A program made the position numbers and the translations under genes. Of a stretch of DNA of 64,000 nucleotides, positions 1 through 64,000 are shown piece after piece (position 1 is the first letter of the stretch; each line of letters starts with the position of its first letter). Source of the stretch: Bacteroidia bacterium (lineage in GTDB: Bacteria > Bacteroidota > Bacteroidia > 2-12-FULL-35-15); contig JAURXZ010000035.1 of the NCBI GenBank assembly GCA_030654175.1, positions 372,001 through 436,000 of the forward strand, given 5' to 3'. The notes beneath the pieces are model-generated. The model searched no databases. It was not told where the DNA came from and saw only the letters and a program-made list of their open reading frames with translations.

Positions 1-42
1 CACTGCAATAATACTCTTAAAAATTGTTTTGTTTGTTTTCAT
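1..42 (-). CDS. 5' end of a CDS running off the window (MKTNKTIFKSIIAV..., signal-peptide-like start)
   Basis: Reverse complement of 1-42 is an open ATG-initiated frame with a Lys-rich/hydrophobic start; truncated by the window edge. Confidence 0.4.
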   Translation of the reverse strand, partial: MKTNKTIFKSIIAV

Positions 43-253
43 GTTTTTTTATTTTTTTAAGTTAATTAAAAAAGGTAATTTGAAATATAAAAAGAGCTGA
101 ATTAATTTTTGTTCTCAAATAAAAAAATATTTTTTAAATACAATTTATTTTTTTAAGCATTCGCTACAGAGCAAATTTATGTAATGATTGGGTATTAAAC
201 AAATAAATTAGGGTTATTTAAATTAATGACTCGATATTGTTTAAGTTTCAATT

Positions 254-2374
254 TTAAATTTTCACTCCGATCATGCACACATCGTCAATTTGTTCAAGGG
301 TTCCCATCCAATTATTGAATGAAGATTCGAGTTTTTCTTTTTGTTGAGCTGGAGAAAGCCAGGAGTTTTGCAAAAGCATTTCTTTTAAGGCTTTTTTCTT
401 AAGCTTTTTTCCGCTTTCCCCTCCAAACTGGTCAGCATATCCATCAGTAGATAAGTAAAATGAATCTCCTTTATTAAGCTGAAAGGAATGTGTTGTAAAT
501 GGAAGCGGATTATCTGTTTTCCCTATCGCTTGTTTGTTTGCTTTAACTTCTATCAGCTTGCCATTGGAAATATACCATAAAGGATTATTAGCACCGCTCC
601 ATTTTATTTCTTTTGTATTTGTATTGATAGTGGCCAGTGAAATATCCATTCCATCTTTTACCTCTTTATCGCTCCTTGAAAAAGTTTCTAATACAAGCTC
701 CCTGGTTTTATCTAATATTTTCCCTGGATCTGTTATCCCTAGTTCCAATACAGCCCTATTTAAAGCATTGCTGCAAATAACACTTACCATTGCTCCGGGA
801 ACCCCATGTCCGGTGCAATCTGCAGCAGCAACAAACAATGTTTCTCCCCTACGCTCCATCCAATAAAAATCTCCAGCTACAATATCTTTTGGCTTATAAA
901 AAATAAAACTTGCCGGCAAGTATTCTTTTACATAATGATCTGGTGGCAGAATAGCTTCTTGTAACCGTTTGGCATATGTTATTGAAGACAAAACTTCCTT
1001 TTGTTTTCCTTCGACAAGATTTTTTTGTTCTTCGATTATTTTATTTTGTTTCCTGGTAAACCGCAAACGATTAAAAACAAAAAGAGCAAATACCAATACC
1101 AATACCAAACTTCCGGTTATGCCATAAATAGCCACCTTCTGTTTCTGCTCTCTTTCTGCAGAAACGGCCTTTTGACTTTCATTCTCTTTTGCATCAAGGG
1201 CTTTTTGTTTATCATACGTGTATTTTATCTCTTGTTTCATTATAGCCTCTTGGCTATTTTCGCTCAAAATACTATCCCGCATCATTATATAAAGCTCATG
1301 CATCCTAAGTGCTTCTTTGTAATTCTCAGTTATTTTATAACTGTTGAATAAAGATTGGCTTGCATCTTTTGTTGCCGCAACCAAACCTGCACTTTGTGCA
1401 ATAACTAATGCATTTTTATAAAACTCGATTGCTTTTTCAATTTCACCTTTTTGCTTATATATTTCACCAATGTTAGTTAGTGAAGCAGCCATCCATTTTT
1501 TTTTCCCAATTTCTTCAAACATTTTCAAGCTTTTAGTATAGTAATCCAAAGCTTTAGCATTGTCTCCCTGATTCTTATAAACGAGTCCTATGTTACCAAG
1601 GGCTAGTGCAATATTATTTTTGTCGCCAATTTCTTCACTAATCTTTAAATAGTGAATAAAATATTCCATTGCTTTGTTTATATTACCTTGATCAGAATAT
1701 ATGGAACCTATATTACTAAAGGCTATTGCCATGCCTCTTTTATCACCTATTGATTCTCTTAGCTTCAAGCTGCGTGTTTGGTAATATATTGCTTTTAATG
1801 TATCATGTTGTTCACGATAAATTCTTCCTATATTACTAAGAGTATTCGCCTCTCCTTTCTTATCACCAATTTCTTCATTTGTCTTCAAACTACGAGTATA
1901 ACACTCGATTGCTTTAGCATTATCTCCCTGATCCTGGTAAACAATACCGAAATTATTCAAAGTAGCAGCAATACCTTTTTTATCTTCAATTTCTTCTCTT
2001 ATCTTTAAACTACGGGAATAATAGTTAATGGCTTTATCAAAGTCGCCTTTATTGTAAAAAATAATTCCAAGACTATTATAACCCAAAGACAATGCTTTTT
2101 TGAAAGCCTTTTTTTCTGAACTGCCTAAAGATTCTTTTTTCAGATTCTCGTTTGCTATATCAACAATCTTCAGATTGAGTTCCTGGTCAAGTTTTGGATC
2201 AGATATATAAATAATATTGTCCCAGGCAGTATAAGCGTTTATTTTAAGAGTATCGTGTTGGGCCTTATTGATAAAACTTTTGAGGGAATCGACAGTATGT
2301 TCCTGTTTAGGTGTTAACTGCCCTGCCATCCGGAAGGAAATAAGAAATAGACTTAAATAAAAGAGTTGTTTCAT
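254..2374 (-). CDS. TPR-repeat sensor with TM segment and C-terminal SpoIIE/PP2C serine phosphatase domain
   Basis: Signal peptide, repeated TPR units (YNSLGIIFYNKGDFDKAINYYSRSLKI...), TM, then PKDIVAGDFYW...ADCTGHGVPGAMVS...DGMDISL...STDGYADQFGG. Confidence 0.9.
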   Translation of the reverse strand: MKQLFYLSLFLISFRMAGQLTPKQEHTVDSLKSFINKAQHDTLKINAYTAWDNIIYISDPKLDQELNLKIVDIANENLKKESLGSSEKKAFKKALSLGYNSLGIIFYNKGDFDKAINYYSRSLKIREEIEDKKGIAATLNNFGIVYQDQGDNAKAIECYTRSLKTNEEIGDKKGEANTLSNIGRIYREQHDTLKAIYYQTRSLKLRESIGDKRGMAIAFSNIGSIYSDQGNINKAMEYFIHYLKISEEIGDKNNIALALGNIGLVYKNQGDNAKALDYYTKSLKMFEEIGKKKWMAASLTNIGEIYKQKGEIEKAIEFYKNALVIAQSAGLVAATKDASQSLFNSYKITENYKEALRMHELYIMMRDSILSENSQEAIMKQEIKYTYDKQKALDAKENESQKAVSAEREQKQKVAIYGITGSLVLVLVFALFVFNRLRFTRKQNKIIEEQKNLVEGKQKEVLSSITYAKRLQEAILPPDHYVKEYLPASFIFYKPKDIVAGDFYWMERRGETLFVAAADCTGHGVPGAMVSVICSNALNRAVLELGITDPGKILDKTRELVLETFSRSDKEVKDGMDISLATINTNTKEIKWSGANNPLWYISNGKLIEVKANKQAIGKTDNPLPFTTHSFQLNKGDSFYLSTDGYADQFGGESGKKLKKKALKEMLLQNSWLSPAQQKEKLESSFNNWMGTLEQIDDVCMIGVKI

Positions 2375-2690
2375 ATAAAAAATTCATTCGAAATGCCTCA
2401 GAATGATCATTGGCTTATAGGGTATTTTACAAGCTTAGTAACCGACAAACAGAAATTAAAATTACGGATAATTATTTAAAATCAAAACAAATATATTTTA
2501 CTAAAAAACCGTCCTTTTAATTATTCCGTTTTATGTTTTACATCATATTTACTTTGCCTAAATATCATTACAACCGATTTGTTTCTATTATAACCATTGT
2601 ATTGGAAAATATTCTTAATTTTATTCTCGAACCAATTAGGTGGTAATTACAAAAAATGTATACTTTTTTATAATTATAAAAAAAACTATC

Positions 2691-3521
2691 ATGAATTATA
2701 AAGCTAAAATTTCAATTTCCATTTTTGCAATGGTAATCGCATCCATTTTTATTTCGGAATATTCTTCTCCGGCAATTGGAAGCACCAGCGGTTCACCTGC
2801 CGGACGAACAGGCTCTCCGGGAGACGGTGTAAGTTGTGCTGCTTCAGGATGTCACGCTGGCGGAGCAACAACACAAGCAGGTTTAATAACATCCAATATT
2901 CCAATAGAAGGATATACACCCGGCCAAACGTATACTATTACAGGAACTATTACCACAACCGGCAAAACAAAATTTGGTTTTCAAATATCGCCACAAAATA
3001 CAACCGGGAATTTAAAAGGGTCATTGATTCTAACCAATACCTCCGCTACTCAACTGGTAGGAAGCGGGAAATACGTTACTCATAAATCTACGGGAACCTC
3101 CTTTCCTTCAGGTACTGCAATATGGTCATTTGATTGGACAGCTCCTGTTGCCGGAAGTGGAGATCTCACTTTTTATGGTGCTTTTAATTCATCAAACAAT
3201 AACAATTCTTCAAGTGGTGATGCCATTTCACTTTCTTCTTTAGCTGTATCTGAAGCTCCAACAGGTATTGCTGACATTAACTATAATTCCAATCAAGTTC
3301 TTATTTACCCTAACCCGGTATCAGACAAATTATTCATTACAATTGGTTTGGCTGGTTCTAAAAACATGACAGTTGGCATTATTGATGTGACAGGGAAATT
3401 AGTAAAGGAAATTGCATGTGCAGATGGAACTATTGATTTTACTGACCTTGCAAAAGGGTATTATGTATTGAAAATCAAAACCGCTGATGGCGTTTTTATA
3501 AAAAAAGTGGTTAAAGAGTAA
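2691..3521 (+). CDS. Secreted protein with choice-of-anchor-V-like domain (CAASGCH motif) and T9SS type A C-terminal sorting domain
   Basis: Signal peptide; GxGVSCAASGCHAGG; C-term ...VLIYPNPVSDKLFI...GKLVKEI...KGYYVLKIKTADGVFIKKVVKE typical of T9SS type A. ORF track start 2640 probably too early. Confidence 0.8.
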   Translation: MNYKAKISISIFAMVIASIFISEYSSPAIGSTSGSPAGRTGSPGDGVSCAASGCHAGGATTQAGLITSNIPIEGYTPGQTYTITGTITTTGKTKFGFQISPQNTTGNLKGSLILTNTSATQLVGSGKYVTHKSTGTSFPSGTAIWSFDWTAPVAGSGDLTFYGAFNSSNNNNSSSGDAISLSSLAVSEAPTGIADINYNSNQVLIYPNPVSDKLFITIGLAGSKNMTVGIIDVTGKLVKEIACADGTIDFTDLAKGYYVLKIKTADGVFIKKVVKE

Positions 3522-3535
3522 TTTTAAGAACAGCA

Positions 3536-3907
3536 ATGCAAACCTTTACCAAAGCCGAACGGTTATCAAGTAAAATAGAAATAGATAGTTTATTTGGAAC
3601 AGGCAAATCATTTAACACCACACCTTTCAAAGTTATTTGGCTGGAAAAAGCAGTAGGCGACACTCCTGTAAAAACGGTTATAAGCATACCCAAACGATTA
3701 TTTAAAAGAGCCGTTGATCGTAATAGATTAAAACGATTAACCCGCGAGGCATACAGAAAGAACAAACATCTTTTGTATGATGATCTGGGAAATAAAAAAA
3801 TTCTATTAATGTTTATTTTCACTTCAAAAACAATCATAGAATATAAAGAAATGGAAGAGAAAATAATTTCAATACTGCAACGTTTAAGTAAAACCATTAA
3901 TACTTAA
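3536..3907 (+). CDS. rnpA: Ribonuclease P protein component
   Basis: F-x-K-x-x-R-L start; [26 protein letters not shown] is the RnpA RNR signature; followed by yidD. Confidence 0.9.
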
Positions 3908-3914
3908 TTCAGGT

Positions 3915-4145
3915 TTGAAACGAAACACATCTCCTTTCAGCTATATATTCATTGGCATGATAAAAATATATCAATATACTATTTCACCCTTGCTGGGTGC
4001 TTCTTGCAGGTATGAACCTTCCTGTTCGCAGTATGGTATTGAAGCTTTGAAAAAACATGGTTTTTTTAAAGGAAGTTATCTAACAATTAAACGTATTTTA
4101 TCTTGCCACCCCTGGGGCGGCCATGGGCATGATCCGGTACCATAA
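3915..4145 (+). CDS. yidD: Membrane protein insertion efficiency factor YidD
   Basis: [34 protein letters not shown]...[17 protein letters not shown]. Confidence 0.95.
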
Positions 4146-4290
4146 GTTGGAAAGTTGGAGAGTTGGAAAGTTGGAAAGTTGCAGGGGTTGACAAATGATT
4201 AAAATAAATCTCTAAATTTCTAAATCTCCAATTCACTAATTCACTAAATCACTAAATCATTCGTAAATTTGTATTTGATTCGTAATTTGA
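4145..4290. repeat. Spacer-filling short-unit repeat arrays (GTTGGAAA units, then CTAAATC/ACTAAATC units, then ATTCGTAA units)
   Basis: AAGTTGGAAAGTTGGAGAGTTGGAAAGTTGGAAAGTTG directly after the yidD TAA; later ATTCACTAATTCACTAAATCACTAAATCATTCGTAAATTTGTATTTGATTCGTAATTTG. Confidence 0.75.
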
Positions 4291-4295
4291 AACTC

Positions 4296-6038
4296 ATGAA
4301 GGCATTCATCAAAAAATTTAAAATATTTTTTATCACAGCTCTTATCGGAGGCTATGCAATAATCTCGTATAGCTTTGTTGACAGCTATTTCGAGGTTTCT
4401 AAAAATCTCGATATTTTTGCCACCCTGTTCCGCGAACTTAATATTTATTACGTTGACGAAACAAATCCCGGGGATTTGATGAAAAAAGGAATAGATGATA
4501 TGTTGGAATCATTAGATCCTTATACCAATTATATTCCCGAATCAGAGATCGAAGATTATCGTTACATGACCACCGGGCAATATGGAGGCATTGGTGCACT
4601 TATTCGCCAGGACGGAGAATATGTGGTTATCTCCGAACCTTATGAAGGATTTCCCGCACAAAAATCTGATTTAAGAGCAGGCGACAAAATTTTAAAAATT
4701 AATGATACCGATGGTAAAGGAAAAAAAACAGAAGACATTAGCAAATTTTTAAAAGGCCAGCCCAGTAGTGTTATAAAAATACTGATTGAACGTGAAGGGG
4801 AAAAAAAACCTATTGAAAAAATAATAAATCGTGAAGAGATAAAAATAAAAAGTGTTTCGTATTCAGGTATGCTAAACGCAAACATAGGTTACATAAAACT
4901 CACTGGTTTCACTGAAAATGCTGCAAATGAAGTAAAAGATGCATTGGTTGAATTGAAAAAAAATCCGGATTTAAAATCATTGGTATTTGATCTACGCGGA
5001 AATCCGGGCGGATTGTTGAAAGAGGCCGTTGAAATTGTGAACCTGTTTGAAGAAAAAGGGACTGATATTGTTAGCACACGCGGTAAAGTAAAAGATTGGG
5101 ATAAAATGCATAAAGCCATTAATGTTCCTATTGATATAGAAACCCCGATAACAATACTGATTGACCGAGGATCTGCATCGGCTTCTGAAATTGTATCAGG
5201 CGCATTGCAAGATTTAGACAGAGCTGTTGTAATTGGACAACGCTCTTATGGCAAGGGATTGGTGCAACAAACGCGCCCATTGAGCTATAATGCCCAGTTG
5301 AAAGTTACTGTTGCAAAATACTATACTCCTAGTGGCCGTTGTATCCAGGCTTTGGATTACTCACATCATAACGATGATGGAAGTGTTTCTAAAGTTCCGG
5401 ATTCATTAATATCGGCATTCAAAACCAGGAATGGCCGTATTGTATATGATGGTGGGGGTATTGCTCCGGATATAGCTACAGAAACACAAAAATACAGCAG
5501 CATTCTAACCAGTTTGGTGACGAAAAATTTGATATTTAATTATGCTACAAAATATCGTGTTGCTCATAGCACAATTATTCCGGCAAAAGAATTTAAAATG
5601 TCGGATACTGAATATGATGAATTTGTGACTTTTCTCACTGGAAAAGATTACGACTATGTGACGAAGACAGAAAAATCATTGGATGAATTAAAAGAAGATG
5701 CCAAAGACGACAAGGCTTTTGATGCAATTAAAGCTGACATTGATGCTTTGAAAATTAAAATAATGCACAATAAAGGAGAAGATCTGATAAAATACAAACC
5801 TGAAATAAAACAATTTTTAGAAGAAGAGATCGCATCACGTTATTATTTCCAGAATGGCCGTATGGAAGCTTCATTAAAAGATGATATAGATTTGAAGGAG
5901 GCAATAAGTGTTTTAAATGACAGCGATAGGTATAAAAAAATATTAACAACTATTGTAAAATCAGAAAAGCCTTTTTACAACCAGGATGAAGTAAAACGGA
6001 AAAATTTGAAAAGTATTGAGGGTGAAGAGGAAAACTAA
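4296..6038 (+). CDS. S41 family C-terminal processing peptidase (CtpA/Prc-like) with PDZ
   Basis: PDZ region (GGIGALIRQDGEYVVISEPYEGFPAQKSDLRAGDKILKIND) and GSASASEIVSGALQD...VIGQRSYGKGLVQ catalytic Ser/Lys signatures. Confidence 0.92.
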   Translation: MKAFIKKFKIFFITALIGGYAIISYSFVDSYFEVSKNLDIFATLFRELNIYYVDETNPGDLMKKGIDDMLESLDPYTNYIPESEIEDYRYMTTGQYGGIGALIRQDGEYVVISEPYEGFPAQKSDLRAGDKILKINDTDGKGKKTEDISKFLKGQPSSVIKILIEREGEKKPIEKIINREEIKIKSVSYSGMLNANIGYIKLTGFTENAANEVKDALVELKKNPDLKSLVFDLRGNPGGLLKEAVEIVNLFEEKGTDIVSTRGKVKDWDKMHKAINVPIDIETPITILIDRGSASASEIVSGALQDLDRAVVIGQRSYGKGLVQQTRPLSYNAQLKVTVAKYYTPSGRCIQALDYSHHNDDGSVSKVPDSLISAFKTRNGRIVYDGGGIAPDIATETQKYSSILTSLVTKNLIFNYATKYRVAHSTIIPAKEFKMSDTEYDEFVTFLTGKDYDYVTKTEKSLDELKEDAKDDKAFDAIKADIDALKIKIMHNKGEDLIKYKPEIKQFLEEEIASRYYFQNGRMEASLKDDIDLKEAISVLNDSDRYKKILTTIVKSEKPFYNQDEVKRKNLKSIEGEEEN

Positions 6039-6043
6039 ATTAG

Positions 6044-6064
6044 ATTCCGAAAAAAGTTCGGAAT
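6044..6064. terminator. Short hairpin between convergent genes, weak terminator candidate
   Basis: ATTCCGAA-AAAAG-TTCGGAAT perfect 8-bp inverted repeat; no long T-tract. Confidence 0.35.
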
Positions 6065-6093
6065 GACCAATACTGTTTGAGCGGAACAAAACA

Positions 6094-7101
6094 CTAAAAA
6101 ATACGGTACTTTATCGATCTTATTTTTTTTAGGATAAAACGTTCCGTATCATTTACAGTGTAATTTTTTTTGTTTTTTGTCTGCAATTGTAAAATATTTT
6201 GTCTTGATCTCTCCAATAATGCCAGCTCTTTCCGAAACAATAGTATCGCTTTGTAAATAGTAAAATTTCCTTTTATAAGTTTACTGAAACATCGTATCGA
6301 AAGCCAGTATTTAAAAAAACGAAGCTGAACACCCATTAAATGCAAATGATTTAAAATAATACGGTTGCGCTCTATTATTATTTTCACTTTTTCCGATTTC
6401 AATTTACCAATGGTAGAAGAGATCGCATGCATGCAAATAGATCGAGGTTCAAAATAACACTTCCAACCCACCCGCCAAGCGCGAATTCCCAGATCGGCAT
6501 CTTCATAATAATACGGTGCGTATATCTCATCAAAACCACCCAATTGCCACAATTTCTCTCTGTTCATCAACGCATTGGCACCTGAAAGAAAAAAGCTAGG
6601 AAGCCACATTTCCTGAGCTTCTGGAACCGGAATATAGTTGATGGTTGTTTTAATTCCTTTAAAACCTGTTTTTGGATATTTTGCGCCATCTTGAATTTCT
6701 GCCCCATGGAGATCAATAATTTTCCCCATTACACCAAATGTATCCGGGGCTTCAAAATATTTTAATTGATCAATAAAATAAGTTTCTGTGAGTTGTACAT
6801 CAGAATTTAAAGCCAATATCAATTCATGTTTTGCAGCAAAAATCCCCTTATTAATGGTAGGCGAAAAACCTTTATTCGATTCATTAACAAGCAATTTAAT
6901 ATCAGGATAATGTTGTTGAATAAACATTATTGAATCATCAATTGAAGCATCGTCTATAACAATCACTTCGTAATTGATCTGCGTATATTTTAATGCAGAA
7001 AACACCGAAGGCAAATTATCTTCGAGTAAATGTTTTCCATTGTAATTAGGGATCACAACAGATATGGAAGAAGGAGAAATGATATGATTATACCCGTTCA
7101 T
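6094..7101 (-). CDS. Family 2 glycosyltransferase
   Basis: ISVVIPNYNGKHLLEDNLPSVF...VIVIDDASIDDS...GFDEIYAPYYYEDADLGIRAWRVGW. Confidence 0.9.
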   Translation of the reverse strand: MNGYNHIISPSSISVVIPNYNGKHLLEDNLPSVFSALKYTQINYEVIVIDDASIDDSIMFIQQHYPDIKLLVNESNKGFSPTINKGIFAAKHELILALNSDVQLTETYFIDQLKYFEAPDTFGVMGKIIDLHGAEIQDGAKYPKTGFKGIKTTINYIPVPEAQEMWLPSFFLSGANALMNREKLWQLGGFDEIYAPYYYEDADLGIRAWRVGWKCYFEPRSICMHAISSTIGKLKSEKVKIIIERNRIILNHLHLMGVQLRFFKYWLSIRCFSKLIKGNFTIYKAILLFRKELALLERSRQNILQLQTKNKKNYTVNDTERFILKKIRSIKYRIF

Positions 7102-8143
7102 AAAGATCTATATATGCTTTTGCTGCATTTTCCCATGAAAATTGTTTTGTCCAATTGATGGATCGTTGAGCTTTTCCGGGATCACTTATAAAATTAATTA
7201 ATCCCTTTTTAAAAACTTCGATCATATGTTCAGGGTTGAAATTATTCCAGTAATATGCTTCAACTCCACCTATTTCAGGCAAACTGGTCAAATTTGATAA
7301 AAACACAGGCTTACCCAAACTCATCGCTTCCACTACCGGAAGACCGAAACCTTCCGTTAAGGATGGGAAAACAAAAGCCTTACAGTTCTTATACAACCAA
7401 TATTTTGTGGAATCATTAATTGTTCCCGGGAAATGGAGTTGCTTATCAACTCCTGTCTTTTCAGCAACTTTAATAATTTCTTTTGTGTAATCCGAACTAT
7501 TATCTCCTGCAATTACCAAATGTAATTGTTTGTTGTTTTCTAATAATGGAAGTAGGGTATGGAAATTTTTTTTTGGTGAAATAATCCCAATTGAAAAAAT
7601 AAAATCGCTTACGTCATTCTTCGTAATAAAATCAGGAACGGGTGCATCCTCTATTGTTTTGAGAGAATTACCATTGTATATCACATGCACCGGTGTATCA
7701 TTCAACTGTAAATTTTCCCGAACAATAATTTCTGTAAATTTTGATATTACAGTAATTGCACTTGCTTTGTTAACTCTTTTTTGAAGACTGTTAAGTTTGC
7801 GTTTTTGTTTTGCGCCTTTATATTTTTCCAGAAAATTTAAATCGTGGATGGTTAAAATAAGCTTCGTGTTTTTGTTGTTAGGCAGGTAATGAGAATCTTG
7901 TTGTAAACAATGCCATACATCATATTCACTGCTATTAATAGGCAATAGCTTATGTAATGCAGTCTGTTTTACATAATTAAACTCTTCTCCAAAAATGTTT
8001 TTTTGAAATGCAGGTAAATAGAAATCGAGCTTAAGATTTTCAGGATCAATAAGCTTAAACTGTTCACCAATATTCAAACAGAATTGCCCCAGTCCGCTAT
8101 TGGGGTTCTTCAGTTTTTCCATCTCTACTAAAACATGTTTCAT
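7088..8143 (-). CDS. Family 1 (GT4-type) glycosyltransferase
   Basis: FSIGIISPKKNFHTLLPLL...CKAFVFPSLTEGFGLPVVEAMSLGKPVFLSNLTSLPEIGG. Confidence 0.92.
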   Translation of the reverse strand: MKHVLVEMEKLKNPNSGLGQFCLNIGEQFKLIDPENLKLDFYLPAFQKNIFGEEFNYVKQTALHKLLPINSSEYDVWHCLQQDSHYLPNNKNTKLILTIHDLNFLEKYKGAKQKRKLNSLQKRVNKASAITVISKFTEIIVRENLQLNDTPVHVIYNGNSLKTIEDAPVPDFITKNDVSDFIFSIGIISPKKNFHTLLPLLENNKQLHLVIAGDNSSDYTKEIIKVAEKTGVDKQLHFPGTINDSTKYWLYKNCKAFVFPSLTEGFGLPVVEAMSLGKPVFLSNLTSLPEIGGVEAYYWNNFNPEHMIEVFKKGLINFISDPGKAQRSINWTKQFSWENAAKAYIDLYERV

Positions 8144-8907
8144 TTTTTATACAATTGTCTCAATTTAAAATATTTTAAATAGGTGGAATGCGCTGATATT
8201 TTACAGATCATAAAACCATAGTATCCATCCAGTATTCCAAGTTGAAAAAAATAACTCTGAATAAATTTCACGAGGGGACTAAGATATGATTTTATTAAAT
8301 TTGTTCTTTTTCCATCTGCAAATAGTGCATTCGCGGAAATAGAAGAAAATTTTTCTGTTTGTCTGATGTGTTCTTCAATAGAATAATAACTGTAATGTAA
8401 AATATTCCCCTTTAAACTGGAAGTGTTTTTATCTCCATCCGCTAATTCATATTTATCATGTGGATTAGTCCCGCCCCATTTGCCTTTTCTTGAATCCCAC
8501 AACCGTAGCTTCTTATCAGGATACCAGCCACAATGATATATCCATTTTCCACAGTAATTGGTTAAACGGTTCATATAATAACCATCGTATTGCCAATTAT
8601 TTTTTATTTCTGTGATCTCTTTTTTTAACTGTTCGTCCAAGGCCTCATCAGCGTCAAGAGATAATACGTGAGGGTATTTTGCTTGTGTGATCGCCCAGTT
8701 TTTTTGTTCGATGTGTCCATCAAATTTATGCTGAATAAATCGTACACCCTTAGCTTTACAAATCTCTTCTGTTCTATCTGTTGAAAACGAATCAACAACA
8801 ACAATATCATCACCAACACCTTGTATTGATTCCAGGCAACGCGCAATATTTTTTTCTTCGTTAAAGGTTATAATAACAATCGAAAGCTGTTGCATTCTTA
8901 AATTCAT
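8140..8907 (-). CDS. Family 2 glycosyltransferase (WaaE/KdtX-like)
   Basis: LSIVIITFNEEKNIARCLESI...DDIVVVDSFSTDRTEEICKAKG...HVLSLDADEALDEQL; 4-bp overlap with next gene. Confidence 0.9.
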   Translation of the reverse strand: MNLRMQQLSIVIITFNEEKNIARCLESIQGVGDDIVVVDSFSTDRTEEICKAKGVRFIQHKFDGHIEQKNWAITQAKYPHVLSLDADEALDEQLKKEITEIKNNWQYDGYYMNRLTNYCGKWIYHCGWYPDKKLRLWDSRKGKWGGTNPHDKYELADGDKNTSSLKGNILHYSYYSIEEHIRQTEKFSSISANALFADGKRTNLIKSYLSPLVKFIQSYFFQLGILDGYYGFMICKISAHSTYLKYFKLRQLYKK

Positions 8908-9099
8908 AAAATTTGTGTGATTACAAAAATAACAAATAAATCAGCCCTTCCTAAAGAGAACCGAGGCACAAGCCAAAACACTTACTCAAAAAAGACACCT
9001 CATCGTTTTGCAGAGGCTGGAGAGGTCCGTTTTTTTTCCAAAAACCATTTTGTCATGTTAGTGATTTTTGGTAAATTCGCTATTCAAATTAAAAAAGAC

Positions 9100-11154
9100 A
9101 TGAACAAACAAATTTTAAAATTTTCGTGCATCGCAACCGCTATTGCACTTGTATCCTGCCAAAGCAGTGTTAAAAAAGAAGAAGGCACCGTATTAAATGC
9201 CGGTTTCAACATGGAGAACATGGATAACACTGTAAAACCAACAGATGATTTTTATCAATTTGTGGATGGTAACTGGCTTAAAAACAATCCTATTCCTGCA
9301 TCTGAAAGCCGTTGGGGCAGCTTTAATGAATTGAATGAAAAAAATACAGCAAAGCTTAAAGTTATTTTAGAAGGTGCTGTTGCGGATAAGGCTGCAGCAC
9401 AAGGAAGTAATGCTCAAAAGATCGGTGACTTTTATTCACTGGCTATGGATTCTATAAAACTAAATGCTGATGGAGCAAGTCCTTTAAAAGACGAATTTGA
9501 TGCGATTGAAAAAATTGCTACTAAAGATGATCTGATCAAAGCAATTGCTCATCTTCATACTGTTGGAGTTTCTGCTTTATTTATAGGATATGTTGGCCAG
9601 GATCCGAAGGTTAATACCTTATACATACCTCAATTGTATCAAGGGGGCATTAGTTTACCGGATAGAGATTATTATACTAACACGGATGAACGTACCTTAG
9701 GTATCCAAAAAGCATACCTGGAACACGTTACTAATATGTTTAAGTTATTGGGTGACAAAGAAGATGTTGCAGAAAAAAACGCTAAAACTATTTTTGGAAT
9801 TGAAACCAATTTAGCAAAAGCCTCAATGACAAATATTGAATTACGCGATCCGGAAGCACAATACAATAAAAAAACATTTACTGAATTAGCTAAATTAACT
9901 CCAAATATAAACTGGGTAACATATTTAAGTGGAGTGGGTGTGACCGAGCTTACTGATGTAATTGTTTGTCAACCTGCGTTTTTCCAGGAAATTTACCGTT
10001 CTATTGATAAGGTTTCCATCAGTGATTGGAAAACATATTTACGCTGGACATTAATTGATCAAACTGCTGATAAATTAAGCGATGATTTTGTGAATGAAGA
10101 CTTTAAATTTAATGGAACCATTTTAATGGGAACTCCTGCTTTAAAACTTCGTTGGAAACGTGCTTTGGAAGCTACAGATGGTTCTTTGGGTGATGCTTTG
10201 GGACAATTATTTGTTGAGAAACATTTTTCGGAAGACAGTAAAAAACGTGTGGCAGAGATGGTTGAAAACCTAATTGCTGCTTACAGAGTGCGTATCAACA
10301 GCCGTGATTGGATGGGTGAAGAAACAAAAAAACAAGCACAGACCAAGTTGGATAAAGTGATGAAAAAATTTGGTTACCCTGATAAATGGAAAGACTATTC
10401 TTCATTGGACATCAAACGTGATTCTTATGTACAAAACTTTATGCGTGCAAATACTTATTCGTTTAAAGAAATGATAAACAAGTTAGGCAAGCCTATTGAC
10501 CGTGCTGAATGGGGTATGACTGCGCCAACGATCAATGCTTATTATAACCCATCCATGAACGAAATTGTTTTCCCTGCCGGAATTATGCAACCGGTGTTTT
10601 TTAATCCTGAAGCTGACGATGCTGTGAATTACGGTTGTATGGGTGCAATTATTGGTCACGAATTAACACACGGTTTTGATGATCAGGGGGCGCAGTATGA
10701 TGCAGATGGTAATTTAAAAAACTGGTGGACCAAAGAAGACCTTGAACGATTTAAGGTGAAAACAGATATGCTTGTAAAACAATTTAATGATTATGTTGCT
10801 GTTGATGACCTGCATGTAAAAGGAGAGCTTACTTTGGGCGAAAACATTGCTGATCTCGGAGGTTTAACAATTTCGTATTATGCATTAAAAAAATCGTTGG
10901 AAGGCAAACCTGTTCCTGAAAAAATTGACGGGTATACTGCTGAGCAACGTTTCTTTATGTCGTGGGCACAAGGTTGGAGAATTAACATGCGCCCTGAGTA
11001 TTTAAAGAACATGTTACAAACTAATCCACATTCACCGGGTAACTTCCGTGCAAATGGTGCACCAAGTAATATGCAAGAGTTCTATGATGCCTTTGGTGTA
11101 AAAGAAGGTGATAAAATGTATCGTCCGAAAGCTGAAAGAGCTGAGATCTGGTAA
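9100..11154 (+). CDS. M13 family metallopeptidase (neprilysin/PepO-like), lipoprotein
   Basis: Lipobox ALVSCQ; IIGHELTHGFDDQGA (HExxH) and GENIADLGG; NPHSPGNFRANG...YRPKAERAEIW. Start moved to the signal-peptide ATG at 9100. Confidence 0.95.
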   Translation: MNKQILKFSCIATAIALVSCQSSVKKEEGTVLNAGFNMENMDNTVKPTDDFYQFVDGNWLKNNPIPASESRWGSFNELNEKNTAKLKVILEGAVADKAAAQGSNAQKIGDFYSLAMDSIKLNADGASPLKDEFDAIEKIATKDDLIKAIAHLHTVGVSALFIGYVGQDPKVNTLYIPQLYQGGISLPDRDYYTNTDERTLGIQKAYLEHVTNMFKLLGDKEDVAEKNAKTIFGIETNLAKASMTNIELRDPEAQYNKKTFTELAKLTPNINWVTYLSGVGVTELTDVIVCQPAFFQEIYRSIDKVSISDWKTYLRWTLIDQTADKLSDDFVNEDFKFNGTILMGTPALKLRWKRALEATDGSLGDALGQLFVEKHFSEDSKKRVAEMVENLIAAYRVRINSRDWMGEETKKQAQTKLDKVMKKFGYPDKWKDYSSLDIKRDSYVQNFMRANTYSFKEMINKLGKPIDRAEWGMTAPTINAYYNPSMNEIVFPAGIMQPVFFNPEADDAVNYGCMGAIIGHELTHGFDDQGAQYDADGNLKNWWTKEDLERFKVKTDMLVKQFNDYVAVDDLHVKGELTLGENIADLGGLTISYYALKKSLEGKPVPEKIDGYTAEQRFFMSWAQGWRINMRPEYLKNMLQTNPHSPGNFRANGAPSNMQEFYDAFGVKEGDKMYRPKAERAEIW

Positions 11155-11184
11155 TCTTTTTTGAGATTTAATTTATAATGAAAG

Positions 11185-11214
11185 CGTCCCGCAAATATTG
11201 CGGGACGTTTTTTT
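11185..11214 (+). terminator. Rho-independent terminator after M13 peptidase
   Basis: CGTCCCGCAA-ATA-TTGCGGGACG followed by TTTTTTTG. Confidence 0.92.
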
Positions 11215-11334
11215 GTTTTTAAAAAGAGGATAATCGACTTACTTATTTAATAGAATATCATTTATTAAATTTTTAGTTAAAGAAAATTTGCAAACATTCC
11301 GTATTCAGATCAATTCAATCAGTATTTCAAAAAA

Positions 11335-11364
11335 TTTGAGCCCATTGTTTTTTTGTTATATTTG
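11335..11364 (+). promoter_or_regulatory. Bacteroidota-type promoter upstream of paralog 1
   Basis: TTTG (11335-11338) N18 TATATTTG (11357-11364) matching TAnnTTTG -7 box; same layout upstream of paralog 3. Confidence 0.6.
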
Positions 11365-11380
11365 TTCAAATAAAAAAAAC

Positions 11381-12046
11381 ATGAAGCATTTTTCTTTACT
11401 CGCCTTACTAGTTCTTATTTTCACAATCTCCCAAGCTCAGGATACTATCGTTAAAAGCAATGGCGATCAGATATTTTGTAAAATTATCGATGTATATCCT
11501 ACAGAAATAAAATATACAAAGATCGATTCTCTGAATGGTCCCATCTATGTTGAAAGCAAATCCAACATTCAATTAATTAAATACTCCAACGGAAGTAGAG
11601 AAGAATTCACACCTCAGCAATCAGACAAAACATTAAATCCTGCTCAAAATAATCAGAACTATTCTACCAAACCGATAATTCCTAACGGTAAAATTCAAGC
11701 TGATGGTAAAGGGTATTGGTATAACGGTAAATGGATGAAGGAATCTGAAATGCATGACATTCTTGTAGCAAGTAATGATCAACAAATAAACTTATTAGTT
11801 GGTAGTGCTAAAAAAAGCAAGCGATTAAAACGTTGGGGAATTGCTGTTATCCCCCTGGCATTAATAGGAAACATGTTTATTACAAATCTGAACGATCCTG
11901 AAACAAGGGCTGTAGCCTTTGACGTAACAGGTGCTTCACTTTGCTTTTCGGGTGCTATCGCCTTTTCAATGACTCATATCTATTTTAAACGCAAGCAAAA
12001 AACTTCTAATAGTGAAGCTATAAAATTGTATAATTCAAAGTACTAA
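11381..12046 (+). CDS. Exported protein of unknown function, paralog 1 of 3
   Basis: Signal peptide; QDTIVKSNGDQIFCKIIDVYPTEIKYTKID..GPIYVESKSNIQLIKYSNGSREEF; C-term TM and FKRKQKTSNSEAIKLYNSKY. Likely start 11381. Confidence 0.8.
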   Translation: MKHFSLLALLVLIFTISQAQDTIVKSNGDQIFCKIIDVYPTEIKYTKIDSLNGPIYVESKSNIQLIKYSNGSREEFTPQQSDKTLNPAQNNQNYSTKPIIPNGKIQADGKGYWYNGKWMKESEMHDILVASNDQQINLLVGSAKKSKRLKRWGIAVIPLALIGNMFITNLNDPETRAVAFDVTGASLCFSGAIAFSMTHIYFKRKQKTSNSEAIKLYNSKY

Positions 12047-12073
12047 ATCGAAAACTCAAAAAAATCAACTTTC

Positions 12074-12733
12074 ATGAAAAAATTTTTTTTAATAGGTATA
12101 GTATTACTTTGCAGCTGTTTAACCAATGCTCAGGATACTATTGTAAAACGCAATGGCGACAACATACTTTCTAAGATCATTGAAATATCAGAAAACGAAA
12201 TAAAATATAAAAAATTTGATTTTCAGGATGGACCGAATTTTATTGAAAACAAATCCGAGATCCAATTAATAAAATATTCTAATGGTACCAGAGATGAATT
12301 CAAGATCCAACCAAATACTATAGCTAAAACAAATGAAGGCAAAACTGATTATTATGCCGGACCTGTAAATTCAAATTTTAAAATTGAATCACATAACAAT
12401 CGTTTTCGATATAATGGAAAAAGGATCAATGAACCGGAATTGCACAGGATACTCCTTACCAGAAATGACCCGCAAATAACCTTATTGAAGAATTCGGCCA
12501 GACGTTACAAAAAGCTTCAATATGTGGGGCTGGGTGGCCTAGCTTTTGGAGCCGCAGGACTCCTTTCATTTGCGGCTGCAGACCTTTTAGGTGAACCTGC
12601 CTTAAATGTAGTTGGAGGTGTTTTTATCGGTGTGGCTGTAACCTTGCCTATTGCGGCAATCTATTTTAAGCATAAGCGTACCGTTGCTAATGCTGAAGCT
12701 ATCGCATTGTACAATTCGAAATTTCAGGATTAA
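12074..12733 (+). CDS. Exported protein of unknown function, paralog 2 of 3
   Basis: QDTIVKRNGDNILSKIIEISENEIKYKKFDFQDGPNFIENKSEIQLIKYSNGTRDEF; AIYFKHKRTVANAEAIALYNSKF. Confidence 0.85.
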   Translation: MKKFFLIGIVLLCSCLTNAQDTIVKRNGDNILSKIIEISENEIKYKKFDFQDGPNFIENKSEIQLIKYSNGTRDEFKIQPNTIAKTNEGKTDYYAGPVNSNFKIESHNNRFRYNGKRINEPELHRILLTRNDPQITLLKNSARRYKKLQYVGLGGLAFGAAGLLSFAAADLLGEPALNVVGGVFIGVAVTLPIAAIYFKHKRTVANAEAIALYNSKFQD

Positions 12734-12843
12734 GTATTGATTTCCAAGCAATGAATGATCTTTTTTGAATCATTCAATTTTAATCAGAAAACCGACCCAC
12801 AAACTTTAAAGCTATTTTCCAAAAGGTTCAAAATTTCGTAAAA

Positions 12844-12871
12844 TTTGAACCCTTTGTTTTTATTATATTTG
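12844..12871 (+). promoter_or_regulatory. Bacteroidota-type promoter upstream of paralog 3
   Basis: AAATTTGAACCCTTTG...TTATATTTGTTTAAATAAA, nearly identical to the promoter region of paralog 1. Confidence 0.55.
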
Positions 12872-12889
12872 TTTAAATAAAAATAAAAC

Positions 12890-13567
12890 ATGAAAAAAAT
12901 TTGTTTACTCTGCTTATTCGCCCTGTTTTGCGCATTTACTTATGCTCAGGACACAATTGTTAAAATCAATGGAGATCAGATATCTGCCAAGATCCTGGAG
13001 ATTTCAACAACAGAAGTAAAATATAAAAAATTTAATTTCCAGGATGGTCCCATCTATATTGAAAACAAATCCAACATACAATTGATCAGGTATTCAAACG
13101 GTACTAAAGAAGAATTCCAATCCCAACAAACCAAGAGTACAGATATACCTGTAGAAAACTCCAGTGATTATTATTCAGGGCCGGTAAATACAAGTAATAA
13201 AATTGAAAGGTATGGTAATCATTTCCGATACCAGGGAGAAAATATCAGTGAAAATGCACTTCATGATGTATTGTTTAAAAGTAAAGACAAACAAATAATG
13301 TCGTTGACAGGCAATGCAAAAGATGCTAAGAAATTACAATATATTGGATTTGGTGCTATTCCTTTAGGAGTGGGAGCTATTTATTTTTTCGCAAGAGGGG
13401 TATTTGGTACTACTTATTACAATCAACGTCCAAACTCGGGATATATGACCCTCAGTGCACTTTGTTTCGCAGGAGCAATAACCTGCCCAATCGCATCAGG
13501 CTACTTTAAACATAAACGAAATACATCCAATAGAGAAGCAATAAAATTGTATAATACAAAGTTCTGA
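12890..13567 (+). CDS. Exported protein of unknown function, paralog 3 of 3
   Basis: QDTIVKINGDQISAKILEISTTEVKYKKFNFQDGPIYIENKSNIQLIRYSNGTKEEF; GYFKHKRNTSNREAIKLYNTKF. Confidence 0.85.
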   Translation: MKKICLLCLFALFCAFTYAQDTIVKINGDQISAKILEISTTEVKYKKFNFQDGPIYIENKSNIQLIRYSNGTKEEFQSQQTKSTDIPVENSSDYYSGPVNTSNKIERYGNHFRYQGENISENALHDVLFKSKDKQIMSLTGNAKDAKKLQYIGFGAIPLGVGAIYFFARGVFGTTYYNQRPNSGYMTLSALCFAGAITCPIASGYFKHKRNTSNREAIKLYNTKF

Positions 13568-13690
13568 TACAAAACCGCTGACATTTGAAAAAATGTGGTT
13601 CTGAAAGCGTTTCGGTCTGCCTGAATGCTGAAAGATTGAACTATGAGAATCAAATAATAGTAACCCAGTTGTTAACGACTCACTTATATT

Positions 13691-13720
13691 GACCTGTCAG
13701 TTTTAAAAAACTGACAGGTC
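13691..13720. terminator. Bidirectional hairpin terminator between convergent genes
   Basis: GACCTGTCAG-TTTTAAAAAA-CTGACAGGTC. Confidence 0.7.
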
Positions 13721-13823
13721 TTGTTATAAAAGGATCATGGGGATAATTGTTGCGTTTTATAGTAGGCGATTTTCAAAAAACCTTGATGCACTTGGAAATA
13801 ACATTCAGGAAAAATCTTAATAC

Positions 13824-15410
13824 CTATGGGCATTTTTTTGATTCGGGGCTATCCAAAAACTTTTTCGCATTTTGATTTGCAGGATCTAAGTCCTGCACCT
13901 TTTTAAATTGAATTTTTGAGGCACAAAAATCTTTCATATTTAGCAGATACACACCCATATATGTATTTGCTTCAATTAGATCTTTCTTATTCTCTTCAGG
14001 TTTTACTTTAGTAAGATACTGTTCGTAAAAAGGTTTAGCCAACCATTTTTCATTTTTAAGATCTTGCTGAACATTCACTTTGGCTTTCCACAAATATCCT
14101 AATGCTAAATCAGGCTGCAGTCTGATCATTTGAGAAGTAGCGGAATCCGCTTTTACGAAATCTTTAGAAAAATAATAGGCGCGGGCCAAACCAAAATAAT
14201 CATTTATAGTTGCTTTATTTGCAGCAATTTTTTTATCAAAAAAAGTGATCGCTTCCGGATACTTCTTCATTTTCATATAAATAGTGGCAATATCACCATT
14301 CAATTCTATTTTATCAGGTTGTAGTTCCATTGCTTTGGTAAAGCTAAGCAGTGCCAATGAATCCTGACCGTTTTTGGACAATAGTTTTGCCTGGTATTCA
14401 TAATCCTGGGGGATAATTTTTGTATCGCCATTTGCTTTTGAAAAGAATGAATTGCTGCTTGCCAAACCGGATTTATAATCCGGTGGTGCAGTTTCATAAA
14501 AAGAATATGAAAGATAACGGTATAAATAAACATTGTTAGAATCGCATTTTAAGGCTTCTTTGGCAGCTTCAATAGATTCGGTATAATGTTTAGCTTCCAA
14601 TAAGAAGCCTGCATAACGTGCACGGGCACCACAGTCGTTATTAATTTCCAAGAAGCGTTTGTATTTTGCTACCGCATTATTATACTGCCCTGCTCTAAAA
14701 TAAATCTCCGCCATTTCGCGGTAAGCCGGAGCAAAGGAGGAATCGATCAAGCTTGCTTTTTTGTAGGACTCCAGTGCAGCAGTATAATTTTTTGAACGGT
14801 TCCAAAGTTTCCCTATACGTAAAATTGCAGTAACTGATTTTGGATCCAGTTTTGCGGCTTCTTCATAAAATGCAATTGCTTTAGAGCCATCATTACTCTG
14901 CTCTAACACAGCATCACCTTTTAAAAGAAATATCTCCGGATTTTTTGGCTCCAGTTTTTGTGCCTGATCCAGCAATTTATTCGCCTCTGCAAAATCTTTT
15001 GTTTCTTCACTGATAAATACCTCAGCAATCTTTATTAATACAGTGGCATTTTTTCCGGCAGCCAATGTTGTTGCTTTGTAAAAATTTGCTTTCGCATCCG
15101 CAGATTTCAATTGGTGCCAATCCACTTTTCCTAAACCTACATATGGAAGAGGGTTAGTTGCATTTACATCGGCCCCTTTTTGGAATATCGCTTTTGCCAT
15201 TTCAATTTTCCCATTTTTAAAAAAGTTTTCACCGTAATAAAAATAAAGATCACCATTACTTGGTTGAGCTGAAAGAAGCGTTTTAAATGATGCATCAGCT
15301 CTTTCAAACTGTTCATTAGTAGTTTGTTTTATCGCATCGGTTAATGTTTGTGCCGATAAGGATGTAACTGCAATAAATGAAGAAATAAAAAAGTATTTAG
15401 TAATTTTCAT
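13824..15410 (-). CDS. Secreted tetratricopeptide-repeat protein
   Basis: Signal peptide and multiple TPR units (AIAFYEEAAKLDPKSVTAILRIGKLWNRSKNYTAALESYKKASLIDSS...). Confidence 0.9.
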   Translation of the reverse strand: MKITKYFFISSFIAVTSLSAQTLTDAIKQTTNEQFERADASFKTLLSAQPSNGDLYFYYGENFFKNGKIEMAKAIFQKGADVNATNPLPYVGLGKVDWHQLKSADAKANFYKATTLAAGKNATVLIKIAEVFISEETKDFAEANKLLDQAQKLEPKNPEIFLLKGDAVLEQSNDGSKAIAFYEEAAKLDPKSVTAILRIGKLWNRSKNYTAALESYKKASLIDSSFAPAYREMAEIYFRAGQYNNAVAKYKRFLEINNDCGARARYAGFLLEAKHYTESIEAAKEALKCDSNNVYLYRYLSYSFYETAPPDYKSGLASSNSFFSKANGDTKIIPQDYEYQAKLLSKNGQDSLALLSFTKAMELQPDKIELNGDIATIYMKMKKYPEAITFFDKKIAANKATINDYFGLARAYYFSKDFVKADSATSQMIRLQPDLALGYLWKAKVNVQQDLKNEKWLAKPFYEQYLTKVKPEENKKDLIEANTYMGVYLLNMKDFCASKIQFKKVQDLDPANQNAKKFLDSPESKKCP

Positions 15411-15444
15411 AATAGTGTTTATAATTTTAATTTAATGTTAGATC

Positions 15445-15545
15445 GGTTACGGATAACGAATCGGGCACGAATTTACGAATCTGAAGTTAAAAGTAGCAAT
15501 TACCCATTCGCAATTTCGATTTTTTATTCGCCATTCGTCAGTACT
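15445..15545. repeat. CGAAT-unit inverted-repeat element (class B)
   Basis: GGTTACGGATAACGAATCGGGCACGAATTTACGAATCTG ... CCCATTCGCAATTTCGATTTTTTATTCGCCATTCG; related to 62414-62587. Confidence 0.6.
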
Positions 15546-15668
15546 GGTGAATCGGGCCAAACAAAATTAGTAAACAAAGCATCATTGCGATGACGTTTTT
15601 TATCAATATGCTTCAACTAATCATGATCTAAAATTAACAGCTTCCGGTTATAGGGTAAAGTCAATAAT

Positions 15669-16634
15669 TTATTTTGTATTGACCTCAATAAGCCTTATCG
15701 GAGCAATGGCTGGTATTAATCCAGCTTTTAAAATCATAATCTGTCCTTTTTCTCCAGCCACAAAGGATACAAATCCCATACCAAGACCTGCACGGGTTTG
15801 TCTGTTGATCATATAAACACTTCTTGTAAGAGGGTATTCTTTTGTTTTTATGTAGGCCTGATAAGGCTTTACAGCTATTGAAGCACTATCTTTAGCAATG
15901 GAAAGAACTTTTATTTTTTTTAAAAAACTCACCGTTAAGGTATCATCACTGTCACTGATCCAGTTAACGCTTAATACTCCAATTGCATTTTTATGCGTGC
16001 TCACGTACTCTATTACTTCGGGGTTTGATTTCACAGCAAATGCATTTTTTGAAAATGGTTTCCCAAGAAGTAATGTATCCTTTATATAGCTCGTGTTTGC
16101 TGAGCCATTGTTATCAAACACAACATTAATTTTTCCTAGTTGAGATTGGCTATTAATTTGTTTCCATAGGGAATCGTTCCCAAGCAATATGGATTTCATT
16201 TTATCAACTGTCATTGTAGTGTCATTATTCTCATTATTAACTACAAAAGCGATGGCATCTTCAGCTATTTTAGTAGATATTGGGAAAATATTTGCCTGTT
16301 CGAATGTCTTGCGCTCATTAACCGTTAAATCGCGGCACATGACCACCACTTTACACGAATCATTTATTAAGCGCTTAATAGCTTCGCCTTCAGGCAAATA
16401 CAACGCATGCACTTTGGCATTTTGATAAAACGATTCGAAGGTATATATTTGAGTATCAAATAATTGCTGAAAAGATTCATCAACAACGATATTTACTTCA
16501 CCGGAAGTTGGAGTATCAGTTGGCTCAGGCTTTCCTGATGAACAACCATAAAAAAATATTGCAATTGTAATTATAAAGAAATACCCTATAAAATTAGGCA
16601 TTCGGGCAGGTTTACTTAGCTTCTGTTTTAACAT
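15669..16634 (-). CDS. PstS-like phosphate ABC transporter substrate-binding lipoprotein
   Basis: Lipobox FFYGCSSG; VNIVVDESFQQLFDTQIYTFESFYQNAKV...; precedes a TPR gene, an arrangement I recall from Bacteroidota. Confidence 0.8.
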   Translation of the reverse strand: MLKQKLSKPARMPNFIGYFFIITIAIFFYGCSSGKPEPTDTPTSGEVNIVVDESFQQLFDTQIYTFESFYQNAKVHALYLPEGEAIKRLINDSCKVVVMCRDLTVNERKTFEQANIFPISTKIAEDAIAFVVNNENNDTTMTVDKMKSILLGNDSLWKQINSQSQLGKINVVFDNNGSANTSYIKDTLLLGKPFSKNAFAVKSNPEVIEYVSTHKNAIGVLSVNWISDSDDTLTVSFLKKIKVLSIAKDSASIAVKPYQAYIKTKEYPLTRSVYMINRQTRAGLGMGFVSFVAGEKGQIMILKAGLIPAIAPIRLIEVNTK

Positions 16635-16911
16635 TTTGTGGTTCCTCCGTTAATTTCTGTTTCTTTTTTTGTGATAGTGTGCTAATATGTTTATGCTTGT
16701 TTTTGTATCTGCGATAAGCTATGTAAAGCCTTAAAACGCTATACGAAATAAGCACCGATCCGATTATAACTCTACCATCAGGTAAAAAATTGATCCATGT
16801 ATCTGTAAATAAAAATAAGATGCCAATAACCAAATAAAAAACAAAAAGTAAAAAACTAAGGTACAGGCGTAGTTTATTCCAGATGTTTTTTATTGCAATT
16901 TTAAAATCCAT
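16612..16911 (-). CDS. Small two-TM membrane protein of unknown function
   Basis: Two hydrophobic segments (LSFLLFVFYLVIGILFLF; VIIGSVLISYSVLRLYIAY), Lys-rich tail; overlaps the downstream gene. Confidence 0.7.
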   Translation of the reverse strand: MDFKIAIKNIWNKLRLYLSFLLFVFYLVIGILFLFTDTWINFLPDGRVIIGSVLISYSVLRLYIAYRRYKNKHKHISTLSQKKKQKLTEEPQNVKTEAK

Positions 16912-16961
16912 TTGAGGTGTTTCTAAAAAGTATCATGAAGGTGTTTCTCACAAAACAGTGC

Positions 16962-19142
16962 TTACTCCAATTTCAGGATCCAAACGTTTGAATACTCTCT
17001 TTTGTATTTGGAGCGTTCGAGATCAGCATCCTTTTTATTATTTGTTTTCAAAGCAAAAATGTTATACATCTTTGTGGCCTTGTTTTGAATAATTTTTGTA
17101 TTCCGGTGTCCTTTAATAATACTTGCAGCTTTAAATCTTTCAGCATTTTCCTTACTTCCAAAACTACCTATAACAACGTAATACCCATTGCCTGCAGGCT
17201 CCCCCTTTTCATCAGCAAAACGATCCGTTTTATAAGAAGGCACTCCGGCATCCGATGCAACAGGAACCGGTTGGTCCGATACACTTTTTGTCGTTTTTTC
17301 AGGCTCAGGATTTATTTTTTTGATCCCTTCATCTGAATTGCCTCTCTCCACTAATTGAACCGGCAAAACCTCCTTTTCAACAGCAACAGATTTTTTTGAA
17401 TCTGTTGATTTAGGCATCTCTTCTCTGGTCTTTGTAATTGTTTCCACTAACATATCAATCTGGGCCTGATTATTATCCGATTGTGTTTTTAACTGCGTTA
17501 TCACATCACCATAGTCCTTACCAGGTTGGGTTTTATCATCGGCTTCAACTTGTTTTGAATCTGCAGATTTAGTTATCTCATCCCTGGTCTTAATTATTTC
17601 AACTAACTTGTCGATCTGGGCTTGATTATTATCCGATTGCGTTTTTAACTGCGCAATCACTTCGTCATAATCCTTAGTGGGTGGCAATTTATCAATGGCT
17701 TCAGCTTTTTTTGAATCTGAGGTTTTGGGCATCTCTTCCCTGGACTTTGTAATCGTTTCAACCAACATATCAATCTGTGCCTGATTATTTTCAGATTGTG
17801 TTTTTAATTGCGCGATCAATTCGCCATTCTCAGCAGCGGGTGGAGCTTTTACTTCTGCATTTTTCACCTTTGCAAGCTCCATTTTTAACCGCTCGATCTG
17901 GGCTTGAGTTGTATCCGATTTTACTCTTAATTGCCCAATCATCACCGTGTTATCTGTATGCGGAGAAGTTAATGTGCCAGAAATTTTTGCTCTTGCATTA
18001 TCCACTTTTAATTGATCGATCTGAGCCTGATTGCTTTCCGATTTGGTCTTCAACAGTGCCAGTTTAACATCAGCACTCTGGGAATTAACCAGCGCTAAAC
18101 TATCTTTTAACTTCCTTGAATCGTTCCCTGCCCTTTCAGCTTCTTTTGCTTTTGCAAGTTCAGCTTTTAACTGGTCGAGCTGAAGCTGATAAGTATCAGA
18201 TTTTGCTTTTAATTGGGCAATCATCTCATCATTTTCCTTATTCGATGAAGTTGCGCGTCCGGCTGTTTTCCCCGTTTGCAGCTCCGATTTTAAACGGTCA
18301 AACTGCACTTGGTTTGTATCGGATTTTGCTTTCAATTGCGTAAGCAAAGCATCTGTTTCTGAGATCAAAAAATGACGCAATAAACTATCTTTTAATTTCC
18401 TGCTATCTTCTGTTGCAGCTTCAGCCTCCTTAGATTTTGCAAGTTCCAGCTTTAACTGATAAATCTGCGCTTGGTTGGTATCGGATTGGGCTTTCAACTG
18501 GGCTATCACTAAAGAATTATCAACCGGCCGGTTCACTGTGCCTGCAATTTTTGCCCGTGCATTGTCCACTTTTAATTGATCGATCTGAGCTTGATTACTT
18601 TCAGTCCGGGCTTTTAACTGAGCAAGTTTAACTTCAGAACCGCTCATATTAGCCATCAATAAACTATCGTTCAACTTTCTTGCATTCGTTATGGAATCCC
18701 CGGCATTCTTTGCTTTTGCAAGTTCAGTCCTTAATTGATCTATTTGTACCTGATTTGTATCAGACCGTGCTTTCAATTGGCCTATCACTAAAGAATGATC
18801 AACCGGCCGGTTTACAGTGCCGGCAATTTTTGTTCTTGCATTGTCCACTTTTAACTGATCTATCTGGGATTGATTGTTTTCAGATTTGGCTTTTAATTGA
18901 TCTATCTGAGCCTGATTTGCATCTGATTGAGCTTTTAATTGCTTTCGTAAAGTATCAATCTCGGCAGTTAAAGCTATTTGCTTTAAACTATCATTTAATT
19001 TTCCGGAATCTGATAATGAGGTTTCTGTTTTATTTGCTTTTGAGGACTCTTTGTTGGCAACATTGGAATAACCAGAGGATTGAGCTACTGCAAATTGGGC
19101 AACTATAAACAGAGAAAGAAAGGTAAATAAAAGGCTTTTCAT
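16962..19142 (-). CDS. Exported coiled-coil repeat protein with C-terminal SPOR domain
   Basis: Signal peptide; 12 copies of a QLKxxSDxNQAQIDxL motif; C-term GNGYYVVIGSFGSKENAERFKAASIIKGHRNTKII...YSNVWILKLE (SPOR). Confidence 0.85.
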   Translation of the reverse strand: MKSLLFTFLSLFIVAQFAVAQSSGYSNVANKESSKANKTETSLSDSGKLNDSLKQIALTAEIDTLRKQLKAQSDANQAQIDQLKAKSENNQSQIDQLKVDNARTKIAGTVNRPVDHSLVIGQLKARSDTNQVQIDQLRTELAKAKNAGDSITNARKLNDSLLMANMSGSEVKLAQLKARTESNQAQIDQLKVDNARAKIAGTVNRPVDNSLVIAQLKAQSDTNQAQIYQLKLELAKSKEAEAATEDSRKLKDSLLRHFLISETDALLTQLKAKSDTNQVQFDRLKSELQTGKTAGRATSSNKENDEMIAQLKAKSDTYQLQLDQLKAELAKAKEAERAGNDSRKLKDSLALVNSQSADVKLALLKTKSESNQAQIDQLKVDNARAKISGTLTSPHTDNTVMIGQLRVKSDTTQAQIERLKMELAKVKNAEVKAPPAAENGELIAQLKTQSENNQAQIDMLVETITKSREEMPKTSDSKKAEAIDKLPPTKDYDEVIAQLKTQSDNNQAQIDKLVEIIKTRDEITKSADSKQVEADDKTQPGKDYGDVITQLKTQSDNNQAQIDMLVETITKTREEMPKSTDSKKSVAVEKEVLPVQLVERGNSDEGIKKINPEPEKTTKSVSDQPVPVASDAGVPSYKTDRFADEKGEPAGNGYYVVIGSFGSKENAERFKAASIIKGHRNTKIIQNKATKMYNIFALKTNNKKDADLERSKYKREYSNVWILKLE

Positions 19143-19278
19143 ACAAAAAACGTCTGTTTATATTGGAAATGTGATGTTTTCAATAATAATATAGTGCTTT
19201 TGCAAAAATATTAAATTTAATCAATATCCGGCAATTTTTATTAGTAAGGGCCTAATACCAAACAATCCAACTTAAATC

Positions 19279-19310
19279 AAAAAAAGAGGACGTAAATGTC
19301 CTCTTTTTTT
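19279..19310 (-). terminator. Terminator downstream of the PorP-OmpA gene
   Basis: AAAAAGAGGAC-GTAAAT-GTCCTCTTTTTTT. Confidence 0.85.
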
Positions 19311-19352
19311 GAAAATTCTTTGTTAATCCTCTTTTTTACTAAAAGGATCTTT

Positions 19353-21869
19353 TTACTTTTTACCACCTATTTTTATAGGGTTTTTTTGGAAAGTACCTTT
19401 TCTCTTGTATTGTCTTTTTTTCTTAGTTGACTTTGGCTTTAGCTTTAAATCAACCTCACTAGAAGGGCTTACATTTGATCCTAAAGAATACCCGGGAGCA
19501 ACCTTAACTATTTCAAATTCTATCCTTCTGTTTTTCTTCCTGCCCTCAATGGTGCTATTGCTTTCGATGGGATCACTAGATCCATAACCTTTGTATGTCA
19601 TACGGTTTTTATCTATCCCCTTACTGGCGATATAATCAAGCACCGCTTTCGCTCTTTGTACCGACAATTCCTGGTTGGTTCTGGATGATCCAAGATTATC
19701 GGTATGTCCGGATACTTCTATTTCAAGAGAAGGAATATCTTTCATAAGTTTTACGAAAACATCCAAAGCAACAAAAGATTCTTTTTGCAACGAGGTTTCG
19801 CTAACATCAAAAGAAATATTATTGGCAATTATTCTTTTTCCAACTTCCAATGCCTGTGAAGTAGTATCATTTGATTTTGGTCTTGGAGTTTCCAGAATCT
19901 TTGTAAGCGACTCTTTTGCATTTCCAGATGAAATAGAATATTCAGGGGCTACTTTCAGCACTTGAAATTCGGTTCTTCTGTTTAGCTTACGTCCTTCTTT
20001 TGTATCATTGCTGGCAATGGGCTGACGTGATCCATATCCTTTATAGGTTATGCGTTTTTTATCACCTCCATTGCTGATAAGATAGTCATGTACAGCTTTT
20101 GCTCTCACTCTGGATAGTCTTTCATTATTTTCTACAGGTCCGGTATTGTCGGTATGTCCGGATATTTCAATTTCAAGAGATGGAATATCCTTCAATAATT
20201 TCAAAGCATTATCCAACTCTGAAAAGGATTCTTTTCCTAATTTAGACTGGTTGAGTTCGAATGCAATATTATTCATTACCAATTTTTTTCCTACCTCTAC
20301 CTTCTCAAGTGTAATATTGTCTACTTTTTTATCTCCTGAATCCGGAGTTAAGTTGAACGATTTATATAAATAACCGGATTTCGTAATAAGGATCTCAACC
20401 GGTTTACCGGCAGGAACTGATATACGGACAGAACCATCGCTCTCCACCGTAGGAGTTGCAATCACTTTATTACTCGCAACATCAGTAACTTTTACCTGTG
20501 CATCACTTATGGGATTATTTTTTTCATCAACCAATCTGATAGTGATAGATGCTGTGCCTGCATCACCTGTTTTTGCTGTTTTTGACTTTTCAAGTTCCGC
20601 TTTCAATCTATCAATTTCGGCTTGATTTGCGTCTTCTCTTGCTTTCAATTTAGCAGCCAATGCCAGATTAAATTCATCCGTTTCTTTACCTGTTGTTGGT
20701 GGAATGATTACAGCTGTTTTTGTTTTTTCGAGTTCTTCCTTTAATTTCCTGTTTTCTTCCAGACTTGCATCATAATTCACCTTCATTTGGTTATGAGCTA
20801 ATTGCATGGAATCATTGTATTCATTTCCATTCCCACTAAGTGCAGCAATATTTATCCGATCTTCAACCTTAACAAAGCGCTCCTCCTCCTTTTTGTTTTG
20901 GAAAACATAACCAAGCAAAAATTCGGATGTTGAACCGGTATAAGAACTGATCTTACTAATACCGATATCGAAAGCATAGCCTACACTAAAACTACGATAA
21001 CGAACGCCAGCACTAATTGCCATTGCATAATTACTATGGTAAGTTACACCTACCCACCCGATTTTTTTCCAATCAATCACACCATTAATATCATATTGAA
21101 GTGGCGCGCCTTTTACACTACGAACCATGATCAATGGATAAGCTATTATCGCCTTCTCTTTTGAAACATCAAATACATATTTTGCTGTACCCTGATAATG
21201 CCTGTTTAAGTTATAATAACCATTATTACCGCTAACAATTGGATATTTTAACCTATTCCCCAGAATTTGTGGAACTGCAAAACCTATTGTTAATCTTTTT
21301 AAAACGTATACTATACCTAAGTCAGCGCTAAAAACAGTTTTGTTTTGTGCCTGTTGAGATAAAAATGGATCGTCAGTATCCCTGATCTGAGCTTTAGAAA
21401 AATCTATTTTATTATCAAAAACACCACACGCAACTCCAAAGTATAAATTATTAGAGTCAGCTATCTTAAATTTATATGAATAGTTTGCAAAAGCACCAAC
21501 ACGGCTAATAATATCGGTAACATCAGAATATACTTTTAATCCTACACTTGAATTTTTTGCCCGAACAGGACCGTCAATTGTAAAATAACTGGTTTGTGGA
21601 GCTCCTGCCAACCCTGTCCATTGAGAACGGTGAGTCAGAAAAACACTGATGTTTTCATTAATTCCGGTATAAGCAGGATTAAGAACAAACGGATTTGAAT
21701 AATACTGACTGCTAAAAGGCAATTGTTGAGCAAATCCTTTCCCGAAAGGGACAAGGATCAACAAACAAGCCAAAGCCAAAAGCCCAATAACTCTCCCCTT
21801 AACACCCTCTCTATAAGAGATCTGGGATAAGATAAGTTGCTTAATGTTAACTTTATCTATTATTTTCAT
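19353..21869 (-). CDS. PorP/SprF-like type IX membrane protein fused to a Cna-B/PEGA-like domain and two tandem OmpA domains
   Basis: N-term QLPFSSQYYSNPFVLNPAYTGINENISVFLTHRSQWTGLAGAPQTSYFTIDGPV (PorP/SprF); ITIRLVDEKNNPISDAQVKVTD; two copies of LEI[ES]VSGHTDN...RAKAV.DYL...RxTYKGYGS..PI.SN...GRK.NRR.EF. Confidence 0.92.
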   Translation of the reverse strand: MKIIDKVNIKQLILSQISYREGVKGRVIGLLALACLLILVPFGKGFAQQLPFSSQYYSNPFVLNPAYTGINENISVFLTHRSQWTGLAGAPQTSYFTIDGPVRAKNSSVGLKVYSDVTDIISRVGAFANYSYKFKIADSNNLYFGVACGVFDNKIDFSKAQIRDTDDPFLSQQAQNKTVFSADLGIVYVLKRLTIGFAVPQILGNRLKYPIVSGNNGYYNLNRHYQGTAKYVFDVSKEKAIIAYPLIMVRSVKGAPLQYDINGVIDWKKIGWVGVTYHSNYAMAISAGVRYRSFSVGYAFDIGISKISSYTGSTSEFLLGYVFQNKKEEERFVKVEDRINIAALSGNGNEYNDSMQLAHNQMKVNYDASLEENRKLKEELEKTKTAVIIPPTTGKETDEFNLALAAKLKAREDANQAEIDRLKAELEKSKTAKTGDAGTASITIRLVDEKNNPISDAQVKVTDVASNKVIATPTVESDGSVRISVPAGKPVEILITKSGYLYKSFNLTPDSGDKKVDNITLEKVEVGKKLVMNNIAFELNQSKLGKESFSELDNALKLLKDIPSLEIEISGHTDNTGPVENNERLSRVRAKAVHDYLISNGGDKKRITYKGYGSRQPIASNDTKEGRKLNRRTEFQVLKVAPEYSISSGNAKESLTKILETPRPKSNDTTSQALEVGKRIIANNISFDVSETSLQKESFVALDVFVKLMKDIPSLEIEVSGHTDNLGSSRTNQELSVQRAKAVLDYIASKGIDKNRMTYKGYGSSDPIESNSTIEGRKKNRRIEFEIVKVAPGYSLGSNVSPSSEVDLKLKPKSTKKKRQYKRKGTFQKNPIKIGGKK

Positions 21870-21950
21870 GTATCGCTATCTTTATTTGTTTCGTTAATCT
21901 TTTTTCTATTTCTCCCTTCCTTTTCAGGAAGATCTAAAAGGGGCTTCTTT

Positions 21951-24900
21951 TTATTTTTCGTTTAAAATAGTAAGTGGCCCTTTGTATATTTTATCTGAAT
22001 TTCTAAACTTCAGGAAGTAATAATAAGTTCCATCAGGAAGCGGGTTACCATTTTTATTTAAGCCTAACCAACTATTATCATAAGAGGATGAATAAAATAC
22101 CTGCTGCCCTTCTCTATTGACAACAATAGCCTCGGTACCGGGATAATTTTCAATGTTCTTCACAATCCATATATCATTGTATCCGTCACCATTGGCAGTC
22201 ATCAGGTTAGATACCGTTAAATTAAAATCAACAATGACTGTAATGGTTATTGAATCCTGATCCATACAACCATTAATATCAGCAACAGTTAATTCATATG
22301 TTGTGGTTACAACCGGAGTAGCTATTGGATTAAAAATGTTAGGATTGCTGAGACCGGCAGCAGGCAACCAGGAATAAATAGAACCTCCCTGCCCATTCAA
22401 TGTATAAGAATCACCTAAGCTGATGGTGTTATCAGTACCCGCATTTGCAACCAGACTTGGGAAAATAACTACTGCAACTGTTGAAGAATCTTTACATAAA
22501 GTTGCGGGATCTGTAACAGTAAGCTCATAATTGCCTGACGCCTGACAATTACTTACCACAATAGCCTGAGTGGTTGCTGTTGTACTCCATGAATAATTCA
22601 ATCCGGCCAAACCTGACATAGAAACACTACCTCCACAGCAGAATGATAATGCTCCACTAGTAATGATCTGAGGATCCGGCAGCGCATCTACAAAAATGCT
22701 AACCGTTGCAGTATCCAAACATCCTAAGTTTGAAGTTGTGATCAGACTTACGGTGCCTGCTCCTGCCTGAGCAAAAATATGAGTAGGATTTACCAATGTA
22801 GAAGAACTGCTATTTCCAAAATCCCATTGATTTAATTGTATTGCTCCAGATTCGATGGTTGACATATTAACAAATGAAGTTGCCGCTCCAAAACAAACTG
22901 TGTCAGCAACAAATATGGCCATTGGCTTAGGATAGATATTGATCTCTGCAGCATCTGAAGTATCATTTGAACAAACGCCACTATTTACAATGGCTCTGTA
23001 AAATACGGTATCCGTTAAATTAGAATAAGCCAGAGTATCCGTCACGTTTGCTGAGTCTATCCAGGTTGCACCTTGATCAACAGAATATTGCCAATTAACA
23101 ACGGCTCCGGTGTATCCCGACAGTGTGAGTATAGCACCATTAGCATACGCACATCCTGAAACTCCACCAGTTATAGAACCTGCAACCGATACAGGATCAA
23201 CAGTGATAGTATCGTTTGATGAAATTGCGAAGTTGCAAATGCTATTCTGTAACACTGCGTGGTAAATTGTTGTGGTTGTTAAATTAGTATAGATAAGACT
23301 TGCTGTTGTATCATTGATATAAACCCAGGTGGTTCCATTATCTATTGAATACTCCCATCTTACAATATTTCCAGTATGACCTGATAAGAATAATGTATCG
23401 GAATTAATACCGCTACAAACGGTATCGTTTGCTGAAACAATTCCTCCAATAGGTAATGGAGAAGTATCAACTGTTATTCTGGCTTCTATAGATATTGCAT
23501 CAGCACAAAACTCTGTAGTGATTGCTCTGTACCATGTGGTAGTTGTAATATTGGAATAAATCAATTCCGCTGTTGTGTTTGCAATATCTATCCAAGCCGT
23601 TCCTCCGGTTATTGAATACTGCCATTTTAATACCGTGCTGGAAGCACCTGTTAATGTTAAGGTATCACCATTTGCTCCATTACAAACAAATGCATCAGTT
23701 CCTACACTTCCTCCAACTGCCACGGCATCAACAGATGCAACCACAGCGCTTGTGTCAGAACAACCAGTTGGCGCATATACACCAACAATATAGTAGGTAC
23801 CACTAACAAGCACGTTTGTGGAATCAAGCATTAAATTAGTAGCCGCAGCATCTGTATAATAACTTAACGTTAAGCCGGGAGTTGAACCTGCTGTTACTGC
23901 AGGCAAAGTCAGATTTACGGTATCCGGTGAACATACCGGAGATGGGGTATTGATAACCACCACCGGCTTTGGATTTACTATTACATTTATTGCAGTTGTA
24001 TCGGAACAAGTTGTGGCCAGATCAATACCAACAATATAATAGGTCCCACCTACAGTAACAGAATCGGGAGTTGGGTGAATTGATGCTGCACCGGCATCAA
24101 AAAATTGGCCATAAACCAAGCCTGGTGTTGAGCCAGCTGTAACTGCAGGCAAAGTAAGGTCAACCCCTGTAGGGAAGCATTCTGCTGCTGGATCTGTAGT
24201 AATTACAACCGGTTTTGAATTTATGGTAACTGTTACCGATGCAGTATCAGAACAGCTTGCTATGGTTGTACCAACAATGATATAAGTGCCTGCACCCACT
24301 GCCGTTTCATCAGGAATTGGAGTAATTCCGTCTGCCATAAAGTAAGTAAATGTTAAGCCTGGTGTTGTACCCGGCACGCTTGCTGCTACTGCAGGTAATG
24401 TAAGATCAGCTAAAGCAGGGAAACATACTCCGGGGTTACTTGTATTTACTACTGGTTTTGGGTTTACGGTAACGAGTACCGCTGCGGTATCAGAACATCC
24501 GGTTCCCGGAACAATACCAACGATATAATATACACCACTATCAGCGGTTGTTGGCGTGGCATATAATAAAGTTGCAGCTGCATCTGTATAGTAGGTTAAA
24601 TTTAAACCTAGTGTTGAACCCAATGTCACTGCGGGTATTGTTATATCTACTGTTGAAGGGGCGCATACTGCAGGCTGGTCTGTTATCTGTACATCCGGTT
24701 TTGGATTTACGGTTACACTTACCGCTGTGGTATCCGAGCATCCTGTACTCAGGACTACACCAAGAATATAATAAGTACCTGCGGTTGCATTTGCAGGAGT
24801 GGCGTATGTTGGTAATATTGCTCCTGGATTATCAAAGTAAAAGAATGTTAAGCCTGCTGTGGTACCAGGCACTGTTGCAGCCACTGCAGGTAATGTAAGG

Positions 24901-27626
24901 TCAACTGTTGCAGGAAAGCATACATCTGCGGGGGCAACGGTATTTACAGTTGGTTTTGGATTTACGGTTACAGTTACTGCTGTGGTATCGGAACATCCGC
25001 CACCTACAACCCCAACTATATAATAAATACCAGACACTCCCACTGCTGATGAATCCGTCATGTGAATGGTTGCGGCCGCATCTGTGAAATAAGTATACGT
25101 TAATAATGGTGTTGAACCGGCAGTAACTGCAGGTAAGGTAAGATCCAGTGTTGACGGAGTACAAATTGGTGGAGGGTCATTGGTCACCACTGTTGGTTTG
25201 TTATTTATGGTAACAACCACCGCTGTTGTGTCGGAGCATCCTGATCCCGGGACTTTACCAACAATATAATAGGTGCCGCTTGTTGTAATAGCAGTTGAAT
25301 CCGTGGTGTGTAAAGTTGCAGCTGGATCAGTAAAGTAAGTATAGGTCAGGCCGGATGTTGTACCCGGAACTGTTGCTGCAACTGCAGGTAATGTTAAATC
25401 AATTGTTAAAGGAAAACAAACCGCAGCCGGGTTAGCTGTATTTACAGTTGGTTTAGGATTCACAGTTACTAATATTGCTGTTGTATCCGCGCAAAACGTT
25501 ACCGGAAACGTACCTACAATATAATAAGTACCACTATCTACTGCTGTAGGATCCGGAATAGCCATTGTAGCAGCTGCATCTAAAAAGTAAGTTAAGGTTA
25601 AATTAGGTGAAGAACCTGCAGTGTCTGCAGGTAATGTAATATCTACTTTTCCAGGTGCACATATTGCTGGTGGATTAGTAGTAACTAAATTTGGTCTCGG
25701 ATTTACAGTTACTATAACCGCGGCTGTGTCAGTACATAATGTTATGGGTACTTCACCAACTATATAATATGTACCTGCTGTTGCAGTTGTAGGAGTTGGA
25801 TAAAGTACTAAATTTAATCCTACAAGTGTATAGTATTTGAAAGTAGTACCAACAATGTCACTTGACCGAACACCAGCTGCGGTAAGATCCACTGTTGAAG
25901 GTGCACAAACGGACTGGTTAACTGTACTTACAACAGGTTTTGGATTTATTGTAACTACCACCGCTGTCGTATCAGAACATCCCGTTAATGGCACTGTACC
26001 AACAATATAATAAGTTCCACTCACAGCAACTTTTGATGAATCTGCAATATGAGTTGTAGCTGTTGGATTTGTAAAGTAGGTATAATTTAAGCCTGCGGTT
26101 GTGCCCGGCACTGTAGCTGCTACTCCTGGTAGAGTAAGATCCACTTTTGAAGGAAAACAAACCTGAGCAGGGTTACTGGTATTTACAACAGGTTTTGGAT
26201 TTACGGTCATTTGCACGGGAGTGGTATCCTTACAGCCAAGACCTGTTTCACCTACTATATAATAAGTACCGCTACCAACGGCAGTTGGAATACCAACAGG
26301 AGTTGTTGCAGTTGCATCAGTAAAATAAGTGAAGGTTAAACCAGGAGGAGCTGGTGTAGAACCGTTTGTCACACCAGGCAATGTAAGATCTAATGTTCCC
26401 GGGGAACATGTTGTGTCCTTTACAGTTAGCACCACTGGCTTTGGGTAAACGGTTAATTCTCCAGGTGTGGTAGATTGTACATCAGGTCCACAATTGTTCC
26501 CGTCACTGATGATACAGTGGTATTGGTAACCATTAAATGAAAAAGGTACAGTTGTGATAATTAAAGAATTGCCACTAATTGAATAAGGAGGAGTAGTATT
26601 AGAAAAAGGCAAGAAACTAAACCCTCCGTTCGTACTTCTTAACCAGGTGTAAGTTAAACCAGAACCAAGTGTTGTAACAGAAAAGCTGGCATTGAGGCCT
26701 TGACAAACTGCAGTATCAGTAGGATCGCTCACAACAGCGGGTGGGGGATTAACTGTTAAAGATGCAGCATTAGAAGCGCATATATCGTCTGCACCTGTTA
26801 TCTTACATTTGTATTGGTTTCCGGTCATGTAACCGGGAGCACTTGACACATTTAATAAAGCGGAATTAACACCACTGTATGCTGCTGTATCCAACAAATC
26901 AAGAAAAGGACCGCCCCCTTGAGATACCTGCCACTGGTAAGAACTTGGAGCCAATACAGTACTAACACTATAACTGGTAAAACCTCCCTCACAAATTGAT
27001 TTAGGCGTAGGATTTACTAAAATAACAGGATCTCTTGCTATTGATGTAAAAGTTGCATGAGGAGTATTTGTTACATCGCCATTTATCACAGCAGTACTTG
27101 CGGCATCCCTTTTAAGAGTGCTGGGTCCGCTTGGACTGTTGGTTCCACGCACCTGAATACCACTGATCGTAATTACATCCAATACAGTTGTAGCAGCAAC
27201 TCTAAGATTAATGGTGATTTTATTTGCGGTTACAGAAGAAATAGAAAGGATAGTAATATCAGTACTAATACCTGAGATACTAATACCTACAGGGGGAGTC
27301 AAAAACTGAAAATTAGTGGGTGCTGTTAAAATCAACGTTTTATTTACAACTCCAGTTGTTGCAAAATCATTATTTGAAGTTTCGGTAATAACAATATCCC
27401 CTAATACTGAATAAGGCGTTGGGAATTGACAGGTTGCCGTGACAGATAATGATGGTGCAGTAATTGCAACTTGGGCAAGGACATTCGTGAAAATAGAGGA
27501 TGCAAACAACAATACTGTCATTAACATAACCTTTATAGTAACTTTAAACATTTTTGGCTCCCGATAGCACTTGGGATGGGAAATGTAATTGTTTTTCATA
27601 GTATGGAAATTATAATAATTTTTCAT
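21951..27626 (-). CDS. Giant repetitive cell-surface protein with gliding-motility-associated C-terminal (T9SS type B) domain
   Basis: Signal peptide, ~11 repeats of about 80 aa (GTYYIVG..P.TGCSDTTAVVVTVNPKP), 3 WQYS..GG.TW repeats, PKD-like domain, C-term NGDGYNDIWIVKNIENYPGTEAIVVNREGQQVF...LPDGTYYYFLKF (CHU_C). True start may be Met at about 27551. Confidence 0.9.
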   Translation of the reverse strand: MKNYYNFHTMKNNYISHPKCYREPKMFKVTIKVMLMTVLLFASSIFTNVLAQVAITAPSLSVTATCQFPTPYSVLGDIVITETSNNDFATTGVVNKTLILTAPTNFQFLTPPVGISISGISTDITILSISSVTANKITINLRVAATTVLDVITISGIQVRGTNSPSGPSTLKRDAASTAVINGDVTNTPHATFTSIARDPVILVNPTPKSICEGGFTSYSVSTVLAPSSYQWQVSQGGGPFLDLLDTAAYSGVNSALLNVSSAPGYMTGNQYKCKITGADDICASNAASLTVNPPPAVVSDPTDTAVCQGLNASFSVTTLGSGLTYTWLRSTNGGFSFLPFSNTTPPYSISGNSLIITTVPFSFNGYQYHCIISDGNNCGPDVQSTTPGELTVYPKPVVLTVKDTTCSPGTLDLTLPGVTNGSTPAPPGLTFTYFTDATATTPVGIPTAVGSGTYYIVGETGLGCKDTTPVQMTVNPKPVVNTSNPAQVCFPSKVDLTLPGVAATVPGTTAGLNYTYFTNPTATTHIADSSKVAVSGTYYIVGTVPLTGCSDTTAVVVTINPKPVVSTVNQSVCAPSTVDLTAAGVRSSDIVGTTFKYYTLVGLNLVLYPTPTTATAGTYYIVGEVPITLCTDTAAVIVTVNPRPNLVTTNPPAICAPGKVDITLPADTAGSSPNLTLTYFLDAAATMAIPDPTAVDSGTYYIVGTFPVTFCADTTAILVTVNPKPTVNTANPAAVCFPLTIDLTLPAVAATVPGTTSGLTYTYFTDPAATLHTTDSTAITTSGTYYIVGKVPGSGCSDTTAVVVTINNKPTVVTNDPPPICTPSTLDLTLPAVTAGSTPLLTYTYFTDAAATIHMTDSSAVGVSGIYYIVGVVGGGCSDTTAVTVTVNPKPTVNTVAPADVCFPATVDLTLPAVAATVPGTTAGLTFFYFDNPGAILPTYATPANATAGTYYILGVVLSTGCSDTTAVSVTVNPKPDVQITDQPAVCAPSTVDITIPAVTLGSTLGLNLTYYTDAAATLLYATPTTADSGVYYIVGIVPGTGCSDTAAVLVTVNPKPVVNTSNPGVCFPALADLTLPAVAASVPGTTPGLTFTYFMADGITPIPDETAVGAGTYIIVGTTIASCSDTASVTVTINSKPVVITTDPAAECFPTGVDLTLPAVTAGSTPGLVYGQFFDAGAASIHPTPDSVTVGGTYYIVGIDLATTCSDTTAINVIVNPKPVVVINTPSPVCSPDTVNLTLPAVTAGSTPGLTLSYYTDAAATNLMLDSTNVLVSGTYYIVGVYAPTGCSDTSAVVASVDAVAVGGSVGTDAFVCNGANGDTLTLTGASSTVLKWQYSITGGTAWIDIANTTAELIYSNITTTTWYRAITTEFCADAISIEARITVDTSPLPIGGIVSANDTVCSGINSDTLFLSGHTGNIVRWEYSIDNGTTWVYINDTTASLIYTNLTTTTIYHAVLQNSICNFAISSNDTITVDPVSVAGSITGGVSGCAYANGAILTLSGYTGAVVNWQYSVDQGATWIDSANVTDTLAYSNLTDTVFYRAIVNSGVCSNDTSDAAEINIYPKPMAIFVADTVCFGAATSFVNMSTIESGAIQLNQWDFGNSSSSTLVNPTHIFAQAGAGTVSLITTSNLGCLDTATVSIFVDALPDPQIITSGALSFCCGGSVSMSGLAGLNYSWSTTATTQAIVVSNCQASGNYELTVTDPATLCKDSSTVAVVIFPSLVANAGTDNTISLGDSYTLNGQGGSIYSWLPAAGLSNPNIFNPIATPVVTTTYELTVADINGCMDQDSITITVIVDFNLTVSNLMTANGDGYNDIWIVKNIENYPGTEAIVVNREGQQVFYSSSYDNSWLGLNKNGNPLPDGTYYYFLKFRNSDKIYKGPLTILNEK
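23710..26415 (-). repeat. About 11 tandem ~240-bp coding repeats inside the giant surface protein
   Basis: Repeated [C-x-P..VDLTLPAV...LTYTYFTDAAAT....GTYYIVG.V..TGCSDTTAV.VTVNPKP] by eye in the translation. Confidence 0.85.
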
Positions 27627-28212
27627 TTAAAGCGTAAACCGCATCTCAACTAAACCTTTGCCTTTATCCTTGCTGTTATTAATAAAAAAAATCTGCGCAA
27701 TTACTGATTCTGAAACAAGAGAATATTAACCAAACTTCTAACTTTTTTATTACTGAAAACTCAGAACAAAAAAGGAACGGAAGATCAAGGTTAAAAAAAA
27801 AATTATGTTATAAATTGCCTGTTAATATCAGAAATTGTGTTTTTTTTCGTGAAAATTTTCGTAAAAAAATAAATTTACCTCTTTTTAACTATACAAACAC
27901 ATAACAATCCGCTCTTTATTAGTATTAATCGATAGTATGTCAATATCTTCAGATTAATGGTTGTGTATATTTTGAAATTTATTAATTCTATTAAAATCGG
28001 AATTATAAATTTAAAAAAACAAAATTAAATAAAGAACAAGGTTTTGATTTGCATACCAATAAATAAAATGAACAACCAAATGTTAATATCTGAACAATTT
28101 TCAGGAATTACACATTTAAAGTTTTATTAATTCATAGACTATAGCTGACAATAAATTGTCTCAATCTCAATCGGGGAGTTTTTTTTTAGAAGCTTTTTAA
28201 AAATGTCTGGCT

Positions 28213-28758
28213 CTAAGAATTATTTTTAAAAAAAGAAAAATTCACATTACCATATTTTCTGTGTTCCCCAAAATGCTCATGTTTTGTGAAATCCGTTTTA
28301 GCACCATGTTCAATGATCAAAAAGCCATCTGGTTGTAAAAGATTTTTACTGAATACTAATTCGGGGATCAACTCAAACTTTTCTAATTCCATTTCGTAAG
28401 GAGGGTCAACAAAAATAAGTTGAAAGGTATTGGCAGTTTTTTTGAGAAAACTAAATGCATCCGATTTGATCACTTTTACCTGGGGCATTTTAAAATCGGA
28501 AATTGTTTTTTTAACAAAATCGCAACATTGAAAATTATCATCAACACTTGTAATATCGGTAGCTCCGCGAGAAGCAAATTCGAATGTTATATTGCCTGTA
28601 CCGCAAAAGATATCCAACACCTTCAATCCTTCAAAATCAATATCGTTATTGAGGATATTAAAAAGACCTTCTTTAGCAAAATCCGTTGTTGGCCTTGCAG
28701 TTATATTTTTTGGAGGGTTGATCCTTCTGCCTTTATGTGTTCCGCTGATAATTCTCAT
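28213..28758 (-). CDS. rsmD: 16S rRNA (guanine(966)-N(2))-methyltransferase RsmD
   Basis: MRIISGTHKGRRI.PP...ARPTTDFAKEGLFNIL...VLDIFCGTGNITFEFASRGA...LIFVDPPYE. Confidence 0.95.
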   Translation of the reverse strand: MRIISGTHKGRRINPPKNITARPTTDFAKEGLFNILNNDIDFEGLKVLDIFCGTGNITFEFASRGATDITSVDDNFQCCDFVKKTISDFKMPQVKVIKSDAFSFLKKTANTFQLIFVDPPYEMELEKFELIPELVFSKNLLQPDGFLIIEHGAKTDFTKHEHFGEHRKYGNVNFSFFKNNS

Positions 28759-28759
28759 G

Positions 28760-28924
28760 TTAGTTTAAAGTTTGAAGGTTCAAAGTTTGAAAGCTTAAAG
28801 TTCAAAGTTTGAAAGTTGAAAGTTTGAAAAAACTCCATGCTTCATATTACGTGTAATGTGACTAAATGAAACATAAAACATAATATGTCAACTATAAACT
28901 TGCAACTTTAAAACTTTAAACTTA
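28760..28924. repeat. Spacer-filling inverted-repeat element of ~7-bp AGTTTAA/GTTTGAA units (class A)
   Basis: Left TAGTTTAAAGTTTGAAGGTTCAAAGTTTGAAAGC...; right ...ACTTGCAACTTTAAAACTTTAAACTTA; touches the DUF3822 stop and lies 2 nt from the rsmD start. Confidence 0.85.
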
Positions 28925-29842
28925 TAGTAAATAATTATTAAAAAGGGTAAAATAAAAATGCTTGGGTAATGTTTGTAACTGGTAACTAAAGCCGGCATCA
29001 TCAGTGCGTTCACCAAATTTTAAATTACGGATATACTTTTGAGCGATGGAATAAATATCCGAACCCTTCTCTACTTCGCCCAACAAAATCACTTCAATGG
29101 TTTCGGGATTTAAGAGCAATTGCTCACAAACAAATAGCAGGTAATAAATAAAATCTTCGGCAGTATGGTGGCTGAACGTATTGTAAAAAAGTAAATTTTT
29201 ACCTTCAATTACTATTGCTTCAAAATGTGATGGTTGAATATGTACAAATAATTTTTTAACGGTCTGATTTTTATTTTGGATAAGCAAGCCTTCAATCAAT
29301 CCACTTGAAAAATGATGGTAGCTGATATTTTTATAAAGACCTTCTAACTTGTTTTTTAAAATCAATGGCAAGGCAAAAACATTTTTAGCATCCAGATTTT
29401 TTATATCATCAACCAATACCTGCTCATCCCCATGAAGAGTAGCATTAAATTTCAAATACATTTCTTTTCTTTGGCTCTCAAAAAGAGGATTGGGAATTAT
29501 TGTAGAGAGATTATTTACAACTATACAGCTTACTGAGCTGTATTTCTGAGGTAATAACCTGCTTTCTTTGGTCAGTACATCAAGGAGATCGGGAATTGCA
29601 TCAAATCCATAAACATTCTGAAAAGGATAGTTTTCAAAAGCAATATATTTGTTTTTAGAAAGTTCATTTACTGCAAGCCAAACACCACCTATTCCAATTT
29701 GAATTATCAAATGGTAATCCGCTGTTTTTTTTTCATCAAAGGCTTCATCAATAAATGAATTGGCCTGGGATATTTTATTTTTCAATTCGGTTGTCATGAT
29801 ATAGCGCAAAGATACAAAGTATCCCGGATTCCGGATCGTCAA
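28922..29842 (-). CDS. DUF3822 family protein
   Basis: ~300 aa; location between rsmD and RecD-like helicase; motifs ...LFVHIQPSHFEAIVIEGKNLLFYNTFSHHTAEDFIYYLLFVCEQLLLNPE. Confidence 0.8.
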   Translation of the reverse strand: MTIRNPGYFVSLRYIMTTELKNKISQANSFIDEAFDEKKTADYHLIIQIGIGGVWLAVNELSKNKYIAFENYPFQNVYGFDAIPDLLDVLTKESRLLPQKYSSVSCIVVNNLSTIIPNPLFESQRKEMYLKFNATLHGDEQVLVDDIKNLDAKNVFALPLILKNKLEGLYKNISYHHFSSGLIEGLLIQNKNQTVKKLFVHIQPSHFEAIVIEGKNLLFYNTFSHHTAEDFIYYLLFVCEQLLLNPETIEVILLGEVEKGSDIYSIAQKYIRNLKFGERTDDAGFSYQLQTLPKHFYFTLFNNYLL

Positions 29843-29906
29843 AATTGCGGATTTTATTCGATATCAAAAATCCGAAATCAGCAATTTAAAAGTATCTTTA
29901 CAAACA

Positions 29907-31334
29907 ATGAATCAAGAGGAATTCGGTACGATTTTATTAAGACATTTTCCATTTGAAACGACTCATGGACAGCGTGATCTATTAAATAAACTTTCAGAAT
30001 TTATTTTAGGAAAAAACGCCAGCCAGGTATTTGTAATTAAAGGCTATGCAGGCACGGGAAAAACAACTATTGTCAGATCGCTGGTGCAAAGTCTACCTTC
30101 CGTAAATGGCAAAACAATACTACTCGCCCCCACTGGCAGAGCAGCCAAGGTACTCTCCAACTATACTAAACAGCAGGCATACACAATTCATAAAAAAATA
30201 TATTTTAGAAAGCCCACAGTAGATGGAGGTATGGCCTTTCAGCGACAACAAAATTTACACGGGAATACCGTTTTTATTATTGATGAGGCTTCTATGATCT
30301 CCAACACCGGTGGATTGAGCGATGGTGGTATGTTTGGTGGAGGGAGTTTGCTGGATGATCTGATTCAATATGTTTTCAGCGGTACTAATTGTAAATTAAT
30401 TTTTATTGGTGACACTGCTCAGCTGCCACCAATAGGGTTGGATGTTAGTCCGGCTTTGGATATTGAATACCTGAAAGCATCATTTTCTTTTTCCATTGAT
30501 TCATTCGAATTGACTGAAGTAGTGCGTCAAACGGAAAATTCCGGAATACTTACAAATGCAACCGCTATTCGTAATCAAATAAAAAACGAAAAAAACAGCA
30601 AACCACACTTCAGTTTAGATGAATTTAAAGACATTATCCGAATTGAGGGAGCAGACCTGGAGGATGCTCTAAATAGTGCATACAGTAAATATGGTGCTGA
30701 AGACTCCATGGTGATCTGCCGATCGAATAAACGGGCAAATATTTTCAATCAACAGATACGCGCTAGAATACGCTGGCAGGAAGACGAGTTATCATCGGGT
30801 GATTATATGATGGTGGTAAAGAATAATTATTTTTGGCTTCCTGAAGAATCAAAAGCGGGTTTCATTGCCAATGGAGATATTATCCAGTTGATGCGAGTAG
30901 GGAATATTCAGGAAATGCATGGTTTTAGATTTGCCGATGTGCGTATGCGATTGATCGACTACCCTGATGAACCTGAGTTGGAAACACGCTTATTATTAGA
31001 CACTATTATGAGTGAATCACCTGCATTATCACAGGCGGAAAACAAAAAGCTGTATGAATCGGTATTACTTGATTACGCTGATATTGCAGACAGGCGTTTA
31101 CGTTTAAAAAAAATAAAAGAAGATAGTTTTTTTAATGCATTGCAGGTTAAATTTGCTTACGCTGTTACCTGTCACAAAGCACAGGGTGGCCAATGGCCAT
31201 GCGTGTTTGTGGAGCAAGGATATTTAACCGATGAAATGATCAATACCGAGTATTTACGCTGGTTATATACAGCGGTTTCACGTGCCACAAAAAAATTATA
31301 CCTGGTGAATTTTAATAAGGAGTTTTTTGATTAA
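29907..31334 (+). CDS. ATP-dependent RecD-like DNA helicase (AAA, UvrD_C_2)
   Basis: VIKGYAGTGKTTIVRSL; FIIDEASM; FIGDTAQLPPIG; VKFAYAVTCHKAQGGQWPCVFVE..WLYTAVSRATKKLYLVN. Confidence 0.95.
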   Translation: MNQEEFGTILLRHFPFETTHGQRDLLNKLSEFILGKNASQVFVIKGYAGTGKTTIVRSLVQSLPSVNGKTILLAPTGRAAKVLSNYTKQQAYTIHKKIYFRKPTVDGGMAFQRQQNLHGNTVFIIDEASMISNTGGLSDGGMFGGGSLLDDLIQYVFSGTNCKLIFIGDTAQLPPIGLDVSPALDIEYLKASFSFSIDSFELTEVVRQTENSGILTNATAIRNQIKNEKNSKPHFSLDEFKDIIRIEGADLEDALNSAYSKYGAEDSMVICRSNKRANIFNQQIRARIRWQEDELSSGDYMMVVKNNYFWLPEESKAGFIANGDIIQLMRVGNIQEMHGFRFADVRMRLIDYPDEPELETRLLLDTIMSESPALSQAENKKLYESVLLDYADIADRRLRLKKIKEDSFFNALQVKFAYAVTCHKAQGGQWPCVFVEQGYLTDEMINTEYLRWLYTAVSRATKKLYLVNFNKEFFD

Positions 31335-31388
31335 ATAAACAAAGCAGCACCTAACCTCTCCAATACGAGGCCCGGGAGTGGTTAATTT

Positions 31389-31799
31389 TTAATCATTATT
31401 TTCATCAGAATAGCCAAACGAGTATTGAAATCTTGGCATATTAAGCAAAGTTCCATTTCGGTCTTTCGCTTTTATCTTTTCGAAAAATATTTTGGTAGTC
31501 CGGTCACATCTTCCAAGCAATTGCTGCATTTGATAACTGAGTATCGGACCAATTGTTTTTTCAGAGTAAAATATTCCGCCTATAGTTGCCGACATTTCAA
31601 ATTCCACAACAGCTGAATCTAAAACATTTCCATATCGGTCAATTCCAATAAGACGATAATTAACATTATCAAATTGGATCTTTGAGAGTTGCCCTTTTTT
31701 CTGAATCTTTATAGTTCCACGATTTTCAATGTTACTTTCCTGAGAAAAAATGGAATCAGTAACAGAGAAAAAAATTAATATGATAATGAGCTTTTTCAT
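31389..31799 (-). CDS. Exported hypothetical protein (GldM/GldN-neighbour-like not established)
   Basis: Signal peptide MKKLIIILIFFSVTDSIFSQ; no family recognised. Confidence 0.6.
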   Translation of the reverse strand: MKKLIIILIFFSVTDSIFSQESNIENRGTIKIQKKGQLSKIQFDNVNYRLIGIDRYGNVLDSAVVEFEMSATIGGIFYSEKTIGPILSYQMQQLLGRCDRTTKIFFEKIKAKDRNGTLLNMPRFQYSFGYSDENND

Positions 31800-31966
31800 T
31801 TGAGCTTGTATAACGCAAATATAACGCCATTGTTATTATCATTGTAAATTTTCTTAATTGTTTTCTATATTCCGTTTGGAGGGTAGGCGAACTATTATCA
31901 AAATGAATACGAAAAACAGCTTCATTCAAAAAGCTTATACTTTTAAAATGTAACTAATAAAAACGA

Positions 31967-32899
31967 TTAAAACTTATACGAAAAGCCAATTGAAAGCACT
32001 TCTTTAAATTGCAATCGGGGGCCGGCACCCTTCTGACCAGTACCATTGCCATTGACCTTACGCTCAAATGGAACTGGTATGTCGTGATCATAGATCATTT
32101 GGGTACTGATGCTTGCAGAAAGGTATTTATTTACTTTCATTCCAATTAAAACTTCCCAATTAACATCAATATTTTCAGGGTTTTCAAAATAATTATTGAA
32201 CAGCTCTAATTTGGTCCCAAAATTCACATTTTTCATAATATCCTTTTTAAAGGTCATTCTTAAATAACCTCCCACTTCTGTACGTACTAATTTACCATCT
32301 TTAATTTTCACACCATTAATATCAAATTCGGCTTTATCAACACCGAAAGCACCGGCATCTGCCAATCGTTGATCATTAACAAACGTAGTTTTAGATGTAA
32401 CAGGAGAAAGAAATAAAGAAAAATAATCGTTCGGTTTATAATCCAAACCGATGGCGCCTAACAGATAACCAGGAGCCATGAAACGGGAAATAACTACTGA
32501 GTCGTTTGGAAAATTATAACCATCCGCAAACTGACTTTTAAAGTTTATTAATGCGGAATAATACCAATGGTCGTAAAATGCATAACGACCATATTTTGAA
32601 GAAAGATCGATCTTATCATCATTCTTCCTGAGTGCCCGAGTCCCAGACTGAAGCATACCATAAGCCAGGTCAATTGAATTGTCCCAGATATCTTTGCCCT
32701 TTTTGTAATTGGAAAATGCATTCAATAAAGCAATGCCGGAAACCGAATTTTCTCCCCCCGCGGCCCAATTAGTAAAACTGGCCTGGGCAAAATTAACACT
32801 GATAAGTCCACCTTTTTTCCAGTTTTTGAGTGTATCAGGCGTTTGGGCAATTGATGATAATGCCATAAAAATAGCAGGTAATAGCGCAAGTGTTTTCAT
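31967..32899 (-). CDS. DUF3078 domain outer-membrane protein, copy B
   Basis: WKKGGLISVNFAQASFTNWAAGGENSVSGIALLNAF...; close paralog of 33557-34510. Confidence 0.88.
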   Translation of the reverse strand: MKTLALLPAIFMALSSIAQTPDTLKNWKKGGLISVNFAQASFTNWAAGGENSVSGIALLNAFSNYKKGKDIWDNSIDLAYGMLQSGTRALRKNDDKIDLSSKYGRYAFYDHWYYSALINFKSQFADGYNFPNDSVVISRFMAPGYLLGAIGLDYKPNDYFSLFLSPVTSKTTFVNDQRLADAGAFGVDKAEFDINGVKIKDGKLVRTEVGGYLRMTFKKDIMKNVNFGTKLELFNNYFENPENIDVNWEVLIGMKVNKYLSASISTQMIYDHDIPVPFERKVNGNGTGQKGAGPRLQFKEVLSIGFSYKF

Positions 32900-33009
32900 A
32901 TATTTTTTATTTTCAAAAACAATACGTTTTCGATTTTATTTTTTTATTTAAAAGAACAAAACAATGACAAAACATTTAAATCAATTCGAAATAAAAAACC
33001 TTGTCTTTG

Positions 33010-33387
33010 CTAGTTTGATTTTTTTAACAGATCGCGAATTTCAGTAAGTAATTGTTCTTGAGTAGTGGACACAGAAGCTGAAACTTCCTGCTTCTTTTTT
33101 GCAGCGTTTACTCCTTTGATTATCATGAATAATACAAACGCTACGATAATAAAATTAATCACAGCAGATAAAAACAAACCATATTTAACAGTCCCGAAAA
33201 GTGTTAGTTCATTTAAATTATTTAAATGAGCTGCATCTAAAGCAGGTTTTAATAAAAGTGGCGTAAGCACATCTTCAATAAATGAATTAACAATTTTGCC
33301 AAAAGCGGAACCAATAATAACACCTATAGCCAGATCAATAACATTGCCTTTCATGGCAAAGGTTTTAAATTCTGAAATCATTCCCAT
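33010..33387 (-). CDS. mscL: Large-conductance mechanosensitive channel, copy B
   Basis: EFKTFAMKGNVIDLAIGVIIGSAFGKIVNSFIEDVLTPLL. Confidence 0.95.
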   Translation of the reverse strand: MGMISEFKTFAMKGNVIDLAIGVIIGSAFGKIVNSFIEDVLTPLLLKPALDAAHLNNLNELTLFGTVKYGLFLSAVINFIIVAFVLFMIIKGVNAAKKKQEVSASVSTTQEQLLTEIRDLLKKSN

Positions 33388-33457
33388 TTTTCTTATATTA
33401 TTATGTTGATATAAAGAATGGACAAAATTATTATGAGTTAGACTATATTTAAAACAA

Positions 33458-33494
33458 AACGATCACCATAACCGGTGATCGTTTCGTTTTTTTT
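33458..33494. terminator. Hairpin terminator downstream of DUF3078 copy A
   Basis: AAACGATCACC-ATAACC-GGTGATCGTTT, T-rich on both sides. Confidence 0.8.
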
Positions 33495-33556
33495 AGCATA
33501 ATCAATTTAGAGAGATCTCTTGAGGAAAGCTTAAGGGGCGGGGTAAAATTTAAGAA

Positions 33557-34510
33557 TTAAAACTTATAAGAAAAGCCCACAGATAGTACTTCTTTAAATT
33601 GCAAGCGAGGCCCCGCTCCCATTTGTTTAATACCATTAATTTCACGTTCAACCGGAACAGGTATGTCATGATCATAAATCAACTGCGTGCTGATATTTGC
33701 AGTAAGATATTTATTCACTTTCATTCCAATTAAAACTTCCCAGTTCACATCAACATTTTGAGGGTTATCGATGTAATTGCTGAACAGTTCCAATTTAGTT
33801 GCAAAATTTACATTTTTCACAATATCCTTTTTATAAGTAAATCTCAAATAGCCACCCAACTCAGTTCGAACTAATTTGCCATCTTTTATTTTAACACCAA
33901 TTGAATCGTATTCTGCTTTATCAACACCAAAAGCACCGGCATCCGCTAACCGCTGATCATTAACAAATGTTGTTTTAGACGTAATAGGCGAGATAAATAA
34001 AGACAAATAACTGTTTGGTTTATAATCAATACCTATTGCTCCTAATAAATAAGCAGGAGCCATGAAACGCGATATAACCACTGAATCATTAGGATAATTA
34101 TAACCATCGTCAAACTGAGTTTTGAAATTTACTAATGCAGAATAATACCAATGTTCTAAAAAAGCATAACGGCCATACTTTGAAGAAAGATCGATTTTAT
34201 CTTCATTCTTTCTGGGGGCGCCATGCCCGGATTGAAGCAAACCATAAGCCAGGTCAAGTGAACTGTCCCAGGTGTTTTTATCTTTTTTGTAATTGGCAAA
34301 CGTATTAAATATAGCAATTCCTGAAAGTGAATTCTCTCCCCCCGCTGCCCAATTAGTAAAACTGGCTTGGGAAAAATTAATACTGACAAGACCGCCTTTT
34401 TTCCAATATTTTATAGTGTCTGTGGTTTGGGCGGCTGAGGATAAAGTCAATAAGATAGAAAAGCAAAAAATAATTTTTTTCATAATTTTATTTAAAATAT
34501 ATTTCGACAC
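33557..34510 (-). CDS. DUF3078 domain outer-membrane protein, copy A
   Basis: WKKGGLVSINFSQASFTNWAAGGENSLSGIAIFNTF...LQFKEVLSVGFSYKF. Confidence 0.88.
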   Translation of the reverse strand: MSKYILNKIMKKIIFCFSILLTLSSAAQTTDTIKYWKKGGLVSINFSQASFTNWAAGGENSLSGIAIFNTFANYKKDKNTWDSSLDLAYGLLQSGHGAPRKNEDKIDLSSKYGRYAFLEHWYYSALVNFKTQFDDGYNYPNDSVVISRFMAPAYLLGAIGIDYKPNSYLSLFISPITSKTTFVNDQRLADAGAFGVDKAEYDSIGVKIKDGKLVRTELGGYLRFTYKKDIVKNVNFATKLELFSNYIDNPQNVDVNWEVLIGMKVNKYLTANISTQLIYDHDIPVPVEREINGIKQMGAGPRLQFKEVLSVGFSYKF

Positions 34511-34580
34511 TATTGATCTAAGTATCGGTTTCTATCAATGGTTTAGCCTTTTTAAAAGGACCAAAAACCCTAATGATGCA

Positions 34581-34955
34581 TTATTTTTTTAATAGATCTC
34601 TGATTTCAGTAAGCAACTGTTCTTGCGTTGGCCCTTGAGGGGCGGCAGCTTCTTCTTTTTTCTTTGCAGAATTCAATGCTTTAATAATTAAAAATAATGT
34701 AAGTGCAATTAAGGCAAAAGAAATAATTTGTGAAATAAAGCTCCCATATTTAATTGCTGTACCGGGAATAACCAGCTGATTCAAATCAGCTAAATGCGCT
34801 GCTTTCAATGCAGGAGTTAAAATTGCGGGAGTAATAATATCATCCACCAAGGATTTAACAATACCTCCAAAAGCACTACCTATTACAACCCCTACTGCCA
34901 GATCAATAACGTTGCCTTTTAAAGCAAATGTTTTAAATTCTTTTACAAATCCCAT
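34581..34955 (-). CDS. mscL: Large-conductance mechanosensitive channel, copy A
   Basis: EFKTFALKGNVIDLAVGVVIGSAFGGIVKSLVDDIITPAI. Confidence 0.95.
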   Translation of the reverse strand: MGFVKEFKTFALKGNVIDLAVGVVIGSAFGGIVKSLVDDIITPAILTPALKAAHLADLNQLVIPGTAIKYGSFISQIISFALIALTLFLIIKALNSAKKKEEAAAPQGPTQEQLLTEIRDLLKK

Positions 34956-34986
34956 TTAAATTTTTTTTAAGATCAAACAAAAAAAA

Positions 34987-35017
34987 AGATTGGCCCTTAT
35001 TGGAAAGGACCAATCTT
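34987..35017 (-). terminator. Terminator downstream of icd
   Basis: AGATTGGcCCTT-ATTGGA-AAGGaCCAATCT with poly-T on the minus strand. Confidence 0.85.
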
Positions 35018-35039
35018 ATATAAGTAATTTATTAAAAAA

Positions 35040-36284
35040 TTACGCGGTAACTTTTTTTGCCAGTTTCGCTTGCAAATTAGCATCCAAAGCGGATAAAAAA
35101 TCTTCGGTATTCAAATAATGTTCGCCCAAAGTTACTTTATTTCCATAGATACAAACTGCTAAATCTTTAGTCATTTTACCGGACTCAACAGTTTCTACAC
35201 ATACCTGTTCCAGTGCATGACAGAAATTTATTAATTCCTGATTGTTATCTAATTTACCACGAAATTCCAAACCACGTGTCCAGGCAAAAATAGAAGCAAT
35301 TGGATTTGTTGATGTTGGTTTACCGGCCTGATGATCACGAAAATGACGAGTTACAGTACCATGTGCAGCTTCAGCTTCCATTGTTTTTCCATCCGGAGTA
35401 ACAAGTACTGATGTCATTAAACCCAATGAACCGAAACCTTGTGCAACAGTATCGGATTGAACATCACCATCATAATTTTTACAAGCCCAAACAAAATTCC
35501 CATTCCACTTTAATGCGGAAGCTACCATATCATCTATTAAACGATGTTCATAAACAATACCTGCGGCTTCAAATTTGGTTTTATAATCTGCCTGGTAAAT
35601 TTCTTCAAAAATATCTTTAAAACGACCGTCATATTTTTTCAAGATGGTATTTTTAGTTGAAAGATATAAAGGCCATTTCTTTTGCAACGCAGTGTTAAAA
35701 CAAGAGTGAGCAAATCCTTTAATGGATTCATCGGTGTTGTACATTGCCAATGCAATACCATCACCTTTGAAGTTAAATACTTCAAAAGATTGCGGAGCGC
35801 TTCCATCCTCAGGAGTAAAGCTAATTGTTAATTTACCCTTTCCTTTTGTAACAAAATCGGTAGCACGGTATTGATCACCGAATGCATGACGGCCAATACA
35901 AATTGGAGCAGTCCAGTTTGGAACCAAACGAGGCACATTTTTACAAACAATTGGCTCACGGAAAACAGTGCCATCTAAAATATTCCGGATAGTACCATTA
36001 GGGGACTTCCACATTTGTTTTAATTTGAATTCTTTTACACGCTCCTCATCCGGTGTAATGGTAGCACATTTAATACCAACATTATATTTTTTAATTGCTT
36101 CAGCAGAATCAATTGTTACCTGATCATTGGTTGCATCACGATGTTCAATACCAAGATCGTAGTATTTAATATCCAGATCAAGATATGGAAGAATTAATTT
36201 GGCTTTAATAAATTTCCAGATGATACGGGTCATTTCATCACCATCTAATTCTACCACTGGGTTGGCTACTTTAATTTTGCTCAT
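35040..36284 (-). CDS. icd: NADP-dependent isocitrate dehydrogenase
   Basis: [52 protein letters not shown]...[33 protein letters not shown]. Confidence 0.96.
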
Positions 36285-36370
36285 TGTTTTATATGTTTTA
36301 AAGGTTCGGATTTAATTTAACAACTCTTGTTCCTAATTGGAGTGCAAATATAAGGTTTTGATTCAAAGAA

Positions 36371-36401
36371 AAAGAGCCAAAACTATAAGTAATGGCTCTT
36401 T
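36371..36401 (-). terminator. Terminator downstream of M16 peptidase
   Basis: AAAGAGCCA...TGGCTCTTT, T-rich on the minus strand. Confidence 0.75.
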
Positions 36402-36424
36402 GTTCTTAAATCCTAAATCAAAAA

Positions 36425-39382
36425 TTAATATCCAAAAACATCCTGCAAGGAAAGAAAAGTTATTTTACCATATTTTTCAAGGGTTTTGGTATCCAGACTT
36501 TCTTTTTTTCCAATCACGAGAACAGTATATTGTTTATTCTTTAAATGATTTTGTTCAAAAGTTCTTATCTCCGGTAAGGTTAAATTGGGAACAGTTTTAA
36601 AGATATCTTTTCTGATATCATAATCCAAGCCCAGCTTTCGGGCATTTTCATAATTAAATAAAACACCGGCTTTAGTAATACGTTCGGAACGTATAATTTG
36701 TAAAATAGCTTCTTTGGAAGCTTTAAAATTATTTTCCGATTCCGGCATGTTATTAATTAATTCCTTCATGCCAGCCATTGCTTCCGGCAATTTGTCGGCC
36801 TGAGTTCCAATATATGAAAACACATAATTGTACTCTTCCTTCTTTTTAGGAACACTGTAGCTGCAATAAACAGAGTATGCCAATGCTTTTGACTCACGCA
36901 TTTCCTGAAATACTACGGATGACATTCCAGCACCAAAATATTCATTAAACATACGAACCAAAGAAGCATTTTCTTTATTGTACTTCCCATCTTTCGAAAG
37001 CAAAATTACTTCGGCTTGCTTCATATCATAATCTATTACATAAACATTGGTGTTTTCATCCGTTTCCTGAAACTTAACAGGTTCCGGAATTGGTTTGAGT
37101 GTTTCGGGTACCTTATGAAGTTTATCTAATATTGAAACAAGGGCTGCTGCAGAATTATCTCCGTAATACAATACCCTATGCTGAAAAGAAGTAATTTCAT
37201 TAATGATTGAGATCAATTCCTGAGAATTTAAATTTTTCAATTCTTCAGTGGATAAAATATTAGTGTAAGGTGATTTTTTTCCATATTTTCCATAGGCAAA
37301 AAGACCTCCAAATAAAATTTCACCTTTGTTTAATTTTGCATCTTCTCGTTTTTTAAGAATATCAGATACTAGATTTGTTAATGCAGCTTCATTGGGTTGT
37401 GCATTCGCTAAAAGGTCTTCAAACAATTTTATTGCTTTTTCAATATTCTCTGTTAACCCGCTAAGACTAACATAAACCTCATCTTCTCCAACGAAAACAT
37501 CAAATGAACAACCCAGTTTATAAAACTCCTGCTTTAAAGCCGCAGCAGTTAAATCCTTTGTTCCAAGATATTTTAAATAATTAATTGCAACATCTAATTT
37601 TTTATTGTGGTTGGTTCCCATATCCAAAACATAATACATATCAAATGTTTTATTTTCAGAATTGGTAGTATATAAAACCGGTGTACCATTTTTTAAATTC
37701 ATATTTTTTATATCGGTTGCGTAATCAATAAAAACCGGTTCAATGTCTTTTATCGGAGTAGCAATAACACTTTTTAAAAACGCACTCTGAGCGTCCCTGT
37801 TTACCTCAACAGGAGTAATAATGGGTTTAATTACCTTTTGAACATTTTTATCTTCGCCAGTACGTTTGTATACAAGAACATAATTATTTTTATAGTTTGT
37901 TTTGGCAAACTCTACCACTTCCTGCTTCGTAATTTTTGACAGACGATCGATCGTACTCACATAATTTTGCCATTTGGTATCAGTGATAAAAGCACTCACA
38001 AAGGCATCGGCACGTGAACTATTACGCTCATACATTTTTGTTTCCTGCAATTTCATATCAGTAATAACTGCGCTTAACAGCCATTCCGGAAAATCGCCTT
38101 CTTTCACTTTTTCAATTTGCTCAAGCAATAGATCTTTCACTTGCTCTAACGTCTGGCCTTCTTTTGGGGTGCCACTAACAATATGAGCTGAATAATCCTT
38201 GCACTCCAGATCGAATGCATTGGCTTCCAATACTTTTTGCTGCTGATTCAAATTCAAATCAATTAAACCAGCCTGCCCATTTGATAATATTTTATTGATC
38301 ATCATGATCATATCGGCATCTTTGGTTCCTATGCCGGGAAAACGATATCCTATCATAACATTTTCTGCGTCTGGACCAATTACTTCTTTTATAACTGGCG
38401 ATGTAATTGGCTTTTCAACAAATGGCACATAAACAGGCAGTGGCTTGCTTTTCCATGAACCGAATTTTTTATCGATCATTTTTATTGTTAAATCAGGATC
38501 AAAATCTCCGGAAATACAAATCGCCATATTGTTAGGTACATAATAGGTATAAAAATATTTTTTTATCTCTGTTAAAGAAGGATTTTTCAAATGTTCGATC
38601 GTACCGATAGTAGTTTGTGAACCGTAGGTATTGGTCGGAAAAAGACCTGCCAATAATGCTTCCCATGCTTTGCTTCCATCATTATCAAGCCCTCTGTTTT
38701 TTTCTTCATAAACAGCCTCTAATTCAGTATGGAACAACCGCAATACCGGGTTGCGAAAACGTTCCGCTTCAATGGTTGTCCACTTATCCAATTGATTGGA
38801 AGGGATATCATTTACATAAACGGTTTGTTCTAACCAGGTATATGCATTTGTTCCTTTTGCACCCAGATTAGATAACATTTTATCGTATTCATTGGCCACA
38901 GCAAATTTTGAAGCATACCCGGAAATGCTATCAATTTGATGATAAATTGCAATTCGCTTTTCATCCTCTTTTGTTTTTCTATACACTTCGTAAAGTGCTT
39001 CAATTTTATCTAATTCAATTTTTTCTTTTGCATAATCTTTACTACCATACTTATCAGTTCCTTTAAATAGCATGTGCTCCAAATAATGCGCTAAACCTGT
39101 TGCGTCCTTTGGATCGTTTTTACTTCCGGCACGGGTAGCAATGTATGTTTGAATACGAGGCGCGTTTTTATATACGGTCATATAAACAGTTAAACCATTA
39201 TCAAGCTTGTAGATCCTTGCATTCAATGGATCAGAAGGCACACTTTCATATTTATAAACTTTTGATGATTGCGCTTTAATGTTTGAAAAACTAATAAAAA
39301 GCAATAAGGAAGCAGTTGCAAAAAACTTTGCAGCAATTGATTTTTTCATTTGGTAGATTTTTTGTTTTTGTAAAAATAGCAT
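36425..39382 (-). CDS. M16 family (insulinase-like) zinc metallopeptidase, fused two-half form
   Basis: ATGLAHYLEHMLFKGTDKYGSKDYAKE (HxxEH); 985 aa with signal peptide. Confidence 0.95.
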   Translation of the reverse strand: MLFLQKQKIYQMKKSIAAKFFATASLLLFISFSNIKAQSSKVYKYESVPSDPLNARIYKLDNGLTVYMTVYKNAPRIQTYIATRAGSKNDPKDATGLAHYLEHMLFKGTDKYGSKDYAKEKIELDKIEALYEVYRKTKEDEKRIAIYHQIDSISGYASKFAVANEYDKMLSNLGAKGTNAYTWLEQTVYVNDIPSNQLDKWTTIEAERFRNPVLRLFHTELEAVYEEKNRGLDNDGSKAWEALLAGLFPTNTYGSQTTIGTIEHLKNPSLTEIKKYFYTYYVPNNMAICISGDFDPDLTIKMIDKKFGSWKSKPLPVYVPFVEKPITSPVIKEVIGPDAENVMIGYRFPGIGTKDADMIMMINKILSNGQAGLIDLNLNQQQKVLEANAFDLECKDYSAHIVSGTPKEGQTLEQVKDLLLEQIEKVKEGDFPEWLLSAVITDMKLQETKMYERNSSRADAFVSAFITDTKWQNYVSTIDRLSKITKQEVVEFAKTNYKNNYVLVYKRTGEDKNVQKVIKPIITPVEVNRDAQSAFLKSVIATPIKDIEPVFIDYATDIKNMNLKNGTPVLYTTNSENKTFDMYYVLDMGTNHNKKLDVAINYLKYLGTKDLTAAALKQEFYKLGCSFDVFVGEDEVYVSLSGLTENIEKAIKLFEDLLANAQPNEAALTNLVSDILKKREDAKLNKGEILFGGLFAYGKYGKKSPYTNILSTEELKNLNSQELISIINEITSFQHRVLYYGDNSAAALVSILDKLHKVPETLKPIPEPVKFQETDENTNVYVIDYDMKQAEVILLSKDGKYNKENASLVRMFNEYFGAGMSSVVFQEMRESKALAYSVYCSYSVPKKKEEYNYVFSYIGTQADKLPEAMAGMKELINNMPESENNFKASKEAILQIIRSERITKAGVLFNYENARKLGLDYDIRKDIFKTVPNLTLPEIRTFEQNHLKNKQYTVLVIGKKESLDTKTLEKYGKITFLSLQDVFGY

Positions 39383-39479
39383 TTATTGTGAATACTCAAC
39401 AGCCAAAAAAGTAAAAAGCGCTGAATTTCAAAAGGGAAAGATTGCTATGATTTATAAAGGAAAATGATTTTTATGGATT

Positions 39480-49879: not shown

Positions 49880-50428
49880 ATGAAAAACATATTATTATTT
49901 CTCCTAGTAATTATATCCGGATCTAACTTGTTCTCACAAATTTATATTGCAAAAAATTGCGAGATCACTTTCTTTTCCGCAGCGCCACTTGAAAATATTG
50001 CCGCAACAAATAAAGCCGCCAAACCTATCCTTAACACTTCAACCAACGACATCCAAACTAAAATAGCAATGACTGCTTTTGTATTCGAAAAACCTTTAAT
50101 GCAGGAACACTTCAACGAAAATTATGTAGAAAGTGAAAAATTTCCTCATGCAATTTTCAAAGGTAAAATAAATGAAACAATTGATTGGAAAAAAGATGGC
50201 GAATATAAAGCAACAGCAACAGGAACACTTGATTTACATGGAATTCAAAAAAACATAACCATTGATGGAACAGTAAACATTACAGGATCTGAGATTATCA
50301 TTGCAGCCAAATTCAACATTCACATTGCGGATTACGGAATTAAAATCCCAAGCCTTTACATTAAAAATATCGCAGAAGATGTGGAAGTAAAATTGAACGC
50401 AACACTTGAACCGTATAAACAGAAATAA
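49880..50428 (+). CDS. YceI family protein
   Basis: Signal peptide; MQEHFNENYVESEKFPHAIFKGKI...ATGTLDLHGIQKNITIDGTV. Confidence 0.93.
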   Translation: MKNILLFLLVIISGSNLFSQIYIAKNCEITFFSAAPLENIAATNKAAKPILNTSTNDIQTKIAMTAFVFEKPLMQEHFNENYVESEKFPHAIFKGKINETIDWKKDGEYKATATGTLDLHGIQKNITIDGTVNITGSEIIIAAKFNIHIADYGIKIPSLYIKNIAEDVEVKLNATLEPYKQK

Positions 50429-50821
50429 AGATCCTGAAGGACAAATTCAAAACAAATCCGGCAATTATTTTTTGTTATTTTAGCTTTAATCCTTTTAAAT
50501 AATGAGCTAAGCCCTCTCCTACTGTAGTATTTATTTTTTTTAAATTATATAACCATGACAAGAGAAATGGCTGCAAGAAACAATACAAAATTAAAAAATA
50601 TCCTCATTTCAAAGAAAAAAACAATTGCAGAATTATGATAAACATCAGTTTATTAATTGAAAAATAAACAAGTTGATCAATACCCTCTTTTATTTTTCAA
50701 AATCTATCTTTTCTAAACTAATCTCCTTTCTTTAAAAACCTCATTAATATATTTTTGTATATTTACTCTAAATCACGGATTCTTTAAATTATGTTATAAG
50801 AATTTCTAAATTTATTGTTGA

Positions 50822-51367
50822 ATGAGCAAACTTGCTGAAAATCGAAAAATAAGATTTTTTTTAATTCTTCCATTCATTGTTTTAATGCCCTTATTAAGCC
50901 AATCTCAAAATATTGGTATTGGAGCTGATGTTATTTATAATTTCCAAACCGAAAGTATCGGTGCAGGTGCAAGAGTAAATTTTTTCCCTAACAGCAGACT
51001 AAGCATTGTTCCACAATTCTCTTATTACTTTGCTTTTAATAAAATAAATGAATATTATGCAGGATTGGGTTTAGAACTAAAATTTATTCGAAGAGAAAGG
51101 GTTAATTTTTATGCAATTGCTCATGGCGCCTATAACGTTTGGATAAATTATGCGGAATCACCACTGGAAGGTGCTCAGCCAAACAATTGGAATTTAGAAG
51201 GCGGGGTTGGCGTTTCCACAAATACCTGTTTAAGGCCTTTTTTAGAATACAGGTACAATCTTAAATTTATGGAAACCCATTTACGTTTGGGCGTATTATA
51301 TATCTTCGGCTGCAATGGCGGTGGAGGTTCCAGGGATAAAAGATGCGATGCATACAGAACAAATTAA
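50822..51367 (+). CDS. Putative outer-membrane beta-barrel protein
   Basis: Signal peptide; alternating strands with GVLYIFG near C-terminus; family not identified. Confidence 0.6.
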   Translation: MSKLAENRKIRFFLILPFIVLMPLLSQSQNIGIGADVIYNFQTESIGAGARVNFFPNSRLSIVPQFSYYFAFNKINEYYAGLGLELKFIRRERVNFYAIAHGAYNVWINYAESPLEGAQPNNWNLEGGVGVSTNTCLRPFLEYRYNLKFMETHLRLGVLYIFGCNGGGGSRDKRCDAYRTN

Positions 51368-51484
51368 TAAAAACAGATCAGCAATAAATCATAAAAAATA
51401 TAAATAATTAAAATCAGACCCAACATTATCTATTTTTCTTACTTATTTGTTTATAAAAGGAATATTAAACTAAAAATTACTAAC

Positions 51485-52405
51485 ATGAAAACAAAAAACA
51501 TTTTAAAATATCTTATGGTAGCAGCTATCGTAGGTACTATTTTTACAGCTTGTAAAAAAGACAGAATTGAAGAGGATAGAACTCTGAATGAATACAGTTC
51601 GCCTAATAGTTATTTAGATTCTAAAAAACAGGAAGAGCAGGAATTTATAATCACAGCGGATTCAGGTGGCCCCATTGTTGGAAATCAGTTTACTACTATC
51701 TGGGGTGGAAGGCAGTGTTTGATGTTTCCTAACGGAGATACTGTAGGATTGCCTTACACAGTTAAATTGGTGGAATTATATACTCCCAAGGACATGATTT
51801 ATTATCAAATGCCAACTGTCGCTTCAGATACTATTTTGGAAACCGATGGTGAAATCAGAGTCAGAGCATTTAAGGATGGAATAGAATTGATGCTTGTACC
51901 AGGCTGTTCTTGGGCAATAAAAATGCCTAATTCCGCACCCAAAAATTACATGCATACTTTTTATGGATTTCCAACTTCAAATTATGTGAACTGGACTGAC
52001 AATCCAGCATCCCTTGGTGTTACAACCAGCTTCAATCCAATTTTTACAACTACTACTGATGGCTATTTAAATTCTATTGTAAAATTAGGTTGGGTGAATT
52101 GCGGCATTACAAGAGGTGGTGGTACTAATCATCATCTGTCGTTTGCATCTACCACAGACAACTTAACTAACGTGGCAATTTTTGTATATTTTCCTGTTAC
52201 TAAAACTGTAATGCAAGTGTATGGCTCCTTATCGGGTTCTATACCTGATGGCTCATCGGTTAAAATTGTTGCTATTGCTGTTGATGGAAGCGGAACGTTA
52301 TTTAGTTTCAATCAAAATCTTACCATGACTTCTTCTACAGCGGTTGAAGTAACTATGGCTGCTACAACAGATGCTAATCTCACGGCATTATTGAATGGCT
52401 TGTAA
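51485..52405 (+). CDS. Putative lipoprotein of unknown function
   Basis: Lipobox TIFTACKKD; followed by a strong terminator. Confidence 0.75.
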   Translation: MKTKNILKYLMVAAIVGTIFTACKKDRIEEDRTLNEYSSPNSYLDSKKQEEQEFIITADSGGPIVGNQFTTIWGGRQCLMFPNGDTVGLPYTVKLVELYTPKDMIYYQMPTVASDTILETDGEIRVRAFKDGIELMLVPGCSWAIKMPNSAPKNYMHTFYGFPTSNYVNWTDNPASLGVTTSFNPIFTTTTDGYLNSIVKLGWVNCGITRGGGTNHHLSFASTTDNLTNVAIFVYFPVTKTVMQVYGSLSGSIPDGSSVKIVAIAVDGSGTLFSFNQNLTMTSSTAVEVTMAATTDANLTALLNGL

Positions 52406-52420
52406 TAATTGAATTTATTA

Positions 52421-52459
52421 AAAAAAGCGGATGCTATTCAACATAGCATCCGCTTTTTT
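52421..52459. terminator. Bidirectional terminator between convergent genes
   Basis: AAAAAAGCGGATGCTA-TTCAACA-TAGCATCCGCTTTTTTA. Confidence 0.92.
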
Positions 52460-52474
52460 ATGATTATTAAATCA

Positions 52475-55171
52475 TCACATAGGATCTACATCTATTTGCA
52501 CCCTTACCGATTTATAATCACTACTCGATTTAAATTGGACCAATAGGTTAGTAACAATTTTTTTTACCTGTACCACTGAAGCATCGCGCTCTATTTTTAA
52601 TAAAATATTTTTGTGATACAAATTACGAATGCGTGAAACAACAGGGAATTCAGGACCAAGAACACGCTTTGCAAAATGATGTTTTAATTCATCAGCTAAA
52701 AACTTTGCTGAAGCATTTACCATATTCACATCTCTATGAATTAGCGTAATTTCAATCAAACGATAAAATGGCGGGTAGTTGAAATTTTTTCTATCCAATA
52801 ATTGATTCGTATACATGGAAAGGAAATTGGTATGAATCACATCTTGTATTATACTATGATCCGGATTTTGAGTTTGAATAATTACTTTACCGCGTTTATT
52901 TTTTCTTCCTGCTCTACCCGACACCTGCGCCATTAATTGGAAGCTTCGTTCAAACGATCTGAAATCAGGGAAATTGAGCATACTGTCGGCATTTAAAATT
53001 CCAACCATACTCACATTATCAAAATCCAAACCTTTGGTAACCATTTGTGTCCCTACCAAAATATCAATGTTGCCATCTTCAAAATCCTGAATAATATGCT
53101 GATGCGCAAACTTGCTACGCGTGGTATCCAGATCCATCCTTGCAATTTTTGCTTTTGGATAAAAAATAGAAAGTTCTTCTTCTATTTTTTCAGTTCCAAA
53201 ACCTTTCATTCTTACATTGGTATCACCACAAGCTCCACATTTGTTTGGTGGTTTTATTGAATAACCGCAATAATGGCAACGTAACTGATTACTTGCTTTG
53301 TGATACGTTAAACTCACATCGCAATTACTGCACTGTGGTATCCATGCACATATATTGCACTCTAATTGCGGAGCAAAGCCTCTCCGGTTTTGAAACAAAA
53401 TTATTTGTTCCTTGTTTTGTAAAGCCAAAGTAACTGTATCCAACAATAATGGTGAAAAATGCGATTTCATTAATTTTTTTCTGGTCGCTTCTTTTACATC
53501 CGCAATTAAAATCTCGGGCATTTGCACACCACCAAAACGCTGAGGGATTTCAACAAAACCATATTTGCCTTCCTGTGCATTATAATAACTTTCTATACTT
53601 GGTGTTGCCGAGCCCAATAATGTTTTTGCTTTATGAATATGCGCTAAATAAATTGCGCCATCACGGGCATTGTAACGTGGTGCAGGATCATATTGTTTAT
53701 ATGAAGTATCGTGCTCCTCATCAACTATTACCAAACCTAAATTGCTAAAAGGAAGAAACAAAGAAGATCTTGCTCCTACAATTAGTTTAAAGTTAGAAAG
53801 TTTAGAGTTTAAAGTTGTATCGGGTTCTGACTTTGAACTTTCCGACTTTGAACTATGCAACTTTGAACTATCTACCCCTGCATTTAAAACATTATTCCAT
53901 ACCTCAACCCGCTCATTCCCATTAAATTTACTGTGATAAACGCCCACGGTGTCACCAAAATATTTTCGTAAACGATTGATGATCTGAGTGGTCAAGGCTA
54001 TTTCAGGAAGCAGATACAACACTTGTTTCCCTTGCGCAATAGCCTGTTCAATAAGCTTTACATATATTTCAGTTTTGCCGGATGATGTTACCCCATGAAG
54101 AAGCACTACATCTTTTATGCTTGTGGATGGTTGTTGATTGATCGTTGATTGTGGTTCGCCAGCAACAATTGAACTTTCAACTTTCAACTTTGAACTTTCA
54201 ACTTTCTTCCATCCAAACTGTTCCTGAATAGATTCATAAACCTGCTGCTGTACATCATTGAGCTGTGATATTTTATTCGCATTATCATAACTTGTAAAGC
54301 GACCAACTTCGCGCTCATAGACCTCTAAAATATTTTTTTGAACTAAAGACTTTAATGCCGCTTCGGCACCGGAAATCATTTTTATTATTTCAGACTTTTT
54401 TACTTCCTTATGCGAGGAGATAATTGGCAAGTTATTTGCAGTCGTTTGCGAATACCGCTCTGAAAGCTTAATGTAAGCAATCAATACATCTAATTGTTTG
54501 GGGGCTTTTTTTTCTAATAGCGGAAAAACAGTTTTTAAATTTTCTTCATCATTAGCATATTCCGTTATTCTAACAAAACTTTCGATCTTAGGTTTGAATT
54601 TTTCTTTTAACTCTTCATGGATCAATACCACACCTTTTTCTATCAGAATTTTCAAGATCGGATAAACAGTTTTTTGCTCCAGAATTTCAGAAACTTCATT
54701 AATGCTCAAAACAGTGCGAACTTCCAGTGCTTCAATGATCAAATGTTCCTTATCAGAAAATGTTTCGATCTGATCGCCTTCTATTACATCCTTCTGAGAA
54801 ATATATTCCGGATTAAGTACAATTTTCGTTTCGCTGGCTAACCGCAAGCCACCAGGCAAAGCCGCCACCATAACATCACCAATGTGGCACATATAATATT
54901 GGCTCATCCAATCCCATAACGCAAATTGTTTTAAATTAACAATAGGATGTTCATCTAAAATGGAATCGATATATTTAGCTTCGTATTGCTTAGGAGGGAT
55001 TTCATGGATATTGCGGACCAAAGCAGAATATAATTTGCCTCTCCCAAATTGCACCACCACTCTTTTTCCAACTTCAATAATGTCATTCCAATCATAAGGA
55101 ACCCGATAAGTATATAAATTGGGAACCGCTAAAGGCAAAACAACGTCAACAAAATAAGTGGTCCGGCTCAT
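52475..55171 (-). CDS. priA: Primosomal replication protein N' (PriA helicase), with two repeat-derived in-frame insertions
   Basis: LLHGVTSSGKTEIYVKL; VGARSSLFLPFSNLGLVIVDEEHDTSYKQ; Zn-binding CNICAWIPQCSNCDVSLTYHK...LRCHYCG; GTQMVTKGLDFDNVSMVG. Confidence 0.96.
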   Translation of the reverse strand: MSRTTYFVDVVLPLAVPNLYTYRVPYDWNDIIEVGKRVVVQFGRGKLYSALVRNIHEIPPKQYEAKYIDSILDEHPIVNLKQFALWDWMSQYYMCHIGDVMVAALPGGLRLASETKIVLNPEYISQKDVIEGDQIETFSDKEHLIIEALEVRTVLSINEVSEILEQKTVYPILKILIEKGVVLIHEELKEKFKPKIESFVRITEYANDEENLKTVFPLLEKKAPKQLDVLIAYIKLSERYSQTTANNLPIISSHKEVKKSEIIKMISGAEAALKSLVQKNILEVYEREVGRFTSYDNANKISQLNDVQQQVYESIQEQFGWKKVESSKLKVESSIVAGEPQSTINQQPSTSIKDVVLLHGVTSSGKTEIYVKLIEQAIAQGKQVLYLLPEIALTTQIINRLRKYFGDTVGVYHSKFNGNERVEVWNNVLNAGVDSSKLHSSKSESSKSEPDTTLNSKLSNFKLIVGARSSLFLPFSNLGLVIVDEEHDTSYKQYDPAPRYNARDGAIYLAHIHKAKTLLGSATPSIESYYNAQEGKYGFVEIPQRFGGVQMPEILIADVKEATRKKLMKSHFSPLLLDTVTLALQNKEQIILFQNRRGFAPQLECNICAWIPQCSNCDVSLTYHKASNQLRCHYCGYSIKPPNKCGACGDTNVRMKGFGTEKIEEELSIFYPKAKIARMDLDTTRSKFAHQHIIQDFEDGNIDILVGTQMVTKGLDFDNVSMVGILNADSMLNFPDFRSFERSFQLMAQVSGRAGRKNKRGKVIIQTQNPDHSIIQDVIHTNFLSMYTNQLLDRKNFNYPPFYRLIEITLIHRDVNMVNASAKFLADELKHHFAKRVLGPEFPVVSRIRNLYHKNILLKIERDASVVQVKKIVTNLLVQFKSSSDYKSVRVQIDVDPM
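53782..53875. repeat. Class A ~7-bp-unit element copy inside priA
   Basis: TTAGTTTAAAGTTAGAAAGTTTAGAGTTTAAAGTT...ACTTTGAACTTTCCGACTTTGAACTATGCAACTTTGAACTAT. Confidence 0.85.
54125..54206. repeat. Second short-unit repeat insertion inside priA
   Basis: GGATGGTTGTTGATTGATCGTTGATTG...TTGAACTTTCAACTTTCAACTTTGAACTTTCAACTTTC. Confidence 0.8.
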
Positions 55172-55222
55172 TTAACAAATATACTATTCAACAGCAAAAT
55201 AATTTGACTTGTTGAGAAGTTT

Positions 55223-55882
55223 TTATTCCTTTTCAAATTTTATATTTTTTCCCTGCGTCCCCCTGAATCGGAACCATTTACTTTGAGTTTCAAGGATAGA
55301 TTTAAAATTTTCCACTTTTGCGGAATCTGCATTTATTTGAAAATCCATATTATTTATCTGCGAAAGCGTATCCGCCAAAATAGGAATATGTGTAATAGGG
55401 AGCATGAAATTACGCTTTGTAAAGCCCATCAGTAAAGTGGATTGAAATTGATCGGTGGCTATTGCAATTTTAGTAAAACCCTTTTTCCTTGCAAGGCAAT
55501 AAGAGAAAAAAACATTTTCCGTGCTATGTTGAGCTTGTGCTTCTATAAATATTTTATCCTTTTGAATCCCAATTTTCTCAGCATATAATGCCATAACTTT
55601 GGCTTCAACATAAGGTGTATAAACAGCTCCACCTGAAAAAATTACATGTTTCGCAAATCCTTTTTTTACAAGGTAGCACCCCCAAACAACCCTGTTTCTC
55701 ATAACCGGGCTCCAGTTTTTTCCATCATACGGAACACCGGGTACAATAACTACATCATAAGGAACATTTTTTATTGCACGGTTATAGAGTTTATCCGGAG
55801 AAGGCCGAAAAAATGCACAACTACTAAGAAGTAAGGTGATTAAAAAAAAAGATAAAGGGGATTTTTTTTTAGCGAAAAACAT
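55223..55882 (-). CDS. YdcF/SanA/ElyC family protein, lipoprotein
   Basis: Lipobox LLSSCAF; DVVIVPGVPYDGK...GFAKHVIFSGGAV...AQAQHSTENVFFS. Confidence 0.88.
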   Translation of the reverse strand: MFFAKKKSPLSFFLITLLLSSCAFFRPSPDKLYNRAIKNVPYDVVIVPGVPYDGKNWSPVMRNRVVWGCYLVKKGFAKHVIFSGGAVYTPYVEAKVMALYAEKIGIQKDKIFIEAQAQHSTENVFFSYCLARKKGFTKIAIATDQFQSTLLMGFTKRNFMLPITHIPILADTLSQINNMDFQINADSAKVENFKSILETQSKWFRFRGTQGKNIKFEKE

Positions 55883-56004
55883 ATATATTCATTTTGCTCA
55901 CATTTGCATTCCTCATATTTGTTTGAAAAACATGCAGAATCCTGATTACAAAGTTAAATACAAGTTAATCAATAACAATGAAATGTATTACTATTTTGAA
56001 ATGC

Positions 56005-56409
56005 CTATTTTATATCCTTCATTTTATGAGCAAGCATATTAAAGAAATTACCAAGAGGTTTTACCACCATCATTTTCAACATTGGATTTAGATCAGATTC
56101 AAATATTAACTGTCCAATGCAATTGCTTTCATCCTTTTTTGTAATGAAAATAAACAATTGAAAAGCAAAAGGAACCTTACCATTTGAATTGATAGTAATT
56201 TTCGAAAATGGAGTTTTATCTATTATTTTCATTCCAATAGTAGCCATTCCATTGATAGTAAAAGAACACTCTTCACTGGTCGCTGTCCAGTTAGTTACCT
56301 GGGAAGGCATTAACTTTTCGAAATTTTTGAAATCACTTAAATAGTTGAAAATATTTTCAGCGGTATTATTAATATCAACTACTTCACTTTCAATTTTAGT
56401 TAAAGACAT
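56005..56409 (-). CDS. SRPBCC (START-like) family protein
   Basis: KIESEVVDINNTAENIFNYLSDFKNFEKLMP...; adjacent to pyrE as often seen in Bacteroidota. Confidence 0.75.
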   Translation of the reverse strand: MSLTKIESEVVDINNTAENIFNYLSDFKNFEKLMPSQVTNWTATSEECSFTINGMATIGMKIIDKTPFSKITINSNGKVPFAFQLFIFITKKDESNCIGQLIFESDLNPMLKMMVVKPLGNFFNMLAHKMKDIK

Positions 56410-56413
56410 ATTT

Positions 56414-56543
56414 TTAGTTTAAAGTTAGAAGTTTAAAGTTAGAAAGTTTAAAATTTAAAGTTCGAATTTAGAAAGTTTAAAGTTGAGAGTGCGAGGGATG
56501 CTTTTTTAATTTCCCCACTTTAAACTTTCCAACTTTAAACTTA
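56414..56543. repeat. Spacer-filling inverted-repeat class A element between pyrE and SRPBCC genes
   Basis: TTTAGTTTAAAGTTAGAAGTTTAAAGTTAGAAAGTTTAAA... and ...CCACTTTAAACTTTCCAACTTTAAACTTA. Confidence 0.85.
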
Positions 56544-57182
56544 TTTTCCCCATTCCGAAGGGTTTTCGCGCCATTCTTTTAATGACTTCAAGTTTTTCTC
56601 GGTTATATAATTCGATTTTAACGCCTGTTTAATAAGTGTATCATAATCGCTTAGCGTAACTAATTTACACTTTGATTTTTTGAAATTATCAATGGCCGTT
56701 TTAAAGCTATATGTAAAAATAGCGGCCATCCCTTTTACTTCGCACCCCTTTTCACGCAATGCTTCAACTGCACTTAAACTGCTACCACCGGTTGAAATAA
56801 GATCTTCAATTACCACTACGGACTGCCCTTTTTCAATCACGCCTTCTATCATATTGGTTAAACCATGTTTCTTGGCTTCGGAACGAATGTATACAAAGGG
56901 TAACCCCATCTCTTGCGCTACCAATGCTCCTTGAGCAATCCCGCCTGTGGCAACACCGGCAATAACATCTGGCTTGCCAAATTTTTCGACAATTGCATTT
57001 ACAAATTCCTGACGGATAAAAGTACGTATCTTAGGATACGACAGTGTTACACGATTATCACAATATATTGGGGAATGCCATCCCGAGGCCCAGGTAAAAG
57101 GTTTGTTAGGTTGTAATTTAATTGCTTTAATTTGCAGTAGAAATTCAGCAATTTTTAAAGCGGACTCTTCATTAGATTTCAT
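56541..57182 (-). CDS. pyrE: Orotate phosphoribosyltransferase
   Basis: IKLQPNKPFTWASGWHSPIYCDNRVTLSYP...VVVIEDLISTGGSSLSAVEALRE. Confidence 0.95.
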   Translation of the reverse strand: MKSNEESALKIAEFLLQIKAIKLQPNKPFTWASGWHSPIYCDNRVTLSYPKIRTFIRQEFVNAIVEKFGKPDVIAGVATGGIAQGALVAQEMGLPFVYIRSEAKKHGLTNMIEGVIEKGQSVVVIEDLISTGGSSLSAVEALREKGCEVKGMAAIFTYSFKTAIDNFKKSKCKLVTLSDYDTLIKQALKSNYITEKNLKSLKEWRENPSEWGK

Positions 57183-57234
57183 AAAGCAAAGATATTAACT
57201 ATTTAATCAGTAACAGCTAATTAATAAAACAGAA

Positions 57235-57855
57235 ATGATAAAAATATTTTATTTTAACAAATTAATTTACCTAATTAATGATCCTGCTATTTTCAAACCT
57301 AAAGAAGATGCTATTTTGGCAGATATTCGATCTTCAGATGAAATGCTATTGAAATTTAATAAACTGGTAAACAAAAAAAAACTGAACGAAATTTATTTTT
57401 TTAATGAAAACCTTCAGCATTTATTCAATTATTTTTCTGGAATGTTCCGAATCATTGAAGCTGCAGGAGGATTGGTGAAAAATGAAAAAGGTGAGTATTT
57501 ATTTATTTTCAGAAATGGTAAATGGGATTTACCTAAAGGTAAAATTGAAAAAGGAGAAGGCATTAAAACTGCAGCCATACGGGAAGTAGAAGAAGAGTGC
57601 GGCATCAGCGGACTGTCTATCATCAGAGAATTACCCCCAACTTACCATACTTATACTATAGAAGAAAAAGCAATTTTAAAACGTACCTATTGGTTTGAAA
57701 TGAGTTGCGATGATACTTCTGCTATATTAGTTCCACAAATTGAAGAAGGCATCACAGATGTAGAATGGATAGCTGCAAAAAATTTGAAAAAAGTTTTTAA
57801 AAACACATTCGAATCAGTAAAAGAAGTGCTGGATGCTGCGATAGAGCCAGGATAA
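57235..57855 (+). CDS. NUDIX hydrolase
   Basis: GKWDLPKGKIEKGEGIKTAAIREVEEECGI Nudix box. Confidence 0.95.
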   Translation: MIKIFYFNKLIYLINDPAIFKPKEDAILADIRSSDEMLLKFNKLVNKKKLNEIYFFNENLQHLFNYFSGMFRIIEAAGGLVKNEKGEYLFIFRNGKWDLPKGKIEKGEGIKTAAIREVEEECGISGLSIIRELPPTYHTYTIEEKAILKRTYWFEMSCDDTSAILVPQIEEGITDVEWIAAKNLKKVFKNTFESVKEVLDAAIEPG

Positions 57856-57865
57856 TAAACTCCGG

Positions 57866-59290
57866 CTAATTATTGGTTTTATCCCCTATGTTGTGTCTTT
57901 TAGCTTTAGGCTTGGTAATATCATAAAACAAACGATCAATATCACCATCCGGTCCTTCTGCAGGTGCCTGCACAAATTTACCTTCCGGGTCAATTAAAAA
58001 ATAAGCTGGTAATGATTTTATTTCATATTTATTTTTCAATTCCACTCCGCTATTATCATAAAGCAACAACCAATCAAACTTTGGATTTTGCAAACAGAAT
58101 TTTTTAAAATCGGAAATGTTTTTATCCACCGAAATGCTCACAAATTCAATTCGTGCGCCATATTTCTTCTTTAATGAGGGGAGAACTTTCATCTGTTGTA
58201 AACAAGAGTTGCAATTTGCATCAAAAAACAAAATGTAAACATATTTTTTTGAACGCAACTGATCCAGACTATGCGTTCGCCCTGCTTTATCAGGCAACTC
58301 AAAATAAGGAGCAATTGCACCTGCATGCAATTTTGAAAATGAATTTATTATGTTTTTTGCGATTCGCTGATGTTCCGGAATTTTACTTTCAACGATTATC
58401 TGATCCAGTATCGCCACAATGCTTCCTCTATTAAAAGTTCCATCATAATAACTTTCGTATAAGCCCTTTATTAATACCAATTCACAAATGGTATCATTCT
58501 TCAAAAAACCATCCGTTTTCAAAACCGCTAAAGTTCCGTTTAAACTACCGCGGTCATTGATTTGAAAACCAATTGCAGCACCCCGTTCCGACAATGCAAT
58601 GCTTTGAAGTTTTTGTTTATAAAAGGTATTGAAAAAATTAAAATATTCGGGATGGGAATATAAAACCGGCTTTCCGTCTAAATAACTTGCAAATAATTTC
58701 TTCTGGCTTTTCTGAATTTTTTCTTCAAGTGCAGCAATTGTATAAGTAAGATAGGCATCGAAATAATTATTTTTAACCGGTTCGTAATATTTATGCATCG
58801 CCAATTTAAATGAATCAATTTTTGCCTGAGCACTGCGACTTACAAATGACCGATATTCAACAGATAAAAAATCATCGAATTTTTTATCATAATCCATCGT
58901 AAGCGCATTGATCTCCACTTTACTTTTCAGCCTGACAGAGAGCTTTACATCGTGTTCTAAATTAGGATTATGATAGGTAGTCGAATCCGGCTGCATTATT
59001 ATTATTTCATAGGTAACATTGGGTTCAATATACATGGAAGCAATGTTTTTTTCAATCTTTATTGTGACATATTGAATTTCATTACTATTAAATTCCAATA
59101 AAAAATTGCCCGCAGAATCTATTGTGGAAAAAGTAAGTTGTTTTTCAGTATTAGAAATGTAATCATTGCGAACCCATACCCCAATATCCCTGTTTTCGTA
59201 TGTTACAGCAAGACCTTTTATGATCACATTTTGTGCCTGACACAAAAAATGAATTAGAAAAGAAAAGATAAATAAAAATATTTTTTTCAT
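57866..59290 (-). CDS. TlpA-like thioredoxin-fold secreted protein
   Basis: Signal peptide; GAIAPYFELPDKAGRTHSLDQLRSKKYVYILFFDANCNSCLQQMKVLPSLKKKY (CNSC). Confidence 0.85.
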   Translation of the reverse strand: MKKIFLFIFSFLIHFLCQAQNVIIKGLAVTYENRDIGVWVRNDYISNTEKQLTFSTIDSAGNFLLEFNSNEIQYVTIKIEKNIASMYIEPNVTYEIIIMQPDSTTYHNPNLEHDVKLSVRLKSKVEINALTMDYDKKFDDFLSVEYRSFVSRSAQAKIDSFKLAMHKYYEPVKNNYFDAYLTYTIAALEEKIQKSQKKLFASYLDGKPVLYSHPEYFNFFNTFYKQKLQSIALSERGAAIGFQINDRGSLNGTLAVLKTDGFLKNDTICELVLIKGLYESYYDGTFNRGSIVAILDQIIVESKIPEHQRIAKNIINSFSKLHAGAIAPYFELPDKAGRTHSLDQLRSKKYVYILFFDANCNSCLQQMKVLPSLKKKYGARIEFVSISVDKNISDFKKFCLQNPKFDWLLLYDNSGVELKNKYEIKSLPAYFLIDPEGKFVQAPAEGPDGDIDRLFYDITKPKAKRHNIGDKTNN

Positions 59291-59445
59291 AAAAAACGAA
59301 ATAGGAAGAACTTAAAAAAAGCATTGATCAGTAATTTATCACAAGCAAATTCAACAGTTTCAGGTTCCATAAGCAAATAGAGTACCATAAAAAAGAAACT
59401 AAAAAAAAGCGACTAAACCTATAAATGAAATTTTCTCAAAAGCGA

Positions 59446-64000: not shown

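Follow-up and report, generated by a model that had tools for sequence, protein, structure and literature searches.

The best-known case of palindromic DNA in frame within protein genes is that of Rickettsia. The Rickettsia palindromic elements (RPEs) are palindromes of ~100–150 bp, which form several families per genome and lie both between genes and in frame in the genes of unrelated conserved proteins (PMC2229807, PMC10969869). Another described system is the P6b region of the Nostoc trnL(UAA) intron, which is made up of degenerate 7-nt repeats with complementary arms, belongs to Class I (TDNGATT) or Class II (NNTGAGT), and has repeatedly undergone class replacement over its whole length (PMC4476775). 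Long heptanucleotide repeats have also been reported from other bacteria: the available excerpts of PMC4692102 and PMC4679880 describe G-rich repeats in Xanthomonas and Nostoc and a TAACTGA repeat in Beggiatoaceae, Cyanobacteria and some Bacteroidetes, which are dispersed and mainly intergenic. By analogy, RPEs and heptanucleotide repeats such as those of Nostoc P6b are the closest precedents for the element described here, which occupies a loop of the replication restart helicase PriA.

The elements in the genome that contains the window (the whole 64,000-nucleotide stretch of DNA that was analysed) are, like RPEs, palindromic and dispersed, with two-arm copies of ~65–160 bp, and such elements are found in frame in unrelated conserved genes (twice in priA, and in those for MurC, TilS, a D-Ala-D-Ala-ligase-like protein, a UbiD-family protein and others). 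Unlike RPEs, they have arms of 7-bp tandem repeats that encode no single conserved peptide, their families replace each other at one site between sister species, and their host belongs to the Bacteroidota. Because a conserved peptide is absent and the comparison is one of descriptions, not of sequences, the heptamer element is not classified as an RPE. Complementary arms and class replacement at one site are shared with Nostoc P6b, but in Nostoc the repeats form a stem in a group I intron RNA and fall into two classes, whereas here protein-coding and intergenic DNA carries at least six families and the array in priA lies in an open reading frame, not in a group I intron. The other bacterial heptanucleotide repeats are similar in being dispersed 7-bp tandem arrays of mainly intergenic location, but the same excerpts do not describe them as palindromic, as used in frame in core enzymes or as turning over at orthologous sites. 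REP/REPIN sequences, which are associated with RAYT transposases, are also short dispersed palindromes, but different, GC-rich repeats flank the RAYT genes in this genome.

Two heptamer-repeat loops in priA

The genome that contains the window is designated G000 and its closest sister species G017; labels beginning with L denote single loci. The two priA loops, S1 and S2, their parts and the related intergenic copies in the window are listed in Table 1. Along the gene, S2 proceeds from three AGTTCAAAGT units through a short centre to AACTTTAAACT units, all in frame. The preliminary description gave the sequence, minus strand and coordinates of S2 exactly as found here, and was also right about its in-frame position in priA and about the end (CTAACTTTAAACTAA) that it shares with the copy in the pyrE–SRPBCC spacer. 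It overlooked the S1 array in the same gene.

Table 1. Coordinates of the priA gene, its repeat loops and related intergenic copies in the window.
Feature	Position	Strand	Description
priA, replication restart helicase	52475..55171	-	898 aa, intact; carries two in-frame heptamer-repeat loops
S2, second loop of priA	53782..53875	-	Palindromic array of GTTCAAA/GTTTAAA heptamers; encodes VDSSKLHSSKSESSKSEPDTTLNSKLSNFKL
S2, 5' arm as the gene reads	53829..53875	-	Three AGTTCAAAGT units at 15-nt spacing; SSKLH SSKSE SSKSE
S2, 3' arm as the gene reads	53782..53816	-	AACTTTAAACT units, reverse complement of the family; end is CTAACTTTAAACTAA
S1, first loop of priA	54169..54203	-	Tandem GTTGAAA/GTTCAAA heptamers; encodes KVESSKLKVESS
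S1, rear part	54126..54151	-	CAATCAACGATCAATCAACAACCATC, C-rich repeat of a type other than the S1 heptamers
Intergenic palindromic copy of the S2 family between pyrE and the SRPBCC gene	56416..56541		Strong hairpin
Further intergenic palindromic copy of the S2 family	28762..28922		

The repetition in S2 was compared with synonymous sequences, in which the peptide was kept fixed and codons were redrawn with priA's own usage. S2 contains five heptamers against a mean of 0.17, a count reached by none of 1000 redraws, and its self-similarity at 7, 14 and 15 nt was likewise matched by 0 of 1000. The inverted-repeat score is 17/20 against a mean of 12.2 and was not reached in 300 redraws. This score bears out the inverted arms claimed for S2 earlier, but their likeness to the intergenic copies is incomplete: the hairpin of the window's priA copy is degenerate (z = -1.1 relative to shuffles), whereas the hairpins of intergenic copies are strong (z = -5 to -7.7).

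The AlphaFold model of the window's PriA agrees with solved PriA structures. Both loops are predicted to be disordered, with pLDDT values below 50 at residues 325–349 (S1) and 435–458 (S2) and a confidently modelled helix and strand flanking them. In the PDB comparison, the stretch between query residues 430 and 457 has practically no counterpart in a Klebsiella-type PriA (4nl4), in agreement with the earlier statement that typical PriA proteins lack the insert. Most other Bacteroidota PriA proteins have no loop at S1 and a short loop at S2; extended loops at both positions are found in nearly all members of the genus.

Two further observations were made in and near priA. In S1 of G007 (L033), a 24-nt palindrome-like insert, CCCGCCTGATCACATTCGGGCAGG, is nested in frame within the heptamer array. 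Upstream of priA (L078; G007:C30:41648-41737) lies a second partial match to the PriA N-terminus, which is perhaps a partial duplication.

Turnover of families at orthologous loops

The S2 arrays of different species are built of GTTCAAA, GTTTCAA/G, AACCAAC, ACTACGA/ACTACAA, AAATTTC or AAAATCC, and that of G029, which belongs to another taxonomic family, is built of GAGGGGC. At least six heptamer families are found in this loop across the relatives. In a PriA tree computed without the loops, the sister pairs G000/G017, G015/G024 and G013/G011 are each joined at 100% bootstrap and differ in their S2 family. With family states assigned by eye, the genus displays at least 16 changes of state at S2, or 9 when between-family changes alone are counted.

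The A family at S2 is common to G022, G007, L063 and L067, and the sister species G017 carries a different family. The S2 of G017 looks mixed, with a new 5' arm and a half-old 3' arm, and this piecewise replacement favours in-situ turnover over insertion of a whole element at that event. Not every array is dynamic, since the order of S1 units is identical in G000, G017 and G022; S1 is inherited and more stable in these genomes. The array encoding KVESSKLKVESS is partly common to several relatives in the genus.

The repeat families beyond priA

The three-unit pattern of the S2 family has 76 matches in the genome, against 15 for a reversed-pattern control. A de novo repeat scan of about 450 kb of the 5.1-Mb genome, all from the contig that holds priA, found 49 clusters of inverted repeats against 11 in a shuffle, and a lag scan of the same 450 kb found periods of 7, 14, 15 and 22 nt enriched among non-codon lags, with none in a Markov shuffle. 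Heptamer families of the genome include GTTTAAA, GTTGAAT, GAGATAT, GTTAGAT and GTTTCAG. As regards the terminal inverted repeats expected of a MITE, many copies of the A family begin with TTAGTTTAAAG and finish with CTTTAAACTAA, but some copies are one-armed. The G-richer arm is the 5' arm in all 13 of the clearest heptamer palindromes of the contig, which were selected by hand, and in 14 of the 16 with a G/C difference in an automatic set; these counts are not independent, because many of the palindromes belong to one family. Coding DNA is depleted of arrays, as it holds 5 of the ~26 against a coding share of 87%. In non-coding copies of at least 60 bp, 3 out of 54 frames are open, which makes the in-frame survivors a selected minority.

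Palindromes of other types are also present. A CCTGACAGGGTTTGAAACCCTGTCAGG palindrome at C6:355733 (L139, about 15733-15848) has a partly conserved counterpart at this position in both G017 and G021. Palindromes at C6:43935-44108, 106666-106742 and 264273-264363 contain TTTCTCGACTCCGCTCGAAATGAC-like sequence, a relative of which is found in the pyrE spacer of G002, and those at C6:222661-222753 and 359172-359298 are of the GCCACAGATTACACG type. Period-18 repeats are common in the coding DNA of the contig, and a coding region at about 18064-19031 of the window has repeated TTTTAACTG-like segments.

In about half of the species, the pyrE–SRPBCC spacer is short and free of repeats. A GTTTAAA palindrome occupies it in G000, G007 and G022, and a GTTTCAA/G palindrome does so in G014 and G029. 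Heptamer arrays of other kinds are found there in G005, G012, G016 and G019, and G017, the closest species, has an unrelated element. The spacer at C6:340394 carries a GAGATAT palindrome in G000, G015 and G021 and a GTTGGAT palindrome in G022, and is empty in G024. Empty intergenic sites may be deletions. Strong hairpins are formed by fresh-looking intergenic copies. A role as terminators was considered and rejected: 16 intergenic arrays lie between tandem, 4 between convergent and 1 between divergent genes, much as gaps in general do.

The preliminary description had pointed to other proteins as a place to look for the encoded peptides, and in-frame arrays are indeed present in the genes of further conserved proteins: MurC, TilS, the D-Ala-D-Ala-ligase-like and UbiD-family proteins, a RecB-like helicase and a BtuF-like protein, all assigned by NCBIfam, and a SpoIIE-type phosphatase, named from its sequence alone. 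The array peptide of the D-Ala-D-Ala-ligase-like protein, RVESSKLKVESSN, is nearly identical to that of PriA S1, and a MurC of known structure is without about six of the array residues. Encoded peptides differ by family and species, and VESSKLKVESS is repeated only in the A family (PriA S1 and L003). At L016, L018 and L029 of the window's own genome, heptamer arrays seem to code for the hydrophobic segment of what are probably signal peptides, e.g. FSFQLLTFNSFAQ.

Probable copying between sites and alternative explanations

Matches to six heptamer families were counted genome-wide in 25 genomes. The family that occupies priA S2 ranks high in abundance elsewhere in the genome carrying it (mean percentile 0.84 over ten genome/family pairs). 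When families are permuted among carriers and priA's own matches are subtracted, p = 2e-4, in a test that ignores kinship among genomes, takes site families assigned by eye and includes some approximate self-hit subtractions. GAGGGGC, for example, is matched 20 times in G029, 11 times in G025 and once in G032, but not at all in the 22 remaining genomes. An earlier analysis of four families, with a Mann-Whitney test for each, gave no more than suggestive results (p about 0.06 in three cases and 0.33 in the fourth). As the family in priA tracks genome-wide abundance, copying in trans is favoured over independent local slippage.

The preliminary description had proposed to define insertion borders and a target-site duplication; inspection of family copies and both spacers found no consistent direct repeat at the borders, and no clean border emerged. 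Ends shared by all heptamer families were not found, nor was a transposase for the heptamer elements in a search directed at the RAYT family. A RAYT/REP origin was rejected after inspection of five PF01797 (Y1_Tnp) loci, the flanks of which carry the other, GC-rich repeats. Loci L142-L146 of the same genome are RAYT-like Y1 transposase genes flanked by repeats of their own, e.g. AGCCCTGAAAGGGC and CCCTTCGGGG. Viral carriage was also considered: an exact 23-mer of the family matches just 17 stretches among 2.9 million viral contigs, with no sign of a main vector.

Our preferred reading, to which we give a probability of roughly 0.6, is that priA S2 is a copy of a dispersed, non-autonomous palindromic heptamer element, which is copied in trans, has families that turn over, and is tolerated in frame in disordered loops. 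The element would have two arms of degenerate 7-bp tandem repeats, the first richer in G and the second its reverse complement, and would reside mostly between genes. Elements would be copied in trans within the genome, and the units of a placed copy would then be gained and lost in a slippage-like manner or exchanged for other units. Copies that are in frame and free of stops would persist in disordered loops of conserved proteins, for which we infer neutrality, and PriA would provide two permissive loops occupied by successive heptamer families. In a more far-reaching and rather doubtful version, heptamer palindromes of Bacteroidota would be self-propagating, copied in trans and kept double-armed by hairpin-templated copying, and the currently dominant family of a genome would continually supply and rewrite disordered loops of core enzymes in each lineage.

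Movement between loci would be dispensable if the loop were disordered and permissive and contained a heptanucleotide microsatellite that changed its length and sequence locally, through polymerase slippage and through template switching at hairpins. Work cited in PMC4679880 reports that heptanucleotides are the most frequent long simple repeats of many bacteria and proposes polymerase slippage, and both the piecewise-looking replacement in G017 and the small per-unit differences between families A and B fit such a process. It is nevertheless unlikely, because one family is present at dozens of unlinked sites per genome, where independent seeds should yield unrelated heptamers, because a number of intergenic sites have no array in relatives, and because the family in priA follows genome-wide abundance. 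A one-off insertion of a class A copy into a compact priA of this lineage was the interpretation of the preliminary description. The priA sequence does match the intergenic family, end motif included, but extended loops are found across the genus, many of them with heptamer arrays of other families, and the distribution of the A family skips the sister G017. Together these findings largely refute this interpretation and leave it very improbable. The broader claim, that the element enters coding DNA and persists there as a loop, retains the dispersed family, the open frame, the predicted disorder and the arrays in other genes, but loses the single insertion into a compact gene. The counter-case named there, an ancestral loop, applies by half: the loop predates the sequence that it now has, but the relatives usually carry another repeat of the same type in it and not unrelated DNA.

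Selection on the Ser/Lys-rich loops as functional segments of PriA, e.g. for partner binding, with the DNA repeats being incidental, would explain why both loops are retained throughout the genus and why [NFY]KL residues recur beside the conserved IVGARS strand. However, the sequence, composition and length of the peptide vary between sister species, the loops are predicted to be disordered, and the repetition of the DNA is far above what the peptide requires, all of which makes this explanation very improbable. That the hairpin acts within priA as DNA or as mRNA is highly improbable: strong folding is seen in intergenic copies and in the priA copy of G029, but the window's own priA copy does so barely better than shuffles (z = -1.07) and the priA loop of G024 is without a long hairpin. 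The relatives are mostly metagenome-assembled genomes, but open frames run through both PriA loops in many independently assembled ones, and the chance of an assembly or binning artefact is negligible.

Repetitive DNA seems to have been repeatedly copied into protein genes in this uncultured Bacteroidota genus, whose core genes contain palindromic DNA in frame. What can be traced along the phylogeny is that sister species have different repeat families in the same loop and that these tend to follow the repeats of the respective genome. Direct comparison can therefore test how heptanucleotide repeats originate and how non-coding repeats turn into protein sequence.
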